Source: Sphingopyxis sp. JAI128 (GTDB lineage Bacteria > Pseudomonadota > Alphaproteobacteria > Sphingomonadales > Sphingomonadaceae). Taken from it: 64,000 nt of DNA. A model generated the notes under the pieces. That model searched no databases, was not told the origin of the DNA, and was given only the letters and a program-made list of their open reading frames with translations. Within the stretch, counting starts at the first letter, position 1; each line of letters opens with the position of its first letter. Below, in pieces: positions 1-64,000 of the stretch. Position numbers and translations under genes: made by a program. The stretch covers positions 496,001-560,000 of the forward strand of contig NZ_JACHDA010000003.1 in NCBI RefSeq assembly GCF_014207235.1. Reading direction: 5' to 3'.

Positions 1-170
1 TGCCCGCGCGGTTCGAAGCACAGGCTCGTCCGGATCCAGTCAAACCGGTCGAGAAAATCCTGACGCCGCTCACCCATCGACCCGCCACGAACGAGCGGCG
101 CTCCGCCAGCGACCAGCCGGACCGGATTTCCGGCCGTATGGCCGTCGATGCAGAAGAATGTGTGGCGCAT
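1..170 (-). CDS. 4-hydroxyproline 2-epimerase, N-terminal part (cut by window edge)
   Basis: Only the first 56 residues are in the window; the gene continues off the left end. The start MRHTFFCIDGHTAGNPVRLV and the later FDWIRTSLCFEPRG are close to the amino terminus of Brucella-type 4-hydroxyproline epimerases of the proline racemase family. That family converts trans-4-hydroxy-L-proline to cis-4-hydroxy-D-proline. The usual Cys in HTCGNP is Ala here (residue 13). The catalytic cysteines lie further on, outside the window, so activity cannot be judged. The ATG at 170 lies 17 bases downstream of the neighbouring deaminase stop, after a GGGGG stretch, so the two are co-transcribed. A trans-3-hydroxyproline dehydratase of the same family is the alternative. 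Confidence 0.8.
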   Translation of the reverse strand, partial: MRHTFFCIDGHTAGNPVRLVAGGAPLVRGGSMGERRQDFLDRFDWIRTSLCFEPRG

Positions 171-187
171 GGATGTCCCCCGGCAGG

Positions 188-1102
188 TCAGGCCGCCAGT
201 TTGCTCGGCTGCGTCGCCGCGCATTGTTCGACCATCGCGATCACATCCTTGCGGCGCTGGCCGGCGAGCGGTAGACGCGGCAGGCGCACGCGTTCGGAGC
301 CGCGCCCCATGATCGTTTCGGCAAGCTTGATCGACTGGACGAGATCATGTTCGGCGTCGAGGTGGAGCAGGGGCATGAACCAGCGATAGATGGCCCGCGC
401 TTCGTCATATTTCCCCTCGTTAAAGGCCTCGACCAGGCGGACCGATTCGGTCGGGAAAGCGCTCGTCAGCCCCGAAACCCAGCCGCTGGCGCCGAGGAAC
501 AGGCCTTCGAGCGCGACATCGTCGAGCCCGGCCATCATCGTGTAGCGGTCACCGAAGCGGTTGAAGACGTCGGTGAAGCGGCGCGGATCGGGCGCGCTTT
601 CCTTGACTGCGACGATATTGGGCACGTCGCGCAGCGCTTCGAGCGTCGCGAAATCGACGTCGACGCGGTAGGCCGGGGGATTGTTGTAGAGCATGATCGG
701 CAGCGCGGTCGCCTCTGCCACCGCGCGGAAATGCGCCTGCAACTCTTCGGGCGTCGGTACATAGACCATCGCCGGGAGCAGCATGATCGCGTCGGCTCCC
801 AGTTTCTCGGCATCCTTCGCATATTGGACCGCGCGCGCGGTGGTCAATTCGGACACACCGGCAACGATGGGCACGCGGCCCGCGACCGACTCGACCGCGC
901 CCTTCAGCACATTGCGCTTCTCATCGGGTTCGAGCGAATTATTCTCGCCGCAGGTGCCGAGGATGATCAGCCCCGTAACGCCGTCGTCAACGAGCGCGCT
1001 CTGCACGCGCTGGGTTGCATCATAATCGACCGAAAGATCTTCGGCGAATTGGGTGGTAGCTGCGGGATATACGCCTTCCCACAGTGTCCTTATCACGCTC
1101 AT
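188..1102 (-). CDS. DapA-family lyase, likely 1-pyrroline-4-hydroxy-2-carboxylate deaminase
   Basis: This 304-residue protein is a class I Schiff-base aldolase/lyase of the dihydrodipicolinate synthase family. The Schiff-base lysine is probably Lys167 (VAVKES) and the partner tyrosine Tyr139 (MLYNNPP). The GTCGENNSL segment (49-57) is the substrate carboxylate-binding loop. In hydroxyproline catabolism a member of this family removes ammonia and water from pyrroline-4-hydroxy-2-carboxylate to give 2-oxoglutarate semialdehyde. Its position between a hydroxyproline epimerase and a DadA-like dehydrogenase makes that the best assignment; from sequence alone it could be another DapA-like enzyme. 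The ATG at 1102 has a strong GGAGG ribosome binding site 7 bases upstream. Confidence 0.85.
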   Translation of the reverse strand: MSVIRTLWEGVYPAATTQFAEDLSVDYDATQRVQSALVDDGVTGLIILGTCGENNSLEPDEKRNVLKGAVESVAGRVPIVAGVSELTTARAVQYAKDAEKLGADAIMLLPAMVYVPTPEELQAHFRAVAEATALPIMLYNNPPAYRVDVDFATLEALRDVPNIVAVKESAPDPRRFTDVFNRFGDRYTMMAGLDDVALEGLFLGASGWVSGLTSAFPTESVRLVEAFNEGKYDEARAIYRWFMPLLHLDAEHDLVQSIKLAETIMGRGSERVRLPRLPLAGQRRKDVIAMVEQCAATQPSKLAA

Positions 1103-1126
1103 CCATTACCTCCGTTGAAGCTTCGG

Positions 1127-1149
1127 ATCGTATACGGTATATGATACAA
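1127..1149. promoter_or_regulatory. Palindromic AT-rich operator/promoter between divergent hydroxyproline genes
   Basis: The 48-base gap between the deaminase (leftward) and FAD dehydrogenase (rightward) holds GTATAC followed by GTATATGATAC, an AT-rich dyad in a G+C-rich background. A similar CGTATAC-TATATAATATG block lies upstream of the GH127 gene near 4693. Such GTATAC-centred palindromes are typical of GntR-type repressors. The block ends 2 bases before the FAD dehydrogenase ATG and contains a TATGAT -10-like hexamer (1140-1145). The rightward message may therefore be leaderless. No regulator gene is visible in the window. Confidence 0.45.
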
Positions 1150-1150
1150 G

Positions 1151-2425
1151 ATGCCAAATGATTTTCCTTCGCACGCGTCCGATCCGCAAAATGCTGTCAT
1201 TATCGGCGGCGGCGTGATCGGCCTCGCTACCGCCATCGCGCTGCAAAGACGTGAGATCCCCACCATATTGATCGATTCGCCCCCGCTCGCCCCGGCGGCA
1301 TCATGGGGCAATGCCGGCCATATCGCCATCGAACAGATCGAACCGCTCGCGTCGCGCGCAACGATCCGGTCGATGCCGCGACGCCTGTTCTGGCGCGGCG
1401 GCGCGCTGTCGTTGCCGCTGCGGGATATCGCAGCGTGGCTGCCGTTTGCGCTGCGACTGGTCGTAGCGACGCGTCCGGTGCGATTCGCACGCGGCTGCGC
1501 GGCACTGTCCGACGCGATGGGCGATGCGATGGGTGCCTGGCGCCGGATACTCAGCGGAATCGGCGCCGCCGACCTGCTGATCGAGGACGGCCATTATATA
1601 ATGTGGGAAAGCGCGGCGAGCGCGGCGCAGGGTCGCGCCCGCTGGGCCGCCGCGGATACCGGCTGCGCGTCGATGCGCGACGCGACCGCGGACGAACTCG
1701 AACGACTCGCGACGCTGACCTCAGCGCCGGTTGCCGGCGCGGTGCATATCGCGGGGTCGGGGCAGATCGCCGACCTCGATGCGCTCGGCGCCGCGATGCG
1801 CGCGGGCTTCGACGCCGCCGGTGGCATACGAATCGAGGCGCGGATCGACCGGCTGGTGGTCGAGGACGGCCGCGCCATCGCCATCGCCGCCGACGGCGCG
1901 CGCTATGCCGCCGACGCGATGATCGTCGCGGGCGGCGCGGCGTCGGGGCCGCTGCTCGAAATGATCGGGCATCGCGTGCCGATCATCGCCGAACGCGGCT
2001 ATCATATCCAGTCGGCCGAGACCGGCTGGCCGCGCGACATGCCGCCGGTGGTGTTCGAGGACCGGTCGATGATCGTCACCCGCTTCCGTTCAGGGCTGCG
2101 CGCGGCAAGCTTCGTCGAATTCGGCCGCAGCGCGAGCCCCGCCGATCCGCGCAAATGGGCGCGGCTGCGCCGCCATGTCGCCGCGCTCGGCCTGTCCTTC
2201 GCGCTGCCCGGTGCCGAGTGGATGGGCGCGCGGCCGACGCTGCCCGACTATCTTCCCGCGATCGGACAAAGCGGCCGCGCGGCGAACCTCTACTACGCAT
2301 TCGGGCACCAACATCTCGGCCTGACCCTCGCACCGACGACGGGCGATGCCATCGCCGCGCTCGTCGCCGGCGAAGCGCCGCCTTTCGACCTTGCCCCCTT
2401 TGACCTCAACCGTTTCGGAGCCTGA
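1151..2425 (+). CDS. DadA-type FAD oxidoreductase, likely D-hydroxyproline dehydrogenase
   Basis: The 424-residue protein belongs to the D-amino-acid oxidase/DadA family. A Rossmann FAD-binding motif (GGGVIG, residues 19-24) follows a short polar extension. The C-terminal AFGHQHLGLTLAPTTG segment is the second FAD-contact motif of this family. In the hydroxyproline pathway it would oxidise cis-4-hydroxy-D-proline to pyrroline-4-hydroxy-2-carboxylate, the substrate of the divergent DapA-like enzyme. The substrate is inferred from neighbours; other D-amino acids are possible. There is no clear Shine-Dalgarno before the ATG, which directly follows the palindrome, so a leaderless message is likely. 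The M24 peptidase follows after one base. Confidence 0.82.
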   Translation: MPNDFPSHASDPQNAVIIGGGVIGLATAIALQRREIPTILIDSPPLAPAASWGNAGHIAIEQIEPLASRATIRSMPRRLFWRGGALSLPLRDIAAWLPFALRLVVATRPVRFARGCAALSDAMGDAMGAWRRILSGIGAADLLIEDGHYIMWESAASAAQGRARWAAADTGCASMRDATADELERLATLTSAPVAGAVHIAGSGQIADLDALGAAMRAGFDAAGGIRIEARIDRLVVEDGRAIAIAADGARYAADAMIVAGGAASGPLLEMIGHRVPIIAERGYHIQSAETGWPRDMPPVVFEDRSMIVTRFRSGLRAASFVEFGRSASPADPRKWARLRRHVAALGLSFALPGAEWMGARPTLPDYLPAIGQSGRAANLYYAFGHQHLGLTLAPTTGDAIAALVAGEAPPFDLAPFDLNRFGA

Positions 2426-2426
2426 C

Positions 2427-3629
2427 ATGACCAGCGGAATTGGCGGATCAACCGCCGCACAGGAACTTGCCGCCATCGCCCCCTGGGCGGACCGCGCGGC
2501 GCCGATCGCCACCACCGAGCGCGAGGCGCGGATCGAAAAGGCGCGGCGGCTGATGCGCGCGAACCGCGCCGACGCGCTGCTGATCGGCGCGGGGGCGAGC
2601 CTGCGCTATTTCGCCGGCATCCCGTGGGGCGCGAGCGAACGACTCGTCGCGATGCTGCTCCCCATGTGCGGCAAGCCAATCGTCATCGCGCCCGCGTTTG
2701 AACTCGGCACGCTCGAAGCCGACCTCGAGGTCGAGGTCGAGCTGCGCCTGTGGGAAGAGGATGAAAGCCCGTCGGATCTCGTTGTCGGTGCGCTGCGCGA
2801 GATCGGCGCGACGCGGCTCGCGATCGATCCCGCGATGGCGTTCCTCTTCGTCGACCGCATCCGCCGCGCCGGGCCGTCGCTCGACCTTGTCGATGGCAGC
2901 CCGATCGTCGACGGCTGCCGGACGTACAAATCGGCTGCCGAGCTGGCCCTTCTCCAGCAGGCGAAATCGATGACGCTCGAAGTGCATCGACGCGCCGCGC
3001 GCATCCTGACTCCCGGGATTCGCGCGAGCGAGGTCACGCGCTTTCTGGACGAAGCGCACCGCAAGATCGGGGCATCGGGCGGCAACAGCTTCTGCATCGT
3101 CCAGTTCGGCCGCGCGACAGCCTTCCCGCACGGGCTTCCCGGCGATGCGGCGCTGCAGGAAGGCGACGTCGTGCTGATCGATGTCGGCTGCGTCATCGAA
3201 GGCTATCATTCCGATATCACGCGCACCTATGTCTTCGGGGATGCGACCGACGAACAGCGGCGCGTCTGGGCGCTCGAAAAGGAGGCGCAGGCGGCCGCCT
3301 TCGACGCTGCACGCCCCGGCTTGCCGTGCGAGGCGGTCGACGCGGCGGCGCGCGCGGTGCTCGAAGAGGCGGGGTTCGGTCCCGATTACCGCCTGCCCGG
3401 CCTGCCGCACCGCACCGGCCACGGCATCGGCCTGTCGATCCACGAACCAGCCTATCTGGTGCGCGGCGACACGACCCCGCTCGCGCCCGGCATGTGCTTT
3501 TCCAACGAGCCGATGATCGTCATCCCCGACCGCTTCGGTATCCGGCTGGAGGATCATTTCTACATGGCCGAGGATGGCCCGCGCTGGTTCACCGAACCCT
3601 CTACCGCGATCGACCGGCCGTTCGGCTAG
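2427..3629 (+). CDS. M24 family metallopeptidase (Xaa-Pro dipeptidase type)
   Basis: This 400-residue protein has a creatinase-like N-terminal domain (about 30-165) and a pita-bread catalytic domain. All five metal ligands of M24 can be seen: Asp252 (LIDVG), Asp263 (YHSD), His332 (GHGIG), Glu361 (SNEP) and Glu375 (RLED). Such enzymes split dipeptides with a C-terminal proline or hydroxyproline. No signal peptide is seen, so it should be cytoplasmic and could free hydroxyproline from imported peptides for the adjacent catabolic enzymes. The ATG at 2427 follows the FAD dehydrogenase stop by one base with GGAG 7 bases upstream. Its stop overlaps that of the convergent reductase gene. Confidence 0.88.
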   Translation: MTSGIGGSTAAQELAAIAPWADRAAPIATTEREARIEKARRLMRANRADALLIGAGASLRYFAGIPWGASERLVAMLLPMCGKPIVIAPAFELGTLEADLEVEVELRLWEEDESPSDLVVGALREIGATRLAIDPAMAFLFVDRIRRAGPSLDLVDGSPIVDGCRTYKSAAELALLQQAKSMTLEVHRRAARILTPGIRASEVTRFLDEAHRKIGASGGNSFCIVQFGRATAFPHGLPGDAALQEGDVVLIDVGCVIEGYHSDITRTYVFGDATDEQRRVWALEKEAQAAAFDAARPGLPCEAVDAAARAVLEEAGFGPDYRLPGLPHRTGHGIGLSIHEPAYLVRGDTTPLAPGMCFSNEPMIVIPDRFGIRLEDHFYMAEDGPRWFTEPSTAIDRPFG

Positions 3630-4642
3630 CCAAGCAGCGCCTGCACATCCTCATAGAGCCGGCGCGTCACCTGCACGCCGTTCGCGAGGCTGCGCGCGCG
3701 CGCATCGAAACGGCGTAGCGACGGCAGCCGCGCGCCCTGCCCGACGATCGCGTCGAACACCGCCTCGGCGCGTTCGATATGCTGCGCCGCCTCGGCGCCG
3801 AGGAAGCCCGCAGGATCAATCGCGAGAATGAACTCGCCGCCGATCGGCGACGAGCCCGCGCCGTCGTCGAGCGCGATCGACTCGGCGCTGGTGAGGTCGC
3901 CGATCAGCGGGCCCGCGATCAGTTCGACCATCGTCGCGAGCGCCGAACCCTTGTGCCCGCCAAAAGTCAGCATCGCGCCGTCGAGCGCCGCCCTCGCATC
4001 GGTCGTAGGGCGTCCCGCGGCATCGATTCCCCAGCCTTCGGGGATCGGTTTGCCCGCGCGGCGGTGGAGTTCGATCTCGCCGCGCGCGACCGCGCTCGTC
4101 GCGAAATCGAAGACATAGGGATAGGCGCCCGGGCGCGGCCAGCCAAAGGCAATGGGGTTCGTCCCGAACAAGGGCTTGGTGCCCCCGGCGGGGGCGACCC
4201 ACGCATGGCTGGGGGTGCAGGCGAAGGCGACGAGTCCCGCGGCGGCGACCGCCTCGACCTCGGGCCAGAGCGCGGCGAAATGGACGCAATGGTTGATGCC
4301 GAGCGCGGCGATGCCGTTCGTGCGCGCCTTGTCGACCAGCATCGGCAGGCCCCGTGCGAAGGCGGCCTGCGCGAACCCCCCGCCCGCATCGACGCGTAAC
4401 AATGCCGGCGCGATATCGTGGACGACCGGCACGGCGTCCTTCACCACCTTGCCCGTCTTCAGCGTGTTCGCGCAGACAAGCAGACGATAGATGCCGTGGC
4501 TCGCGCACTCGTCGCGTTCGCCGGCTACGATCGTCGCGGTCACCGCCTCGACATGCTGGGGCGCGAGGCCGTGATGCGACAGGATGTCGCGCGACAACGC
4601 CGCCACCTCGTCCAGCGAAAGCCTGATATATTCGTCGTTCAT
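3626..4642 (-). CDS. Ldh2/malate dehydrogenase-family NAD(P) oxidoreductase
   Basis: A 338-residue member of the YlbC/Ldh2 family, which includes malate, ureidoglycolate and delta1-piperideine/pyrroline-2-carboxylate reductases. Typical motifs are GTNPIAFGWP, FDFATS and FGGHKGSAL. In hydroxyproline loci this family often reduces delta1-pyrroline-2-carboxylate (from trans-3-hydroxyproline) to L-proline, and that is the most economical role here, though not proven. The start at 4642 (MNDEYIRLSL) has a GAAAGA upstream; an in-frame ATG at 4678 is the alternative. The gene is convergent with the M24 gene and divergent from GH127, sharing the operator-like palindrome. Confidence 0.8.
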   Translation of the reverse strand: MNDEYIRLSLDEVAALSRDILSHHGLAPQHVEAVTATIVAGERDECASHGIYRLLVCANTLKTGKVVKDAVPVVHDIAPALLRVDAGGGFAQAAFARGLPMLVDKARTNGIAALGINHCVHFAALWPEVEAVAAAGLVAFACTPSHAWVAPAGGTKPLFGTNPIAFGWPRPGAYPYVFDFATSAVARGEIELHRRAGKPIPEGWGIDAAGRPTTDARAALDGAMLTFGGHKGSALATMVELIAGPLIGDLTSAESIALDDGAGSSPIGGEFILAIDPAGFLGAEAAQHIERAEAVFDAIVGQGARLPSLRRFDARARSLANGVQVTRRLYEDVQALLG

Positions 4643-4690
4643 CGATCGTCTTTCGGCAAATTTCCCGTCGGCCTGCATCGCCGCTTGTAA

Positions 4691-4710
4691 TTCGTATACT
4701 ATATAATATG
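4691..4710. promoter_or_regulatory. Second AT-rich operator with consensus -10 box before GH127
   Basis: TTCGTATACTATATAATATG lies between the divergent reductase and GH127 genes. It repeats the CGTATAC core and TATAT half seen at 1130-1144. It includes a perfect TATAAT hexamer (4702-4707) that would start a rightward transcript near 4714, about 30 bases before the GH127 start. A shared repressor acting on both divergent promoters is the simple reading. Confidence 0.45.
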
Positions 4711-4743
4711 CTGGCATCAAGGCGGGCGCAGATTCAGGGGAGC

Positions 4744-7122
4744 ATGATGCATCACAGGCCGATCGATCGCCGTACCCTGCTCGCGGGCACCGCGTCACTG
4801 GCGCTTGTCCCCCTATTCGCGCGTGCCGCGCTGCTCGGAAGGACCGCCTTCGCCCGCGCGGCGCCGCTGCCGCTGTCGGCGGTGCGGCTGCTCGAATCGC
4901 CGTTTCTGGATGCGGTGGAAGCCAATCGCAGCTATCTCCACGCGCTCGAACCCGACCGGCTGCTCCATAATTTCCGAACCAGCGCGGGGCTTGCGCCGAA
5001 GGGCGCGGTCTATGGCGGGTGGGAAAGCGACACGATCGCCGGACACAGTCTCGGCCATTACCTGACCGCGCTGTCGCTGATGTACGCCCAGACGGGCGAT
5101 ACCGAATGCAAGCGCCGCGCCGACTATATCGTGAGCGAACTCGCAGCGGCGCAGGCGGCGCACGGCGACGGCTATGTCGCGGGCTTCACACGCAAGCGTG
5201 GCGATATCGTCGAGGACGGCAAGCTCCTCTTCGCCGAGTTGAAGCGAGGCGACATTCGTTCGATGGGGTTCGACCTCAACGGATGCTGGGTCCCCTTCTA
5301 TAATTGGCATAAATTATTCGCCGGCCTGTTCGATGCCACAACGCTGTGCGGCAATGAAAAGGCACTGCCCGTCGCGGTCGCGCTCGGCGCCTATATCGAC
5401 GATGTGTTCGCCGCGCTGGACGACGATCAGGTCCAGCAGGTGCTCGATTGCGAGCATGGCGGCATCAACGAAAGCTTTGCCGAACTCCACGCGCGCACGA
5501 AAGACCCGCGCTGGCTGCGCCTTGCCGAACGGCTGCGTCATCGCAAAGTGCTGGACCCGCTGAGCGAGGGCCGGGACGCGCTGCCGTGGATCCATGCCAA
5601 TACGCAAATCCCCAAGGTCATCGGGCTCGCGCGGCTGCACGAGCTGACCGGCAAGCCGGGCGATGCCGACGCGGCGCGCTTCTTCTGGGAAACGGTCGTC
5701 CGGGACTATAGCTACGTCATCGGCGGCAATGCCGACCGCGAATATTTCCCCGCGCCGCGAACGATATCGAAACATATCACCGAACAGACGTGCGAGAGTT
5801 GCAACAGCTATAATATGCTCAAGCTCACCCGCCACCTCTATGGCTGGCGGCCCGATGCGCGGATGTTCGATTATTATGAGCGCGCGCATACCAACCACAT
5901 CCTCGCACATCAGGACCCGGCGACGGGCATGTTCGCCTATATGGTGCCGCTGATGTCGGGGTCGGCGCGCGAATTTTCGAAACCCTTCGACGATTTCTGG
6001 TGCTGCGTCGGGTCGGGGATGGAAAGCCATGCCAAACATGGCGATTCGGTGTGGTGGCAGAGCGGCGACACTTTGCTGGTCAATCTCTACATCGCCTCGA
6101 CGGCCGATTGGGCGGAACAGGGCGCCGGGTTCCGGATGGAGACCGCCTACCCCTTCGGCGAGCGGATCGACCTGACACTCGAAACGCTCGATCGCCCGCG
6201 CGATTTCGCACTAGCGCTGCGGATTCCGGGCTGGTGCGAGGGCGCGAGCCTGACGGTGAACGGCACGCCCATGCCGGCGGGCACCCCCGGCGATTATGCG
6301 GTGCTCCGCCGCCGCTGGACAAAGGGCGACCGTGTCGCGCTGACGCTGCCGATGCGGCTGCGCAGCGAAAGCACGAACGACGATGCATCGATCGTCGCGC
6401 TGCTCCACGGCCCGGTCGTGCTCGCCGCCGACCTCGGCCCCGCCGACCAGCCGTTCGAGGGACCCGCGCCCGCGCTCGTCGCCGCCGACCTGCTCGCCGG
6501 CTTCGCACCCGTCGATGCGGCGGCGGGGAAGTTCCGCACCATCGGCATCGCGCGCCCCGCTGACCTGCATTTCGCGCCCTTCTTCCAGCAGCGCGACCGC
6601 CGCACCGCGGTCTATTTCAGAAGTTTCGACGACGCCGGCTGGGCGCGCGAGCAGGTCGCCTTTGCCGCCGAGCAGGCGCGGCAGCGGGACCTCGCGCGCC
6701 GGTCGGTCGACGTGATGAACCTTGGCGAGATGCAGCCCGAGCGCGATCACGGGCTGACCGCGAAAAACAGCTATGCCGTCACCTATCGCGGACGCCACGG
6801 CCGCGACGCGCGCACCTTCGGTTTTTTCGAATATCGCGCAAAGATACGCCCGGGTCCGCTGGTGTTGCAGGCGACCTATTGGGGCGAGGAGCGCAACAAG
6901 CTGTTCGACATCCTGATCGACGGGACAAAAATCGCGACGCAGGCGCTCGACGGCGCGCACCCCGGCGATTTTTTTACCGTCGACTATCCGATCCCTGCCG
7001 ATCTGATCCAGGGCAAGGACAGCGTTCTCGTCCGCTTCCAGCCAGCCAATGACACGACACGCTGCGGCCCCGTCTTCGGCGTCCGCATCTTCACGCCCGC
7101 CTCGGCCGAAACGACGGCGTGA
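4744..7122 (+). CDS. Exported GH127 (DUF1680) beta-L-arabinofuranosidase
   Basis: A 792-residue glycoside hydrolase of the DUF1680/GH127 family. The amino terminus has a twin-arginine-like signal (DRRTLLAG, then a hydrophobic stretch ending near AFARA), so it acts outside the cytoplasm. The zinc/catalytic set of GH127 is visible: Glu351 and Cys353 in CESCNSYN, and Cys420-Cys421 in WCCVGSGMESH, the second pair holding the nucleophilic cysteine. A C-terminal beta-rich domain (about 640-785) follows the barrel. GH127 enzymes remove beta-L-arabinofuranose from hydroxyproline-linked arabino-oligosaccharides of plant extensins, which fits the neighbouring hydroxyproline genes. I chose 4744 because AGGGGAG precedes it; the in-frame ATG at 4708 lies inside the promoter palindrome. 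Confidence 0.9.
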   Translation: MMHHRPIDRRTLLAGTASLALVPLFARAALLGRTAFARAAPLPLSAVRLLESPFLDAVEANRSYLHALEPDRLLHNFRTSAGLAPKGAVYGGWESDTIAGHSLGHYLTALSLMYAQTGDTECKRRADYIVSELAAAQAAHGDGYVAGFTRKRGDIVEDGKLLFAELKRGDIRSMGFDLNGCWVPFYNWHKLFAGLFDATTLCGNEKALPVAVALGAYIDDVFAALDDDQVQQVLDCEHGGINESFAELHARTKDPRWLRLAERLRHRKVLDPLSEGRDALPWIHANTQIPKVIGLARLHELTGKPGDADAARFFWETVVRDYSYVIGGNADREYFPAPRTISKHITEQTCESCNSYNMLKLTRHLYGWRPDARMFDYYERAHTNHILAHQDPATGMFAYMVPLMSGSAREFSKPFDDFWCCVGSGMESHAKHGDSVWWQSGDTLLVNLYIASTADWAEQGAGFRMETAYPFGERIDLTLETLDRPRDFALALRIPGWCEGASLTVNGTPMPAGTPGDYAVLRRRWTKGDRVALTLPMRLRSESTNDDASIVALLHGPVVLAADLGPADQPFEGPAPALVAADLLAGFAPVDAAAGKFRTIGIARPADLHFAPFFQQRDRRTAVYFRSFDDAGWAREQVAFAAEQARQRDLARRSVDVMNLGEMQPERDHGLTAKNSYAVTYRGRHGRDARTFGFFEYRAKIRPGPLVLQATYWGEERNKLFDILIDGTKIATQALDGAHPGDFFTVDYPIPADLIQGKDSVLVRFQPANDTTRCGPVFGVRIFTPASAETTA

Positions 7123-7158
7123 CGCTAGGATATCCGCCAAGAACAAGGGGTCGCAAAA

Positions 7159-8892
7159 ATGAACAGACGCTATCGATTGCTCGTCACGCTCGGGCTGATG
7201 CTCGCCGCCCTCCCGCAGCCCGCCGCCGCCCAGTCGGCCGACGCACAGCTGAAGACGCTCTATGACGCCGAATGGCAGTGGCGCACCAAGGAGCTCGCGC
7301 TCGACCCCGACGGCGAACGCGAGGGCAGCGACCGGATGCCGCGCGTCGATGCCGCGAGTCAGGCGCGCCGTGCCGCCTATTGGACCAAGGCGCTTGCCGA
7401 GCTCAACAAGATCCCCTTCGACCAACTGTCGCCCGAAGAGCGGATCAACGCCGAGGTGTTCAAGACCGCGCTTGAGGAATTTGCCGTCGAACAGACATAT
7501 CGCGAGTTCGAAGATCCCTTTGGTTTCTGGACCTGGATCGCCCCGCGCGGCGGACTGCCGAATGCGCAGGCCTATCGCAATTATATCAAGCGGCTGGGCG
7601 ACATGCCGCGCTATATCGACGAACAGATCGTCAACATGCGCGCCGGCCTGAAGCGCGGCTTCACCAAGCCGCAAGTCTCGCTCGCCGGCCGCGACGCCCC
7701 GATCGCGCCGCTGGCGGAGGCGGACGTCGACAAGAATCCGCTGTTCGTCACCTTCGCGGCGATCCCCGGCAATATCTCCGAAAGCGAACGCGCCGCGCTG
7801 GTTGCCGAGGGCCGCGCTGCGGTCGCCGCCGCGGCGCCCGCCTTTGCCAGGCTGCGCGCCTTCGTGCGCGACGACTATATCCCGAACGCGCGCACCGCGA
7901 TCGCGGGCGAGGCGTTGCCCGACGGCAAGGCCTATTATGCCGCGAAAATCCGCCAATATACGACGCTTGACCTGACTCCCGAGCAGATCCACGCTATCGG
8001 GCTGAAGGAAGTGGCGAGGATCGACGCCGACATGCAGGCGACGATGAAAGAAGCGGGCTGGACGGGGGATTTTGCCGGCTTCCTGCATTTCCTGAAGACC
8101 GATCCGCAGTTCACTGCCAAGACGCCGTACGAACTGATGGCGAAGTCGGCCTATATCGCGAACCGGATCAACGGCCAGCTCAAATTCCTCGTCGGGCGCC
8201 TGCCGCGCTACCGCTTCACGATCCGCCAGACGCCCGACAATATCGCGCCCTTCGCCACGGGGGGCAACGGCGGGCTCGAAAGCTGCCTGATGAACACCTA
8301 CAATCTGCCGGCGCGGCCGCTTTACACGATCCCGCCGCTGACCGCGCACGAATGCGCGCCGGGGCATAGTTTTCAGGCCGCGCTCGCATTGGAGGCGCCC
8401 GACCGGCCGCAGATCCGCCGCACCACCTATTTTTCGGGCTACGGCGAAGGCTGGGGGCTCTACACCGAATGGCTCGGCATCCAGATGGGGATTTACGAGA
8501 CGCCTTACGATGAGTTCGGGCGCGAAACATACGAGATGTGGCGCGCCGCGCGGCTGGTCGTGGACACCGGGCTGCACCACAAAGGTTGGACGCGCCAGCA
8601 GGCGCTCGATTATATGAAGGCGCACACCGCCCTGTCCGATCATGAAATCACGATCGAGGTCGACCGCTACATCAACGATCCGGGGCAGGCGCTCGCCTAC
8701 AAGCTCGGCGAGATGCTGATCCGCCGCAAGCGCGCCGAGGCCGAGGCCAGGCTCGGCGCGAATTTCGACCAGCGCTGGTTCCATGACACGCTGCTCGGGC
8801 TGGGCTCGGTGCCGCTGCCGACGCTCGAACGCGTGCTCGACGAGTGGATCGCGGGCGGTGGCAAGAACCCCTATCCCGAAACCGCGGCCTGA
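7159..8892 (+). CDS. Exported DUF885 family metallopeptidase, copy 1
   Basis: The 577-residue protein starts with a Sec signal peptide (MNRRYRLLVTLGLMLAAL, cleavage after AAAQ) and is therefore periplasmic or secreted. It carries the DUF885 zinc motif HECAPGH (His397, Glu398, His403). Further on is YGEGWGLYTEWLG (Glu430, Glu437), where a third ligand is expected. The substrate of DUF885 enzymes is poorly known, but members are peptidases. The neighbouring gene is a close paralogue, and the pair directly follows GH127 by 36 bases, suggesting one operon. A role in trimming (hydroxy)proline-rich peptides is inference. Confidence 0.85.
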   Translation: MNRRYRLLVTLGLMLAALPQPAAAQSADAQLKTLYDAEWQWRTKELALDPDGEREGSDRMPRVDAASQARRAAYWTKALAELNKIPFDQLSPEERINAEVFKTALEEFAVEQTYREFEDPFGFWTWIAPRGGLPNAQAYRNYIKRLGDMPRYIDEQIVNMRAGLKRGFTKPQVSLAGRDAPIAPLAEADVDKNPLFVTFAAIPGNISESERAALVAEGRAAVAAAAPAFARLRAFVRDDYIPNARTAIAGEALPDGKAYYAAKIRQYTTLDLTPEQIHAIGLKEVARIDADMQATMKEAGWTGDFAGFLHFLKTDPQFTAKTPYELMAKSAYIANRINGQLKFLVGRLPRYRFTIRQTPDNIAPFATGGNGGLESCLMNTYNLPARPLYTIPPLTAHECAPGHSFQAALALEAPDRPQIRRTTYFSGYGEGWGLYTEWLGIQMGIYETPYDEFGRETYEMWRAARLVVDTGLHHKGWTRQQALDYMKAHTALSDHEITIEVDRYINDPGQALAYKLGEMLIRRKRAEAEARLGANFDQRWFHDTLLGLGSVPLPTLERVLDEWIAGGGKNPYPETAA

Positions 8893-8915
8893 TTTTTCCG
8901 ACGAGGAGATAAATA

Positions 8916-10703
8916 TTGCTCACCCGCACGATCCTGCTTTCGAGCCTCGCCCTGCTGCCACTCGCACCCGCGATGGCCGATACCGCGACCGCGGCTGCCC
9001 CTTCGGCCGCAACGGCCCTGCCGGGGAGCGCCGACGCCCGTCTTCGCGAGCTCTACGAGACCGAATGGGCTTGGCGGCAAAAGGAATTCGCGCGGCGTGT
9101 CGGCGACCCGCCCTTCACCGCCTCGGCCGACCATCTGCCGCGCGTCGATGCGGCCACGCAGGCGGCGCGGCAGGCTTATTGGAAAAAGACGCTCGCCGCG
9201 CTCGACGCCATTCCAGTCGACCAGCTTTCCGAAAATGAAAAGATCAACGCTGCGGTCTTCCGCACCAGCCTCGAAGCCTTCGTCGCCGAGGGTCAGTACC
9301 GGACGTGGGAAATGCCCTTCAACGCCGACAGCCAGTTCTGGTCGGGATTGAGCGCGCGCGACACGCTCCCCTCGACCGAGGAATATCAACGCTATCTCGG
9401 CCGGATGCGCGACATCCCGCGCTATTTCGACGAACAGATCGTCAATATGCGCGCGGGCCTCAAGCGCGGCTTCAGCGTGCCGCGCGCCTCGCTCGAAGGA
9501 CGCGACGCGACGATCGCCGCCTATGTCGACACCGATCCGGCGAAAAATCCCTTTTACAGCGCCTTCGCGAAAATGCCCCCGGCGGTCCCCGCCGCCGACC
9601 AGGAACGGCTGCGCGCCGAGGCGCGGCAGCTGATTTCGCAAACCGTCGCGCCCGCTTATGCGAAGCTGCTGACCTTTTTCAAAGACGAATATCTGCCGAA
9701 GGCGCGCACGACGCTGGCGGCCGAAGCGATGCCCGACGGCAAGGCCTTCTATCAGGCGCAGATTCGCGAATATACGACGACCGCGCTGACCGCCGAAGAA
9801 ATCCACCAGATCGGCCTCAAGGAAGTCGCGCGGATCACCGCCGAGATGGAAGAGGTCAAGGACAAGGCGGGCTTCAAGGGCGACCTCGCCGCCTTCATCC
9901 ACTTCCTGCGCACCGATCCGCAATTTTATGCGAAAACGCCCGAAGAACTGCTCGCCTTCTCGGCGCTCGTCGCGAAACGCGCCGACGGCCAGCTCAAATA
10001 TACGATCGGCTTCCTGCCGCGTTACCGTTTCACTATCCTGCCGGTGCCCGACGCGATCGCGCCGACCTACACCTCGGGGCGCGGCGGGCTCGATGCGTGC
10101 CTGATGAACACCTATGACCTGCCCTCGCGCCCGCTGTACCAGATTCCCGCGCTGACGCTCCACGAATGCGTGCCCGGACACAGCTTCCAGGCCGCGGTGG
10201 CGCTCGAGACGACGAAATGGCCGGCCTTCCGCCGCCAGACCTATTTCTCGGGCTATGGTGAGGGCTGGGGACTCTACACCGAATGGCTCGGTACCAAGAT
10301 GGGTATCTATCGCACGCCCTACGAGGATTTCGGGCGGTTGTCGTTCGAGATGTGGCGCGCCTCGCGGCTCGTCGTCGACACCGGCATCCACCATTATGGC
10401 TGGAGCCGCGACAAGGCGATCGACTATCTGGCAAGCCACACCGCGCTCGCGCGGCACGATGTCGAGACCGAGATCGACCGCTATATCAGCTGGCCCGGAC
10501 AGGCGCTCGCCTACAAGCTCGGCGAAATCACGATCCGGCGGCTGCGCGCCGACGCCGAGGCGAAACTCGGGCCGAAATTCGACCAGCGCAAGTTCCACGA
10601 CACTTTCCTCGCTTTGGGGTCGGTGCCATTGCCGGTGCTCGAACAACAGCTCGAAAAATTCATCGCCGATGGCGGCGAAGGGCCCAACGCGGTTGCCCCC
10701 TGA
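8916..10703 (+). CDS. Exported DUF885 family metallopeptidase, copy 2
   Basis: A 595-residue paralogue of the preceding gene, with the same architecture. It has a signal peptide (LLSSLALLPLAPAMA), the zinc motif HECVPGH (His416, Glu417, His422) and the YGEGWGLYTEWLG block. Long stretches align residue for residue, such as the DEQIVNMRAGLKRGF segment present in both, so this is a tandem duplication. The start is a TTG at 8916, chosen because GAGGAGA ends 6 bases before it and it gives an intact signal peptide. The gap to copy 1 is 23 bases. Confidence 0.85.
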   Translation: MLTRTILLSSLALLPLAPAMADTATAAAPSAATALPGSADARLRELYETEWAWRQKEFARRVGDPPFTASADHLPRVDAATQAARQAYWKKTLAALDAIPVDQLSENEKINAAVFRTSLEAFVAEGQYRTWEMPFNADSQFWSGLSARDTLPSTEEYQRYLGRMRDIPRYFDEQIVNMRAGLKRGFSVPRASLEGRDATIAAYVDTDPAKNPFYSAFAKMPPAVPAADQERLRAEARQLISQTVAPAYAKLLTFFKDEYLPKARTTLAAEAMPDGKAFYQAQIREYTTTALTAEEIHQIGLKEVARITAEMEEVKDKAGFKGDLAAFIHFLRTDPQFYAKTPEELLAFSALVAKRADGQLKYTIGFLPRYRFTILPVPDAIAPTYTSGRGGLDACLMNTYDLPSRPLYQIPALTLHECVPGHSFQAAVALETTKWPAFRRQTYFSGYGEGWGLYTEWLGTKMGIYRTPYEDFGRLSFEMWRASRLVVDTGIHHYGWSRDKAIDYLASHTALARHDVETEIDRYISWPGQALAYKLGEITIRRLRADAEAKLGPKFDQRKFHDTFLALGSVPLPVLEQQLEKFIADGGEGPNAVAP

Positions 10704-10714
10704 TCTTTCGCGGG

Positions 10715-10732
10715 CCCCGGCGTACGCCGGGG
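10715..10732. repeat. REP-like perfect palindrome
   Basis: CCCCGGCGTACGCCGGGG is an 18-base perfect palindrome in the gap between the second DUF885 gene and the convergent DUF4402 gene. Such GGCGTACGCC cores are common as scattered intergenic elements in sphingomonad genomes. It may serve as a bidirectional transcription stop, but there is no T tract. Confidence 0.5.
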
Positions 10733-10782
10733 TTCACATGGGACCCGCGCGCCGCCGCTCGCCATCCCGAAGACGGCCTTGC

Positions 10783-11298
10783 CTATTGATATTCCACCGT
10801 CACGGGAATGCGCCCGCGATAGTCACCGTCGCTGGCGCCGTCGATCTGGAGCCGGCCGCCGAAGCGAAAGACGAGACGGCCGTCAGGGCCGAGCCGCGGC
10901 GCCGCCGACAGGTCGGTCGCGAGCCCGGTCACGCGCGCGGTGCGCCCGTAACCGCCCTCAAGATCGACCGTCGCGGGCAGGATCACCCGCACGTCCGCGC
11001 CCGGCTCGCCCCGCACCGTGACGACGCCGGCCAGCGCGAAACCGCCCAGATCGACGACATCGCCGCGAACCCGGCGCGCGCCCGACATCGGATCGATCTC
11101 GACCTCGCCGCCCATCGCGCCGACCGCCACGCGGCCCATGTCGAGCTGGGTTTCGACGTCGACGCGCAGCGGCACCTCGGCCCTGCGCGCCGCGACCGCG
11201 CCATCCTTGCCCTGCCCGCAGAGCAGGCACTGGGCGGCCGCAACCGGCGCACCGGCACAGGCCAGCATGACCCCAAGGGCAAGACGCAGTTTCACCAC
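10783..11298 (-). CDS. Secreted DUF4402 domain protein
   Basis: A 171-residue protein with a signal peptide (MVKLRLALGVMLACAGAPVAAA) followed by a CLLCGQ pair of cysteines and an all-beta DUF4402-like domain (about 45-170). The GEVEIDP, PGADVRVILP and IPVTVEYQ segments are typical of this domain, which is found in extracellular or pilus-like proteins of unknown function. It is a single leftward gene, divergent from the polyketide operon with an 83-base gap that must hold both promoters. Confidence 0.75.
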   Translation of the reverse strand: MVKLRLALGVMLACAGAPVAAAQCLLCGQGKDGAVAARRAEVPLRVDVETQLDMGRVAVGAMGGEVEIDPMSGARRVRGDVVDLGGFALAGVVTVRGEPGADVRVILPATVDLEGGYGRTARVTGLATDLSAAPRLGPDGRLVFRFGGRLQIDGASDGDYRGRIPVTVEYQ

Positions 11299-11381
11299 TC
11301 CTTCGCTAACCCGGCCATGGTTAAGCCCGCGTAAATCGGCGCGCGCGCTAATCGCTGGCCAGTGCCCGGCTTTTCGGTCAC

Positions 11382-12458
11382 ATGTGCGCGATGGACACCC
11401 CGCCGGCCCCCCGATTGAACGCCCTCGCCACCGCGGTGCCGGGCCACGACGTCCATCAGGCCTTTATCGACTGGGCAACGCCGCGCATTGCCGACGAACG
11501 GATGCGCGCGATCTTCACCCGCATGGCGGCGCGATCGGGAATCGAGCGTCGCTTTTCGGTTCTGCCCCCGACTGCGGACGGGGGCTCGCCCGTGGCGTCC
11601 GGCGGCTTTTACGACGTCGCCGGCCTGCCACCGACCTCGGCGCGCATGGCCGCCTATGCGCGCCACGCGCCCGAGCTGGCGATGCAGGCGATCACCGCGC
11701 TTGGCGACGCGTTCGATCCGGCGCGCATCACGCATCTTGTCGTCGCGAGCTGCACCGGGTTCGTCGCGCCGGGGATCGACCAGATCATCGCGCGGCGGCT
11801 CGGCCTTTCGGCCACCGTCGAGCGCGTGCTGATCGGCTTCATGGGTTGCTATGCCGGGGTCACTGCTTTGCGCAGCGCGCGGCATATCGTGCGCTCCGAA
11901 CCCCGCGCGGTCGTGCTGGTCGTGAGCGTCGAATTGTCGACCTTGCACCTCAGCCTCGCCGACGCGCCCGAGCCCCTGCTCGCGATGCTCCAGTTCAGCG
12001 ACGGCGCGGCGGCGGGGATCGTATCGGCCGCGCCGCACGGGCTCGAACTCGGCGAGGGGCGGAGCCTCGCGCTGGACGACAGCGCCGAGCTGATCCGCTG
12101 GGACATCGGCGACAAGGGTTTCGAAATGACGCTGTCGGGCGAGGTGCCCCGACGGCTGCGCGAAGCGCTCGGCGTGTCCGGGGTGCAACAGGCGTTGTTC
12201 GGCGATACGCAGGCGCCGCCGCTGCTCGCCGTCCACGCCGGGGGGCGGTCGGTACTCGATGCGGTCGAACATGCGCTGGCCGCCGATCCGCGGGCGCTGG
12301 CCGACAGCCGGTCGGTGCTCGCGCGTTTCGGCAACATGTCGTCGGCGACGATCCTGTTCGTGCTCGCCGAAATGATGGCGCGCGGCGCGCGCGGCGACGG
12401 GATCGCGATCGCCTTCGGCCCCGGCCTCGCCGCCGAAGCGATCCGGTTCCGGGCATGA
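11382..12458 (+). CDS. Type III polyketide synthase
   Basis: The 358-residue protein has the thiolase fold of chalcone synthase-like enzymes. The catalytic triad is clear: Cys124 (ASCTGF), His285 (VHAGGR) and Asn318 (FGNMSSATILF). Bacterial members extend fatty acyl or aryl starters with malonyl-CoA to give alkylresorcinols or alkylpyrones. It is followed with 4-base ATGA overlap by a methyltransferase and then by a flavoprotein. That order matches srsABC of Streptomyces griseus, where the products are methylated phenolic lipids and quinones. The starter unit cannot be read from the sequence. A second ATG at 11391 is an alternative start. Confidence 0.9.
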   Translation: MCAMDTPPAPRLNALATAVPGHDVHQAFIDWATPRIADERMRAIFTRMAARSGIERRFSVLPPTADGGSPVASGGFYDVAGLPPTSARMAAYARHAPELAMQAITALGDAFDPARITHLVVASCTGFVAPGIDQIIARRLGLSATVERVLIGFMGCYAGVTALRSARHIVRSEPRAVVLVVSVELSTLHLSLADAPEPLLAMLQFSDGAAAGIVSAAPHGLELGEGRSLALDDSAELIRWDIGDKGFEMTLSGEVPRRLREALGVSGVQQALFGDTQAPPLLAVHAGGRSVLDAVEHALAADPRALADSRSVLARFGNMSSATILFVLAEMMARGARGDGIAIAFGPGLAAEAIRFRA

Positions 12459-13168
12459 ATCCCTTCGCCAGCCTGCGTGTCCCGATCGCACGCGAAGAGG
12501 AGATGGACGCCGCTGATCTAGCCCCCGAACGCTATGCGAAGGTGCTCGCCGATCTCTCGCGGATCAACGGGCTGACGATGGCGCCGCGCCCGACGCTTGG
12601 CTTCCTCGACCGGGTGCGCAAGCGCGGTGTAGGCGAACGGCCTTGGCGCATCCTCGACGTCGGGTTTGGCGCGGGCGACATGCTCGCGCGGATCGCACGC
12701 TGGGGGGATAAGCGGGGAATCGCGCTCGATCTGGTCGGCGTCGACCTCAATCGCAAGAGCGAGGCGGTGGCAGCGGTGCGGCTCGGCGGGCGGGCGCGGC
12801 TGATCACCGGCGATTATCGCGCGCTCGCGGGACAGGGCTGGGACATCATCCTGTCCAGCCTCGTCACCCATCATATGACGCCCGCGCAGCGTAGCGAGTT
12901 CCTGCACTTCATGGAGCGCGAGGCGGCGCGAGCTTGGCTGGTCAACGACCTGCACCGCCAACGTCTGCCCTTTGCCGGCTATCCGCTGCTCGCGGCATTG
13001 GCGTGGGTCGATCCGATCGTCCGGCGCGACGGGCAATTGTCGGTCGGGCGCAGCTTCCGCCGCAGCGAATGGCGGACGATGCTGGACGAAGTACTGCCCG
13101 AAGCGGCGCCCGGCTGCCGCATCTTTCGCAGTTTTCCCTACCGGCTTTGCGTCGAGCGCATCCGGTGA
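12455..13168 (+). CDS. Class I SAM-dependent methyltransferase of the polyketide operon
   Basis: A 237-residue Rossmann methyltransferase. SAM-binding motif I is ILDVGFGAGDML (about residues 66-77) and the acidic motif II is VGVDLN. The conserved VNDLHRQRLPF segment is typical of methyltransferases found beside type III polyketide synthases. Translational coupling with the synthase (ATGA) and with the next gene (GTGA) indicates a joint pathway. Most likely it O- or C-methylates the resorcinol or pyrone product. The exact position of methylation is unknown. Confidence 0.87.
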   Translation: MNPFASLRVPIAREEEMDAADLAPERYAKVLADLSRINGLTMAPRPTLGFLDRVRKRGVGERPWRILDVGFGAGDMLARIARWGDKRGIALDLVGVDLNRKSEAVAAVRLGGRARLITGDYRALAGQGWDIILSSLVTHHMTPAQRSEFLHFMEREAARAWLVNDLHRQRLPFAGYPLLAALAWVDPIVRRDGQLSVGRSFRRSEWRTMLDEVLPEAAPGCRIFRSFPYRLCVERIR

Positions 13169-14262
13169 ACGACGCGATCGTGGTCGGCGCCGGGCCGGCC
13201 GGGTCGGCGGCAGCGATCGGGCTGACCCGCGCGGGGGCAAGCGCGCTGCTGCTCGAACGCGCGCGCGAAACGGACGACGCGCTGTGCGGCGGTTTCCTGA
13301 GCTGGCAGACGCTGTCGCGGCTCGATGCGCTAGGGATCCACCGCGCTGCGCTCAGCGGGCAGACGGTCCGGCGCGTACGGCTGTTCGCGGGACTGCGGCA
13401 AAGCGAAACGCCGCTGCCGGGCGAAGCGATGGGCGTGTCGCGACGAACGCTCGACGGCGCGTTGCAGGCAGCGGCGATGGCCGCCGGGGCCGGCCTCGAA
13501 CGAGGCGTCCACGCAACTATGCTCGAAAATGGCGCGGTGCAGACGCGCGACGGCGCGATATTGCGGGCACCCGCGATATTCCTCGCCGCGGGCAAGCATG
13601 GCTTTCGCGGCTTTCCACGCGAACCCGACAAATGGCAGCGGACCGACCCTGTTATGGGCCTGCGGCTACGCTTGCCGCCCCACCCGGCGCTCGACCGGCT
13701 CGTCGGCGACGCAGTCGAACTGCACCTGTTCGACCGGGGCTATGCGGGGCTCGTGCAGCAAGAGGGCGGCAGCGGCAATTTATGCCTAGCGGTCCACAAA
13801 TCGCGGCTCGACGAAGCCGGCGGCGATCCGGCTGCGCTGCTCCGCGCGCTGGGCGACGCCCTGCCGCATCTGGGCGACCGCCTTGCGCACGCGGACGGAT
13901 CGCGCGGCGTCGATGCGATCGGCCACGTTCCCTATGGCTGGCGGACGGCCGAGACGGCGCCCGGCCTGTTCCGGCTGGGCGACCAGGCGGGGGTCATCCC
14001 GAGCCTCGCTGGCGAGGGCATGGGGCTCGCCGTCGCGAGCGCAGACGCTGCCGTGGTGGCGTGGCGCGACGGCGGCGGCTCGGCGTCACCGGGCTTTCAG
14101 CGCAGGCTCGCGGCGCGCATGACGCGCCCCTTCGCGCTCGCGAACCTCGTATGGCGGCTCGGCGAAAACCGGCACGGCGCGGGCGCGATGACGGCGGCGG
14201 CGTCACTTTTTCCGTCGTTGGTGCGAATAGTCTCTCGAACGACGCGCATCCGCGGCGGCTGA
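13165..14262 (+). CDS. FAD-dependent oxidoreductase (phenolic-lipid hydroxylase-like)
   Basis: A 365-residue flavoprotein with an N-terminal GAGPAGSAAA dinucleotide motif (residues 8-17) and a LGDQAGVIPSLAGEGMGLA segment (about 272-290) typical of the UbiH/geranylgeranyl-reductase superfamily. As the last gene of the synthase/methyltransferase operon it probably hydroxylates or otherwise oxidises the aromatic product, like SrsC. The GTG start at 13165 overlaps the methyltransferase stop by four bases. An alternative role is reduction of an unsaturated side chain. Confidence 0.82.
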   Translation: MNDAIVVGAGPAGSAAAIGLTRAGASALLLERARETDDALCGGFLSWQTLSRLDALGIHRAALSGQTVRRVRLFAGLRQSETPLPGEAMGVSRRTLDGALQAAAMAAGAGLERGVHATMLENGAVQTRDGAILRAPAIFLAAGKHGFRGFPREPDKWQRTDPVMGLRLRLPPHPALDRLVGDAVELHLFDRGYAGLVQQEGGSGNLCLAVHKSRLDEAGGDPAALLRALGDALPHLGDRLAHADGSRGVDAIGHVPYGWRTAETAPGLFRLGDQAGVIPSLAGEGMGLAVASADAAVVAWRDGGGSASPGFQRRLAARMTRPFALANLVWRLGENRHGAGAMTAAASLFPSLVRIVSRTTRIRGG

Positions 14263-14357
14263 TTCCCTCCGCCCCTTGCGGCAGCGCGCCCACCGACCGA
14301 TATTACGGACAATGACCGGCGCCCGCCCCGGCGGCCCGCCCTCGAAGGAGATCTATC

Positions 14358-14765
14358 ATGACCGATCCCGTCACCCGCAAAGAGCTCGACCCGATGGCGC
14401 ATCATGTGCTGCGCGAAGGCGGCACCGAGCGCGCCTTCACCGGCAAATATACCGACCACAAGGGCGATGGCGTCTATCGCTGCGCCGGCTGCGGCGAACC
14501 CCTGTTCGACAGTCGCACCAAATATGACAGCGGATCGGGCTGGCCGAGCTATACCGCGCCCGCCGGCGACCATGCCGTGACCGAACACCACGACATGAGC
14601 CACGGCATGATCCGCACCGAAGTGCGCTGCGCCAAATGCGAAGGCCATCTCGGCCATGTTTTTCCCGACGGCCCCGGACCCGAAGGTCTGCGTTATTGCA
14701 TCAACAGCGCGGCGCTTGACTTCGCGGACCGCTCGCCGGATGAGGCGTCAACCGGCGAAGGCTGA
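14358..14765 (+). CDS. msrB: Peptide-methionine (R)-S-oxide reductase MsrB
   Basis: A 135-residue MsrB, which reduces methionine-R-sulfoxide in proteins. The structural zinc site is formed by Cys42/Cys45 (CAGC) and Cys91/Cys94 (CAKC). The catalytic cysteine is Cys114 in RYCINSAAL. No signal peptide is seen, so it is cytoplasmic. AAGGAGA lies 7 bases upstream of the ATG. It stands alone between the polyketide operon and the PBP1A gene. Confidence 0.95.
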
Positions 14766-14819
14766 CACGGCCTTCGCCACTGACGCATCAGGGGCGACGC
14801 GAGGGAAGGAATACTGGCT

Positions 14820-17009
14820 TTGCGCCGCGAACGACAGCAGGCTTCGTCGAATAAATCGTCATCGTCCAGCAAGCGCAGCGGCACGCCCGGCGGCGACCCG
14901 CCGCGCTGGCGCGTGTGGCTGCGCCGCATTTTCCGCTGGGGTCTCGGCCTTGCGGTCGTCGCCCTCGTCGCGCTCGGCGTGGCGGTCGGCATCGCGGTGC
15001 AGCGCATGCCGAGTTTCGAGGAACTCAAGAAATCGCCGGCGGGGCAGACGATCCGCGTCCGCGCCGCCGACGGCACCGTCTTCCTGTCGCTGGGCCCCAA
15101 TTACGGCCGCTGGCTGACGCTGCGCGAAACACCGCAGGTGATGCAGGATGCTATGGTCGCGGTCGAGGACCGGCGCTTTCGCTACCACCCCGGCGTCGAT
15201 CCCGTGGGGATGGCGCGCGCTGCGGTTTTCGCGGCCCAGAATTACGGCACCGGGCGCCGCATGCAGGGCGCATCGACGATCACGCAGCAGCTCGCCCGCA
15301 ACATCTTCCTGTCGAACAGCTATACTTGGGCTCGCAAGATGCGCGAAATGATCTTGTCGCTCGCGCTCGAATGGAAATTCTCCAAGGACGAGATCCTCGA
15401 ACTCTATCTGAACAAGGTCTATTTCGGCGGCGGCAGCTATGGCATCGACGCTGCATCGAACAGCTTTTTCGGGCATAGCGCGACCGAAATGTCGCTGTCC
15501 GAAGCGGCGGTGGTGGCCGGATTGGTCAAGGCGCCGTCGCGCTATTCGCCGACCGCCGACGCGCAGGCCGCATTGGGCCGCGCCGGTGTGGTGCTGAGCG
15601 TCATGGTCGATGCCGGCGTCATCACGCAGGCACAGGCCGATGCCGCCGAGCCCGCCAACGTTCAGCTCGCGAAGGAAACGGGGCAGAACAGCGCGCGCTA
15701 TTTCAGCGACTGGGCGCTGCCACAACTCGACATGCTGATCGACGAGGGCAGCGAGGCGCTCGACGTCTATACCACCATCGATCTCGGCATGCAGCGCGCC
15801 GCGACCGCGGCGATCCAGGCGAATACCCCGCGCGGCGTGCAGGGCGCGCTTGTCTCGCTCGACCGCGACGGTGCCGTGCGCGCGATGGTCGGCGGCACCG
15901 ACTATGTCGCCTCCAACTATAACCGCGCAACGCAGGCGCTGCGCCAGCCGGGATCGGCGTGGAAGCTGTTCGTCTATATGGCGGCGCTGGAGGCGGGGTA
16001 TAAGGTCGACGATCCGGTCGTCGACGAACCCGTGACGATCAACGGCTGGAGCCCGCGCAACTCGTCGGGACGCTTCGCGGGAACAATGGACCTGCGCAGC
16101 GCCTTTGCCTATTCGGTCAACACGGTGGCGGCAAAGCTCGGCGACGAAGTCGGCTTTTCCTCGGTCGCCAATATGGCGCGCCGCTTCGGCATCACCACTC
16201 CGATCAACACGCACCCGTCGATGGTGCTCGGCAGCGCCGAAGTGCGCGTGATCGACATGACCGCCGCCTTTGCCGCCGTGTCACGCAAGGGCGTTTCGGT
16301 GCAGCCCTACGGCATCACCAAGGTGACGACCGCCGACGGGCGCCTGCTGTACCAGCGCCCCGCCGAACGCGGGCAGGTCCTGGTCGACACTTGGGTCGCC
16401 GCCGGGATCACCGACCTGCTCCAGACCGCCGTCAATACCGGGACCGGCAGGGCGGCGCAGATCGGCCGCCCCGTCGCGGGCAAGACCGGCACAACGTCGA
16501 GCAACAAGGACGGCTGGTTCCTGGGCTTTTCGAGCGGCATCACCACCGGCGTGTGGATGGGCCGCGACGATGCGAAGGCCGTCGGCGGGCTTCAGGGGGG
16601 CCGCGCGCCGGCGAGGGCCTTTGCCGACTATATGCGCGTCGCGGTCGCCCGGCGTCCGGTCGAACAATTCGACACCGAGGTCGTGCTGCCCGAATGGCAG
16701 CTCGAGGACGAGGGCGAGGCCTATCTGGGCGAGCCGGGCGAAGAGGGTTTCGTCGACGAGAACGGCATGCCGATCGAGCTGCCCGCTGCCCCGTCGGTGC
16801 CGGACGACGGCGATGTGCCGCCGCCCGCCGACGAAGGTCCGATCCTGAACCAGCAGTGGATCGAGGAGCAGACGGGACGCCGGGCCCCGGCCGACAGCGT
16901 CAGCGCACCGAAGAACGGCGCCGCGCCCAAGGCGCCCGCCCCGCCCAAGATCGCGCCGCCGTCGGCCAGGACATCCCCGGCGCGCAACCAGCCTGGCGAT
17001 GCATATTAG
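14820..17009 (+). CDS. PBP1A-family bifunctional peptidoglycan synthase
   Basis: A 729-residue class A penicillin-binding protein. After a basic cytoplasmic tail there is one membrane helix (about 42-62). Next comes a GT51 glycosyltransferase domain with catalytic Glu116 in AVEDRRF and the GASTITQQLARN block. The transpeptidase domain follows with Ser379-x-x-Lys382 (SAWK), the SVN motif and Lys555-Thr-Gly (KTGTT). The last 100 residues are Pro/Ala-rich and probably disordered. The start is a TTG preceded by GAGGGAAGGA. Its TAG overlaps the stop of the convergent protease gene. Confidence 0.93.
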   Translation: MRRERQQASSNKSSSSSKRSGTPGGDPPRWRVWLRRIFRWGLGLAVVALVALGVAVGIAVQRMPSFEELKKSPAGQTIRVRAADGTVFLSLGPNYGRWLTLRETPQVMQDAMVAVEDRRFRYHPGVDPVGMARAAVFAAQNYGTGRRMQGASTITQQLARNIFLSNSYTWARKMREMILSLALEWKFSKDEILELYLNKVYFGGGSYGIDAASNSFFGHSATEMSLSEAAVVAGLVKAPSRYSPTADAQAALGRAGVVLSVMVDAGVITQAQADAAEPANVQLAKETGQNSARYFSDWALPQLDMLIDEGSEALDVYTTIDLGMQRAATAAIQANTPRGVQGALVSLDRDGAVRAMVGGTDYVASNYNRATQALRQPGSAWKLFVYMAALEAGYKVDDPVVDEPVTINGWSPRNSSGRFAGTMDLRSAFAYSVNTVAAKLGDEVGFSSVANMARRFGITTPINTHPSMVLGSAEVRVIDMTAAFAAVSRKGVSVQPYGITKVTTADGRLLYQRPAERGQVLVDTWVAAGITDLLQTAVNTGTGRAAQIGRPVAGKTGTTSSNKDGWFLGFSSGITTGVWMGRDDAKAVGGLQGGRAPARAFADYMRVAVARRPVEQFDTEVVLPEWQLEDEGEAYLGEPGEEGFVDENGMPIELPAAPSVPDDGDVPPPADEGPILNQQWIEEQTGRRAPADSVSAPKNGAAPKAPAPPKIAPPSARTSPARNQPGDAY

Positions 17010-17737
17010 GCCGTAAAGCGATAGCGGTGGAGGCTCCGGCCTTCGCGCCGCAGCCAGCCGCGCGCCGCGGCGACATCGCCGTCGTGCAGCCGGTCGACCA
17101 GCGCGTGAAACGCCGCGCCATGGTCCATGTGCCGAAGATGCGCGACCTCGTGCGCGACCGTCGCGCGGCGGACATGATCGGGCGCCATCACCAGCCGCCA
17201 GCTATAGCGCAGGTCGCCTTCCGACGTGCAGCTGCCCCAGCGGCTGCGCGGGTCGCCGACGCGAACACGGCCGACCGACAGACCTGCCGCCCCCGCAATT
17301 TCGTGGCTTTCGCGCGCCATCAGGTCGAGCGCCTCGGCCTTCAGCCAGCGTTCGATGCGCCGCCCCACTGTCTCGGCCGGGCCGCCGAGATGCAATATGT
17401 TCGCGTCGAGCCGTATCGCGCGCGGCAAAGTGGCCGTCCATTGTACACGGCGCTCGACGCCGCGGAACGGGATCGCCGCGCCGGGGCCGACGATGACGGG
17501 CAACACCGCCTTGCCGACCTGTTCGGCCAGCCACGCCTGCTGCTCGTCCGCCCATTTGAGCGCCGCGCGCTCGCTGGCGCGCCGCGGGACGATCAGCCGC
17601 AATTCGCCGCGCGCGCCGTCGAAGACGAGCCGATAGCGGCGCGACTGCGCGTGCCGCACGACACGCACCGGCCAGGCGTCGTCACCCACACGGATGTGCG
17701 GTCCGTCGGACGCAAAGTCAGACGATGCGTTCGACAA
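17006..17737 (-). CDS. YgjP/SprT-like zinc metallopeptidase
   Basis: About 243 residues of the UPF0028/M48-like YgjP family. The zinc motif HEVAHLRHMDHGAAFH sits near the C terminus, and the family hallmark SRWGSCTSEG lies about 35 residues before it. The open frame extends upstream of any ATG. The TTG at 17737 overlaps the upstream YkgJ gene by about 20 bases and is my best start; a GTG about 15 codons later is possible. It is the last gene of a sco / ykgJ / protease operon. Its physiological substrate is unknown. Confidence 0.8.
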   Translation of the reverse strand: MSNASSDFASDGPHIRVGDDAWPVRVVRHAQSRRYRLVFDGARGELRLIVPRRASERAALKWADEQQAWLAEQVGKAVLPVIVGPGAAIPFRGVERRVQWTATLPRAIRLDANILHLGGPAETVGRRIERWLKAEALDLMARESHEIAGAAGLSVGRVRVGDPRSRWGSCTSEGDLRYSWRLVMAPDHVRRATVAHEVAHLRHMDHGAAFHALVDRLHDGDVAAARGWLRREGRSLHRYRFTA

Positions 17738-18161
17738 GATGATTTTCCAGCGGCCCGGCCACATCCTCGCCGACCGTCCAGCCGACGATCGATTCGCCCG
17801 CGCGGTGCACGGCATCGCGGTCGCCGCAGACCAGATAATGCCAGGCGGGCAGCGCCTCGCCCCCGGCACGCAGGCGATAGGCGCAGGTTTGCGGCAGCCA
17901 TTCAAGGTCGTCGACCTTCGCCTTGGTCAGCGTCAGGCAATCGGGAACATGACGGCGGCGATGCTTGTAATCGCTACAGCGCGCGGTCGAGAGGTCGAGC
18001 AGGCGGCACGCGACGTTGGTCGGATAGATGCGGCCGCTATCCTCGTCCTCGAGCTTGTGCAGGCAGCATTTGCCGCAACCGTCGCACAAAGCCTCCCATT
18101 GCCCGGCGTCGAGGCTGGCCAGCGGCGCTTCCCAGAAGGGTTGCGCCTCGCGGACCATCAT
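17718..18161 (-). CDS. YkgJ/YcgN family cysteine-cluster protein (UPF0260)
   Basis: A 147-residue protein with the UPF0260 cysteine pattern: CDGCGKCC near residue 27, then CRLL, CSDY, CLTL, CAY and a final LVCGD. This indicates a metal, probably zinc or iron-sulfur, site of unknown use. The ATG at 18161 overlaps the sco stop (ATGA), giving tight coupling. Its neighbour is a copper chaperone, so a link to metal handling is possible but unproven. Confidence 0.85.
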   Translation of the reverse strand: MMVREAQPFWEAPLASLDAGQWEALCDGCGKCCLHKLEDEDSGRIYPTNVACRLLDLSTARCSDYKHRRRHVPDCLTLTKAKVDDLEWLPQTCAYRLRAGGEALPAWHYLVCGDRDAVHRAGESIVGWTVGEDVAGPLENHLVERIV

Positions 18162-18802
18162 TTCACCCACTTCGCCAGCTCGGCCGCAACCTTGTCGGGC
18201 GCGCCTTCGTCCACGTCAGACGAAGGGTCGTCGAGCGGCAGCAGCGCGACGGGCTTGCCGTCCGGATCCATCAGAAAGGCCAGCTGGCTGTGCGCCATCA
18301 GGTAACGGTCTGGGGCCGAACCCGGCACCTTGTTATAGGTGACGACATAGGCCTTTGCGACGCTGGCGATCTGTTCGGGCGTCCCGGTGAGGCCGAGCAG
18401 CCGCGGATGGTAACGCGCGACAAAGGGTTTCAGCGCTTCGGGTGTGTCGCGTTCGGGGTCGATAGTGACGAACAGCGGCTGCACCTTCGCGCCGCGCGCG
18501 CCATCGGCCTTTTCGAACATCGACAGCCCGCGCATCAGCTTTTGCAGGTCGACCGGACAGATATCGGGGCAAAAGCTGTAGCCGAAATAGACAAGGCGAT
18601 AGCGGCCCGCAAAATCCGTGTCGCGAACCGTCTTGCCATTCTGATCGGTCAGGGTGAAGGGGCCGCCGATGCGCGCACCGTCGAGCGGCGGCTTTGCCGA
18701 AGGCGCATCGCCCGGCGCGTTGCACGCCGCGAGCGCGGCGCCAAAAAGCAGGATCAGGCTTGCGCGGACAAGCTTTTGTCCGATATCTGCGATATTCATC
18801 AT
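18158..18802 (-). CDS. SCO1/SenC copper-binding lipoprotein
   Basis: A 214-residue thioredoxin-like Sco protein for copper delivery to cytochrome c oxidase. The N-terminal helix ends in a lipobox (ALAAC, Cys27), so it is anchored in the periplasmic face of a membrane. The copper-binding set is present: Cys78 and Cys82 in FCPDIC, and the distal His in YLMAHSQ. It is the first gene of a leftward operon. The start is an ATG pair at 18802/18799. Confidence 0.93.
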   Translation of the reverse strand: MMNIADIGQKLVRASLILLFGAALAACNAPGDAPSAKPPLDGARIGGPFTLTDQNGKTVRDTDFAGRYRLVYFGYSFCPDICPVDLQKLMRGLSMFEKADGARGAKVQPLFVTIDPERDTPEALKPFVARYHPRLLGLTGTPEQIASVAKAYVVTYNKVPGSAPDRYLMAHSQLAFLMDPDGKPVALLPLDDPSSDVDEGAPDKVAAELAKWVK

Positions 18803-18889
18803 GCAGCCAGCCTTGGTCGGCTGGCCGCCGAAAATCAACTCTTGTCGTCGCGTGCGCGATGGACAAATCGCCTCAAGGGTCGCCCTATC

Positions 18890-19510
18890 ATGTTTCGACG
18901 CGCGGAGTTTCGTCTCGCCTCCTTCCTTCTCGCCGCCTTGGCCGCGGCGGGAATGCTCCATGGCCCGGCCGCCGCGCAATTCCGCGGCGGCTACGCCTTC
19001 CTCCAGGCGGTCGACAACCGCGACGGAACCAAGGCGACCGAGGCGCTGAAGGACGACCCCTCCTTCGTCAACACGCGCCATCCCGACACCGGCGAAACCG
19101 CGCTCGCGATCGTGACCAAGCGGCGCGACATCACCTGGCTGCGCTTTCTGCTGAGCAAGGATGCCGATCCCTCGATCGGCGACCGGCAGGGCATGACCCC
19201 GCTGATGCACGCGGCGCTGCTCAACTTCACCGACGGCGCGCAGGAAATGATCGAGCGCAAGGCGCCGGTGGACCAGACCAACCGGCGCGGCGAAACCGCG
19301 CTCATACTGGCGGTCCAGGCCAAGAACGCCGCAATGGTGCGGTTTCTGGTGCGCAACCGCGCCGACCCCGACAAGACCGACCATGTCGCCGGCATGTCGG
19401 CGCGTGATTATGCCAAGCGCGACGACCGGACCGGACAGATTACGGCGATCCTCGACACCAAACCCGACGCGCCGATCCGCGACTTCGGGCCGCAGATCGG
19501 GCCTAATTGA
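18890..19510 (+). CDS. Exported ankyrin-repeat protein
   Basis: A 206-residue protein with a signal peptide (LLAALAAAGMLHGPAAAQ) and then about four ankyrin repeats between residues 40 and 190. Examples are HPDTGETALAIVTKRRD, DRQGMTPLMHAALLN and NRRGETALILAVQAKN. Ankyrin repeats bind proteins, but the partner is unknown. It stands alone, divergent from the sco operon, and ends 48 bases before the ribB start. The ATG at 18890 follows CAAGGGTCG; no better start was found. Confidence 0.82.
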   Translation: MFRRAEFRLASFLLAALAAAGMLHGPAAAQFRGGYAFLQAVDNRDGTKATEALKDDPSFVNTRHPDTGETALAIVTKRRDITWLRFLLSKDADPSIGDRQGMTPLMHAALLNFTDGAQEMIERKAPVDQTNRRGETALILAVQAKNAAMVRFLVRNRADPDKTDHVAGMSARDYAKRDDRTGQITAILDTKPDAPIRDFGPQIGPN

Positions 19511-19517
19511 CCAGTTC

Positions 19518-19555
19518 AATGTGATAACTGAATTGACAATCACATTATGATGTGA
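19518..19555 (+). promoter_or_regulatory. Triple AATGTGAT half-site operator before ribB
   Basis: AATGTGAT (19518-19525) and its exact reverse complement ATCACATT (19539-19546) form an 8-base inverted repeat with a 13-base spacer. A third copy, GATGTGA (19549-19555), makes CACAT-TATG-ATGTG with the second. All three lie in the 48-base gap before the HTH-RibB start and overlap the ribosome binding region. The layout suits a dimeric or cooperative HTH repressor. The HTH domain carried by RibB itself is the obvious candidate (inference). Confidence 0.55.
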
Positions 19556-19558
19556 GAC

Positions 19559-20842
19559 ATGCAAATCATGTCTACACAGCTCATCGAGCGCATCCGCGCT
19601 ATCGTCGACGACGGTTCCATGTCGCGTTCGGGCCTTGCCCGCGCCGCGGGGCTGCATGCCAACAGCCTGCGCGACCTCGAATCGCCCGGCTGGAACCCCA
19701 CCGCCGAAACGCTGCGCAAGCTGGAAAACTGGCTCGCCACCGGCAGCGACATCTCGCCGATGGCGACGCCGGAAGAGATCATCGCCGAGGCGCGCAACGG
19801 GCGCATGTTCATCCTCGTCGACGACGAGGATCGCGAGAATGAAGGCGATCTCGTCATTCCGGCGCAGATGGCAACCCCCGACGCGATCAATTTCATGGCG
19901 ACGCACGGCCGCGGCCTCGTCTGCCTGACCCTCACCAAATCGCGCGTCGACACGCTCGGGCTCGAACTGATGAGCCGCAACAACGGCACGCGCCACGAAA
20001 CCGCCTTCACGACGTCGATCGAGGCGCGCGAAGGCGTGACCACGGGCATTTCGGCGGGGGATCGCGCGCGTACCGTTGCCGTGGCTATCGACGCAGGCAA
20101 GGGCCGCGACGATATCGTCACGCCCGGCCATATCTTCCCGCTGATCGCGCGCGACGGCGGCGTCCTCGTGCGCGCGGGCCATACCGAGGCGTCGGTCGAT
20201 ATTGCGCGCCTCGCCGGGCTCAACCCTTCAGGCGTGATCTGCGAGATCATGAACGACGATGGCACGATGGCACGGCTCGACGACCTGATCCCCTTTGCGC
20301 GGCGCCACGGGCTGAAGATTGGCACCATCGCCGACCTCATCGCCTATCGCAACCGCACCGACCGGCTGGTCGAATGCGTCGCCGACGAACCGTTTGAATC
20401 GGATTATGGCGGCGACTGGCGGCTCAAATCCTATCGCAACAAGATCGACGGCAGCGTCAATCTGGTGCTGCAAAAAGGGCCGGTCGATCCCGAAGGCGTA
20501 ACATTGGTCCGAATGCATCCGGTATCGATCTTCGACGATATCATGGGCCGGCCCGGGCCGAAGAAGCGCCGCCTGCAGCGGTCGATGGACGCGATCGGCG
20601 AAGCGGGTTCGGGCGTGATCGTGATGCTGATGCGCCCGCTGCCCGGATCGGCCGATGCCGACGCGATTCCGCCCGCCTCGGGCGGCATGGACCTGCGCAC
20701 TTACGGGATCGGCGCGCAAATCCTTGCCGACCTTGGTGTGCATGCGATGGAATTGCTCACCCCCACCCACAGCAATATCGTCGGCCTCGAAGGCTATGGC
20801 CTGTCGATCGTCGGCGAACGCCCCATTCCCGGAGAAGCCTGA
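19559..20842 (+). CDS. ribB: 3,4-dihydroxy-2-butanone 4-phosphate synthase with N-terminal HTH and degenerate RibA domain
   Basis: A 427-residue three-part protein of riboflavin synthesis. Residues 1-65 form an XRE-like helix-turn-helix ([20 protein letters not shown]). Residues 70-270 are the RibB enzyme that makes dihydroxybutanone phosphate from ribulose 5-phosphate, with the metal-binding [10 protein letters not shown] and the TPGHIFPL and GHTEASVD motifs. Residues 275-427 look like GTP cyclohydrolase II, keeping [14 protein letters not shown] and [11 protein letters not shown]. The zinc-binding cysteine cluster of true RibA is missing, so this part is probably not a cyclohydrolase. ribH follows with TGATG overlap. 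No FMN riboswitch is present upstream; instead there is a palindromic operator. A second ATG lies at 19568. Confidence 0.92.
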
Positions 20843-21267
20843 TGGCGCATGTCCTGATCGTCGAAGCCCGTTTCTATTCGCACCTCAACGACATGCTGCT
20901 CGACGGCGTGCGCAGCGCGCTCGATGCCGAGGGGCACAGCCACGAGACGGTTACCGTCCCCGGCGCGCTCGAAATACCCGCCGCGATTTCGCTGGCCGCC
21001 GATGCCGGGCGCTTTGACGCCTATGTCGCGCTCGGCGTCGTGATCCGCGGCGAAACCTATCATTTCGAGGTGGTGTCGAACGAAAGCGCGCGCGGCATCA
21101 TGGCGCTGACGCTCGACGGCCTCGCCATCGGCAACGGCATATTGACGGTCGAGAATGAAGAACAGGCGCTTGCGCGCGCCGACAAGACGCGCAAGGATAA
21201 GGGCGGCGAGGCAGCAAAGGCCGCGCTCGCGATGCTGGCTCTGAAGGAACAATTCGGCATTGGTTGA
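20842..21267 (+). CDS. ribH: 6,7-dimethyl-8-ribityllumazine synthase
   Basis: A 141-residue lumazine synthase that joins the RibB product with 5-amino-6-ribitylaminouracil. The family pattern is visible: VPGALEIP, the [14 protein letters not shown] active-site segment with its histidine, and the [11 protein letters not shown] loop near the end. The ATG shares one base with the ribB stop, so the two are translated together, and the RibB product is used directly here. Confidence 0.95.
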
Positions 21268-21874
21268 TCGCCCACCCCCCAGCCGTTTTTCCGTCGTCGA
21301 ACGCGGCGGGCGGCTGGTGGTGATCGACGCCGACACCGGTCAGACGCCGCCGAGTGCGGCCGAGCGCATGGCCGAGCATGACCGGCGGATAGGGAATGAG
21401 CGGATCCTGCCCGCATCGCGCCAGGCTGCGGCCGAATTCGCACCGGCCGTGATCGCCCCGCCGGAGCCCCAGCGCCAGCCGGCACGCTTGCCGAACGAAC
21501 GGATGGCGGCAGCCTTGGCCGACATGACCCGCAAGCAGCCGTGGGGCCAGAAACCGAGAGGCACGGCGCATCGACCGGCGAGAAACCCCACGCGCCCGCC
21601 GCCGACCGCGGACACTCGCAAGACGATCGTCACGAGCAAATGGTGGGATGCGAAGGGCCCGCGCACGATCGAACTGGGTTCGCAGGGTCAGCGCGAATTG
21701 ACCGGCGGTTTCATGACGCTGTTCTTCGTCGCGCTGATCGCCGCGATCGTAGCGCTTTTCATCGCCCCGATCCTGCTTCTTGTCGCGGCATTCCTGCTGT
21801 TCCGCTTCGGGGGCAATATCCTGGGTCCGATCGGCGCCGGCCTGATCGACAAGGCGATCACCCAGAAGGGCTAG
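21260..21874 (+). CDS. Hypothetical protein with C-terminal membrane hairpin
   Basis: A protein of about 204 residues that I do not recognise. Residues 1-135 are Pro/Arg-rich, polar and probably disordered. Residues 150-182 are strongly hydrophobic ([20 protein letters not shown] then [13 protein letters not shown]), forming two short helices or one hairpin. It starts with TTG at 21260, overlapping the ribH stop by 8 bases, so it is probably coupled to ribBH. No functional motif is visible. Confidence 0.6.
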
Positions 21875-21911
21875 ACGCCGCCCCCGCACAACCGGGAGCG
21901 GCTCGTCCGGG

Positions 21912-22997
21912 TCAGGCGTTCACCAGCACCGGATAATCGGTGTAGCCCACGGGGCCCGGCGAATACCAGGTCTGCGGATTGTCGGCGGCCCATTCGGCGC
22001 CGCTGCGGATACGTTCGACCAGGTCGGGGTTGCCGATGAAGGGCCGTCCGAAGGCGATCGCGTCGGCCGCGCCGCTTTCCAGCGCTGCCTCGGCAAGCGC
22101 GACGTCATAGTCGCTGTTGAGGATCAGCGGGCCCTTGAACGCCTGCCGGATCGCCGGCGACTGCTTGGGCACATCGGTCTTGCCGAAGGTGCCGTCGGGA
22201 CCGGGTTCGCGCAGCTCGAGGAAAGCGATGCCAAGCGCATCGAGCGCTGCGGCGGCGACCGGGAACAGCTTTTCGGGCGCGCTGTCGTCGACGCCCTGCG
22301 TCTCGCCATTGGGCGACAGGCGCACCGCGACGCGGTCCTTGCCCCACACGCCGATCAGCGCCTCGGTCACCTCGCGCAGCAGGCGGATGCGGTTCTCGAC
22401 CGGACCGCCATAATCGTCGTCGCGCAGGTTCGATCCGTCGCGCAGGAACTGATCGATCAGATAGCCGTTCGCGCCGTGCAGCTGCACCCCGTCGAACCCG
22501 GCCTTTTTCGCATTTTCGGCGGCCTTGACATAATCGCCGATCACGCGCGGAATTTCGTCGAGGCGCAGCGGGCGCGCCTCTTCGAGGTCGAGCCGCCCGA
22601 CCGGCGTATGCGCGCGCCCGGTGCCCTTCGTCGCCGACGCCGACACCGGCTGCTTGCCGTCGTTGAACACCGAATGGACCAGTCGGCCCATGTGCCAGAG
22701 CTGGGCGACGATCCGCCCGCCGGCTTCGTGCACGGCGTCGGTCACCGGTTTCCAGCCTTCGACCTGCGCGTCGGTCCACAGCCCCGGCGCGTTCGGCCAG
22801 CCAAGGCCCTCCTGCGAAATGCCGGTGGCTTCGGAGATGATCAGCCCCGCCGAGGCGCGCTGGCGATAATAGTCGCGCGCGAGTTCGTTCGGGACGAAGC
22901 CCGGTCCGGCGCGGCCGCGCGTCAGCGGCGCCATGATGATGCGGTTCGACGCGTCGATCGCGCCCAATTTGATCGGATCGAACAGTGATACGGCCAT
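21912..22997 (-). CDS. Old Yellow Enzyme family alkene reductase
   Basis: A 361-residue FMN-dependent ene-reductase related to N-ethylmaleimide and glycerol trinitrate reductases. Visible motifs are IIMAPLTRGRA for FMN binding, WHMGRLVH, and LHGANGYLIDQFLRDGSN with the active-site His and Asn. IAFGRPFIGNPDLVERI is the phosphate-binding end. NAD(P)H reduces an activated C=C bond; the natural substrate is unknown. The ATG at 22997 has a GGAGGAAA site. It is a single leftward gene. Confidence 0.92.
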   Translation of the reverse strand: MAVSLFDPIKLGAIDASNRIIMAPLTRGRAGPGFVPNELARDYYRQRASAGLIISEATGISQEGLGWPNAPGLWTDAQVEGWKPVTDAVHEAGGRIVAQLWHMGRLVHSVFNDGKQPVSASATKGTGRAHTPVGRLDLEEARPLRLDEIPRVIGDYVKAAENAKKAGFDGVQLHGANGYLIDQFLRDGSNLRDDDYGGPVENRIRLLREVTEALIGVWGKDRVAVRLSPNGETQGVDDSAPEKLFPVAAAALDALGIAFLELREPGPDGTFGKTDVPKQSPAIRQAFKGPLILNSDYDVALAEAALESGAADAIAFGRPFIGNPDLVERIRSGAEWAADNPQTWYSPGPVGYTDYPVLVNA

Positions 22998-23110
22998 GTT
23001 TCCTCCACGTTTCACTTTTTCATGGGCGACCCCGATGGTCGTCGCTATGGCCCGCGAAGCTATGGACGCAGCGGTGCCGGCACAATGGTACGTAGCAAAA
23101 GAAAATCTAA

Positions 23111-24016
23111 ATGACAGCGAAGATGGACAGGATTGACGAACGCGCCGGCAAGGGGGCGGGCCGCTGGGCGTTCGCCGCGCTGCTTGGCGGCAATGTCGCG
23201 CTGTCGCTCGGCGCGATGCTCGTCCGCCTCGCCGACACGGGGCCGACCGCGTCGGCATTCTGGCGTATGACGATCGCGCTGCCGCTGATCCTGCTGTTCG
23301 CATGGCGCGAAAGCGACCGGCGCACGCCGCCGCGCCCGGCGGTGCTCGTCGCTGCGGTCGCGGGCATTTTTTTCGCGCTCGACCTCTCGGCCTGGCACAT
23401 CGGCATCCTCCATACCAAGGTCGCCAACGCCACCCTGTTCGGCAATTGCGCCAGCCTGCTGCTCGTCCTGTGGGGCATATTCCTGACGCGCACCCTGCCG
23501 CGTGGCTGGCAGGCGGTCGCCGTGCTGCTTGCCTTCGCCGGGTCCGCGCTGCTCATGGGGCAAAGCTATGACCTGTCGCCCGACTATCTGCTCGGCGATC
23601 TTTTGAGCTTGCTCGCGGGCCTGTTCTACACCTGTTACGTCATCCTGATGCAGCGCGTTCGCGGTACGCTCGCGCCGTGGACCGCGCTCGGTGTCGCCTC
23701 GGTCGTTTGCGTCCCCGTCCTGCTGGGCACCGCGCTGGCGCTGGGCGAAACGATCGTGCCGCGCGACTGGACGCCCCTCATCCTGCTGGCGCTGACCAGT
23801 CAGGTCGTCGGCCAGGGGCTGATGATCTGGTCGCTGCCGCGCTTCCCGCCGCTCGTCCTCGGACTGACGTTGTTGGTTCAGCCCGCGATCGCCGCGCTGG
23901 CCGGCTGGCTGATGTTCGACGAACGGCTGGGCACGGTCGATATTTTCGGCGGCATGATGGTCGGCGCGGCGCTGGTGCTGATAAGGTTGCCGAGCCGCCG
24001 CGCGGCGCCTATCTGA
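23111..24016 (+). CDS. EamA/DMT family transporter
   Basis: A 301-residue inner-membrane protein with ten predicted helices in two EamA repeats. The first repeat starts around FAALLGGNVALSLGAMLVRLA; the second ends around LAGWLMFDERLG and DIFGGMMVGAALVLI. Transporters of this type export or import small metabolites, often amino acids or nucleosides; the substrate here is unknown. The ATG at 23111 has no strong ribosome site; an ATG at 23123 is the alternative. coq9 follows after 5 bases. Confidence 0.87.
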   Translation: MTAKMDRIDERAGKGAGRWAFAALLGGNVALSLGAMLVRLADTGPTASAFWRMTIALPLILLFAWRESDRRTPPRPAVLVAAVAGIFFALDLSAWHIGILHTKVANATLFGNCASLLLVLWGIFLTRTLPRGWQAVAVLLAFAGSALLMGQSYDLSPDYLLGDLLSLLAGLFYTCYVILMQRVRGTLAPWTALGVASVVCVPVLLGTALALGETIVPRDWTPLILLALTSQVVGQGLMIWSLPRFPPLVLGLTLLVQPAIAALAGWLMFDERLGTVDIFGGMMVGAALVLIRLPSRRAAPI

Positions 24017-24021
24017 ACGTC

Positions 24022-24687
24022 ATGGCTTCGACCCTTCCCGCCGACCCCACCCTCGACGAGATTCGCGCAGCGCTCGCGCCGCTGATTGCCGCATCGGCCG
24101 CCTTCGACGGGTTCGGCGATGCCGCGCTGGCGGACGGCGCGGCGCGCGTCGGCGTCGATCCCGATGTTGCGCGGCTCGCCTTTCCCGGCGGCGGACGCGA
24201 CATGGTCGATGCCTGGTTCGCCGATATCGACGCGGCGATGGACGCGCGCTGGCCCGCCGAAAAACTTGCGGCGCTCAAGATCCGCGACCGCATCACAACG
24301 CTCGTCGAAACGCGCCTCGAGCTGCTTGCCCCGCACCGCGAATCGCTCCGCCGGGCGCTCGCGCTGCTCGCATTGCCGACCAACGCACCGCACGCCGCGA
24401 AGCTCGGTTGGCGCGCCGCCGACCATATGTGGCGCCTCGCGGGCGATACGGCGACCGATTATAATCATTACAGCAAACGCGCGATTCTCGGCGCCGTCTA
24501 TGCCTCGACGATGGCGGTGTTCCTGAACGACGAGAGCGAGGGTCACGCCGACACGCGCGCCTTCCTCGCGCGCCGGATCGGCCAGGTGATGCGCTTCGAA
24601 AGCTGGAAGCATCGCCGCGCGGCGCGCAGCGGCGAACGGCCAAGCCTCGCGCGCTTTATCGGTCGCTTGCGCTATCCGGGGCGCTGA
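24022..24687 (+). CDS. COQ9 family protein
   Basis: A 221-residue helical protein of the COQ9 family. Alphaproteobacterial and mitochondrial members bind lipids and help ubiquinone synthesis. It has a TetR-like N-terminal half and the conserved GWRAADHMWRLAGDTATDYNHY segment followed by KRAILGAVYASTMAVFLND. It lies right behind an EamA transporter and before the iron operon. Confidence 0.87.
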   Translation: MASTLPADPTLDEIRAALAPLIAASAAFDGFGDAALADGAARVGVDPDVARLAFPGGGRDMVDAWFADIDAAMDARWPAEKLAALKIRDRITTLVETRLELLAPHRESLRRALALLALPTNAPHAAKLGWRAADHMWRLAGDTATDYNHYSKRAILGAVYASTMAVFLNDESEGHADTRAFLARRIGQVMRFESWKHRRAARSGERPSLARFIGRLRYPGR

Positions 24688-24715
24688 TTACCCAAGATAG
24701 GGGCTGGCGCGAGTC

Positions 24716-24732
24716 GATTGTTATTGATAATC
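24716..24732 (+). promoter_or_regulatory. Candidate Fur-type box and -10 before feoAB
   Basis: GATTGTTATTGATAATC is an imperfect dyad 8 bases upstream of feoA. It resembles the GATAATGATAATCATTATC Fur consensus in its right half. It contains GATAAT (24726-24731), a plausible -10 hexamer. Iron-dependent repression of feoAB by Fur is the usual arrangement. Confidence 0.5.
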
Positions 24733-24740
24733 GCTCGCAA

Positions 24741-25007
24741 ATGACTGCTTTTCTCGACAAGTCGCCGCTGGGCGTGATGGTACGGATCGCAAGTATCGAC
24801 TGGACCGCGATGTCCGATGACGAGGGGCGGCGCCTCCGCGAATTCGGCCTGATCGAAGGGTGCGAGGTCACGCCACACCACCGCGGCAGCATCTTTTCGC
24901 GCGACCCGCTCGCGCTCACCGTAGGACGCATGAAGGTGATCATCCGCGCGCGGCAGGCCGCCGCGATCACCGTCGAGGACATCGTCGACCAGGCGGGTGT
25001 GGCATGA
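24741..25007 (+). CDS. feoA: FeoA ferrous iron transport accessory protein
   Basis: An 88-residue SH3-like FeoA protein, a small cytoplasmic partner of FeoB. The segment RLREFGLIEGCEVTPHHRGSIFSRDPLALTVG.. shows the typical beta-barrel pattern. There is no Shine-Dalgarno sequence before the ATG at 24741, and the candidate -10 box ends only 9 bases upstream, so translation may be leaderless. feoB follows with ATGA overlap. Confidence 0.92.
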   Translation: MTAFLDKSPLGVMVRIASIDWTAMSDDEGRRLREFGLIEGCEVTPHHRGSIFSRDPLALTVGRMKVIIRARQAAAITVEDIVDQAGVA

Positions 25008-26863
25008 CCGGCGCCATCCCCTCGATCGCGCTCGTCGGCAATCCCAATGCTGGCAAGTCGAGCCTGTTCAACGCGTTGACCGGCGCGCGACAGAAAATTG
25101 CGAACTATCCCGGCGTCACCGTCGAGCGGAAGGCGGGGCATGCGAGCTTCGTCGACGGGCGCCCGCTGTCGCTGATCGACCTGCCCGGCACCTACAGCCT
25201 GACGCCCGCGAGCCTCGACGAGGCGGTGACGCGCGACGTCATCCTCGGCAAGCAGGAAGGCGAGGCGCGCCCCGACGCGCTGATCGTCGTGCTCGACGCC
25301 GCGAACCTCGACAACCATCTCTGCTTCGCGCTCGAACTGCTCGCGCTCGGCCTGCCGACCGTCGTCGCGCTCAACATGGTCGACCTTGCCGCGCGCGACG
25401 GGTTGACGCTCGATGCCGAGCGGCTGTCGCGCGAGCTCGGCGTGCCGGTCGTGTCGACCGTCGCGGTGCGGAGGCGCGGGCTCGCCGAGCTGCTTGCTGC
25501 GGTCGACGGCGCGATCCGGTCGCACCAGCCGCGCGGCGCGGTGCCACCGCCGGCCAACGACGCCGCGCTCCACCAGCGCGCCCGCGCAATCGCGAAGGCC
25601 GCGATCGTCAGCGAAACGCCGGTACGCCGCTGGACGCAGCGCGTCGACAATATCGTGCTCCATCCGGTCCTCGGCATGGTCATCCTGCTCGCGCTGATGT
25701 TCGTGATGTTCCAGGCGGTCTATGCCTGGGCCGCGCCGCCCGCCGACGCGCTCGAAAGCCTTGTCGGGACGATGCAGGCATGGGTCGTCGACAACATCCC
25801 GCAGAATTTCCTGCGCGACCTCGTCGTCGAAGGCCTGCTCGCGGGCGTCGGCGCGGTCGTCGTCTTCCTGCCGCAGATCCTGATCCTCTTCCTCTTCATC
25901 CTGCTCCTCGAGGCGTCGGGCTATATGACACGCGCCGCCTTCCTGATGGACGGGCTGATGGGCAAGGTCGGCCTGTCGGGGCGCGGCTTCATCCCGCTCC
26001 TGTCGAGCTTTGCCTGCGCGGTCCCCGGCATCATGGCGACGCGCGCAATCCCCGACGAAAAGGACCGGCTGACGACGATATTGATTGCGCCGCTGATGAC
26101 CTGTTCGGCGCGGCTTCCGGTCTATGCGTTGATCATCGCGGCCTTCATCCCCAACCGCGGCGTCGGCGGCACCGGCATCGGGCTACAGGGGCTCGTGCTT
26201 TTCGGCCTCTATCTCGCGGGCATCGTCGGCGCACTCGTCGTCGCCTTTGCTCTCCGCCGCACGGTCGCCAAGGGCGCGGGCGCGGGCTTCATGATGGAAA
26301 TGCCGCGCTACCAGATGCCGCAACTGCGCGACATCGCGCTCGGCCTCTGGCAGCGCGCGTGGATCTTCCTGCGCCGCGCGGGCACGATCATCGCGATGAC
26401 CACCGTCGTCCTGTGGCTGCTGCTCACCTTTCCACAAGCGCCCGAGGGTGAAAGCCAGGTCGAATATAGCGTCGCGGGCCGTATCGCGAGCGGGCTCGAA
26501 GTCGTCGTCGCGCCGGTCGGGTTCAACCACGACATTGCGCTCGCGCTGATCCCCGCGATGGCGGCGCGCGAGGTCGCGGTGTCGGCGATGGCGACCGCGA
26601 ATGCGATTGACGCCGATGGCGACGAGGAAGCGATGGCCGAGACGCTGGGCGAACGGCTGCAAGGCAAGTGGAGTCTCGCGACCGCGCTCGCCTTCCTGGC
26701 CTGGTTCGTCTTTGCGCCGCAGTGCATCTCGACGATCGCGATCACCCGCCGCGAGACCAATGGATGGAAATGGCCCCTCTTCATGGTTGGCTATTTGTTC
26801 CTGCTCGCCTATGCCGCTGCTGGAATCACTTACTGGACAGCCGTCGCCTTTGGCCTAGGCTGA
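25004..26863 (+). CDS. feoB: FeoB ferrous iron permease
   Basis: A 619-residue Fe(II) transporter with an N-terminal G domain. Its nucleotide motifs are GNPNAGKS (residues 12-19), DLPGTYSL and NMVD. The membrane part begins near 225 and has the two Gate regions, including SGYMTRAAFLMDGLMG and SSFACAVPGIMATR. The chain ends in a membrane helix. It is coupled to feoA and imports ferrous iron over the inner membrane, presumably under Fur control. Confidence 0.96.
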   Translation: MTGAIPSIALVGNPNAGKSSLFNALTGARQKIANYPGVTVERKAGHASFVDGRPLSLIDLPGTYSLTPASLDEAVTRDVILGKQEGEARPDALIVVLDAANLDNHLCFALELLALGLPTVVALNMVDLAARDGLTLDAERLSRELGVPVVSTVAVRRRGLAELLAAVDGAIRSHQPRGAVPPPANDAALHQRARAIAKAAIVSETPVRRWTQRVDNIVLHPVLGMVILLALMFVMFQAVYAWAAPPADALESLVGTMQAWVVDNIPQNFLRDLVVEGLLAGVGAVVVFLPQILILFLFILLLEASGYMTRAAFLMDGLMGKVGLSGRGFIPLLSSFACAVPGIMATRAIPDEKDRLTTILIAPLMTCSARLPVYALIIAAFIPNRGVGGTGIGLQGLVLFGLYLAGIVGALVVAFALRRTVAKGAGAGFMMEMPRYQMPQLRDIALGLWQRAWIFLRRAGTIIAMTTVVLWLLLTFPQAPEGESQVEYSVAGRIASGLEVVVAPVGFNHDIALALIPAMAAREVAVSAMATANAIDADGDEEAMAETLGERLQGKWSLATALAFLAWFVFAPQCISTIAITRRETNGWKWPLFMVGYLFLLAYAAAGITYWTAVAFGLG

Positions 26864-26895
26864 TCCTCCCAACTTTCTAGCGGAGCGGAGCGGCG

Positions 26896-27441
26896 ATGGC
26901 TGGCAGCGTCAACAAGGTAATTTTGATCGGCAACCTCGGCGCCGATCCGGAAATCAAATCGTTCCAGAATGGCGGCAAGATCGCCAATATCCGCATCGCC
27001 ACCAGCGAACAGTGGAAGGACCGGATGACCGGCGAGCGCAAGGAGCGCACCGAATGGCATAATGTCGTGATCAACGGCGAAGGGCTGGTCGGCGTCGTCG
27101 AACGTTACCTCAAAAAAGGCTCGAAAGTATATATCGAAGGCAGCCTTCGCACCCGCAAGTGGCAGGACCGCGACGGCAACGACCGCTACACGACCGAGGT
27201 GGTGATCGCGGGCATGGGCGGCACGCTGACCATGCTCGACGGCGCGCCCGGCGGCGGCGGCGGATCGCGCGGCGGCGGCGACTGGGGCGGCGGTTCGTCG
27301 AGCGGCGGCGGCTGGGATCAGGGCGGCGGCTCCCCCGGCGGCGGCGGATCGGGCGGCGGCTGGAATCAGGGCGGCGGCGGCAGCGCGGCCGGCGGACGCC
27401 CGCCGTTCGACGACGACCTGGACGACGACGTCCCCTTCTGA
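26896..27441 (+). CDS. ssb: Single-stranded DNA-binding protein
   Basis: A 181-residue SSB. Residues 1-112 form the OB fold ([16 protein letters not shown], then [15 protein letters not shown]). Residues 115-168 are a low-complexity Gly/Ser/Trp/Gln linker with a ggcggc-rich DNA stretch. The C-terminal tip [10 protein letters not shown] recruits partner repair and replication proteins. It is followed after 14 bases by mmcB, another DNA-maintenance gene. Confidence 0.97.
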
Positions 27442-27455
27442 GGATCGGCTGAGCG

Positions 27456-27926
27456 ATGAGCGAGCTGCTGACCGCCGCCGATGTCGCGCGCGGCGTGTGC
27501 CGGCTGTTCGCACAGCAGGGACTGGTCGCGATTCCGGAGGTCACGCTGCCCAACGGGCGGCGCACCGACCTCACCGCCATCGATGCCAAGGGAAATATCA
27601 CTATCGTCGAGATCAAGGTCAGCCGCGCCGACCTGCACGGCGACGGCAAATGGCCCGACTATTGTGACTGGTGCGACCGATTCTATTGGGCGCTCGCCTC
27701 CGGTCTCGACCCGGCGATCCTCGAAACCGAGGACTATCGCCCCGAAAGCTCGGGATTGATCATCGCCGACCGCTATGGTGCGGCAGTCGTACGCGAAGCC
27801 GCAAACTGCAACCTCGCCCCCGCGCGACGAAAAGCCGAACTGCTGCGGATCGGGCGGCTCGCGATGCGCCGCTCGATGCTCGCCGCCGATCCCGAGCTGG
27901 CGGCTAACTGGATCGAAGGTCGGTAG
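27456..27926 (+). CDS. MmcB family DNA repair protein
   Basis: A 156-residue member of the MmcB family, first linked to DNA damage repair in Caulobacter. It has the PD-(D/E)xK nuclease-like core: RRTDLTAIDAKG then IVEIKVSRAD, and the conserved WPDYCDWCDRFYWA. It is likely co-transcribed with ssb. The gene ends 5 bases before the stop of the convergent ribE gene. Confidence 0.87.
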   Translation: MSELLTAADVARGVCRLFAQQGLVAIPEVTLPNGRRTDLTAIDAKGNITIVEIKVSRADLHGDGKWPDYCDWCDRFYWALASGLDPAILETEDYRPESSGLIIADRYGAAVVREAANCNLAPARRKAELLRIGRLAMRRSMLAADPELAANWIEGR

Positions 27927-27931
27927 CAGCT

Positions 27932-28549
27932 CTAGGCGCGGCGCGCCTGCATCCGTGCTAGGTAACGCGCGAGGATATCGATCTCCAGATTGACCGGCCG
28001 CCCCGCCGCGGCTTCGTCCAGCGTCGTCATCTCCTGCGTGTGCGGGATGATGTTAAGCGTGAAATGCGCCTCGCCGTCCGGCAGATCGGTCACTTCATTG
28101 ACCGTCAGCGACACCCCATCGACGGTGATCGACCCCTTGGGCGCGATATGCGGCGCAAGCGACGCGGGCGCCGCAACGGTGACGGTGACGCTGTCGCCGA
28201 CGGGCTCGACCGACACGATGCGGCCGATATCGTCGACATGGCCCGTGACGATATGCCCCCCCAGCTCGTCGCCGATCTTCAGCGCGCGTTCGAGGTTGAG
28301 GCGGCGGCCCGCCTCCCACATTCCCGGCGCGGTGCGCGCAATCGTCTCGCCGCTCGCGTCGATCGCGAACCAGTGGCCGTCGCCGTCGGCCCCCTTGTCG
28401 ACGACGGTCAGGCATGCGCCCGAGCAGGCAATCGAAGCCCCGAGATCGACCGTCCCCACGTCGTAGGCGGTGCCGATGACGAGCCGCGCGTCGCCGCGAT
28501 CCTCGCGGCTGCGGATGGTGCCGATGTCGGTGATGATGCCGGTGAACAT
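27932..28549 (-). CDS. ribE: Riboflavin synthase alpha subunit
   Basis: A 205-residue protein that dismutates lumazine to riboflavin. It starts with the family signature MFTGIITDIGTI and shows the two lumazine-binding repeats: GASIACSGACLTV in the first half and PKGSITVDGVSLTVNEV in the second. GGHIVTGHVD marks the repeat boundary. It is the last gene of a hypothetical / ribD / ribE operon, and its substrate is made by RibH encoded at 20.8 kb. Confidence 0.96.
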   Translation of the reverse strand: MFTGIITDIGTIRSREDRGDARLVIGTAYDVGTVDLGASIACSGACLTVVDKGADGDGHWFAIDASGETIARTAPGMWEAGRRLNLERALKIGDELGGHIVTGHVDDIGRIVSVEPVGDSVTVTVAAPASLAPHIAPKGSITVDGVSLTVNEVTDLPDGEAHFTLNIIPHTQEMTTLDEAAAGRPVNLEIDILARYLARMQARRA

Positions 28550-28558
28550 AAAGCGTCC

Positions 28559-29533
28559 TCAAATGATCCTGATGCGCTCGTAGACGTCGAGCCGGTCGCT
28601 GCCAAGCATGCGGCTGTCGTCGAGCCGCCAGCGCCCGTGCGCATCGGCCAGATCGGCGAGGCCGATATCGCCGAGCGCGGATTTGCCATCGCCGATCAGG
28701 ATCGGCGCCCGATAAAGCAGCAGGCGGTCGACGCGGTCGGCGGCGAGGAAGGCCGCCGCCGCACCCGCGCCGCCCTCGACGAGCAGCGAATCGACATCGT
28801 CCACCGCGTCGGGCGACGCCACGGCGGTCCAGCCATTAGGGGCGGTGCCGCGAGTGAGAAGTAATTTCTGCGGGCTGCGATCTTCGAGCCCCGGCAGGCG
28901 CACGTCGAGTTGTGGCGCGTCGGCGTCGAGCGTTCCGCGCCCAACGAGGATCGCCTGATGCCGCGCGCGTTCGAGATGGCCGTGCGCACGCGCGCGTTCG
29001 CCGGTGATCCAGCGGCTCGTCCCGTCGGCGCGCGCGATGCAGCCGTCGAGCGAGGTCGCGAGCTTGAGCGTGACGAACGGCCGGCCTTCGCCTTGCCGCG
29101 TCCACCACGGCGCCATCGCGGCGCGCGCTTCGGCGGGCAGGACATCGAACAGCACCTCGATCCCCGCCGCCTGCAATTTCGCGATGCCCCTGCCGTCGGT
29201 GCGCGGGTCAGGGTCCTGCGCGGCGATGACGACGCGCGCGACGCCCGCGGCGATCAGCAGGTCGCTGCACGCCGGGCCGCGCGAGCTGGCGTGCGCACAG
29301 GGTTCCAGCGTGACATAGGCGGTCGCGCCGCATGCCGCGCCCCCCGCTGCGACGAGCGCCGCCGCCTCGGCATGCGGACGCCCGCCTGCCTGCGTCCAGC
29401 CGCGTCCAACGACCTTGCCGTCCTTGACGATCAGGCAACCGACATTGGGATTGGGCGCCGATGCCGGCCGGCCGCGCCGCGACAGGGCGATCGCCGCCGC
29501 CATCCAGTCGGCATCGGTCGGCAAACGTTTCAC
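28559..29533 (-). CDS. ribD: Bifunctional diaminohydroxyphosphoribosylaminopyrimidine deaminase/reductase
   Basis: A 324-residue two-domain enzyme. The deaminase half (1-145) has the zinc site HAEAAAL and PCAHASSRGPAC. The reductase half (150-324) has LKLATSLDGCIARADG, SRWITG and LLVEGGAG. It makes the pyrimidine intermediate that RibH uses. It lies 9 bases upstream of ribE in the same operon. Confidence 0.95.
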   Translation of the reverse strand: MKRLPTDADWMAAAIALSRRGRPASAPNPNVGCLIVKDGKVVGRGWTQAGGRPHAEAAALVAAGGAACGATAYVTLEPCAHASSRGPACSDLLIAAGVARVVIAAQDPDPRTDGRGIAKLQAAGIEVLFDVLPAEARAAMAPWWTRQGEGRPFVTLKLATSLDGCIARADGTSRWITGERARAHGHLERARHQAILVGRGTLDADAPQLDVRLPGLEDRSPQKLLLTRGTAPNGWTAVASPDAVDDVDSLLVEGGAGAAAAFLAADRVDRLLLYRAPILIGDGKSALGDIGLADLADAHGRWRLDDSRMLGSDRLDVYERIRII

Positions 29534-29538
29534 CGCGA

Positions 29539-30006
29539 TCAGTCGGCGGTTTTGGGCTGCGCGCCGCGCGCGGCGCGTTCGGCGAGCGTCGAGCGGATCG
29601 GCACCGGCTCGGGCTTTTTCTTCGCCGCCGCCGCCGCTTCCTCGCCCAGCGTTTCGCGCGTTACCTTGTCGGCTTCGCTCGAATCATATTCGATGCCAAG
29701 GCTGTCGGCGAAGCGCTGATATTCGGCGCGCTTCTTTGCGTTCTGCAGCGTCGTTTCCTTGGCGCGCGCGACCCAGTCGGCGCGAATCTCGGCGGCGCTG
29801 CGGTTCGCGGTCCAGTTTTCGAAATAGATGATCTGGGCCTTCGGCTTTTCATAGGGGATCAGATATTGCTCGACCCCATTGAAAACGAGCCAGGTCAGCG
29901 CCAGCGCGACGCCCCAAATCGCCCATCGATGGGGCCGGGGTTCGCGGATATAGGCCCAGAAATCGGACACGCCGCCGCCGATGTCGGGTTTTTGAAACAT
30001 CCTCAT
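29539..30006 (-). CDS. Hypothetical single-span membrane protein upstream of ribD
   Basis: A 155-residue protein I do not recognise as a named family. It has a membrane helix at about 29-46 (WAIWGVALALTWLVFNGV) after a short basic tail. A long charged helical region rich in Ala, Lys and Glu follows, ending in a Pro-rich tail. It ends 5 bases before the ribD start, so it is the first gene of the rib operon. A second ATG lies at 30000. Confidence 0.72.
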   Translation of the reverse strand: MRMFQKPDIGGGVSDFWAYIREPRPHRWAIWGVALALTWLVFNGVEQYLIPYEKPKAQIIYFENWTANRSAAEIRADWVARAKETTLQNAKKRAEYQRFADSLGIEYDSSEADKVTRETLGEEAAAAAKKKPEPVPIRSTLAERAARGAQPKTAD

Positions 30007-30130
30007 CGCGGCAGTTTAGGCGATGTCGCGCCATTTTGCGAGGGGCCGCGAACATCGGTCGATTGCGCCGGACGATCGCTGGGAACGTTATCGATTGCAA
30101 AAAATGCAAGTGCGGATGCTCTTTTCGCAG

Positions 30131-30158
30131 TTGCAACATTCATTGTGCAGTGCAATAT
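30131..30158 (+). promoter_or_regulatory. Sigma-70-like promoter for the small RNA
   Basis: TTGCAA (30131-30136) and CAATAT (30153-30158) are spaced by 16 bases, giving a start near 30165. No protein-coding frame of note lies between here and the terminator at 30198-30225 on the plus strand. Confidence 0.45.
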
Positions 30159-30164
30159 CACACT

Positions 30165-30225
30165 TGCCTTTTAGGCATCCTCTCCCAAAACTTTCACGGG
30201 CCACCCTCGGGTGGCCCTTTTTTTT
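30165..30225 (+). ncRNA. Likely trans-acting small RNA (suhB/MmgR-like)
   Basis: The 280-base gap between two leftward genes carries a rightward transcript unit of about 60 nt. A short 5' hairpin TGCC-TTTTA-GGCA (30165-30177) is followed by an unpaired CCTCTCCCAAAAC segment able to pair with ribosome binding sites. A strong terminator ends it. The layout (5' stem, CU-rich single strand, terminator) is reminiscent of the alphaproteobacterial suhB/MmgR (alpha-r8) family, including sphingomonad SuhB. That family assignment is from memory of the pattern and would need a covariance-model check. Confidence 0.55.
30198..30225 (+). terminator. Strong Rho-independent terminator
   Basis: GGGCCACCC and GGGTGGCCC (30198-30206 and 30209-30217) pair perfectly, closing on a CTCG tetraloop, and are followed by eight T. 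The T run is only on the plus strand, so it ends a rightward transcript although both flanking genes run left. Confidence 0.88.
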
Positions 30226-30286
30226 CGACTTTTTTGGTTGAGAGGGCGGATTCGGTTCCTTTTCTTGGGCGTAAAGCGGAAACCGC

Positions 30287-30748
30287 TCAGTCCTGCGTCG
30301 GGGTCCGGGTTTCGAATCGCCGTACTTCGGCGATGAAACTGCCCGGCAGCGGCGTCGGCTTTCCGCTGTCGGTATCAAGATGCGCATAGCTGATCTCGAT
30401 GTCTGTCAGCCGCTCATTTCCACGGAAAACGCCGCAATGGACCGTAAAGCTCGTCCGGCCGAAACGGCTGATTCGCGCCGCGATCGTGATCAGCTCGTCG
30501 AGACGCGCGGGCGCATGATAGTCGATTTCGCAATGCGTCTCGCGAATGTCTGTACCATATTGGTGAAAATAGGGTCCCGGCTGCCCCTCGCCCAATGACC
30601 GGAAATATTCGGTGACGCCGATGTCGGCATAGACCAGATAATTGGCGTTGAAGACGATATTCTGGCCGTCGATCTCGTTGAAGCGCACCCGAACGCGCTC
30701 CTGCACGCGGAAATCGGTGAGTGGGACGTCGCTGCGATGCTCGGTCAT
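30287..30748 (-). CDS. Hot-dog fold acyl-CoA thioesterase
   Basis: A 153-residue 4-hydroxybenzoyl-CoA thioesterase-like protein. The active-site segment is VRFNEIDGQNIVFNANYLVYAD, where the usual Asp of the YbgC class is visible in NEIDG. The CEIDYHAPARLDE strand is typical of the fold. It follows the aminopeptidase P gene by 10 bases. The acyl substrate is unknown. Confidence 0.82.
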   Translation of the reverse strand: MTEHRSDVPLTDFRVQERVRVRFNEIDGQNIVFNANYLVYADIGVTEYFRSLGEGQPGPYFHQYGTDIRETHCEIDYHAPARLDELITIAARISRFGRTSFTVHCGVFRGNERLTDIEISYAHLDTDSGKPTPLPGSFIAEVRRFETRTPTQD

Positions 30749-30758
30749 GCGCGCGCGC

Positions 30759-32585
30759 TCAGGCGGCCAGCGCAGCAGGCGCGCGGTCGAGCGGTGCGCA
30801 GGCCGCTTCCAGCCAGTCGCGCTCCTCGCCCGCCATTCCCGCGCCGAGTTGTTCCAGCACCGCGGCATGATAGGCGTCGAGCCAGTCGGCCTCGGCCGCC
30901 GACAACAGCGACACATCGACAAGGTTTTGCGCGATCGGCGCAAAGGTTATCGTCTCGAACCCCAGCATATCCTCTTCGGCGCCCGCGATGCGGACCGGCG
31001 TGACGACAACCAGATTTTCGATGCGGATGCCGAAAGCGCCCGCTTTGTAATAGCCAGGCTCGTTCGACAGGATCATGCCGGCGTGCAGCGGCTCCTCGGT
31101 TCCCGCCTGCCCTCCCGCGGGCTTGGCGATGCGCTGCGGCCCTTCGTGCACCGCCAGATAGGATCCGACGCCGTGTCCGGTGCCATGCGCATAATCGACC
31201 CCGTCGGCCCACAGATATTGCCGTGCCAGGATATCGAGTTGGCTGCCGCGCGTCCCCTTGGGGAAGCGTGCGGTCGCAAGCGCAATATGGCCTTTCAGCA
31301 CCTGCGTGAAGCGGCGGCGCATTTCGGCGGTCGGCGTGCCGATCGCGATCGTGCGCGTGATGTCGGTCGTGCCGTCGGCATATTGGCCGCCCGAATCGAC
31401 GAGGTAGAGCGTACCGGTCTCGATGGCGCGGTTGGTCGTCTCATCGACCTTGTAATGCGGCAGCGCGCCATTCGGACCGGCGGCCGAAATCGTGTCGAAC
31501 GACAGGTCCCTCAGCACCCCGCTCTCCTCGCGAAACTCGCGCAGCTTCGCCGCAGCGCCCAGTTCGTCGAGCCCGCCCTCGGGCGCCACCTCTTCCATCC
31601 ATTTGAGGAAGCGCGACACCGCGGCGCCATCGCGGACATGCGCCGCGCGCGTGCCGCTCAATTCGGCGTCGTTCTTGATCGCCTTGGGCAGAACCGCCGG
31701 ATCGCGGTGGCGGGCGATCTTCGCACCGGCGGCTTCGAGCACGGTAAAGATCGCCGCGACGGCGCGGTCGGGATCGACCGCCACCTTCTTGCCCGCAAGG
31801 TCCGCGAGCGCCGCTTCGAACGCCGTGCGATCGTGGATCCGTACGCTGTTGCCAAGATGCGCGCGCACTGCGTCGGTCAGCTTTTCGGGCGCAATGAACA
31901 GATCGGCGGTCGCATCGGCGTGGAGCAGCGCGAAGGAAAGCCCGACCGGCGTGTGGCTGACGTCGGTGCCGCGAATGTTGAAGGTCCAGGCGATCGAATC
32001 GAGCGCCGTCATTACCGTGGTGTCGAGGCCGTTCGCCTTCAGCCAGTCGGCGATGATCTCGCGCTTTTCGACCGCACCTTGCCCCGCGAGCGCGGCGTCG
32101 TGGACGGTCACGACCGCATCGCTCGGCGCGGGCTGGTCGTCCCATGCCGCGTCGAGCGGGTTCGGCGTCACCGCGACGAGGGCCGCCCCCTTCGCCGCCA
32201 GCGCCTTTGCGAGGCCCCGCGCCCAGTCGATGCTGTGCAGCCACGGGTCGTAACCGACCTTCTGCCCCGCGCTCACATTGACGCCGAGCCATTCGGCGAC
32301 GCTCGACTGCGGCACGCCGACATAGTCGAACAAAGTTCCGTCGACCTGGTCGCGCACCTGCACCGTGTAGCGCCCGTCGACGAACACTGCGGCCTTTTCG
32401 GGAAGCACCGCGGCGGTTCCCGCCGAGCCGCCGAAGCCGGTCAGCCAGGCCATGCGCTGCGCATAGTCGCCGACATATTCGCTCATATGCTCGTCGCTGA
32501 TCGGCACGACAAAGCCGTCGAGACCGCGGCGTGAGAGTTCGGCGCGCACGCGCGCAAGGCGTTCTGCATGGATGGCGCTGGACAT
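30759..32585 (-). CDS. Aminopeptidase P family protein (M24B)
   Basis: A 608-residue three-domain aminopeptidase P of the eukaryote-like XPNPEP1 type, which removes N-terminal residues before proline. Two creatinase-like N-terminal domains are followed by the catalytic domain near 310-540. Metal ligands are seen in LVDSGGQYADGTTDITRT (two Asp), GTGHGVGSYL (His), SNEPGYY (Glu) and IRIENLV (Glu). No signal peptide is present, so it is cytoplasmic. It adds to the many proline-directed peptidases in this window. The thioesterase gene follows in the operon. Confidence 0.93.
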   Translation of the reverse strand: MSSAIHAERLARVRAELSRRGLDGFVVPISDEHMSEYVGDYAQRMAWLTGFGGSAGTAAVLPEKAAVFVDGRYTVQVRDQVDGTLFDYVGVPQSSVAEWLGVNVSAGQKVGYDPWLHSIDWARGLAKALAAKGAALVAVTPNPLDAAWDDQPAPSDAVVTVHDAALAGQGAVEKREIIADWLKANGLDTTVMTALDSIAWTFNIRGTDVSHTPVGLSFALLHADATADLFIAPEKLTDAVRAHLGNSVRIHDRTAFEAALADLAGKKVAVDPDRAVAAIFTVLEAAGAKIARHRDPAVLPKAIKNDAELSGTRAAHVRDGAAVSRFLKWMEEVAPEGGLDELGAAAKLREFREESGVLRDLSFDTISAAGPNGALPHYKVDETTNRAIETGTLYLVDSGGQYADGTTDITRTIAIGTPTAEMRRRFTQVLKGHIALATARFPKGTRGSQLDILARQYLWADGVDYAHGTGHGVGSYLAVHEGPQRIAKPAGGQAGTEEPLHAGMILSNEPGYYKAGAFGIRIENLVVVTPVRIAGAEEDMLGFETITFAPIAQNLVDVSLLSAAEADWLDAYHAAVLEQLGAGMAGEERDWLEAACAPLDRAPAALAA

Positions 32586-32651
32586 CAGACGTTCCTTATT
32601 CCTACATCGGCCGATCCCGCCCACAGGGGGCGACACCGCGGGGGATTTGTG

Positions 32652-34829
32652 ATGCGCGCTATTTGGATGTTTCTGGCAGCAATTGCCACCCCGCTTGTCG
32701 CATCGCCGCCCCTGCTTGCCCCCCCGCTTTTCGCCAAAGAGAAAGACGCCGCATTGACCAGCCCGACCCCCGCCCTGCCCGCCGCGCCCGTCGCGGAAAA
32801 GCGCCCGCACGAGATGACGCTGCACGGCAAGACGCTGTCCGATCCGTATCACTGGCTGAAGGATGAGAGCTATCCGGTGATCGACGACAAGGATGTGCTC
32901 GATTACGTCAAAGCCGAAAATGCCTATTTCGACGCCGCGATGAAGCCGCACGCCGCGCTCGTCGAAACGTTGTTTCAGGAGATGAAGGGCCGGATCAAGG
33001 AAGCCGATTCGTCGGTGCCGCAGAAGGACGGCGACTGGGTCTATTGGGTCGAGTTCGAAGAGGGCGCCGAGTATAAGAAATGGTATCGGCGGCCCGCCGC
33101 GGGCGGCGAGCCCGTCCTGATCCTCGACGAAGTCGCGATGGCGGCGGGCAAGGAATATTTCCGCCTCGCCGAAGTGTCGGTCAGCCCGGACGGCAAGCTG
33201 ATGGCCTATTCGTTCGACGATAATGGATCGGAACGGTTCGAGGCACGCATCCGCAACCTCGAAACCGGCGAACTGCTCCCCGACACGATTCCCGGTACCC
33301 TGTCGTCGCTCGTCTGGACGTCGGCGGGCGACGCGATCCTCTATGGCCTCGCGAACGAGAATTGGCGCACCGACAATGTCCGGCTGCACAAGCTCGGCAC
33401 CCCGGTCGGCCAAGACAAATTGCTCTATAAGGAGCCCGACATCGGTTTCGGCGTCGGGATCGGCAAGACCGCTGCCGACAATTATATCGTGATCGCGACG
33501 GGCGATAACGAGACGAGCGAGGTTTACCTGCTCCCCGCCGACAACCCCGAAGCGCCGATGCAGCTCGTTTCGGCGCGCCAGAAGGGCCGCGAGTACAGTG
33601 TCGACGAGCGCGAGGGCACGCTCTACATCCACACCAACGACGAGCATCCCAATTTCCGCGTCGCAACCGCCGACATCAAGGCGCCGGGGACGTGGACGAC
33701 GCTGATCCCCGGGTCGGACGACAATTATCTCACCGACCTGTCGATCTTTCGCGACTATTTCGTGCTCGAATCGCGCGAGAAGGGCGTCGATCAGGTCGAT
33801 ATCCGCGCATATGACGCGCCGCTCACCCCAGGCCGGATCAAATTCCCGGAGGCGACTTATGTCGCCGGGCTCGGCGACAATCCCGAATATCATCAGGACA
33901 AGCTGCGGCTCGACTATGAATCGATGGTCACCCCCGACACGGTGTTCGATTACGACCTCGCGAACGGCAAGCTCGAGACGCTGAAGGTCCAGGAGATTCC
34001 TTCCGGTTATAATCATGACGATTATGCAACCGAACTGGTTCACATGCCGTCGCGCGACGGCACGCTGGTCCCGGTGTCGCTCGTCTACAAAAAGGGCACG
34101 CCGCGCGACGGCAGCGCGGCGATGCACCTCTATGTCTATGGTTCCTACGGCTACCGTGTCTCGCCGGGCTTTTCGACGACGCGTTTGAGCCTCGTCGATC
34201 GCGGCATGATCTATGCGATCGCACATGTCCGCGGCGGCGACGACCTCGGCCGCGCCTGGTATCTCGCGGGCAAGACGACCGAGCGCAAGAATACGTTCAA
34301 CGATTTCATCGACGTCGCCAAGGGGCTGATTGCCGCGAAATATACGAGCGCGGGCAAGATTTCGATCGAGGGCCGCTCGGCGGGCGGGCAGGTGATGGGC
34401 GCGGTCTATAATCAGGCGCCCGAGCTGTGGGGCGCGGTGCTTGCGGGCGTCCCCTTCGTCGACGTGATCAACACGATGGTCGACGAGACGCTGCCGCTGA
34501 CCCCCGGCGAATGGCCCGAATGGGGCAATCCGATCACCGACAAGGCCGCGTTCGACTATATGCTGAGCTACAGCCCCTACGACAATGTGACGGCGAAGGC
34601 CTATCCGCCCATGCTGGTGTCGGCAGGCCTCAACGATCCGCGCGTGACCTATTGGGAGCCCGCCAAATGGGTCGCGAAGCTGCGCGCGACGCGCACCAAC
34701 GATGCGACCTTGCTGCTACGCACCAACATGGGCGCGGGCCACGCCGGCAAGTCGGGCCGCTGGGGCGCGCTGCGCGAAGATGCCGAGGAATTCGCCTTTG
34801 TGCTGACGCAGCTGGGGGTGGAGAAATAG
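32652..34829 (+). CDS. Exported S9 family oligopeptidase B
   Basis: A 725-residue prolyl-oligopeptidase-family serine peptidase. The beta-propeller (about 60-430) precedes the alpha/beta-hydrolase domain. The triad is Ser576 (EGRSAGG), Asp662 (GLNDPR) and His697 (GAGHAGK). The GRSAGG form and the DYATELVHMPSRDG region are like oligopeptidase B, which cuts after basic residues. A signal peptide (MFLAAIATPLVASPPLLA) suggests export, unlike the cytoplasmic E. coli enzyme. I chose the ATG at 32652 for this signal. It is divergent from the aminopeptidase P gene. Confidence 0.92.
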   Translation: MRAIWMFLAAIATPLVASPPLLAPPLFAKEKDAALTSPTPALPAAPVAEKRPHEMTLHGKTLSDPYHWLKDESYPVIDDKDVLDYVKAENAYFDAAMKPHAALVETLFQEMKGRIKEADSSVPQKDGDWVYWVEFEEGAEYKKWYRRPAAGGEPVLILDEVAMAAGKEYFRLAEVSVSPDGKLMAYSFDDNGSERFEARIRNLETGELLPDTIPGTLSSLVWTSAGDAILYGLANENWRTDNVRLHKLGTPVGQDKLLYKEPDIGFGVGIGKTAADNYIVIATGDNETSEVYLLPADNPEAPMQLVSARQKGREYSVDEREGTLYIHTNDEHPNFRVATADIKAPGTWTTLIPGSDDNYLTDLSIFRDYFVLESREKGVDQVDIRAYDAPLTPGRIKFPEATYVAGLGDNPEYHQDKLRLDYESMVTPDTVFDYDLANGKLETLKVQEIPSGYNHDDYATELVHMPSRDGTLVPVSLVYKKGTPRDGSAAMHLYVYGSYGYRVSPGFSTTRLSLVDRGMIYAIAHVRGGDDLGRAWYLAGKTTERKNTFNDFIDVAKGLIAAKYTSAGKISIEGRSAGGQVMGAVYNQAPELWGAVLAGVPFVDVINTMVDETLPLTPGEWPEWGNPITDKAAFDYMLSYSPYDNVTAKAYPPMLVSAGLNDPRVTYWEPAKWVAKLRATRTNDATLLLRTNMGAGHAGKSGRWGALREDAEEFAFVLTQLGVEK

Positions 34830-34845
34830 GGACGTCAGCTCGGCG

Positions 34846-35520
34846 TCAGACGCCGAGCCAATCGAGGTCGCCCGGCAGGTCATCGCCCGAAAAATCGATC
34901 TGCAGTACGCGCCGGCGTTCCGGACGGGTTGCAGCTTTCGACCCGTGGACGATCGGGGTCGCATAGGCCCATATGTCGCCAGTTTCGGCGAGGCATAGCT
35001 GCTGCCCGAGCCGTGATACCACCGCGTCGATCTCCACCTCCGGGATGCGACCGAGCTTGTGCGATCCCGGTACGATCATCAGCGGGGCATTGTTCTCAGA
35101 CACATCGTCGAGATGGACGCGCAGCGTTACCATGCGCGAAAGGAGGTCGAAGGGCGGCGCGACATGCTGCATGCCGCTTTTGACCGTCCACGGTCCATAG
35201 CCTGCCATATCGACCCGCTCGCGAACGCAAATCGTACGATCCTGATGCCAGCCGAGCGACCAGTTGGTCTCGGCGGTCTTGTCGAACAGAATTGCGCGAA
35301 CCGCGCGGCTGTTCGGGCCAATAATCGACGCCGCGACGGTGCCTATCTGTCCCTCGATCCCGAGTAGTGGCCGAAGAGCCTCGATGCCGTGCAGACGAAT
35401 CCCCGCGCTATGCCGGGGCTGGTCGTCAAAAAGTGCACGCAACTCACCGATAATGTCGGCCATAGCGCCCGGATATAACCGAGCGCCGTCGAGCTCGAAG
35501 TCGAGGGCGCGACCATTCAT
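34846..35520 (-). CDS. Phytanoyl-CoA dioxygenase (PhyH) family protein
   Basis: A 224-residue Fe(II)/2-oxoglutarate oxygenase-like protein. The iron-binding facial triad appears as HxD in LGWHQDRTI and the distal His in TPIVHGSKAA. The 2-oxoglutarate-anchoring Arg would be in RRRVLQIDF. NAPLMIVPGSHKLG is typical of the family. Its substrate is unknown. The ATG at 35520 follows a GGTGGA; a TTG at 35529 overlapping the HAD stop is possible. It is in an operon behind the HAD gene. Confidence 0.8.
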   Translation of the reverse strand: MNGRALDFELDGARLYPGAMADIIGELRALFDDQPRHSAGIRLHGIEALRPLLGIEGQIGTVAASIIGPNSRAVRAILFDKTAETNWSLGWHQDRTICVRERVDMAGYGPWTVKSGMQHVAPPFDLLSRMVTLRVHLDDVSENNAPLMIVPGSHKLGRIPEVEIDAVVSRLGQQLCLAETGDIWAYATPIVHGSKAATRPERRRVLQIDFSGDDLPGDLDWLGV

Positions 35521-35525
35521 CCGGG

Positions 35526-36137
35526 TCAATCCACCAGATATCCCCGCGCCACCAGCTCGCGCTCGAGCGTCGGCGTATCGATGAACCGGTGCGCGGCAAT
35601 CCCGACCGATTCGGCCCCCGCGACATTCGCTGCCACATCGTCGATGAAGATCGCGCCCGCGGGATCGATACCGAATCGCTCGATCGCAAGGAGGTAGATC
35701 GCGGGATCGGGCTTCATCAGCTTTTCGGTGCCCGACACGATAATATCGCGGAAGCGGTCGAAGATGGGCTGGGTCGGGCGGAAGGCTTCCCAGAATTCAT
35801 GTCCGAAATTGGTGATCGCAAACAGCGGCACGCCTGCGGCATCGAGGCGCTCGACCAGTTCGAGGCTGCCCGGCATCGGCCCCGGGATCGTCTCGTTGAA
35901 CCGGGCCGCATAGGCGTCGATCAGATCGTCATGGCCCGGAAATGCGGCCTTGAGTTCGGGCAGCATGTCGGCGAGCGGGCGCCCGGCATCGTGCTGAAAA
36001 TGCCATTCGGGGGTGACGACGTGGGTTACGAACCATTCGAGCCGATCCTTGTCGTCGATTAGCTTGACGAACAGATGGCGCAGGTCCCAGTCGAAGAGGA
36101 CGCGGCCGACGTCGAAGATCACGCTCCGGCGAATCAT
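35526..36137 (-). CDS. HAD family hydrolase (YihX-like)
   Basis: A 203-residue haloacid dehalogenase-like phosphatase. Motif I is FDVGRVLFDWD, with the nucleophile Asp and Gly instead of the second Asp, as in the YihX/epoxide-hydrolase N-terminal subgroup. Motif II is ITNFG, motif III the Lys in KLMKPDP, and motif IV IFIDDVAANV. Sugar phosphates are the usual substrates. The ATG at 36137 has TGGAG upstream. Confidence 0.87.
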   Translation of the reverse strand: MIRRSVIFDVGRVLFDWDLRHLFVKLIDDKDRLEWFVTHVVTPEWHFQHDAGRPLADMLPELKAAFPGHDDLIDAYAARFNETIPGPMPGSLELVERLDAAGVPLFAITNFGHEFWEAFRPTQPIFDRFRDIIVSGTEKLMKPDPAIYLLAIERFGIDPAGAIFIDDVAANVAGAESVGIAAHRFIDTPTLERELVARGYLVD

Positions 36138-36206
36138 GGCTACTCCAGACACGCGAAAGCGCCGCCGGAAGCATCCGACGGCGTTACGCTGACTTCATTG
36201 TGCGCG

Positions 36207-36225
36207 CGGGGCGGCAAGCGCCCCG
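36207..36225 (-). terminator. Hairpin behind rpmJ
   Basis: CGGGGCG and CGCCCCG form a 7-base G+C stem with a 5-base loop between the rpmJ stop and the HAD gene. There is no T run on either strand, so it would be a weak or factor-dependent stop. Confidence 0.35.
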
Positions 36226-36234
36226 ACAGGGCCA

Positions 36235-36360
36235 TCAGCCCTGGCGCGCCTTGAAGCGGCGGTTGGTCTTGTTGATCACATAGGTGCGGCCACGGCGGCG
36301 GATAACGCGATTATCCCGGTGGCGGTCCTTCAGCGACTTCAGGCTGTTGCGAATCTTCAT
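36235..36360 (-). CDS. rpmJ: 50S ribosomal protein L36 (cysteine-free form)
   Basis: A 41-residue basic protein beginning [19 protein letters not shown] and ending RRFKARQG. It is the L36 form that lacks the zinc-binding cysteines, usual in alphaproteobacteria, and is translated from its own small gene on the minus strand. A GGAACAGACCC precedes the ATG. It stands alone between the HAD operon and rpoN. Confidence 0.95.
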
Positions 36361-36450
36361 GGGTCTGTTCCGTAAATCTGGGCGTGGTAACGCGAAGCGG
36401 CGCAACTATGGGGAAGCGGGCGAAAAGTCAACCGGTTCACTCCCCAAATT

Positions 36451-36525
36451 TCGTCATGCCGGACTTGATCCGGCATCCATCGCCCCGGCCATGTCGTGGA
36501 CCCCGCATCAGGTCCGGCATGACGA
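36451..36525. repeat. REP-like inverted repeat element
   Basis: TCGTCATGCCGGAC (36451-36464) is inverted exactly as GTCCGGCATGACGA (36512-36525), with smaller CCGGAC/CCGGCAT dyads inside. This GTCATGCCGGAC unit is a frequent intergenic repeat in sphingomonads. It lies just behind the rpoN stop. Confidence 0.7.
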
Positions 36526-36533
36526 GGGCCGAT

Positions 36534-37991
36534 CTACCCAGCCAGCGCCTTTTGCCGCCGCCTTTGCACCGACGAGCCATAGCCCATCGCCTCGCGATAT
36601 TTGACCACTGTGCGCCGCGCGATGTCGTGGCCTTCGGCCGACAGCTTCTGCGCGATGGTCTCGTCCGACAGGATCGCCTTGGCGTCCTCGCTCTCGATCA
36701 TCGCCCTGATCCGGCTCTTCACCGCCTCGGCCGACACGGCGCCGTCGCCCTGGGTTGCCGAAATCCCCGACGAGAAGAAATATTTGAGTTCGAACAATCC
36801 GCGCGCGCAGCTGAGATATTTGTTGCTCGTGACGCGGCTGACGGTCGATTCGTGCATGCCGATCGCTTCGGCGACCTGCCGCAGCGTCAGCGGTCGCATA
36901 TGCGCGACGCCGTTCAGGAAAAACCCCTCCTGCTGCTTCACGATCTCGCTCGCGACCTTGACGATCGTGCGCTGGCGCTGGTCGAGCGCGCGCACGAGCC
37001 AGTTGGCGCCGGCGAGCTGTTCGGACAGCCACGCCCTGCTCTTCGCCGCCGCCCCCTCGGCCAGTTCGGTATAATAGCGGCGATTGACGAGCAGCCGCGG
37101 CAGCGTGCCGTTGTTGATCTCGACCGCCCAGCCCTTTGCCGTCTGGCGGATATAAAGGTCTGGGACCACCGCCGGCGCCCCCTCGCCGCCATATTTCAGC
37201 CCCGGCTTTGGGTCGTAACCGCGCAGTTCGCGAATCATGTCGGCGAGATCCTCGTCGTCGACGCCGCAGATGCGCTTCAATTGCGGGAAAGCCCCCTTTG
37301 CGACGAGATCGAGATGCGCGATCATCGTGGCCATCGCGGGGTCGTAGCGGTCGGCCTCGCGCGCCTGGATCGCGATACATTCGGCGAGGTCGCGCGCGCC
37401 CACGCCCGACGGGTCGAAGGTCTGGACGACGCCCAGCACCGTTTCGATCAGCGCCAGCGGCACGCCGAGTTGTGCGGCGAGTTCGGCAAGGTCGGCGCGC
37501 AGATAGCCCGTCTCGTCGATCAGCGCGACGAGCTGCCCCGCGACGATCGCCTCGATCCCGCCGAAGCGTTCGCCGACCTGCGCGAGCAGATGGTCGTGCA
37601 GCGTGCCTTCATGGTCGGCGAAGCTGTCGAAATCGATATCCTCGCCGCCGCCCGACAGGCCGATATTGTCGCTCGCGCTGTCGTGATGAAAACTGTCGGC
37701 GGCGAGGTCGACGTCGAGGTCGTTCGCACTCCCGCCCTCGGCGGACAGCGCCTGATCGGCATCGAGCGACGCGGCTTCGGCGGCGGGCGCGTCGCCCGCG
37801 GGTTCGTTGACGCCGCTGCCCTCGCTGTCGACCGACGCCGTATCGAGCAACGGATTGCCTTCGAGCGCCTCTGCCAGATAGGTTTCGAGTTCGAGGTTCG
37901 ACAGCGCCAGCAACTTGATCGCCTGCTGGAGCTGCGGCGTCATCACCAGCGATTGCGACTGGCGGAGATCGAGACGCGGACCGAGCGCCAT
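36534..37991 (-). CDS. rpoN: RNA polymerase sigma-54 factor
   Basis: A 485-residue RpoN. Region I is present (SQSLVMTPQLQQAIKLLALS at residues 12-31), followed by an acidic region II rich in Asp and Glu (about 55-120). The core-binding and helix-turn-helix regions follow, then the RpoN box ARRTVVKYRE near the C terminus, which reads the -24 element. It follows lptB by 14 bases. It should serve the sigma-54 promoters found in the flagellar region of this window, activated by FlbD. Confidence 0.97.
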   Translation of the reverse strand: MALGPRLDLRQSQSLVMTPQLQQAIKLLALSNLELETYLAEALEGNPLLDTASVDSEGSGVNEPAGDAPAAEAASLDADQALSAEGGSANDLDVDLAADSFHHDSASDNIGLSGGGEDIDFDSFADHEGTLHDHLLAQVGERFGGIEAIVAGQLVALIDETGYLRADLAELAAQLGVPLALIETVLGVVQTFDPSGVGARDLAECIAIQAREADRYDPAMATMIAHLDLVAKGAFPQLKRICGVDDEDLADMIRELRGYDPKPGLKYGGEGAPAVVPDLYIRQTAKGWAVEINNGTLPRLLVNRRYYTELAEGAAAKSRAWLSEQLAGANWLVRALDQRQRTIVKVASEIVKQQEGFFLNGVAHMRPLTLRQVAEAIGMHESTVSRVTSNKYLSCARGLFELKYFFSSGISATQGDGAVSAEAVKSRIRAMIESEDAKAILSDETIAQKLSAEGHDIARRTVVKYREAMGYGSSVQRRRQKALAG

Positions 37992-38005
37992 CGGCGGCTA
38001 GTCGA

Positions 38006-38821
38006 TCACAGGGAGAAACCCTCGCCGAGGTAGAGGCGGCGCACCTCGGGATCGGCGACGAGTTCGGCCGGGGAGCCGGCAAGCAGCACCTTGCCGTCGT
38101 AGATGATGCAGGCGCGGTCGACGAGGTCGAGTGTCTCGCGCACATTATGGTCGGTGATGAGCACGCCGATGCCGCGCGTCTTCAAATCGGCGACGAGGTC
38201 GCGGATGTCGCTGATCGACAGCGGATCGATGCCGGCGAACGGCTCGTCGAGCAGCATGATCGAGGGATTGGCCGCGAGCGCGCGCGCGATTTCGGCGCGG
38301 CGCCGTTCGCCGCCCGACAGGGCCATCGCCGCCGAATCGCGGAGGCGCGTGAGCCCGAATTCGTCGAGCAATTCTTCCATCCGCCGCTCGCGCGCGACCT
38401 TGTCGGGCTCGCTCAGTTCGAGCACCGCGCCGATATTCTGTTCGACGGTCATGCCCCGAAAGATCGAGGTTTCCTGCGGCAGATAACCGAGCCCGAGGAT
38501 CGCGCGGCGGTACATCGGCAGCGCGGTGATATCGGCGCCGTCGAGCATGATGCGCCCCGCGTCGGGCTTCACCAGTCCCATGATCGAATAGAAACAGGTC
38601 GTCTTGCCCGCCCCGTTCGGGCCGAGCAGACCGACGACCTCGCCCTTGCCGACCGACAGCGACACGTCCGACAACACGACGCGCTTGTCATAGCTTTTGG
38701 CGATCGAGATCACCGCAAGCCCGTTGCCCGCGGCGGCGTCCTCGCGGACGTGCGCGCGATGCTCGGCGACGCCATGGTCGCCCTCGGCCAGCGTGCCAGC
38801 GATGGATTCGTCGTCGGTCAT
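38006..38821 (-). CDS. lptB: LPS export ABC transporter ATPase LptB
   Basis: A 271-residue ABC ATPase. Walker A is GPNGAGKT (67-74), the signature is LSGGERRRAEIAR and Walker B IMLLDEPFAGIDP. LptB powers lipopolysaccharide transport to the outer membrane with LptFG. A 33-residue acidic N-terminal extension precedes the domain. Position directly upstream of rpoN is the standard order in proteobacteria. Confidence 0.95.
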   Translation of the reverse strand: MTDDESIAGTLAEGDHGVAEHRAHVREDAAAGNGLAVISIAKSYDKRVVLSDVSLSVGKGEVVGLLGPNGAGKTTCFYSIMGLVKPDAGRIMLDGADITALPMYRRAILGLGYLPQETSIFRGMTVEQNIGAVLELSEPDKVARERRMEELLDEFGLTRLRDSAAMALSGGERRRAEIARALAANPSIMLLDEPFAGIDPLSISDIRDLVADLKTRGIGVLITDHNVRETLDLVDRACIIYDGKVLLAGSPAELVADPEVRRLYLGEGFSL

Positions 38822-38939
38822 GGGTCGGTCGGTTCCGTTTCTAGCCGTCGGGCGGCGTTACCCCAGCGACGCAGCGAACGTCAATCTGGCAAGATTTTTG
38901 CAGGGCGCTTTCCACCCCTCTTCCGAAGAGGAGGACCTG

Positions 38940-40322
38940 TTAATGCCCCACGCTCTCGCCGCGCACGATCCCCGACAGCACGAGCTGTTCGTCGATCGCG
39001 GCGAGCAGCCGCGCCAGCGCCGCCTCGTCCTTCGCCTCGGCGCGCGCGACAAGCACGTCCTGCGTGTTCGATGCGCGAAGCAGCCACCAGCCGTCGTCGG
39101 TCAGCACGCGCGCGCCATCGGTGCGGTCGACCTTGGCCCCCGACGCGGCGAGCCGCTCCAGGACCTCATCCACAATGGCGAATTTGCGGCTCTCCTCGAC
39201 CTGGAAGCGCAGTTCGGGCGTGTTGACCATCGGCGCCATGCCGCCGCGCAGTTCGGTGACGCTCTGCCCCAGCTTCGTCGCCGCCTCGATCAACCGCACC
39301 GCGGCATAGGGCGCGTCGTCATAGCCGTAATAACGGTCGGCGAAAAAGATATGCCCGCTCATCTCGCCCGCGAGCGGACTCGCGGTTTCCTTCATCTTCG
39401 CCTTGATCAGGCTGTGTCCGGTCTTCCACATCAAGGGCTTCCCGCCAAGCTCGGCGACGCGGTCGAACAGCGCCTGGCTCGCCTTCACATCGGCGATCAC
39501 CGTCGCGCCGGGCATGTCCTTCAACACCGCGGCAGCATAGATTTGCAGCAGCTGGTCGCCCCAGATCACCCGGCCCTGCCCGTCGATCGCGCCGATCCGG
39601 TCCCCGTCTCCATCGAAAGCGACGCCGAAATCGAGGCTCTTCTCGGCGACCAGCTTGCGAAGATCGGCAAGGTTCTTCTCGTCGGTGGGATCGGGATGGT
39701 GGTTCGGGAAATGGCCGTCGATGTCGGTAAAAAGAAGATGATGCTCGCCGGGAAGGCGCGCGGTCAGTTTCTCGATGACGCTTCCGGCGGCACCGTTGCC
39801 GGCGTCCCAGCCGATGCGGAACGCGCCGCCGGCGAAACCATCGACGAGGCGATCGACATAAGCATCGACGATGTCGATGCTTTCGGCGGCGCCCTCTCCG
39901 GCATCCCAGTCCCCGGCGGCGGCCATTTCGCCGATCGCCAGGATATCGGCGCCGAAGAAGGGACGCCCCTGAAACACCATCTTGAAACCATTATAGTCGG
40001 GGGGGTTGTGGCTGCCGGTTATCTGTATGCCGCCATCCACTGGCTCCGTTGACGCCGCGTAATAGAGCATCGGCGTCGGTCCGAGCCCGACGTTCAGCGC
40101 GTCGATCCCCGCCTCGTTGATCCCGCGGATCAGCGCCCCGGCCAGCATCGGCGACGACAGGCGGCCATCATAGCCGACCGCTACGCACTTGCCGCCGGCC
40201 CTGCGGATCATCGTCGCGAAGCTGCGGCCGATGGCATAGGCATCGGCGTCGGACAGCGTATCGCCGACGATACCGCGAATGTCATATTCGCGAAGCACCG
40301 TCGGGTGGAAATCATGCGTCAT
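38940..40322 (-). CDS. pgmG: Phosphomannomutase/phosphoglucomutase
   Basis: A 460-residue alpha-D-phosphohexomutase. The phosphoserine is Ser104 in [12 protein letters not shown]. The magnesium loop is FDGDGDRIG, and the sugar-binding loop is GEMSGHIFF. Such bifunctional enzymes in sphingomonads (PgmG) supply mannose-1- and glucose-1-phosphate for exopolysaccharide and LPS. It is leftward, 29 bases behind the mipZ stop, and possibly co-transcribed with it. Confidence 0.93.
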
Positions 40323-40351
40323 TGTTGATCCTCTTGGGGGAGAGAGCGAGG

Positions 40352-41161
40352 TCAGGCAGCCGCGAACAGGTCGCCGTCGGGGTGGAGGCGCTCGCGCGCC
40401 GGCAGGTTCAGCCCGCCCATCGCCTCGCGAAGTTCCTGCCGCGCGACAACATGACCGATGCCCATGCCGCCGAGATGCGCCTTGTCGAGCAGTGTAAGGC
40501 CGGCCGGGAAAAGTTCGCGATAGATGACACGCTCGCCGAGCCCCGGGATGACGCGAAAGCCGACGCGGCGCGACAATTGGGTCAGCGCTTCGCCGACGCG
40601 GCGCATATTGTGCGCGTCGACATGCTGGAGGCGGTTGCGCAGGATGATCCAGTCGATCGTCCGGCCGTCGGTCTTGGCGCGCGACTTGCGCGTGTCCCAG
40701 ATGAGTTCGGAATAGAAGCTGGGGCGGACGACCTGGAAGGTTTCGGGGTCGACCTGTCCGATCAGGTCGAAATCGATGAAGCTGTCGTTGATCGGCGTCA
40801 CCAGCGTGTCGGCGCTGGTCGCGAGGTGGCGCGCAAAGACATCGTCGCGGCCCGGCGTGTCGGCGATCAGATAATCGGCATCCTCGGCCAGCCGCGCGAC
40901 CTGTGCGTCGAGTTCGTCGATCGTCGATCCTTCGAACACTTCGAAGCGCGGCGTCGGCAGCGCGATCTCGCGGCGCTTCGCAGTCTGTTCGCGATTTTCG
41001 AGATAGCGGTGAAAGGTGCGCTGGCGCGGGTCGAGATCGATCCCCGCAACGCGCCATCCCTGGCTCGCCAGAGCCACAGCGAAGTGCACAGCACAGGTCG
41101 ATTTCCCCGTCCCCCCCTTTTCATTGGCAAAGATGATGCGGTGCGGTGCGGGCGTCGTCAT
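40352..41161 (-). CDS. mipZ: Division-plane positioning ATPase MipZ
   Basis: A 269-residue ParA-like P-loop ATPase with a deviant Walker A (KGGTGKST, 15-22). The downstream block [14 protein letters not shown] followed by [19 protein letters not shown] is characteristic of MipZ. In Caulobacter MipZ forms a bipolar gradient with ParB and inhibits FtsZ except at mid-cell. It places this organism in the alphaproteobacteria. Confidence 0.94.
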
Positions 41162-41247
41162 GAGCGTTGCGATTTTCCTGTTGGCGCGGCATGGGCGACC
41201 GGCGCGCGAAATGATATAGTCGCGCCAATATCGGAGGGCGACCGGGC

Positions 41248-42090
41248 GTGCAAATCATCCGTGACATCGCGATGCTGCACCGTGCCGTTACGGCACTGAA
41301 GCAGGGGGGCAAAAGCGTCGCACTGGTGCCGACGATGGGGGCGCTGCACGACGGCCACCTCTCGCTCGTCCGCATGGCGAAGCGCGTCGCCGACCAGGTG
41401 ATCGTGTCGATTTTCGTCAATCCGACGCAATTCGGCCCCAACGAGGATTTCGCCGCCTATCCGCGCGACGAGGCGCGCGACGCGGCGCTGCTCGCGCAGG
41501 AGGCGGTCAGCCTGGTCTGGGCGCCCGATGTCGGGACCATGTATCCCGGCGGCCACAGCACGCATATCGAGGTCGCCGAACTCGGCGCCGATTATTGCGG
41601 CGCGGCGCGGCCCGGTCATTTCGACGGCGTCGCGACCGTCGTCGCGAAACTGTTCAACCAGGTCCGCCCCGATATAGCGATCTTTGGCGAAAAGGATTGG
41701 CAGCAGCTCGCGATCATTCGCCGGATGGCGCGCGATCTCGATTTCGCGATCGACATCTTGGGCGCGCCGATCGCGCGCGATAGCGATGGCCTCGCGCTCT
41801 CGTCGCGCAACGCCTATCTGTCGACCCAACAGCGCCGCGCGGCAACCGCCTTTCCCGACGCCTTGAAGGCGGCGGCAAAAGCGATCGCGGCGGGCGGCGA
41901 TGTCGGCGACGCGCTGGCGACGGCCGAAGGGGCGATCGTCAAAGGCGGCTTCGACAGCGTCGATTATGTCGCGCTCGCCGACGCCGACAGCCTCGAAAGG
42001 CTGGCCGATTTTCGCGCTCCCGCGCGCCTGCTGGCGGCGGCGCGGATCGGGAAAACGCGGCTGATCGATAATTACCCGGTCGGGCGTTAA
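41248..42090 (+). CDS. panC: Pantoate-beta-alanine ligase
   Basis: A 280-residue pantothenate synthetase that joins pantoate and beta-alanine using ATP. Motifs are PTMGALHDGHLSLV (HIGH-like), FVNPTQFGPNEDF, FGEKDWQQL and the late LSSRNAYLS (KMSKS-like). The start is a GTG at 41248 behind GGAGG. It is divergent from mipZ. Confidence 0.95.
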   Translation: MQIIRDIAMLHRAVTALKQGGKSVALVPTMGALHDGHLSLVRMAKRVADQVIVSIFVNPTQFGPNEDFAAYPRDEARDAALLAQEAVSLVWAPDVGTMYPGGHSTHIEVAELGADYCGAARPGHFDGVATVVAKLFNQVRPDIAIFGEKDWQQLAIIRRMARDLDFAIDILGAPIARDSDGLALSSRNAYLSTQQRRAATAFPDALKAAAKAIAAGGDVGDALATAEGAIVKGGFDSVDYVALADADSLERLADFRAPARLLAAARIGKTRLIDNYPVGR

Positions 42091-42150
42091 CGCCAGAAAC
42101 CCACGATTTCCGAGGGTTCCGGTCGAAATCCACAAAAAATCGGATCATCG

Positions 42151-42165
42151 TTAACGCTTTGTTGA
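42151..42165 (+). promoter_or_regulatory. CtrA-like TTAA-N7-TTGA site
   Basis: TTAACGCTTTGTTGA matches the CtrA full-site pattern TTAA-N7-TTAA except for one base, about 60 bases before the Sel1-like gene. CtrA controls many cell-cycle and motility genes in alphaproteobacteria. A single site of this kind can occur by chance. Confidence 0.3.
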
Positions 42166-42226
42166 CCATAAGCCGCAAACTTGGGTCCCGAGGTCTCCAT
42201 GTGGGGTGGAGGCAAAGGGGGTTATC

Positions 42227-42541
42227 ATGGCTAACAGTCTGAAGTCTGCCCAATATCTGATCGAAAGCCGTTTGCTCGATGCGGCGCGCGGCGACGCCAA
42301 TGCCTATTTCGATCTGGGTATCGCATTTTCTACCGGCACCGGCGGTGTCGATGTCGACCTGATCCAGGCGCATAAATGGTTCAATCTCGCGGCGCTCGGC
42401 GGCAACAAGGAAGGCCAGCAATGCCGCGCCGACCTGTCCGACGAAATGACCCGCGACGAAATCGCCGAAGCGCAGCGCCAGGCGCGCGCCTGGCTCGACG
42501 AGACGGCCCGCCGTCCGGCCGCTAGGCGGTTCGCCGCCTGA
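42227..42541 (+). CDS. Small Sel1-repeat-like protein
   Basis: A 104-residue protein with a Sel1/TPR-like helical pair (ANAYFDLGIAFSTGTGGV, then LIQAHKWFNLAALGGNKEG). Sel1 repeats mediate protein contacts. No signal peptide is visible. The ATG at 42227 has AAAGGGGG 4-11 bases upstream. It has its own promoter region with a CtrA-like site; function unknown. Confidence 0.75.
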   Translation: MANSLKSAQYLIESRLLDAARGDANAYFDLGIAFSTGTGGVDVDLIQAHKWFNLAALGGNKEGQQCRADLSDEMTRDEIAEAQRQARAWLDETARRPAARRFAA

Positions 42542-42554
42542 TACAGCGCCTTCG

Positions 42555-42690
42555 TCCCGTCGGTGTCGAGCGTAGTCGAGACACTCTTGGGACGCCCGGT
42601 GTTTGACCTGTCTCGACTTCCACCAAGGGCGGACGTTTATCCCGGGCGCCCGCCAAGGGCAGCCGCGGGGCTCGACAAAAATGGGAATTT
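42555..42690. repeat. Sphingomonad-type intergenic repeat
   Basis: The gap behind the Sel1-like gene contains GTGTCGAGCGTAGTCGAGACAC (42563-42584), an imperfect palindrome of a common dispersed type, followed by a mirrored TGTCTCGACTTCC and two further GGGCG/CGCCC dyads. No frame here looks coding. Confidence 0.5.
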
Positions 42691-42699
42691 AAGGGCGGC

Positions 42700-43851
42700 T
42701 CAGCCCTTCCGCTTGAAGGGCATATGCCCTTCGAGCCACTCCATTTCGACGTCTTCGGCCTGCCGTTCCTGCTGAAGGTAATCGGCCACCGCGCGGCGAA
42801 AGCCCGGGTCGGCGATGAAATGTGCCGACCAGGTCGCGACGGGGCCGTAACCGCGCGCGAGCTTGTGCCCGCCCTGCGCGCCCGCCTCGACGCGCGTCAG
42901 GCCGCGTTCGATCGCGATGTCGATCGCGCGATAATAGCAAAGCTCGAAATGCAGGTAGGGGATTTCGGCGAGGCAGCCCCAATAGCGGCCGTAGAGCGTG
43001 TCGGCGCCAAGGAAGTGCAGCGCGCCCGCGACCGGCCGCTCGTCGCCATCATAGGCGATGAGCAGGATGATCCGATCGGCCATCGCCGTGCCCATCAGGT
43101 CGAACGCTTCGCGCGTCAGATAGGGATGCCCCCATTTGCGCGCGCCGGTATCCTGATAAAAGAGCCACATCGCATCCCAATGGTCGGGCCGGATCGCCTC
43201 TCCCGTTAGTTCCTCGACTCGCAGGCCCTCGACCGCACGCCGCCGTTCCTTGCGCAACTGCTTGCGCTTTTGCGAGTTCAGCGTCGCGAGGAAATCGTCG
43301 AAACTGCGATAACCCTTGTTCGCGAAATGAAACTGGATGTCGCGGCGGACGAGCCAGCCCGCTTCCTCGAACAGCGGCATCTGGTCGGGCGCGACGAAGG
43401 TCGCATGCGCCGACGACAGCTGGTTCTGACGGACCACCGCTTCGGCGGCGCGCAACAGCAACAGCGCATCGTCCCGGCCCTTCGCCAGCAGGCGCGGCCC
43501 CGGCACCGGGGTGAAGGGCACGGCGATCTGAAGCTTCGGATAATAATCGCCGCCCGCGCGCGCCCAGGCATCGGCCCAGGCGTGGTCGAAGACATATTCG
43601 CCCTGGCTGTGCGACTTGAGATAGGCGGGCGCGGCGGCGACAAGCGTCCCGTCCGCATCCTCGATCATCAGTGGCGCCGCCTGCCAGCCGGTGCCCGGCC
43701 CGACGCTGCCCGAATCTTCGAGCAACGACAGGAAGGCGTGACCCACGAACGGGTTGCCGCCGTCGTGCAGCCTGTCCCAGGCCGCCGCGTCGATCGCAGC
43801 GACGCCGCGACCGAGCGATATCGTGCGTGCCGGCGGGTCCGCCTCGGCCAT
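42700..43851 (-). CDS. FemAB-like GNAT acyltransferase (PF04339 type)
   Basis: A 383-residue protein of the peptidogalycan/FemAB-like acyltransferase group. Recognisable segments are NPFVGHAFLSLLEDSGS near the start, the basic NSQKRKQLRKERRRA helix, GALHFLGADTLYGRYWGC and ELCYYRAIDIAIERG. It probably transfers an acyl or aminoacyl group, but the acceptor is unknown. It is followed by 3 bases after the RidA stop, in a run of leftward genes starting at DUF3572. Confidence 0.85.
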   Translation of the reverse strand: MAEADPPARTISLGRGVAAIDAAAWDRLHDGGNPFVGHAFLSLLEDSGSVGPGTGWQAAPLMIEDADGTLVAAAPAYLKSHSQGEYVFDHAWADAWARAGGDYYPKLQIAVPFTPVPGPRLLAKGRDDALLLLRAAEAVVRQNQLSSAHATFVAPDQMPLFEEAGWLVRRDIQFHFANKGYRSFDDFLATLNSQKRKQLRKERRRAVEGLRVEELTGEAIRPDHWDAMWLFYQDTGARKWGHPYLTREAFDLMGTAMADRIILLIAYDGDERPVAGALHFLGADTLYGRYWGCLAEIPYLHFELCYYRAIDIAIERGLTRVEAGAQGGHKLARGYGPVATWSAHFIADPGFRRAVADYLQQERQAEDVEMEWLEGHMPFKRKG

Positions 43852-43854
43852 GGC

Positions 43855-44319
43855 TTAAGCCGGGCGCACCGCGACGATCGCGTCGGCCTCGACAGCGGCG
43901 CCAAGCGGCAGCACCGCGACCCCGACCGCCGCGCGCGCGTGGCGTCCGGCCTCGCCGAACAGCGTTTCGAACAATTCCGACGCCCCGTTGGCGACCTTTG
44001 CCTGATCGGTGAAGCCGGGATCGCTGTTGACGAACACGCCCAGTTTGACGACGCGTTCGACGCGCGACCAGTCGCCGCCCAGCGCCTGCCCGATCTGCGC
44101 GACGAGCATCAGCGCGACGCGCTGCGCCGCATCCTGTCCGCCCGCAACGTCCATATCGTCGCCGAGACGGCCGGTGACGACCTGCCCGTCGCGAAAGGGC
44201 AGCTGGCCACTCACATACAGCATCCCCCCCTGCTCGACGACGGGCACATAGGCCGCGACCGGCGCGGCGGGCTTGGGCAGGTCAAGGCCGAGTTCGGCGA
44301 TCTTGGCGGCGATATCCAT
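43855..44319 (-). CDS. RidA family protein
   Basis: A 154-residue member of the YjgF/YER057c/UK114 family, of the longer subgroup with a C-terminal AVGVAVLPLGAAVEADAIVAV. RidA proteins hydrolyse reactive enamines/imines released by PLP enzymes. LYVSGQLPFRDG is the conserved N-terminal strand. The ATG at 44319 has GGATT upstream. Confidence 0.87.
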   Translation of the reverse strand: MDIAAKIAELGLDLPKPAAPVAAYVPVVEQGGMLYVSGQLPFRDGQVVTGRLGDDMDVAGGQDAAQRVALMLVAQIGQALGGDWSRVERVVKLGVFVNSDPGFTDQAKVANGASELFETLFGEAGRHARAAVGVAVLPLGAAVEADAIVAVRPA

Positions 44320-44333
44320 GGGGAAATCCTTTT

Positions 44334-44975
44334 CTAGGCCGGCTCGGGGGCCGGGGCGGGAATATTTTCGGCAAGGCGCGCCAATATCCAGCGCTGCGCC
44401 GCTTTCCAATCGTCGATTCGCGCATGGGCATGTTTCGCCGGCGCAATCTTGCCGGCGATCGCCGGCTCGCCGACAAGGTGCAGCCGCCACACATCGGGCG
44501 CGGCTTGCGCGACCGACTGGTGATGGCCTGCCAGATCGTCGATAAAGACGGCGACCGACGGCCGATATTCGTCGATCAGGCGGCGCACCGGCTCACCCTT
44601 GCCGCCGCGGCTGCCGATGACCGGCGCGTGGAAGTCATGGAGCGCGAGCTGGTCGATCCGCGCTTGCTGATGTTCGGGGCCGACGTTGGTCAGGACGACG
44701 ATGTCGGCTTCCGCGCCGATCGCCGCCATCGCCGTCAAGGCACCCATGATCGGATATTGCCGCGTCATTTCGGTGCGGAAAAAACCGTCGAGCAATGGCC
44801 AGACCTCGGCCGCCTCCAACGGTGTGCCGCATTCCTTGCGCTTCAGGGCGTTGGCGAAACTGGCGTCCTCGATGCGAAAGATCACGCCATGTTCGGCGTC
44901 GACCCATTCGGCGAAGGGCACGACCATGTGCATCAGCACCTCGTCGCAATCGGTGATGACGAGCGGGCGGTTCAT
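44334..44975 (-). CDS. HAD family hydrolase
   Basis: A 213-residue HAD-fold protein. Motif I is VITDCDEVLMH with both Asp residues, motif II VVLTNVG, a Lys near GGKGEPVRRL, and motif IV VFIDDLAGH. The substrate is unknown. It starts with ATGA overlap on the stop of the DUF3572 gene and sits in a leftward run with RidA. Confidence 0.82.
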   Translation of the reverse strand: MNRPLVITDCDEVLMHMVVPFAEWVDAEHGVIFRIEDASFANALKRKECGTPLEAAEVWPLLDGFFRTEMTRQYPIMGALTAMAAIGAEADIVVLTNVGPEHQQARIDQLALHDFHAPVIGSRGGKGEPVRRLIDEYRPSVAVFIDDLAGHHQSVAQAAPDVWRLHLVGEPAIAGKIAPAKHAHARIDDWKAAQRWILARLAENIPAPAPEPA

Positions 44976-45235
44976 GCATGCGTTCCTTCGAGTCTCTGGG
45001 CGGCGGCGGCAATATTTGCGGGCGGCACCTGCAACGCGTCGGCGCAGGCGACAAGGTCGTTTTCGTGGGCGGTGAGGAAAGCGAGGATCGCCGCGAGCGT
45101 CGCCCGCTCGCCAAGCGACGCGCGCAATTCGTCGGGCGCGAGCCCGGTGAGCCCCAGCAACCGCTCGGCGCGCGGTTCGTCGCTCAAAATCCAGCCGAGC
45201 GCGTGAAGCGCCAGCGCAGCATCATCCTCAAGCAA
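44972..45235 (-). CDS. DUF3572 family protein
   Basis: An 87-residue helical protein of the DUF3572 family. The conserved pattern is ALHALGWILSDEPRAERLLGLTGLAPDELRA. Its function is unknown; in alphaproteobacteria it is commonly next to divK, as here. The TTG at 45235 is the likely start because GAAGGA precedes it and no ATG exists in frame. Confidence 0.8.
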   Translation of the reverse strand: MLEDDAALALHALGWILSDEPRAERLLGLTGLAPDELRASLGERATLAAILAFLTAHENDLVACADALQVPPANIAAAAQRLEGTHA

Positions 45236-45322
45236 GCGAGAGTCCTTCGTCGCGATACAATTGTGTCGTGCGGCCGATTCGCCTAAACGGGCCGCGTACG
45301 CAAGGTGGGGAACGGAACGCAC

Positions 45323-45685
45323 ATGGGCAAGACCATCCTGGTCGTCGAGGATAATGAACTCAACCTGCGTCTGTTCTGCGACCTGTTGAACGCCCATGGC
45401 TATAGCGCCCATCCCGTGCGCGACGGGCGCGACGCGCTGGCGAAGGCGCGCGAGATCACGCCCGACCTGATCATCATGGACATCCAGCTGCCGCATGTGT
45501 CGGGGCTCGAACTGATCGGCCAGATGAAAAACGACCTCGGCTTGCGCGCGGTGCCGATCATGGCGGTCACCGCCTACGCCGGGAAGGGCGACGAGGAACA
45601 GATCCGCGCCGCGGGCGCCGAAGCATATGTGTCGAAGCCGATTTCGGTGATCAAATTTATCGAAAGCGTCGGCGCCTTCGCCTGA
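45323..45685 (+). CDS. divK: Single-domain response regulator DivK
   Basis: A 120-residue receiver-only regulator. The acidic pocket is VVEDN, the phospho-acceptor Asp is in IIMDIQLP (about residue 53), Thr in VTAYAG and Lys in VSKPIS. DivK links polar histidine kinases to CtrA control of the cell cycle. The ATG at 45323 gives the standard DivK length. It ends in a set of hairpins before flbD. Confidence 0.92.
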   Translation: MGKTILVVEDNELNLRLFCDLLNAHGYSAHPVRDGRDALAKAREITPDLIIMDIQLPHVSGLELIGQMKNDLGLRAVPIMAVTAYAGKGDEEQIRAAGAEAYVSKPISVIKFIESVGAFA

Positions 45686-45689
45686 ACGG

Positions 45690-45718
45690 GCGGGGCTGAC
45701 GATGCCAGCCCCGCTTTC
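45690..45718 (+). terminator. Terminator behind divK
   Basis: GCGGGGCT (45690-45697) pairs with AGCCCCGC (45706-45713), followed by TTTCCC. It is 5 bases behind the divK stop and on the right strand for it. Confidence 0.65.
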
Positions 45719-45746
45719 CCGTCAACCGGACCGATCTGATGGGGTA

Positions 45747-45779
45747 CCCGGCCGCCCTGGGTGGGGACGGGCGGCCGGG
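45747..45779. other. Perfect 11-base inverted repeat
   Basis: CCCGGCCGCCC (45747-45757) and GGGCGGCCGGG (45769-45779) form a perfect stem around an 11-base loop, between two terminator-like hairpins. It lacks a T run; its role is unknown. Confidence 0.6.
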
Positions 45780-45785
45780 CGGTGC

Positions 45786-45810
45786 GGGGGCGGACCAGAG
45801 CCCCCTTTTT
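45786..45810 (+). terminator. Second Rho-independent terminator behind divK
   Basis: GGGGGC (45786-45791) and GCCCCC (45800-45805) are followed by TTTTT on the plus strand. It would stop any read-through from divK into the convergent flbD gene. Confidence 0.7.
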
Positions 45811-45842
45811 CCAGCTCTCGCTGAAAACGCTATGCGCGGCCG

Positions 45843-46916
45843 TCAGGCGGCCTGCTGTTGAACGCCATATTTGCGCATCTTTTCGATCAGCGTCGTGCGC
45901 TTCAGCGTCAGCAGGCGCGCGGCTTCCGAAATAATGCCGTCGGCGAGGTCGAGCGCGACGTGAATCTGTTCGAGTTCGATCGTTTCGATCTCGCGCTTGA
46001 GGTCGATCGGGCGGCCCGGCGCCGGCGTCTTGCCGTGCGGGGCGGCCGATGCGACCGGAGCGGCGGCGAAATCGTCCGCGCTGGCCGGCACCGCGACGGG
46101 GCTGCTGGGGACAGCCCGCCGCGGCGCCAGCGCTGCGGTGGGGTTCAAAAGCATGGCGACCTCGTCGATGCCGAGCGTTTCGCCGCCATGGAGAACGCTG
46201 GCGCGCTCCACGAAATTCCGGAGTTCGCGAATATTGCCCGGCCAACCATGCTGCATGAGCAGAGCCATCGCCGCATCGTCGAAACGGCATTTGGTCTCGC
46301 CCGGCATCTTGCGCTGAAAGTGACGGATCAGCGCGGGGATATCCTCGACGCGGCTGGCGAGGCTGGGGACCTGCAGCACAACCACGCCGAGCCGGAAGAA
46401 CAGGTCTTCGCGGAATTTGCCGTCGGCGATCGCGGCGCCCAGATCCTGGTGCGTGGCCGAAATGACGCGGACGTCGACCGCCTTTACGTCGCTACTGCCG
46501 ACACGGACGATCGTCCGGTCCTCGAGCACGCGGAGCAGCTTGACCTGCATGTCGAAACGCATGTCGCCGATTTCGTCGAGGAAGATCGTGCCGCCCTCGC
46601 TCGCTTCGAAATGACCGATGCGGCGGGCATGGGCGCCGGTGAAGCTGCCCTTTTCATGCCCGAACAATTCGGATTCGATGAGTTCGCCGGGGATCGCGCC
46701 GCAATTGATCGCCGAAAAGGCCTTGCCCGCGCGGGCGCCCTCGTCGTGGATTGCGCGCGCCACCAGTTCCTTGCCCGAGCCCGACGGGCCGCAGAGCATC
46801 ACCGAAGCGTTCGACCGCGCCACGCGGCGGATCATGTCGCGTAACCGCACCGCGGCGTCGCTGCTGCCGATGATCAGCGCTTCGAGCGCCGCGTTTTCAT
46901 TCTGCCCCACAGTCAT
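45843..46916 (-). CDS. flbD: Sigma-54-dependent flagellar activator (FlbD/FlrC type)
   Basis: A 357-residue AAA+ activator without an N-terminal receiver domain. Walker A is GPSGSGKE (43-50), the sigma-54 contact loop is GSFTGA (90-95), Walker B GGTIFLDEIGD, and a Fis-type HTH lies at the C terminus (SEAARLLTLKRTTLIEKM). It closes a leftward flagellar region and probably activates the flgB, flgA and transglycosylase-flhA-fliA promoters. The ATG at 46916 has GGAG 7 bases upstream. A trans-acting partner such as FliX may replace the missing receiver (inference). Confidence 0.9.
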   Translation of the reverse strand: MTVGQNENAALEALIIGSSDAAVRLRDMIRRVARSNASVMLCGPSGSGKELVARAIHDEGARAGKAFSAINCGAIPGELIESELFGHEKGSFTGAHARRIGHFEASEGGTIFLDEIGDMRFDMQVKLLRVLEDRTIVRVGSSDVKAVDVRVISATHQDLGAAIADGKFREDLFFRLGVVVLQVPSLASRVEDIPALIRHFQRKMPGETKCRFDDAAMALLMQHGWPGNIRELRNFVERASVLHGGETLGIDEVAMLLNPTAALAPRRAVPSSPVAVPASADDFAAAPVASAAPHGKTPAPGRPIDLKREIETIELEQIHVALDLADGIISEAARLLTLKRTTLIEKMRKYGVQQQAA

Positions 46917-47097
46917 TTCGGTCTCCACCGCGCCCCCCGTTCGGCGCCTTTTCGATGAACCCGGAAATTGACGAAACTGGTAAACAAAAGATTATCCCAA
47001 TCCCCGTAACCCCTTCAAAACAAATAGTTATTGCCAAAGTGGAACTATTAGGGACGCAACTCCGTTACCAACCATCCGATATGCTGCCAAATTGGCA

Positions 47098-47964
47098 CTA
47101 ATTGTCGGGAGCGCTCCGCCAACCCAGCGTGATCGAGATGCGGCGGTTGCGCGGATCGAATCGGTCGGACGGCACATAGGGCTCGCGATCGGCGACGCCC
47201 TCGATGCGCGCAAAGCGGCCCGACGCGACGCCGCGATACTCAAGATAATGACGCGTCACCTCGGCCCGGTCGACCGACAGCCGCCAATTGTTCGTCCCCG
47301 ATTTCGCCGACCAGGGCGCCGCGTCGGTGTGGCCGCGGATCATCACCTGGTTGTTCACTTCGGCAATCGGCTTCGCAACTTCGCCGAACAGGCGCGCGCC
47401 GGCAGGCGTCAGCTGGCTGGTACCGATGACGAACATCGAGAAATCGGCATCGTCGACGACGTCGATGCGCAGCCCCTCCAGCGTTTCGGTGAAGCGCAGA
47501 TTCTCCGCGAGCCGCTTGAGTTCGCTCTGGCTGTTGATGCGGTCCTTCAGCGACTGGGCGAGCAGACGGAATTTCCTGGACTCGGCATCGCGTTCGCGGC
47601 CCGACGCCTCGCGCGGCCCGCCCACGGCATCGCGCGGGATCGTCATGGCCCGCGTGCCCGTCTGCGCTGCACCATGGGGGTAGCGGTCGGCCGCAACCAG
47701 CGAATCGCCGCCGAACAATCCCGTCGAGCCTGCACTGTCGGTTTTCGTCTGCACGATCGTCGGCGCGAAATAGTCGGCGAGCGCCTTGCGCTGCTTCTCG
47801 GTCGTGGCGCCAAGCAGCCACATCAGGAGGAAGAAGGCCATCATCGCGGTGACGAAGTCGGCATAGGCGACCTTCCACGCGCCGCCGTGATGACCGCCAT
47901 GCGCTTCCTCGACGATCTTCTTGACGATGATCGGGCGCGGCGGCGTGTTGGGACGCGCAGCCAT
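47098..47964 (-). CDS. motB: Flagellar motor stator protein MotB
   Basis: A 288-residue stator subunit. The single membrane helix follows AWKVAYADFVTAMMAFFLLMWLL with the proton-binding Asp36. The C-terminal OmpA-like peptidoglycan-binding domain has MIRGHTDAAPW and AEVTRHYLEYRGV. It shares one base with the motA stop. Confidence 0.95.
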   Translation of the reverse strand: MAARPNTPPRPIIVKKIVEEAHGGHHGGAWKVAYADFVTAMMAFFLLMWLLGATTEKQRKALADYFAPTIVQTKTDSAGSTGLFGGDSLVAADRYPHGAAQTGTRAMTIPRDAVGGPREASGRERDAESRKFRLLAQSLKDRINSQSELKRLAENLRFTETLEGLRIDVVDDADFSMFVIGTSQLTPAGARLFGEVAKPIAEVNNQVMIRGHTDAAPWSAKSGTNNWRLSVDRAEVTRHYLEYRGVASGRFARIEGVADREPYVPSDRFDPRNRRISITLGWRSAPDN

Positions 47965-48827
47965 CAGCGACCTCGCATACCATCAAATACTTCGGCGAAG
48001 CTCGGCTGGTTATGATGGTCGACACCCGAGCGCGCGGCCTCGATCACCAGCGGCTGCGGGTGGCCGTGGAGCGAGGCGACGATCAGCTGCTTCACCGTAT
48101 GATAGATGGCGGCGTCGCTTTCGATCACCGTCTTGGCGCGCGTCGCGAACGGCCCGACAAGGCCGTAAGCGAGCAACACGCCGAGGAAGGTGCCGACGAG
48201 CGCCGAACCGATCATCGCGCCGAGGATCTCGGGCGGCTTGTCGATCGAACCCATCGTCTTGACGACGCCGAGCACCGCCGCGACGATCCCGAGCGCCGGG
48301 AGCGCGTCGGCAAGGCTCTGGAGCCCCTCGGCGGGTTTCAGCGAATGGTGGCGGTGGTTTTTCAGGGCATTGTCCATGACGTCTTCGACCGCGTGCGGGT
48401 CGAGCGTGCCCGACGACACGACGACGAGGCGCAGCGTGTCGCAGATCAGGTGGACGAGCGTGTCGTCCTTGAGCAGCCTAGGATATTGCTGGAATATCGG
48501 CGAGCTTTTCGGATCCTCGATATGCGGTTCGACCGCGACGGGCCCCTCGGTGCGCATCATCTTCATCAGCGTCGAGACGAGCAGGATGCAGTCGAGATAA
48601 TCCTGCTTCTTGTACTGCGGCCCCTTGAACACCTTGCCGAGCCCGCCGGCGAGCGCCTTCAGGTCGGCGCCCGAATTGCCGATGATCAGCGACCCGATCG
48701 CCGCGCCGCCGATGATCAGCATCTCGTGCGGCAGCGCGTGCATCACAGGGCCAAGGTTGCCCCCGGTCAGCGCGAAGCCCCCGAAGACCAGCAGGATCAG
48801 AACGACGATGCCGATAGCGGGAAACAT
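47964..48827 (-). CDS. motA: Flagellar motor stator protein MotA
   Basis: A 287-residue four-helix stator protein forming the ion channel with MotB. The cytoplasmic loop has VEPHIEDPKSSPIFQQYP. The late helices contain ALPALGIVAAVLGVVKTMGS and LVGTFLGVLLAYGLVGPFA, with the conserved prolines. It lies 102 bases behind the flgL stop; own promoter or read-through from flgBCDEFGHIJKL is possible. Confidence 0.95.
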   Translation of the reverse strand: MFPAIGIVVLILLVFGGFALTGGNLGPVMHALPHEMLIIGGAAIGSLIIGNSGADLKALAGGLGKVFKGPQYKKQDYLDCILLVSTLMKMMRTEGPVAVEPHIEDPKSSPIFQQYPRLLKDDTLVHLICDTLRLVVVSSGTLDPHAVEDVMDNALKNHRHHSLKPAEGLQSLADALPALGIVAAVLGVVKTMGSIDKPPEILGAMIGSALVGTFLGVLLAYGLVGPFATRAKTVIESDAAIYHTVKQLIVASLHGHPQPLVIEAARSGVDHHNQPSFAEVFDGMRGR

Positions 48828-48929
48828 GTGCGCGAAACTCCATTGGGGACCCGGCTGTCGACACCGGCCCCCGCAAACTCAGGGACGTCATGATGATTAA
48901 CGGCAGCGGCGCCGCAAGATTGAGGACCG

Positions 48930-49760
48930 TCAGTTCAAAATATCGAACAAGGTCTGCCGGTTGATCTTGGCAAAGGCCGCCTGCGCCGCCTGCAGCGTCA
49001 GATCCTGCGCGTGCAGCTGGGCGATCGCCTCTTCGAGATTGGTATCTTCGACCACCGAGCGCTCGTCCTTGAGCGTGATCCCGCGCGCCGCAAGGCCGTC
49101 GCCGATGCGGTCGAGCCGGCCGCCCGCCAGGCCGATCTTGGCATGTTCGTCGGCGACGTGGTTGATCGCGGTATCGAGCTCGCCGAGCGATGCGTTCATC
49201 CCGGCCTTGTCGTTCGCAGCAACCGCCGCCGCTGCGTCGCGAATGCCGGTCGACAGGCTGTTGCCGCCGACGACGAACACATCGGCCGCCGACGGGACGG
49301 GCGCAAAGCTGAGGTCCGAATCGAAGCGCATCACGCGCGCGGGGCCCGCGGCGAATACAGGCTCGCCGTTCGAATCGCGGGTGGCCGCCAGCGCGTCGAG
49401 CTGGTCGGCGATCGTCCCCAGTTCGGCGGCGATGGTCGCGCGGTCGGCCGGGTTCGCGGTATCGCTGGCTGCGGCAAGCGTCAGCTCGCGCGCGCGCGCC
49501 ATCAGGTCGCTCGCCGACTTCATCACGCCATCGGCCTGCGACACCAGCGCCGAGGCCGAATTGACGTTCGCCGACCAGGCGGTCATGCTCGCCTGCGCGG
49601 TGCCGATCGTCGCGATGCGCCGCGCCGCGACCGGATCGTCGGACATGCGGAGAAGTTTCTTGCCGCCCGAGATCTGGATTTGCGTCCGCTCGAGCGCGTC
49701 GGCGAGTTTCTGTTGGCGCGCAATTTCGCGCGTCATCCGGTTGCCCACAGCGTTGATCAT
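48930..49760 (-). CDS. flgL: Flagellar hook-filament junction protein FlgL
   Basis: A 276-residue HAP3. The flagellin-like N terminus (NRMTREIARQQKLADALERTQIQISGGKKL) and C-terminal coiled helices (LQAAQAAFAKINRQTLFDILN) are clear. It is the last gene of the flgBCDEFGHIJKL run and joins hook-cap protein FlgK to the filament. Confidence 0.93.
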   Translation of the reverse strand: MINAVGNRMTREIARQQKLADALERTQIQISGGKKLLRMSDDPVAARRIATIGTAQASMTAWSANVNSASALVSQADGVMKSASDLMARARELTLAAASDTANPADRATIAAELGTIADQLDALAATRDSNGEPVFAAGPARVMRFDSDLSFAPVPSAADVFVVGGNSLSTGIRDAAAAVAANDKAGMNASLGELDTAINHVADEHAKIGLAGGRLDRIGDGLAARGITLKDERSVVEDTNLEEAIAQLHAQDLTLQAAQAAFAKINRQTLFDILN

Positions 49761-49775
49761 GATCCGGCCCTTTCC

Positions 49776-51101
49776 CTAGAGCGAGCTAAGCAGCGTCTGC
49801 ATCGTTTCGCGTGCGACCTGGATCGTGCGCGCAGCGGCCGAATAGGCTTGCTGGAATCGCAGCAATTCGGCCGCCTCGGTGTCGAGATCGACTTGGCTGA
49901 CCCCGTCGCGCGCGGCCGCCGAAGCGTCGGCTCGCGTCGCCGCGGCGGCGTCCTGCGCGCGCGCCGACGCCACCGTCTGCGCCTGCGAGGCCATGTGGCC
50001 CGACCAGCGCGCCTCGGGGTCGTTCGCCCCGCGCATCGTGCCGAACGCCAGCATATTGCCGTTGCTGCCCGACGCGTCGGCGACCGCGACCTGATCGGGC
50101 GTCAGCGCCGTCGCGGTCAGGGTCGCGGCGCTGGTGCCTGTGAAAAGCGGCTGGCCCGGATTGCCATTGGCATCGCTCCCGGCCTGGTGCGCCGCGTTGA
50201 GCTGAGCCGCAAAATCGGTCGCCATCGTGTCGAGCGCGACGCGCTGGTCGGCGACATGGTTGGCGCCTTCCGCCAGCCCCCCGAGCGAGCCGGTCGAGAT
50301 GGCGAGCGGCGATCCGCCAATGCTGAACGCGAGGCGTCCGTCGGCGGCAGCGGTCACCGAAATCGGGTTCACCACGCCGCCGCCGACGAGCAGGTCGCCC
50401 GATCCGGCGGCGCGCAGCGTCACCGCGCCATTGCTGTCGAAACTCGCGCTGACGCCCGCCTGCGACGATAATTTGTCGAGCAGCCGGTCGCGCTCGTCGA
50501 GCAGGCTCGCCTCGTTGGTCGATCCCGGTCGCGCCTTGCGCAGCCCGATGTTGATCTGTTCGAGTGCGCCCAGGTCGGTGTTGAACCTATCGACTTCGCT
50601 CGCGGCGGCGCCTTCGATCCCCTCGCCCATCTTGGCGAGCTGGTTCGCCGCGGTGCGGAAGCCCGAGGCGATATCGTCGGCCGACTGGAGGAACTGCGCG
50701 CGTAGCGTCCGGTTCGACGGATCGGCGGTCAGCTGGTCGGCGGTCGTATAAAGGTTGGTGAGGCCCGTCTTGATGCCGTTCGTCTCGTCGCTCAAGGCGC
50801 CTTCGACCTTGTCGAGCCAGCTGAGCTTCGTCGCCGCGCGCCCCGAATCGCCCGATGTGATGCGCGAATCCTCGATCAGCCACGCATCGACCGACCGGTC
50901 GAGGCCGCGGATATCGACGCCGCCGGGATTGGTGTTGCCGCGATAGAAAATCGAGTTGCCGCCGCCGACGGCTTCCATCATCTCGAGCCGCCGCCGGGCA
51001 TAGCCCGGCGTCTGGGCGTTGGCGATATTGTCGCCGATCGTCGACAGCGCGCGCGAATAGGCCTTGAGCCCGCTATAGCCGATACCGAGCAGGTCGCTCA
51101 T
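49776..51101 (-). CDS. flgK: Flagellar hook-associated protein FlgK
   Basis: A 441-residue HAP1. The rod/hook N-terminal motif ALSTIGDNIANAQTPGYARR and the C-terminal ELLRFQQAYSAAARTIQVARE are present. The central region is shorter than in enteric FlgK (about 550). It starts with ATGA overlap on the flgJ stop and precedes flgL by 15 bases. Confidence 0.94.
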   Translation of the reverse strand: MSDLLGIGYSGLKAYSRALSTIGDNIANAQTPGYARRRLEMMEAVGGGNSIFYRGNTNPGGVDIRGLDRSVDAWLIEDSRITSGDSGRAATKLSWLDKVEGALSDETNGIKTGLTNLYTTADQLTADPSNRTLRAQFLQSADDIASGFRTAANQLAKMGEGIEGAAASEVDRFNTDLGALEQINIGLRKARPGSTNEASLLDERDRLLDKLSSQAGVSASFDSNGAVTLRAAGSGDLLVGGGVVNPISVTAAADGRLAFSIGGSPLAISTGSLGGLAEGANHVADQRVALDTMATDFAAQLNAAHQAGSDANGNPGQPLFTGTSAATLTATALTPDQVAVADASGSNGNMLAFGTMRGANDPEARWSGHMASQAQTVASARAQDAAAATRADASAAARDGVSQVDLDTEAAELLRFQQAYSAAARTIQVARETMQTLLSSL

Positions 51102-51394
51102 TGCACGCCTCCGCCGATGCGCCCGCGAAACTGCCGTTCGACAAGGTCGGCGATGCCGAACTGGCGCATCGCGGCAAGGCTGTCGGCGGTCCGCGCGTCG
51201 GCCATCTCGCGAAAATTGTCCGTCGCGCTCGACCCGAAAATGTCGTCGCCAAGCTTCGCCTGCCGCATCGACGCCATCAGCTGGCGCAGGATCACGGCCT
51301 CGAACGCCTCGGCGGCCTTGCGCAGCCCGCCGTCGCCGCCGCCGGCGGCCGCGGGCGTCGGGGAGGCACCGATCGAAGAAATGGGACTCGTCAT
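51098..51394 (-). CDS. flgJ: Short FlgJ rod-binding protein without muramidase domain
   Basis: A 98-residue protein equal to the N-terminal rod-assembly domain of FlgJ (LRKAAEAFEAVILRQLMASMRQ). The C-terminal glucosaminidase domain of enteric FlgJ is absent, as usual in alphaproteobacteria. Its cell-wall cutting role is likely taken by the transglycosylase at 58.3-59.1 kb. Both ends overlap neighbours by 4 bases. Confidence 0.87.
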   Translation of the reverse strand: MTSPISSIGASPTPAAAGGGDGGLRKAAEAFEAVILRQLMASMRQAKLGDDIFGSSATDNFREMADARTADSLAAMRQFGIADLVERQFRGRIGGGVQ

Positions 51395-52500
51395 ATGATC
51401 ACCAGTTCCGCAGTGAGCGCGCCGGCCTGGCTCAGCGCCTCGAGGATGGCGACAAGGTCGCCGGGAGGAACGCCCATGCGATTGATCGCATCGACGAGTT
51501 CGGAAAGCGAAGCGGTCGGTTTGACCAGCATCGCCGGGCGATATTCCTCATCGACGCTGATATCGCTCGACGGTTCGATGGCGGTCTGGCCGCGGCTGAA
51601 GGGCGCGGGCTGGACGACCGTGGGCGATTCCTTGATCGACACGCTCAGCTTGCCTTGCGTGACCGCCGCCGTGCCGACGCGGACCGCGCCGTTGATGACG
51701 ACGGTGCCCGTGCGCGCGTTGACGATGACCTTGGCCGGCGGCTCGGCGCGCTGGACGCCCAGATTTTCGATCTGCGACATCAGCCGCATGCGCTCGTCGC
51801 CATTGCCCGCCGCGCGGATCGCGATGCTGGCGCCGTCGATCATCGACGCGGTGCCCGGGATCGCCGCGTTGATCGCGTCGGTGACGCGCTTCGCATTGGT
51901 CGCGTCGAACTGATGGAGATTGAAGGTCAGGTAGCTCGCCGATGCAAAGCCGGTATCGACCGAGCGTTCGACCGTCGCGCCGCCGGCGATCCGGCCGCTC
52001 GACGGGACATTGACGGTCAGCTTCGACCCGTCGGCGGCATCGACGCCGAGCCCGCCGATGACCAGATTCCCCTGCACCATCGCATAAATCTGGCCGTCCG
52101 CACCATAAAGCGGCGCGAGCACGAGCGTGCCGCCGCGCAAGGATTTCGCCTTGCCCATCGCCGACACGGTGACGTCAAGACGCTGGCCGGGCTTGGCAAA
52201 AGGCGGCAGCTCGGCGGTGATCATCACCGCCGCGGCATTTTTGAGCGCCGGGTTCACGCCGGGCGGCAGCGTCAGGCCAAAGCGCGACACCGCGCCCTTC
52301 ATGCCGAGCGTCGAATAATCGAGGCTGTCGTCGCCGGTCCCCGCGAGGCCGACGACGATGCCGTAACCGGTGAGCTGGTTGGCGCGCAGGCCCTGGAACT
52401 GGCCCATGTCCTTGATACGTTCGGCCTGCGCCGGCGCCGCCAGGGCAAAGCTCGCAATCAGGAGCGCAAACAGGGTGAACAGGGTCGGCCGCTGGGTCAC
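51391..52500 (-). CDS. flgI: Flagellar P-ring protein FlgI
   Basis: A 369-residue P-ring subunit with a Sec signal (LFALLIASFALAAPAQA). Family segments are GQFQGLRANQLTGYGIVVGLAGTGD and the C-terminal VDAINRMGVPPGDLVAILEAL. It forms the bushing in the peptidoglycan layer and needs FlgA for assembly. Confidence 0.95.
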   Translation of the reverse strand: MTQRPTLFTLFALLIASFALAAPAQAERIKDMGQFQGLRANQLTGYGIVVGLAGTGDDSLDYSTLGMKGAVSRFGLTLPPGVNPALKNAAAVMITAELPPFAKPGQRLDVTVSAMGKAKSLRGGTLVLAPLYGADGQIYAMVQGNLVIGGLGVDAADGSKLTVNVPSSGRIAGGATVERSVDTGFASASYLTFNLHQFDATNAKRVTDAINAAIPGTASMIDGASIAIRAAGNGDERMRLMSQIENLGVQRAEPPAKVIVNARTGTVVINGAVRVGTAAVTQGKLSVSIKESPTVVQPAPFSRGQTAIEPSSDISVDEEYRPAMLVKPTASLSELVDAINRMGVPPGDLVAILEALSQAGALTAELVII

Positions 52501-52515
52501 GGAAAATTCCTCGGT

Positions 52516-53175
52516 TTAAAAGGGGCTGATGATCGAGAAGAAGCGCTGCAACCAGCCTTGCCGGCTCGCGCGGGCGATCTCGCCCTTGCCGACGTAGCGA
52601 ATGTGCGCGTTGGCGACGCGGGTCGACAGGATGCGGTTATCGGGGCTGATGTCGATCGCGCGGACGATGCCGGAGATCTGGACATGCTCGTCGCCGCGAT
52701 TGAGCGTCAGGAATTTCTCGCCCTTCACCAGCATCGTGCCATTGGGATAAACGGCGGCGACGGTCACGCTGACCTCGCCCGACAGCGCATTCGACTGCGA
52801 CGCATTGCCCTTGCCGGCGAATTGCTGGCCGCCCCCCATCGCGATATCGCTGGGATTGAACAGCGACAGCGGACCGGTGGCCGGCGGCGTCAGGCCGACG
52901 CTGCCGTCGCGCTGGGTGCCGGCGGCGTTGCTTTTGGTCGCCGCGGTGCGTTCGACCAGCTGGATCGTGATGATGTCGCCGATCTGTCCCGCGCGCCCGC
53001 CCGAGGTCAGCGGCACATAGGCGCCCTGAAAGATCGAACCGTTCGCCGGCGGCGGCGCCGGCGGCATCGGCATCGACACCGAAAAGGCGTCGGCGGGCAG
53101 CTTGTCCTTCGCGTGCGCCACGACAGGCGCAAGCGCGAAAACCAGCAGCGCCAGCTTAGAGAGTCTGCGACGCAT
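52516..53175 (-). CDS. flgH: Flagellar L-ring protein FlgH lacking a lipobox
   Basis: A 219-residue L-ring protein. The conserved RAGQIGDIITIQLVERTAA and ISGIVRAIDISPDNRILS segments are present. It has a cleavable signal (ALLVFALAPVVAHA) but no lipobox cysteine; there is no cysteine anywhere in the chain. Typical FlgH is an outer-membrane lipoprotein. The ORF overlaps the flgG stop by 20 bases, so the start is well fixed. Confidence 0.9.
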   Translation of the reverse strand: MRRRLSKLALLVFALAPVVAHAKDKLPADAFSVSMPMPPAPPPANGSIFQGAYVPLTSGGRAGQIGDIITIQLVERTAATKSNAAGTQRDGSVGLTPPATGPLSLFNPSDIAMGGGQQFAGKGNASQSNALSGEVSVTVAAVYPNGTMLVKGEKFLTLNRGDEHVQISGIVRAIDISPDNRILSTRVANAHIRYVGKGEIARASRQGWLQRFFSIISPF

Positions 53176-53941
53176 TTTTCATCATCTCGTCGGTCGCGGA
53201 GATCATCTTCGAATTGACCTCATAAGCCCGCTGCGTCTCAATCATGTCGACGAGTTCCTCGACGACATTGACGTTCGATCCCTCGAGCATCCCGCCGCGA
53301 AGCGTACCGCGACCTTCCTCGCCAGCGCCGCCGACTAGCGGAGCACCCGATGCCTGCGTCTCGACGAGCATGTTGCCGCCGATCGCCTGCAGCCCCGCGG
53401 GGTTCGCGAAGCGCGCAATCTCGATGCGGCCGAGTTCGAGCGCGGAGCCGTCGGAGGCGGTCGCCGAGATGGTGCCGTCGAGCCCGATCGTCACATTGCT
53501 TGCGTCTTCGGGAATCTGGATCGCGGGGGTCAGCGGCTTGCCGTCCGGGGTCACGATCGTGCCGTCGGGCGAGCGGCCGAAATTGCCCGCGCGGGTATAG
53601 CCGATACGCCCGTCGGGCATTTCGACCTGAAAATAGCCGGCGCCGTCGATCGCGACGTCGAGCCCGTTGCCCGTCGTCTGGAATGTGCCCTGCGTGTCGA
53701 TACGCGCGGTGCCGTTGAGAGCGACGCCAGTGCCGAGGTTGAGCCCGGTAGCGTAGCGGTTTTCCGCAGTCGAGGGCGCCCCCGCCTGCGTCATCATCTG
53801 ATAGCTCAGCGTTTCGAAGCTCGCGCGGTCACGCTTGAAGCCCGTGGTATTGACGTTGGCGAGGTTGTTCGCGATCACCTGCATCCGGAAGCCTTGTGCA
53901 TCCAGACCGGTCCGCGCGACGTGCAAGGCACCGATACTCAT
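53156..53941 (-). CDS. flgG: Flagellar distal rod protein FlgG
   Basis: A 261-residue distal rod subunit of normal length. The start SIGALHVARTGLDAQGFRMQVIANNLANVNTTGFKRDRA is the rod/hook hallmark, and the C terminus has VNVVEELVDMIETQRAYEVNSK. It is in the flgBCDEFGHIJKL operon. Confidence 0.95.
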   Translation of the reverse strand: MSIGALHVARTGLDAQGFRMQVIANNLANVNTTGFKRDRASFETLSYQMMTQAGAPSTAENRYATGLNLGTGVALNGTARIDTQGTFQTTGNGLDVAIDGAGYFQVEMPDGRIGYTRAGNFGRSPDGTIVTPDGKPLTPAIQIPEDASNVTIGLDGTISATASDGSALELGRIEIARFANPAGLQAIGGNMLVETQASGAPLVGGAGEEGRGTLRGGMLEGSNVNVVEELVDMIETQRAYEVNSKMISATDEMMKNASQTL

Positions 53942-53953
53942 GTCATATTCTCC

Positions 53954-54697
53954 TTAACGGGGGAGCTGCATCAGGTTGGCGGTCGCGCTGTCCATGTCGC
54001 GCACGTCGCTGACCAGCTTGAGTTGCGTATCCCAGCTGCGGCTCGCTTCGATCATCTCGACGAGCGCGGCGGTTGCGGTGACGTTCGATCCTTCGATCGA
54101 CCGGGTAAGCAGCCGCGCTTCAGGATCGTCGGGCAATATGCCGCCGCCCTTCACGCGGAACAGGCCGTCGAGCCCCTTGGCAATGTCCGACCCCGTCGGG
54201 GTCGCGAGGCGGAGCCGGTCAACCTCCTGCGGATTTTCGGGATCGCCGCCCTGCGGCACGATCCACACGCGGCCTTCCTGGTCGATGCTGATCGCGTCGG
54301 CGGGCGGGATCGTGACCGGGCCCTGCGTTCCCTGCACGGGATTGCCGTCGCCGGTGGTGAGGAGGCCGCTCGGCGAAAGCTGCAAATCGCCGCGCCGCGT
54401 ATAGGCCTCTTCACCGTCCTTCGCCTGCACGACGAGCAAGGCATCGCCCTGCATCGCGATGTCGAGGTCGCGGCCTGTCTGGGTGACCGTACCGGCGCGC
54501 ATGTCGGCGCCGAGCACTTCCTCCGATGCCATCGCGCGCGCGTCGAGCCCGCCGCTGTCGAGCCACAAAGACTGCGCGTTAGCGATGTCGGCGCGAAAGC
54601 CCGGCGTCTGGGCGTTCGCCAGATTGTTGGCGATCGCCGTCTGCCGCGACATGCTGCCTCGCATCGCGGCAAGACTGGTATAGATCAGACGGTCCAC
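53954..54697 (-). CDS. flgF: Flagellar proximal rod protein FlgF
   Basis: A 247-residue rod protein. The N terminus LIYTSLAAMRGSMSRQTAIANNLANAQTPGFRA and the C terminus SNVTATAALVEMIEASRSWDTQLK are typical. It lies 12 bases before flgG and 35 bases behind flgE. Confidence 0.94.
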   Translation of the reverse strand: MDRLIYTSLAAMRGSMSRQTAIANNLANAQTPGFRADIANAQSLWLDSGGLDARAMASEEVLGADMRAGTVTQTGRDLDIAMQGDALLVVQAKDGEEAYTRRGDLQLSPSGLLTTGDGNPVQGTQGPVTIPPADAISIDQEGRVWIVPQGGDPENPQEVDRLRLATPTGSDIAKGLDGLFRVKGGGILPDDPEARLLTRSIEGSNVTATAALVEMIEASRSWDTQLKLVSDVRDMDSATANLMQLPR

Positions 54698-54732
54698 AGG
54701 AAATCTCCCCGTAAGCGGCGGTCAAGGCCGCG

Positions 54733-55560
54733 TCAGCGCATGCCGATAATTGTCTGGGTTAGCTGCGACGCGCCCTCGATCGCCTTGGCATTGGCCTGGA
54801 AATTGCGCTGAGCAGACATCAGCATTACCAGTTCCTCGGTGATATCGACGTTCGAGCGTTCGAGCGCGCCCGAGCGGACCGCGCCCATTGAACCGCTCGT
54901 CGGGCCGTCGATCGTCGGCGGGCCGCTTTCGCCCGTCGACTGCCAGTGCGCATCGCCGGTCGGACGTAAGCCCGACATCGTCGGGAAGGTCGCCATCGCG
55001 ACCTTGCCGAGCATCTGATCTTCTCCATTGGCAAAGGTCGCGGTGACGAGCCCGTCGAGGCCGATCGACACATTGACCAGCGACGAGGTCGGGTCCGACG
55101 GGGCGCCCGTGGGAAGCTGCATGTCGAAGGCGCCGGCGAGCGTATTGTTCGTCACATTGCCGTCGGCATCGACGGGGAGCAGCTGCAATTTCGCGCCTGT
55201 CGTGTCGATGACAAAGCCGTCCGGCGTCGGCTCGAACGAGCCGTTGCGCGTATAGGTGATCGCCTCGGTCGGCGGATTGCCCTTCACGATGAACATGCCT
55301 TCGCCGACGATCGCCATGTCGAGCGTCTTTTCGCTCGCTTCGTACGACCCTTGCGTGAACTGCTGGGTGATGCCGTTGAGGCGCGTGCCCTGCCCCGCGA
55401 TCATCTTGGTCGACTGCGTCGGCGACGAGGCGAAGATATCGCCGAACTGCGCCTTGCTGCGCTTGAAGCCGATCGCGCCCGCGTTGGCGATATTGTTCGA
55501 AATGACCGACATGTCGGTCTGCGCGCCCTTGAGGCCCGAAAGCGAAGTGTAAAATGACAT
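54733..55560 (-). CDS. flgE: Short flagellar hook protein FlgE
   Basis: A 275-residue hook protein, against about 400 in enteric bacteria and more in Caulobacter. The D0 ends are intact: SFYTSLSGLKGAQTDMSVISNNIANAGAIGFKRS at the start and ELVMLMSAQRNFQANAKAIEGASQLTQTI at the end. The middle (about 70-215) leaves room for D1 but not a full D2 domain. Gene order between flgD and flgF supports the FlgE name over a FlgG paralogue. Confidence 0.88.
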   Translation of the reverse strand: MSFYTSLSGLKGAQTDMSVISNNIANAGAIGFKRSKAQFGDIFASSPTQSTKMIAGQGTRLNGITQQFTQGSYEASEKTLDMAIVGEGMFIVKGNPPTEAITYTRNGSFEPTPDGFVIDTTGAKLQLLPVDADGNVTNNTLAGAFDMQLPTGAPSDPTSSLVNVSIGLDGLVTATFANGEDQMLGKVAMATFPTMSGLRPTGDAHWQSTGESGPPTIDGPTSGSMGAVRSGALERSNVDITEELVMLMSAQRNFQANAKAIEGASQLTQTIIGMR

Positions 55561-55564
55561 GGGT

Positions 55565-55864
55565 TTATCCTTCCTGCGTGGTGGGGGTCGAAGGCTGTGC
55601 GGCCTTGATGTCCTGAAGTAGCTGGGTCTGCGCCGCGAGCTGCTCCGAAATCTGTGAAAGTACCGTGTTGGTCTCGCTGATCCCGGCGAGGCTTGAAAAT
55701 TGCGCCATCTGCGCCACCATCTGCTGGTTATCGACCGGGTTGAACGGATCCTGCTGCGACAGCTGCGCGGTCATCAGGCGCAGAAAGTCGCTCTGGTCCA
55801 TCTGCTGGCTGGTGCCCTTGGGGTGGATCACGGGATTGTTATTGGTGATGCTGTTGACGCTCAT
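55565..55864 (-). CDS. flgD: Short hook-cap scaffold FlgD
   Basis: A 99-residue protein equal to the N-terminal part of FlgD (QSDFLRLMTAQLSQQDPFNPVDNQQMVAQMAQFSSLAGI). The C-terminal Ig/tudor-like domains of the 230-residue enteric protein are missing. It caps the growing hook. It is between flgC and flgE, separated by 1 and 4 bases. Confidence 0.9.
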   Translation of the reverse strand: MSVNSITNNNPVIHPKGTSQQMDQSDFLRLMTAQLSQQDPFNPVDNQQMVAQMAQFSSLAGISETNTVLSQISEQLAAQTQLLQDIKAAQPSTPTTQEG

Positions 55865-55865
55865 C

Positions 55866-56276
55866 TTACTGTCCCATCCTCAGGGTTTCGTTGATCAGGC
55901 TCTTCGCGGTTTCGAGGACCTGGACATTGTTCTGATACTGGCGCGCGGTCTCGACCATCTCGACCATCTCGGCGGCGCTATCGACTGCGGCCTCCCAGAC
56001 GTTGCCGTCGGCATCGGCGAGCGGGTTCGACGGATCGTGGCGCTTCGACGGCGCCATTTTCGATGTCGTCACCTGATCGACCGCCACGGTCGCGCGGCCC
56101 TGGCCGTCCATCAGGGTGCGAAAGACGGGTTTGAGCGAACGGTATGCGCCGGCCTCGCTGCCAGCAGTCGTTCCCGCGTTGGCAAGATTCGACGCAGTCG
56201 CGTTCAGGCGGACGAGTTGAGCCGACATAGCGCGACCGCTGATGTCGAAGACGGAGAAATTGCCGTTCATCGTCAT
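55866..56276 (-). CDS. flgC: Flagellar proximal rod protein FlgC
   Basis: A 136-residue rod protein with the N-terminal MSAQLVRLNATASNLANAGTT and the C-terminal EMVEMVETARQYQNNVQVLETAKSLI. It overlaps the flgB stop by 4 bases. Confidence 0.95.
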   Translation of the reverse strand: MTMNGNFSVFDISGRAMSAQLVRLNATASNLANAGTTAGSEAGAYRSLKPVFRTLMDGQGRATVAVDQVTTSKMAPSKRHDPSNPLADADGNVWEAAVDSAAEMVEMVETARQYQNNVQVLETAKSLINETLRMGQ

Positions 56277-56611
56277 TCGCCCTTCAGCGCGCGCGTCAAC
56301 GTGTTGACGCGGCCGTTGAGGAACGCGAGGCTCGAACGATAGGCGAGCGCATTTTCGGCATAGGCGGTCTGCTCGGTCGCCATTTCAACGGTGTTACCGT
56401 CGAGCGACGCCTGCACCGGCACGCGATACGAAATCGCGCCTTCGGTGGAGGCGCCCTGCTGCGCAAGATCGAGCGCCCTGGCGAAGTCGAGATCGCGCGC
56501 CTTGTAATTCGGCGTCGCGGCGTTCGCTATATTCGAGGCGAGCATCATCATCCGCTGGCTGCGCAGCTGGAGCGCCGTTGCGTGCAGGCCAAAGAGCTTC
56601 TCGGATGCCAT
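56273..56611 (-). CDS. flgB: Flagellar proximal rod protein FlgB
   Basis: A 112-residue rod protein with the motif MMMLASNIANAATPNYKARDLDF. It opens the flgBCDEFGHIJKL operon and lies about 94 bases downstream of a near-perfect sigma-54 promoter on the same strand. The ATG at 56611 (MASEKLFG) matches other FlgB starts; longer in-frame upstream sequence is not needed. Confidence 0.94.
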   Translation of the reverse strand: MASEKLFGLHATALQLRSQRMMMLASNIANAATPNYKARDLDFARALDLAQQGASTEGAISYRVPVQASLDGNTVEMATEQTAYAENALAYRSSLAFLNGRVNTLTRALKGE

Positions 56612-56704
56612 CGTCTCATTCCTTCCCTTGCCCCATCCGGCGGCGGGGCCTTTCGCCGGGATCCGGACCGAGCGGCCACGGATACGCGGAAACACAAAGG
56701 TAAT

Positions 56705-56722
56705 ATGCAATGGGCGTGCCAA
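56705..56722 (-). promoter_or_regulatory. Sigma-54 promoter of flgB operon
   Basis: On the minus strand TTGGCACGCCCATTGCAT matches the -24/-12 consensus TGGCACG-N4-TTGCA exactly, with correct spacing. It lies in an AT-rich gap 94 bases before flgB. FlbD and RpoN are encoded in the same window. Confidence 0.9.
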
Positions 56723-56842
56723 TCACTATTTCTCCATTATTTTCAGTATATTAACTGTCACCACAGGCGATATACGAAGACGCTCGTCAAAAAACCGACA
56801 AGGATCCGTTCAGCGCGCCTGAACTGCGCGCCAATCCGCGAC

Positions 56843-56858
56843 TGGCACGCTTCCTGCT
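56843..56858 (+). promoter_or_regulatory. Sigma-54 promoter of flgA
   Basis: TGGCACGCTTCCTGCT has the invariant GG and GC at the right distance, with CTGCT in place of TTGCT at -12. It lies 40 bases before the flgA TTG start and points rightward, opposite to the flgB promoter. Confidence 0.8.
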
Positions 56859-56897
56859 TTCCTGCGGGCAACCATTTGGACCTAAGGAGATGGAACC

Positions 56898-57407
56898 TTG
56901 TCGCGCAAATTTCTCACAAGCCTCGCCGCGATCGGCGCATGCCTCGCCGTTCCGGCGCCCGCCCATCAGGCAAATGAGGATTGGCAGACGATCGATGTTC
57001 TGACCGCCATGGTTGCCAACGCCCTCGGCCGCAATGCCACCCCGATCGACCGGCGCATCAAGCTGGCGCGTTGCCCCGAACAGGCGTCGGTAACCGCCGT
57101 CGACGCGCATACGCTCGCCGTCCGCTGCGACTCGCTCGGCTGGCGGTTGCGAGTGCCGATGACCGGCCCGGCCGGCGCCGTGCCCACGGCGGCCAACTTT
57201 GCCCGTCCGGCCGCGAGCGCACCGGTGATCCGCCGCGGCGACAATGTTCGCGTGACGATCGAAACCGAAAGCTTCGCGATCAGCTATTCGGCGGTAGCGA
57301 ACGAGGATGGCCGCGTCGGCGAGACAATCGCGCTTCGTGGCAGCGACGCGAAATCGATGCTGAGCGCCGTCGTGACCGGCGCGGGTCGCGCCCGCATCGC
57401 CGACTGA
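56898..57407 (+). CDS. flgA: Flagellar P-ring assembly chaperone FlgA
   Basis: A 169-residue protein with a signal peptide (LTSLAAIGACLAVPAPAHQA). The periplasmic SAF-like part includes VIRRGDNVRVTIETESFAISYSAVANEDGRVGE, typical of FlgA. It helps FlgI polymerise. The start is a TTG at 56898 behind AAGGAGA, downstream of a sigma-54 promoter. Confidence 0.9.
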   Translation: MSRKFLTSLAAIGACLAVPAPAHQANEDWQTIDVLTAMVANALGRNATPIDRRIKLARCPEQASVTAVDAHTLAVRCDSLGWRLRVPMTGPAGAVPTAANFARPAASAPVIRRGDNVRVTIETESFAISYSAVANEDGRVGETIALRGSDAKSMLSAVVTGAGRARIAD

Positions 57408-57596
57408 TCGCTCGGCTCGACCTCCGCTTTTTCCTGCACCTTACCCACCATTGGCCTCGTGCTCTCGGCTTTCCGGCGGCGCCAGGCCATTCTTTTTCCT
57501 TATTGCGGCGATCCGCCTTAATCGCACCAGCTTGCGTCCGTTAAAGCCTTCGTGAACCGCGTCGCCACGTTTCTGACGGCGCCGGATGGAGGCATT

Positions 57597-57890
57597 ATGT
57601 CGGGTGACAGCAAGATCGGCCCAATCGGCGGCATCGTCCGCGCGAATCCGCTCCGCGGCGCGGCCGGCAGCCCCGCCGCACGCGCGGCCGCGCCGGTGCA
57701 TACGGCGCAGGACAGCGTGCCAGCCGCTCGCCTTACCCGCCTGACGGGCAGCTTGGCCAGTGAGCCGCCGCCGATCGACGTCGCCCGCGTCGCGTCGCTG
57801 CGTTCGGCAATCGCTAGCGGCAATTATAGCGTCCACCCCGCGATCATCGCGAGCGCCATGCTCGACTTCCACGGCCGCGGCGCCGAATGA
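57597..57890 (+). CDS. flgM: Anti-sigma-28 factor FlgM
   Basis: A 97-residue protein. The C-terminal half IDVARVASLRSAIASGNYSVHP with the final IASAMLDF is the sigma-28-binding region of FlgM; the N-terminal half is disordered and Ala/Pro-rich. It holds FliA (encoded at 61.2 kb) until the hook is complete. GGAGG lies 5 bases before the ATG. It overlaps flgN by 4 bases. Confidence 0.88.
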   Translation: MSGDSKIGPIGGIVRANPLRGAAGSPAARAAAPVHTAQDSVPAARLTRLTGSLASEPPPIDVARVASLRSAIASGNYSVHPAIIASAMLDFHGRGAE

Positions 57891-58186
57891 TGCTCGACGA
57901 AGTGCAATCGCGGCTCGACGCGCTCGTCGACGCGCTCGACGGCCATGACGCCGATGCCATCATCGCGGCGACCGAGGAACTGGCTACCGCGGTGATCCTG
58001 TTTCGCGGCGCAGGGATTCCCGCGGGCAGCGAACATCGTGCGCAGCTACTGATCGGCAAGACGCTCGGACAGCTCGAAGCCGCCGCGATCCGCGTCAATA
58101 TCCTCAAGGACTGGACGCGTCAGAGGATTGACAGAAACCATGATATCCGCGGCACACATCGCCGCGGAGCGGCAATAAGTTACTGA
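57887..58186 (+). CDS. flgN: FlgN-like flagellar export chaperone
   Basis: A 99-residue helical protein directly coupled to flgM, with the long helices LDEVQSRLDALVDALDGHD and LLIGKTLGQLEAAAIRVNILKDW. Such small helical proteins next to flgM are FlgN chaperones for FlgK and FlgL. The assignment rests on context and helical pattern, as sequence conservation is low. Confidence 0.72.
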   Translation: MMLDEVQSRLDALVDALDGHDADAIIAATEELATAVILFRGAGIPAGSEHRAQLLIGKTLGQLEAAAIRVNILKDWTRQRIDRNHDIRGTHRRGAAISY

Positions 58187-58218
58187 TAAAAGAGTAATTT
58201 AGTCCCATAAACTGCAAG

Positions 58219-58234
58219 TGGCATGATGATTGCT
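58219..58234 (+). promoter_or_regulatory. Sigma-54 promoter of transglycosylase-flhA-fliA operon
   Basis: TGGCATGATGATTGCT keeps the GG/GC pair, correct spacing and a TTGCT -12 element. It lies 32 bases before the transglycosylase ATG in an AT-rich gap. Confidence 0.82.
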
Positions 58235-58265
58235 TCTGGTCTGCTGAACTAGCGGAACCATAACC

Positions 58266-59093
58266 ATGAACGCAATCTACACCCCCCGGGGTTCGACCCA
58301 CATTGCTGCACCCGTGATGGATGCGGTGCAAAAGGCGTCGGTGCGAACGGGGATCGACTTCGACTATCTGGTCGATGTTGCGCGCGTCGAGAGCGGCTAT
58401 AATCCAACCGCCAAGGCCCCGACCTCGTCGGCGCGCGGGCTGTATCAATTTACCAAACAGACCTGGCTGGCGACGCTCGACCGGCACGGCGCCGATCACG
58501 GCCTCGCCTGGGCCGCCAACGCGATCGGCCGCGACGCATCGGGCCGGCTATCGGTCGCCGACCCCACGCTTCGCCAGCAGATTTTCGACCTGCGCGACGA
58601 CCCCGCGGCCTCGTCGAACATGGCAGCGGCGCTGACCGGCGACAACCGCGCCTATCTCGAAAGCCGGATCGGCCGCAGCGCCGAGCCGGTCGATCTCTAT
58701 CTCGCGCATTTCCTCGGGAGCGGCGGTGCCGCCAAGTTCCTGGCCGCGCTCGAGGCCAATCCCGACCAGCCCGGCGCGACGATGATGCCCGAGGCGGCGG
58801 CCGCCAACCGCTCGGTCTTCTATGCGGCCAACGGCAGCATGCGCAGCCTTGCCGAGATTCGCGAACGCTTCCGTCTGAAACTCGAGGACGGCGGCACGAT
58901 CGAAAACATGAAGCCCTTCGCCCCGTCGGGCTGGCACGCACAGGCGAGCAGTTCGAGCGGGTTGGCGGGCGCCGGCGGAGGTCGTCCGCCGCTTCAGATG
59001 ATGGATATCCAGCCTATGCCGAAAAAGCTCTCGATGGGCTTTGCCGCCGATGCCTATCGTCGGCTTGCCTCGCTCTCCGGCGGCGCCGCATGA
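58266..59093 (+). CDS. Flagellar lytic transglycosylase without Sec signal
   Basis: A 275-residue SLT-type peptidoglycan lyase. The catalytic Glu is Glu42 in ARVESGYNP; SARGLYQFTKQTW is the second SLT motif. The N terminus is polar and has no signal peptide, so it may leave by the flagellar type III system like enteric FlgJ. The C-terminal third is low complexity. It likely opens the wall for the rod since FlgJ here lacks its enzyme domain. It is coupled by ATGA to flhA. Confidence 0.85.
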   Translation: MNAIYTPRGSTHIAAPVMDAVQKASVRTGIDFDYLVDVARVESGYNPTAKAPTSSARGLYQFTKQTWLATLDRHGADHGLAWAANAIGRDASGRLSVADPTLRQQIFDLRDDPAASSNMAAALTGDNRAYLESRIGRSAEPVDLYLAHFLGSGGAAKFLAALEANPDQPGATMMPEAAAANRSVFYAANGSMRSLAEIRERFRLKLEDGGTIENMKPFAPSGWHAQASSSSGLAGAGGGRPPLQMMDIQPMPKKLSMGFAADAYRRLASLSGGAA

Positions 59094-61213
59094 CCGGGGG
59101 CTTCCATATCGGCAACCTCGGCCGCATTGCCGGCGCTTCGGCGCTGCCCGCAGGAATGCTGATCCTCGTCGGGCTGATGGTGATCCCTGTATCGCCGCTG
59201 ATCCTCGACATCAGCTTCGTCGCAAACATCATGATCAGCCTCTTGATCCTGATGGTGGCGCTGCAGGCGTCGAAGCCGCTTGATTTCTCCGCCTTTCCGA
59301 CCGTGCTGTTGCTCGCCACCTTGTTCCGCCTCGCGCTGAACGTCGCTTCGACGCGCGTCGTACTCGTCCACGGACACGAAGGTACGGCATCGGCGGGCCA
59401 TGTGATCGAAGCGTTCGGCCAAGTGCTGATTGGCGGCGACTATATCGTCGGCCTGTTCGTGTTTTTCGTGCTTATGATCATCAACCTGATCGTCATCACC
59501 AAGGGCGCGGGCCGCGTGTCCGAGGTGTCGGCGCGCTTCACGCTCGACGCGCTCCCGGGCAAGCAGATGGCGATCGACGCCGACCTCAACGCCGGATTGC
59601 TGACCCCCGAAGAAGCCAAGGCGCGCCGCGTCGAAGTCGGGACCGAGGCCGATTTCTACGGTTCGATGGACGGTGCCTCGAAATTCGTAAAGGGCGACGC
59701 GGTCGCCGGGCTGCTGATCCTGTTCGTCAACATCGTCGGCGGGCTGATCCTCGGCATCTTCAGCCATGGGCTGAGCTTCTCCGAGGCCGGTAGCACCTAT
59801 GTCACGCTCGCGATCGGCGATGCGCTCGTCGCGCAGATCCCCGCGCTGCTCCTCTCGATCGCCGCCGCCGCGATCGTCACCCGCGTGTCTTCGCCGTTCG
59901 ACCTCAGCGGCCAGATCGGCAGCCAATTTTCGTCGCCCGCGATCTGGCTGGCGGTCAGCGGCATCCTGTTCGTTCTCGGCCTGGTCCCAGCCATGCCGCA
60001 GATGCTGATCCTGCCCGCCGCCGCGTTGTCCTTTACCATCGGCTGGCAGCTTCGCCGCGCCGCCGCCGCCGTCGCCGCCAAGCCCGAACCGGCTGCTCCC
60101 GCCCCCGACCCGTCGCTGATCCAGTGGTCGGACGTCAGCGATGCGAGCGCGTGCCAGCTCGAAATCGGCTATGCGCTCGTCGCCCTCGTGGACGAACGCA
60201 AGGGCTCGCCGCTCATGACGCGGATCACGGGTATCCGTCGTCAATTGTCGAAGGAACTCGGCTTCGTGGTACCGCCGGTGAAGGTCACCGACGACCTATC
60301 GCTGCCCGGCAACGTCTATCGCATTTCGGTCGCCGGGGTGATCGTCGGCGAGGACGAGGTCTTTCCGAATGAAATGCTCGCGCTCGATTCGGGTGACCTG
60401 GTCACCAAGGTAACGGGCCGCGCATGCAAGGATCCGACCTTCGGTCTTGACGCGCTGTGGATTCCGAAAGCCACGCAGAATGACGCGATCGCGGCTGGTT
60501 ATACCGTCGTAGATCCCGCCACGGTCGTCGCGACGCACCTCAACAACAGCGTCGTCGCCTCTGCCGCCGAACTGTTCGGCATCGACGACGCGCAGGCGCT
60601 GCTCGACAATCTCAAGACGCATTACCCGCAGCTCGCCCAGAATCTCAGCCCGCAGGGCTATGCGTTGCCGCGCGTCGCCAGCCTGTGCAAATCGCTGCTT
60701 ATCGAGCGCGTACCCTTGCGCGATTTCCGCAAGATCGCCGAGGCGATGGTCGCGCTGTCGAGCCAGCAACTCGGCGAGATCGACCTGATCGAAGCAGTAC
60801 GCCAGCGTATCGGGGCGCTGATTGTTCAGACGATCGTGCCCAGCCGGATGCCACTGCCCGTCGTCACCTTCAGCCCCGAAATCGAGATGCTGTTGAACCA
60901 GTCGGTGCGCGCCAACCCCGGCGCCGATTGGCCGTTCGAACACGGCATGGCAATGAAGATTATCGAGCAGGTCGGTCAGGCGGTCGAACCGCTGCTTCTG
61001 CAGACGCGCAGCTTTGCGCTGGTTGCCTCACCGATCTGCCGTTCGGCGCTGTCGCGGCTCGTGCGGGCGACCTTCCCCGACGTCGCCGTGATTTCCTACC
61101 TCGAAATTCCGGCCACCAAGCAAACCGAGATTGTCGCGACGATCGGCGCCGAAATGCCGCGCCTCGCGAACGGGCCAGAGGCCCATATGGAGGACCAACC
61201 GCATGAGAATTGA
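59090..61213 (+). CDS. flhA: Flagellar type III export protein FlhA
   Basis: A 707-residue inner-membrane export gate. Eight N-terminal helices flank the FHIPEP-type segment RFTLDALPGKQMAIDADLNAGLL (about residues 148-170). The cytoplasmic domain begins near 350. It starts with ATGA overlap on the transglycosylase and overlaps fliA by 11 bases. Confidence 0.96.
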   Translation: MTGGFHIGNLGRIAGASALPAGMLILVGLMVIPVSPLILDISFVANIMISLLILMVALQASKPLDFSAFPTVLLLATLFRLALNVASTRVVLVHGHEGTASAGHVIEAFGQVLIGGDYIVGLFVFFVLMIINLIVITKGAGRVSEVSARFTLDALPGKQMAIDADLNAGLLTPEEAKARRVEVGTEADFYGSMDGASKFVKGDAVAGLLILFVNIVGGLILGIFSHGLSFSEAGSTYVTLAIGDALVAQIPALLLSIAAAAIVTRVSSPFDLSGQIGSQFSSPAIWLAVSGILFVLGLVPAMPQMLILPAAALSFTIGWQLRRAAAAVAAKPEPAAPAPDPSLIQWSDVSDASACQLEIGYALVALVDERKGSPLMTRITGIRRQLSKELGFVVPPVKVTDDLSLPGNVYRISVAGVIVGEDEVFPNEMLALDSGDLVTKVTGRACKDPTFGLDALWIPKATQNDAIAAGYTVVDPATVVATHLNNSVVASAAELFGIDDAQALLDNLKTHYPQLAQNLSPQGYALPRVASLCKSLLIERVPLRDFRKIAEAMVALSSQQLGEIDLIEAVRQRIGALIVQTIVPSRMPLPVVTFSPEIEMLLNQSVRANPGADWPFEHGMAMKIIEQVGQAVEPLLLQTRSFALVASPICRSALSRLVRATFPDVAVISYLEIPATKQTEIVATIGAEMPRLANGPEAHMEDQPHEN

Positions 61214-61949
61214 GCCCGCAGAGCAATTCGCCGGGGTCGCCGGCCGCGCGCCGCGTCCGCATCGCTATGGCGAAAGCGTCGAGGCGCTGGTCGAGGAATA
61301 TTCGCCGCTGGTTCGCAAGATCGCCTGGCAGGTCTTCTCCCGCGTGTCGCGGACGAGCGAACTCGACGACCTGATCCAGACCGGGCTGATTGCTCTGATC
61401 GAGGCCAGCCGTCATTATGAAGAGCGCGGGTTCGCCTTTGCGACCTATGCCACGACGCGCATCCGCGGCGCGATGATCGATCAGCTCCGCCGCGAAGCCG
61501 ATGTCGGCCGGTCGGCGATGGTTGCTGCGAAACGCCTGGCAGCGACGCGCGGAGCGCTCGAACAGCAGCTTCTGCGCGCGCCGACCGCGGCCGAAATGGC
61601 CGAAGCACTGGACATGCAGCCCGAAGAATATTTCGCGCTGGAACGCAACGCGACGCACGGCCGGTCGACGTCCCTCGACGAGCTGACCGACGTCGGAGCC
61701 TTTCTGGCGGCGGACGAAAGCATCGACGCCAGCGAGAAATGCGAACAGGATGATCTGATAGGAGCGCTACGCCAGTGCGTCGCGCACCTCTCGGAACGCG
61801 AGCAGATGGTGTTACAGCTCTATTTTTTCGAAGAGCTGAACTTGCACGAAATCGGACTGACGCTCGATGTCAGCGCTGCGCGTATCTGTCAGATCAAGCG
61901 CGAAGCGATGGCGAAAATCGACCGGATGATACGGAACATGACCGAATAA
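61203..61949 (+). CDS. fliA: Flagellar sigma-28 factor FliA
   Basis: A 248-residue sigma factor. Region 2 reads DDLIQTGLIALIEASRHYEERGFAFATYATTRIRGAMIDQLR, region 3 is short, and region 4 has LSEREQMVLQLYFFEELNLHEIGLTLDVS with its HTH. It transcribes late flagellar genes after FlgM release. The ATG at 61203 lies within the flhA 3' end, coupling FliA to export-gate synthesis. No flhF/flhG lies between flhA and fliA. Confidence 0.95.
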   Translation: MRIEPAEQFAGVAGRAPRPHRYGESVEALVEEYSPLVRKIAWQVFSRVSRTSELDDLIQTGLIALIEASRHYEERGFAFATYATTRIRGAMIDQLRREADVGRSAMVAAKRLAATRGALEQQLLRAPTAAEMAEALDMQPEEYFALERNATHGRSTSLDELTDVGAFLAADESIDASEKCEQDDLIGALRQCVAHLSEREQMVLQLYFFEELNLHEIGLTLDVSAARICQIKREAMAKIDRMIRNMTE

Positions 61950-61986
61950 GTGGTGAGGTCTGGCTGTCGATCAGGCCGCTCGGCGA

Positions 61987-62490
61987 TCAAGCAGCCAGCG
62001 GCCGATTGTTTTGCCAGGCGGCGTCGACCTTTTCGAAATAGCTTGCCATGCGTTCGATCCCATTCTCGGTGAGCCGGACGATCGTGCGGCGGCGGTCGCG
62101 TTCGTCGATCGACCGCTGAGCAAGGCCGAGCCGTTCGAGCGCGGTAATCATGCGAAGTCCCGACGATAGGGGGACTGCAGCCCCAGTCGCAAGGTCGCTC
62201 GCGCTGAGCGAACGGCCGTGGGTGTTCGCCAGCATCAGGTCGAGCATCATGTCCCACACCGGCCCCGACAGCTCGGCGCTGCCAAAATGGCTGCGACGCA
62301 TTCGCCGTATCTGGATACTAAACGACACCTGATCGAGCAACGCCGACTTGGACGATGCGTCGCCCTGCCCCGCCGAGGCGGGGCGTGGCGCGACCTGCGG
62401 TACAGCCTCACCGCGGCTGGCGAGCAGGTCGTGGATCTGGTCCACGCGGGATTTCAGTTCGGCAATTTCTTGGTTCGAAAATTGCTGCAT
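61987..62490 (-). CDS. MarR family transcriptional regulator
   Basis: A 167-residue winged-helix regulator. A heptad-like N-terminal helix (NQEIAELKSRVDQIHDLL) precedes the wHTH with ASDLATGAAVPLSSGLRMITALERLGLAQRSIDERDRRRTIVRLTE (about 90-145). Its target is unknown. It is convergent with fliA and is the last of several leftward genes, so a role in motility control is possible. Confidence 0.82.
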   Translation of the reverse strand: MQQFSNQEIAELKSRVDQIHDLLASRGEAVPQVAPRPASAGQGDASSKSALLDQVSFSIQIRRMRRSHFGSAELSGPVWDMMLDLMLANTHGRSLSASDLATGAAVPLSSGLRMITALERLGLAQRSIDERDRRRTIVRLTENGIERMASYFEKVDAAWQNNRPLAA

Positions 62491-62518
62491 GTGACGATGC
62501 CCCCAAGGGAGCCACGCA

Positions 62519-62932
62519 CTAGGCCGCAATATCCTTCTGACGGCTGGACGATCCCGACGCATAGATGATCAGCAACAAGATCGGATAGGATATATAGACT
62601 GAAAGGAGCGAATAGGGCCGCGCCAGAATCTCCGAGAACATATATTTCTGGATATGGCCGAAAATGGCGATAAGCTGCCATCCGGTAATCCAGTACGGCC
62701 AGAAACTGTGTGTCTTCAGGGCTATGAACCAGAAGCTCAGCAGGACCAGCAAGTCGATGACGAAGATATTCAGTTCAATATCGGTCCAGGTCGGAAAAGG
62801 ATTTACGGCGCTGGTGAGGATCGAGGCGATCAGAGCGGTGTAGGCCGCCCACCGCTCCAGGGGGCCGCCGCGCTTAATCGCGACGGCCACCGTGATGAGC
62901 AGTACGAAATAATAGATCGCCACGGACCACAT
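62519..62932 (-). CDS. Hypothetical four-helix membrane protein
   Basis: A 137-residue protein with about four membrane helices (WSVAIYYFVLLITVAVAI; AAYTALIASILTSAVN; FVIDLLVLLSFWFIAL; LLSVYISYPILLLIIYA). No family is recognised. It lies upstream of the MarR gene and downstream of another unknown gene on the same strand; base composition is less G+C-rich than its neighbours. Confidence 0.65.
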   Translation of the reverse strand: MWSVAIYYFVLLITVAVAIKRGGPLERWAAYTALIASILTSAVNPFPTWTDIELNIFVIDLLVLLSFWFIALKTHSFWPYWITGWQLIAIFGHIQKYMFSEILARPYSLLSVYISYPILLLIIYASGSSSRQKDIAA

Positions 62933-62956
62933 GTGGCTGTCAACCTTTCCTGACGA

Positions 62957-63331
62957 TCAAGAAGCCTGCGCGAACGGCAAGGCGGCGACGGCGGCGTCCG
63001 AATGGTCGTTGCTGCCTGCGTCGAGCTTTGCCGCCGGCTTGACGCCCGCACCGAACATCCGCGTACCGAGGCCAACTTCCTTTTGGGTGACGGTCAGCGC
63101 AAGATGCGCGTCGGTGAGAAGCTGGCGGACTTCGCCCGCCGCCGCCAGCGCATGCGCGACCTTTGCCATCGCGTCCTGACCGACGATGGCGGACATATTC
63201 GTCTCGCGGCGGGCAGTCGGCAGCGTCGCAGCGAGCTGGGCGATACGGATCATCGCCTCGTCGATAGCGTCTTCGGCCAGATGAAGGTCGGAGGCGATTT
63301 TTTTTGCCGCAGAAAGTCGTTGATTCAGCAT
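62957..63331 (-). CDS. Hypothetical helical protein near flagellar genes
   Basis: A 124-residue soluble, mostly helical protein with no recognised family. Residues 1-90 are alpha-helical (AAKKIASDLHLAEDAIDEAMIRIAQ), followed by a Gly-rich LGTRMFGAGVKPAAKLDAG tail. AAGGAAAAAGAAG precedes the ATG. Its 61-base upstream gap could hold a promoter. Confidence 0.65.
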   Translation of the reverse strand: MLNQRLSAAKKIASDLHLAEDAIDEAMIRIAQLAATLPTARRETNMSAIVGQDAMAKVAHALAAAGEVRQLLTDAHLALTVTQKEVGLGTRMFGAGVKPAAKLDAGSNDHSDAAVAALPFAQAS

Positions 63332-63392
63332 CTTCTTTTTCCTTGAAAAAGAATGCTACCGGTTTCCCCCCCGCAGCATTCGGTTCGAACAT

Positions 63393-63890
63393 TCAGGTCA
63401 TCACACGACCGAGTCCGACAAGGATCGAATAGAGGGCGGAAAAAGCCAAAATCGTCGCAAACGCGATCAGGATCGGCCAGATTATCCTTTCCATCAACCC
63501 ATGCCGGTTGGCCGGCTGGGACGCGGTAGGGAATGGCGAACCGATATCGAAAAGTCGCCGAAACGAACTACGCCCCGGCTCGACATCGTCCGCGGGGGTC
63601 AGGTCGCCTAGGTCGATCAGTTGATATGTCAAAGGCTGATAAGGGGTAACATGTTCGAAGACACCGTTAATTGCCAAAATTCGGGCTGCTTCTATTCTGT
63701 TGGAAACATTGAGTTTTTTTAGAACTCGTCGCACGCGCTCATCCACCGTGTGCGGGGAAACATTCATCAGGCGTGCGATCTGCTTGGAATTTTTGTGCTC
63801 GTAAACATGCCGCAGCGTTTCGATCTGCGCCGCCGACAGCAGGCTCATGTAATTGTCGGGGTCGCCTTGCACGCCGTTGGAATAGAGCAT
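63393..63890 (-). CDS. LuxR-type HTH protein with C-terminal membrane anchor
   Basis: A 165-residue regulator. A LuxR/GerE HTH occupies residues 17-75 (AAQIETLRHVYEHKNSKQIARLMNVSPHTVDERVRRVLKKLNVSNRIEAARIL). A flexible linker follows, then one hydrophobic helix at about 136-158 (IIWPILIAFATILAFSALYSILV). So the DNA-binding domain faces the cytoplasm while the C terminus sits in the inner membrane. There is no N-terminal sensor domain. The ATG shares one base with the upstream partial gene stop. Confidence 0.82.
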   Translation of the reverse strand: MLYSNGVQGDPDNYMSLLSAAQIETLRHVYEHKNSKQIARLMNVSPHTVDERVRRVLKKLNVSNRIEAARILAINGVFEHVTPYQPLTYQLIDLGDLTPADDVEPGRSSFRRLFDIGSPFPTASQPANRHGLMERIIWPILIAFATILAFSALYSILVGLGRVMT

Positions 63891-64000
63891 CACGAGTCGA
63901 AATCAAGCAGCGGACCTGGTGATTCGCGAACAGGGACCGCCTTCGGAACCTGGAAAAATCTTTGCAGAATAAAGCTGTAGACCATTTTGTGCCGATGCTT
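63890..64000 (-). CDS. 3' end of an unknown gene (cut by window edge)
   Basis: An open minus-strand frame runs from the window edge to a TGA at 63892-63890, ending VRESPGPLLDFDS. It shares one base with the LuxR-like start (TGATG), a pattern typical of coupled genes. A Met six codons inside the edge could also start a 31-residue peptide. Too little is visible to name it. Confidence 0.35.
   Translation of the reverse strand, partial: KHRHKMVYSFILQRFFQVPKAVPVRESPGPLLDFDS

Follow-up and report, generated by a model that had tools for sequence, protein, structure and literature searches.

Removal of hydroxyproline (Hyp)-linked arabinosides and catabolism of hydroxyproline are each already known separately. 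Xanthomonas euvesicatoria carries XeHypAA, XeHypBA2 and XeHypBA1 (XCV2728, XCV2729 and XCV2724); the last, like Bll4HypBA1, is a GH146 enzyme that acts on Araf-β-Hyp (PMC10850190; for XeHypBA1 also PMC6085000; these and the papers below are cited for the excerpts available). Nakamura et al. left a puzzle, in that X. euvesicatoria cannot use L-arabinose yet has these enzymes (PMC6085000), and the available portions of the XeHyp literature make no mention of hydroxyproline catabolism. Bifidobacterium longum, with HypBA2, HypBA1 and BauR, also uses Hyp-linked β-arabinofuranosides of plant glycoproteins; there the sugar is taken and the regulator is of the LacI type (PMC5928203). The Bacteroides GH146 enzyme BT0349 has been described on arabinan-derived substrates (PMC10850190). 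An in silico account of HRGP degradation in 'Latescibacteria' proposes GH127 on extensin together with AGP enzymes; it covers sugars and general peptidases, with no hydroxyproline pathway and no joint locus in the excerpt available (PMC4454575). On the catabolic side, a genome-neighborhood study of proline racemases (PMC4113996) gives the same four pathway steps that we describe here, names a Pyr2C reductase of the MLD2 superfamily and lists peptidase families for a Bacilli cluster; its accessible text does not mention DUF885, M24, arabino- or Sphingomonas.

Here we describe a locus of Sphingopyxis sp. JAI128 in which genes predicted for the two activities are joined. In the open PMC literature we found no report of Hyp-arabinoside removal joined to hydroxyproline catabolism in one conserved unit with a shared promoter element; a first-pass annotation knew of no described single locus combining both halves in a sphingomonad. 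The cluster runs from a permease gene left of the window (the whole 64-kb stretch of DNA analyzed) to position 10703. It has an exported-looking GH146 in common with the Xanthomonas system and differs from it in lacking GH43 (HypAA) and GH121 (HypBA2), and no dedicated enzyme for outer arabinoses was found in the locus. Compared to the pathway of the racemase study, hydroxyproline catabolism is here tied to a glycosidase and to exported-looking peptidases; compared to B. longum, hydroxyproline is the apparent target and the regulator belongs to the GntR/FCD type.

Left of the window and on the reverse strand lie the APC amino-acid permease (contig C3:493041-494474) and the GntR/FCD regulator (C3:494517-495164), which adjoins the 4-hydroxyproline 2-epimerase HypE. 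This reverse-strand gene crosses the window edge, with its first ~170 bp at 1..170 and the remainder at C3:495172-496000, and has beside it, on the same strand, HypD, a DHDPS-family protein and probable pyrroline-4-hydroxy-2-carboxylate deaminase (188..1102; PF00701, 188 bits). Beyond a gap holding an operator-like palindrome (1124..1141, core GTATAC at 1130-1135), the forward strand encodes a DadA-type FAD oxidoreductase (1151..2425; PF01266, 137 bits), by its position a probable cis-4-hydroxy-D-proline dehydrogenase, and an M24 prolidase-type dipeptidase (2427..3629; PF00557, 197 bits). A reverse-strand Ldh2-family protein, probably a Δ1-pyrroline-2-carboxylate reductase (3626..4678; PF02615, 310 bits), is separated by a second gap with an operator-like sequence (4688..4705, core GTATAC at 4694-4699) from three forward-strand genes: a GH146-type β-L-arabinofuranosidase with a C-terminal DUF6805 (4744..7122; PF07944, 416 bits) and two putative DUF885 metallopeptidases (7159..8892 and 8916..10703; PF05960, 463 and 517 bits), each with an HExxPGH motif.

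The starts of the prolidase, Ldh2 and glycosidase genes (2427, 4678 and 4744) were chosen by codon statistics. Export signals of the glycosidase, whose start is Tat-like, and of the DUF885 proteins were judged by eye. Every gene named in the first-pass annotation was recovered by family profile matches, and the permease and GntR regulator that it had suggested seeking to the left are present beside HypE. Its two exported DUF885 peptidases stand as regards genes and motif, with export as a by-eye call.

The epimerase, oxidase and deaminase families of the trans-4-hydroxy-L-proline pathway are all found in the window-side locus, as the earlier annotation had read them, with activities predicted from sequence. 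HypE is the sole proline-racemase family match in the whole genome; it scores 526 bits to PRK13971, passing the NCBIfam 4-hydroxyproline epimerase cut-off of 376, and retains the Cys pair Cys89 and Cys252. HypD scores 179 bits, below the NCBIfam DapA cut-off of 206, keeps both the Lys of VKES and the Tyr of YNNP, and adjoins the epimerase in most linked relatives. The closest solved structure to the M24 protein is the proline dipeptidase 5cik (522 bits). For the Ldh2 protein, the top PDB match is 1wtj (250 bits, runner-up 116), a Δ1-piperideine-2-carboxylate reductase, an enzyme that also accepts pyrroline-2-carboxylate.

Among solved structures, the glycosidase scores 496 bits with 5opj, which we take to be BT0349, 171 with 8k7x, presumably Bll3HypBA1, 94 with the GH127 structure 4qjy and 44 with 3wkw, presumably HypBA1. 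On these bit scores (496 versus 44-94) the enzyme is GH146-like and the label GH127 does not fit. The earlier description as a GH127 with the full Glu/Cys/Cys-Cys set was thus right about the residues and wrong about the family: the zinc-site and nucleophile residues Glu363, Cys365, Cys432 and Cys433 (numbered from position 4708) are kept in 109/109 aligned relatives. The reassignment helps the idea of a Hyp-glycoprotein substrate because XeHypBA1, a GH146 enzyme from Xanthomonas, cuts Araf-β-Hyp, and we infer from sequence kinship that the window enzyme splits this linkage as well.

The linkage of glycosidase and hydroxyproline genes was counted in two samples, both of which include JAI128. 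In the family sample, 11/149 genomes have both epimerase and glycosidase, with 9 of the 11 pairs within 10 kb (binomial ~2e-19 under random placement, kinship ignored); in two further genomes the glycosidase is present and this epimerase is not, and the other two of the same genus have neither. In the phylum sample of 398 genomes, six have both genes and four of these pairs lie within 13 kb. Of 79 named glycosidase loci, 39 have HypD or HypE ≤10 kb away, 33 are unlinked and 7 have insufficient flank; the linked ones include those of Sphingomonas, Novosphingobium, Sphingopyxis, Sphingobium SYK-6, Pacificimonas, Asticcacaulis, a Caulobacter MAG, Nitrospirillum, Azospirillum and Peristeroidobacter. 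The pairing, which might have been limited to this genome, therefore extends over several orders.

In the glycosidase tree, all 51 linked rows fall inside one 93-row clade, and the 12 labeled rows outside it are all unlinked at ±10 kb; in one of these 12, L166, a hydroxyproline pathway of divergent type lies at a distance of 14-19 kb, beyond the reach of this test. For these labels, 12/109 glycosidases with <7.5 kb on one side were left unlabeled, nine family genomes were called linked by hand, and two genomes appear twice (L081 = G144 and L082 = G099). We note that equating unlinked with pathway absent was only partly right. Among 28 genomes tested, a subset of the 46 unlinked rows, 14 have a distant epimerase ortholog of at least 65% identity, 11 (10 of them Duganella) have only a 36-38% relative and 3 have none.

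Each of the two divergent promoter gaps holds one copy of the core GTATAC, and the 64-kb window has no other. In the 55 of 96 relatives' records that have hydroxyproline genes according to our own gene caller, it is ~100-fold enriched upstream of cluster genes and precedes HypD or DadA in 46; these two genes often share one gap, so that a count made gene by gene takes the same site twice. It lies upstream of the glycosidase in 44/51 linked loci, in 23 of the 29 linked rows that remain after thinning to <85% identity, and still in four loci for which a close epimerase ortholog is missing (counting L147, where a 38% relative is present). The pattern CGTATACNNTAT alone is not rare, with 4 genome matches versus 5 for the reversed control. 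A palindrome accompanying every GH146 was rejected, with the core upstream of the glycosidase in 0/15 rows outside the clade and in 0/13 Duganella rows (those of 14 with enough upstream sequence). The 14 Duganella loci have no hydroxyproline genes in the fetched flanks; with neither these genes nor the core, the Duganella glycosidases suggest that the enzyme is also used in other settings.

Co-regulation, on which the first-pass annotation had made its reading depend, is favored by the core common to both gaps and found in relatives ahead of the corresponding genes, and the glycosidase and hydroxyproline genes are apparently jointly controlled. The two GH43 copies of the JAI128 genome, both on contig C1, were rejected as cluster parts (0 GTATAC in C1:436001-472000, 36 kb).

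The GTATAC core is also common to a second locus, ~33 kb left of the permease on contig C3, which encodes an aldehyde dehydrogenase, a TonB receptor, amidohydrolases and a third DUF885 protein, and so supplies the TonB receptor and aldehyde dehydrogenase that had been sought to the left. There, ATCGTATACGAT at C3:459750-459761 lies ~85 bp upstream of the start of the aldehyde dehydrogenase (C3:458076-459668), which is 64% identical to its SYK-6 locus counterpart and falls below all NCBIfam cut-offs, so that its specificity is only putative; a second aldehyde dehydrogenase relative (62%) is on C8. Counting the one ahead of the dehydrogenase, the second locus has three candidate sites, at C3:447.9, 451.1 and 459.8 kb. 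Sphingobium SYK-6 has counterparts of both loci in one 37-kb stretch, in which 6/7 second-locus proteins have relatives (61-71%) alongside those of the first locus. TonB receptors between the two loci, at about C3:477.5-483.4 kb, were rejected as parts (0 GTATAC in C3:476001-496000).

We consider it probable that the two loci form a regulon for eating Hyp-rich plant glycoproteins, with enzyme activities, substrate, GntR binding and cell location all predicted. Outside the cytoplasm, the GH146 would remove arabinofuranose bound directly to hydroxyproline, and the DUF885 peptidases, perhaps with the second-locus amidohydrolases, would cut the bared peptide. The second-locus TonB receptor may import the pieces, the APC permease would import amino acids and the cytoplasmic prolidase would release (hydroxy)proline from dipeptides. 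The epimerase would then turn trans-4-hydroxy-L-proline into cis-4-hydroxy-D-proline for oxidation by the DadA-type enzyme; deamination of the oxidized product by HypD would yield 2-oxoglutarate semialdehyde, from which the second-locus aldehyde dehydrogenase would form 2-oxoglutarate. Through the Ldh2 reductase the cell would recover proline drained by the epimerase and DadA, and the GntR/FCD protein would switch both loci via the ATCGTATACGAT-like palindrome. The extensin-utilization locus first proposed is supported in its gene link; the substrate is better given as Hyp-rich glycoproteins, among which extensin is not separated from the others.

Of the 30 Xanthomonadaceae genomes with the prolidase we examined nine (the G600 and G693 stretches spanning 31 and 40 kb). 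A related GH146 is absent in two of these stretches, and in the other seven it lies within 19-43 kb of the epimerase, deaminase, aldehyde dehydrogenase and prolidase of a different hydroxyproline pathway. In G575, where the glycosidase is 50% identical to the window enzyme over its full length, the epimerase is of another 4-hydroxyproline type and the pathway has a DAO plus Pyr_redox pair. Near the GH146, the Xanthomonas-like loci have two kinds of extensin-type enzyme, GH121-like and GH43. The palindrome was rejected as their mark, with 0 to 2 GTATAC per 40-60 kb in the seven stretches, a further difference from the window locus.

These extensin-type enzymes speak against the alternative that survives best, namely that the targets are arabinogalactan proteins (AGPs) or other Hyp-rich glycoproteins, not extensins, and that the glycosidase trims β-linked arabinofuranose. 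Support for it comes from DUF5695, present in 34/96 relatives' records by clustering. Of 35 DUF5695 proteins, 31 were aligned. A DUF5695 model has as its best fold match the PL27-family lyase BACCELL_00875 (TM 0.80 on target), which takes rhamnose off gum arabic (PMC8377490); by this fold, an assignment as GH121-like arabinobiosidase was rejected. In addition, the GH146 enzyme Bll3HypBA1 acts on rice AGP (PMC10850190). However, no DUF5695 was found in the JAI128 genome, in a search where no positive control matched, and we saw no gene for a galactan-degrading enzyme in the locus. We regard this alternative as unlikely, worth keeping in mind.

Less likely again is a general hydroxyproline- or collagen-peptide utilization cluster in which the glycosidase is a passenger. 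The catabolic half is of a known kind (PMC4113996), and 6/17 epimerase genomes of the family sample are without this glycosidase; the five of them that were fetched (L059-L062, L064) all have HypD and prolidase. Against a passenger stand the linkage in several orders, the shared core that precedes the glycosidase, and the Xanthomonas-like genomes with their second assembly and other epimerase type. Action on pectic arabinan in the manner of BT0349, with the locus serving pectin-rich debris generally, is very unlikely: BT0349, presumably the best solved match (5opj), is known from arabinan-derived substrates and its active-site Trp described in PMC10850190 appears, in an alignment read by eye, to be kept as Trp194 (106/109 rows), but it lies outside the linked clade, the window locus has no pectinase or arabinanase among its genes, and the glycosidase is coupled to hydroxyproline genes.

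Returning to the regulon for Hyp-rich glycoproteins, we find evenly balanced the fuller proposal that the protein backbone is what is eaten, that arabinose removal acts as a tin-opener, that there were two separate assemblies and that DUF5695 is a new PL27-related family. If true, the palindrome would mark one regulon, spread over Sphingomonadales, Caulobacterales and Azospirillaceae; a separately assembled Xanthomonadaceae version would explain why X. euvesicatoria keeps these enzymes without L-arabinose use, making the puzzle of Nakamura et al. testable; and the DUF5695 family would act on Hyp-rich glycoprotein glycans. The GTATAC palindrome would provide a DNA marker for locating the remaining regulon members, and the unnamed families DUF885 and DUF5695 gain a substrate guess. 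The gene set, in some soil and plant-associated bacteria, may explain the retention of arabinose-removing enzymes, and points to a possible route by which plant-associated bacteria draw carbon and nitrogen from wall proteins.

At the left edge of the window (C3:496001-560000, C3 being contig NZ_JACHDA010000003.1 of this 15-contig, 4.1-Mb genome), a minus-strand 4-hydroxyproline epimerase lies partly outside the window. It is followed by a DHDPS-type deaminase (HypD; 188-1102, minus), a DadA-type oxidoreductase (1151-2425, plus), an M24 prolidase (2427-3629, plus), an Ldh2 reductase (3626-4678, minus), a GH146-type glycosidase (4744-7122, plus) and two DUF885 genes (7159-8892 and 8916-10703, both plus). 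Two short divergent promoter gaps fall at 1103-1150 and 4679-4743. The first-pass annotation, which read this cluster as a single locus for plant extensin use, suggested looking left of the window for a transporter and a GntR regulator; an APC permease (C3:493041-494474, minus) and a GntR/FCD regulator (C3:494517-495164, minus) indeed adjoin the epimerase there. A small DUF4402 protein (10783-11268, minus) comes directly after the second DUF885 gene.

The roles of these enzymes, like the activity, regulator binding, expression and growth roles of the locus, are predicted from sequence, and export signals were judged by eye. The epimerase scores above the NCBIfam 4-hydroxyproline epimerase cut-off and is the sole match to its family in the whole genome. 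The nearest solved structures to the M24 and Ldh2 enzymes are proline dipeptidase 5cik and piperideine-2-carboxylate reductase 1wtj. The glycosidase had been labelled GH127, which does not fit, because it matches 5opj (which we take to be BT0349) with 496 bits vs 44 bits for 3wkw (presumably HypBA1); we therefore call it GH146-type.

This correction does not weaken the extensin idea, since XeHypBA1 of Xanthomonas euvesicatoria and Bll4HypBA1, both GH146, are active on Araf-beta-Hyp, as stated in the accessible part of PMC10850190, where the substrates of BT0349 are arabinan-derived sugars. Known enzymes for the outer arabinoses are absent from the locus in this genome, so the organism may either feed on glycoprotein that is already partly trimmed or employ novel outer-arabinose enzymes. 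Within the open PMC literature, as far as its accessible text extends, we found no description of a locus joining a hydroxyproline epimerase to an arabinofuranosidase.

The pairing extends beyond this genome. Among 149 genomes of the family, including the window's own, the glycosidase (E up to 1e-60) occurs in 13, the epimerase in 17 and both in 11, with 3.0-9.2 kb between them in 9 of the 11; the exceptions are G083, where the two genes lie on different draft contigs, and G029, with only a distant 43% glycosidase. Across 398 genomes of the phylum the counts are 13, 48 and 6, the gap being 2.8-12.9 kb in 4/6, and in the remaining two the glycosidase identity is at most 41%. Of 79 named glycosidase loci, 39 have HypD or HypE no more than 10 kb from the glycosidase, 33 show neither gene at that distance, and in 7 the flank is too short to tell; the linked ones are mostly from Sphingomonadales, plus Caulobacteraceae, Azospirillaceae and Peristeroidobacter. 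In a glycosidase tree (109 sequences plus BT0349), a quick build with several long branches, all 51 linked rows fall inside a single 93-row group. The 12 labelled rows outside it are all unlinked by the +/-10 kb test; in one of them, L166 of genome G236, a divergent hydroxyproline pathway lies at a distance of 14-19 kb. L093, whose record bears the title Bacillus sp. 2B10, carries a Sphingomonas-like locus, clusters with Sphingomonas in the tree and is probably a mislabelled or contaminated assembly.

The proposed co-regulation of the glycosidase with the hydroxyproline genes gains sequence-level support from a shared palindrome core, GTATAC. The window holds two copies, at 1130 and 4694, one per divergent promoter gap; against 1.7 expected from dinucleotides the number is ordinary but the placement unusual. 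In 55 records with hydroxyproline genes, GTATAC occurs upstream of cluster genes 107 times in 29,354 bp vs 45 times in 1,300,044 bp elsewhere, a 103-fold enrichment that tops all 64 palindromic hexamers. Controls of equal base make-up reach 2.5-fold (GATATC) and 1.2-fold (CATATG). TATATA (55-fold) and ATATAT (21-fold) are likewise raised, which is due to AT-rich promoters or to the flanks of the GTATAC motif itself; these flanks extend to a ATCGTATACGAT(A)T-like palindrome. The site is present in 50/55 records and stands before the glycosidase and also before HypD or DadA in 36/55. By gene, it precedes HypD in 45/52, the glycosidase in 40/47, DadA in 31/42 and DUF5695 in 15/20, compared with APC 0/23, GH43 0/8 and other genes 12/282.

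Before the glycosidase, the core is found in 44/51 linked rows, 13/14 unlinked rows with an epimerase ortholog elsewhere, 4/4 non-Duganella rows with no close epimerase ortholog, 0/13 Duganella rows and 0/15 rows outside the 93-row group, counts that are inflated by relatedness; after thinning to under 85% identity, the core is found in 23/29 linked rows. Genome-wide, CGTATACNNTAT has 4 matches, 2 of them in this locus, and the reversed control pattern has 5. An adjoining row at 11382-14262 (type III polyketide synthase of the chalcone/stilbene synthase family, methyltransferase, FAD-dependent oxidoreductase) has no GTATAC in the window scan.

The same core marks a putative second locus at C3:447995-459668, encoding an alpha/beta hydrolase, a DUF4440 protein, two amidohydrolases, a TonB receptor, a third DUF885 protein and an aldehyde dehydrogenase. 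GTATAC precedes the alpha/beta hydrolase (C3:447917) and lies between an amidohydrolase and the TonB receptor (C3:451143), after which come the second amidohydrolase and third DUF885; one further copy in the same 46 kb, C3:440533, is within an unrelated gene. Relatives of the Sphingobium sp. SYK-6 aldehyde dehydrogenase occur here at C3:458076-459668 (64%), with a perfect ATCGTATACGAT about 85 bp before its start, and on contig C8 (62%), where GTATAC is missing from the fetched stretch. Six of the seven second-locus proteins, all except the first amidohydrolase, have SYK-6 relatives of 61-71% identity that share a 37-kb stretch with the first locus, and the SYK-6 alpha/beta hydrolase is likewise preceded by GTATAC. 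Among solved proteins, those related to the first amidohydrolase range from phenylurea hydrolase B and molinate hydrolase to an arginine carboxypeptidase and Xaa-Pro dipeptidases. The aldehyde dehydrogenase and TonB receptor also sought left of the window thus appear to sit here; with them, the predicted hydroxyproline pathway to 2-oxoglutarate looks complete in this genome and an outer-membrane receptor is present.

Other loci carry additional genes: GH43, GH27, GH2, GH127, S9 peptidase, gamma-glutamyltranspeptidase and DUF5695. The gamma-glutamyltranspeptidase, absent from the window, lies between glycosidase and DUF885 in L081 (12407-14179), L075, L076, L077 and L041. DUF5695, a function-unassigned family, is near the glycosidase in 34/96 records (for example L131:7137-9881, with 34 relatives). 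A structure predicted from 31 sequences (mean pLDDT 85) resembles the lyase BACCELL_00875 (TM 0.80 on target, 14% identity; profile match 42 bits), which the accessible part of PMC8377490 assigns to PL27. DUF5695 thus models as PL27-lyase-like, leaving room for arabinogalactan proteins as targets. In Duganella (L091 and 13 other loci), the flanks fetched around glycosidases of about 60% identity hold no hydroxyproline genes, and none of the 13 testable loci among the 14 has GTATAC upstream of the glycosidase; the epimerase search of 10 Duganella genomes gave only a 36-38% relative.

Similar partners also meet around relatives of the solved prolidase 5cik, itself presumably from Xanthomonas. 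Searching G236's family with it matched 30/149 genomes at E up to 1e-100. Of nine genomes examined around the prolidase, seven carry a GH146 (48-50% identity) close to predicted epimerase, deaminase, aldehyde dehydrogenase and prolidase genes, 19-43 kb end to end: G575, G621, G673 and G695, taken as Xanthomonas by similarity (90-94% identity to 5cik), and G689, G236 and G586 of other genera. GH43 is also found in G575, G621, G673 and G689, and is not shown by G236, G586 or G695. No GH146 was found in G600 (31 kb; a distant GH127-family match) or G693 (40 kb). In G575, a one-strand order ends in a 1467-aa protein that aligns with most of the HypBA2 model (1064 bits, under the cut-off of 3200), with GH43 directly behind, the start of this GH43 being picked to match the published 528 aa; XCV2729 and XCV2728 have been described in this same order. 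The G575 epimerase is of another type than the window's (best PRK13970, 417 bits, just below the cut-off of 442), and the palindrome is absent from the G575 locus. The union of glycosidase and hydroxyproline genes thus seems to have arisen on two separate occasions. These putative Xanthomonas-like joint loci bear on a question raised in the discussion of PMC6085000, namely why a species unable to use L-arabinose has these arabinoside enzymes.
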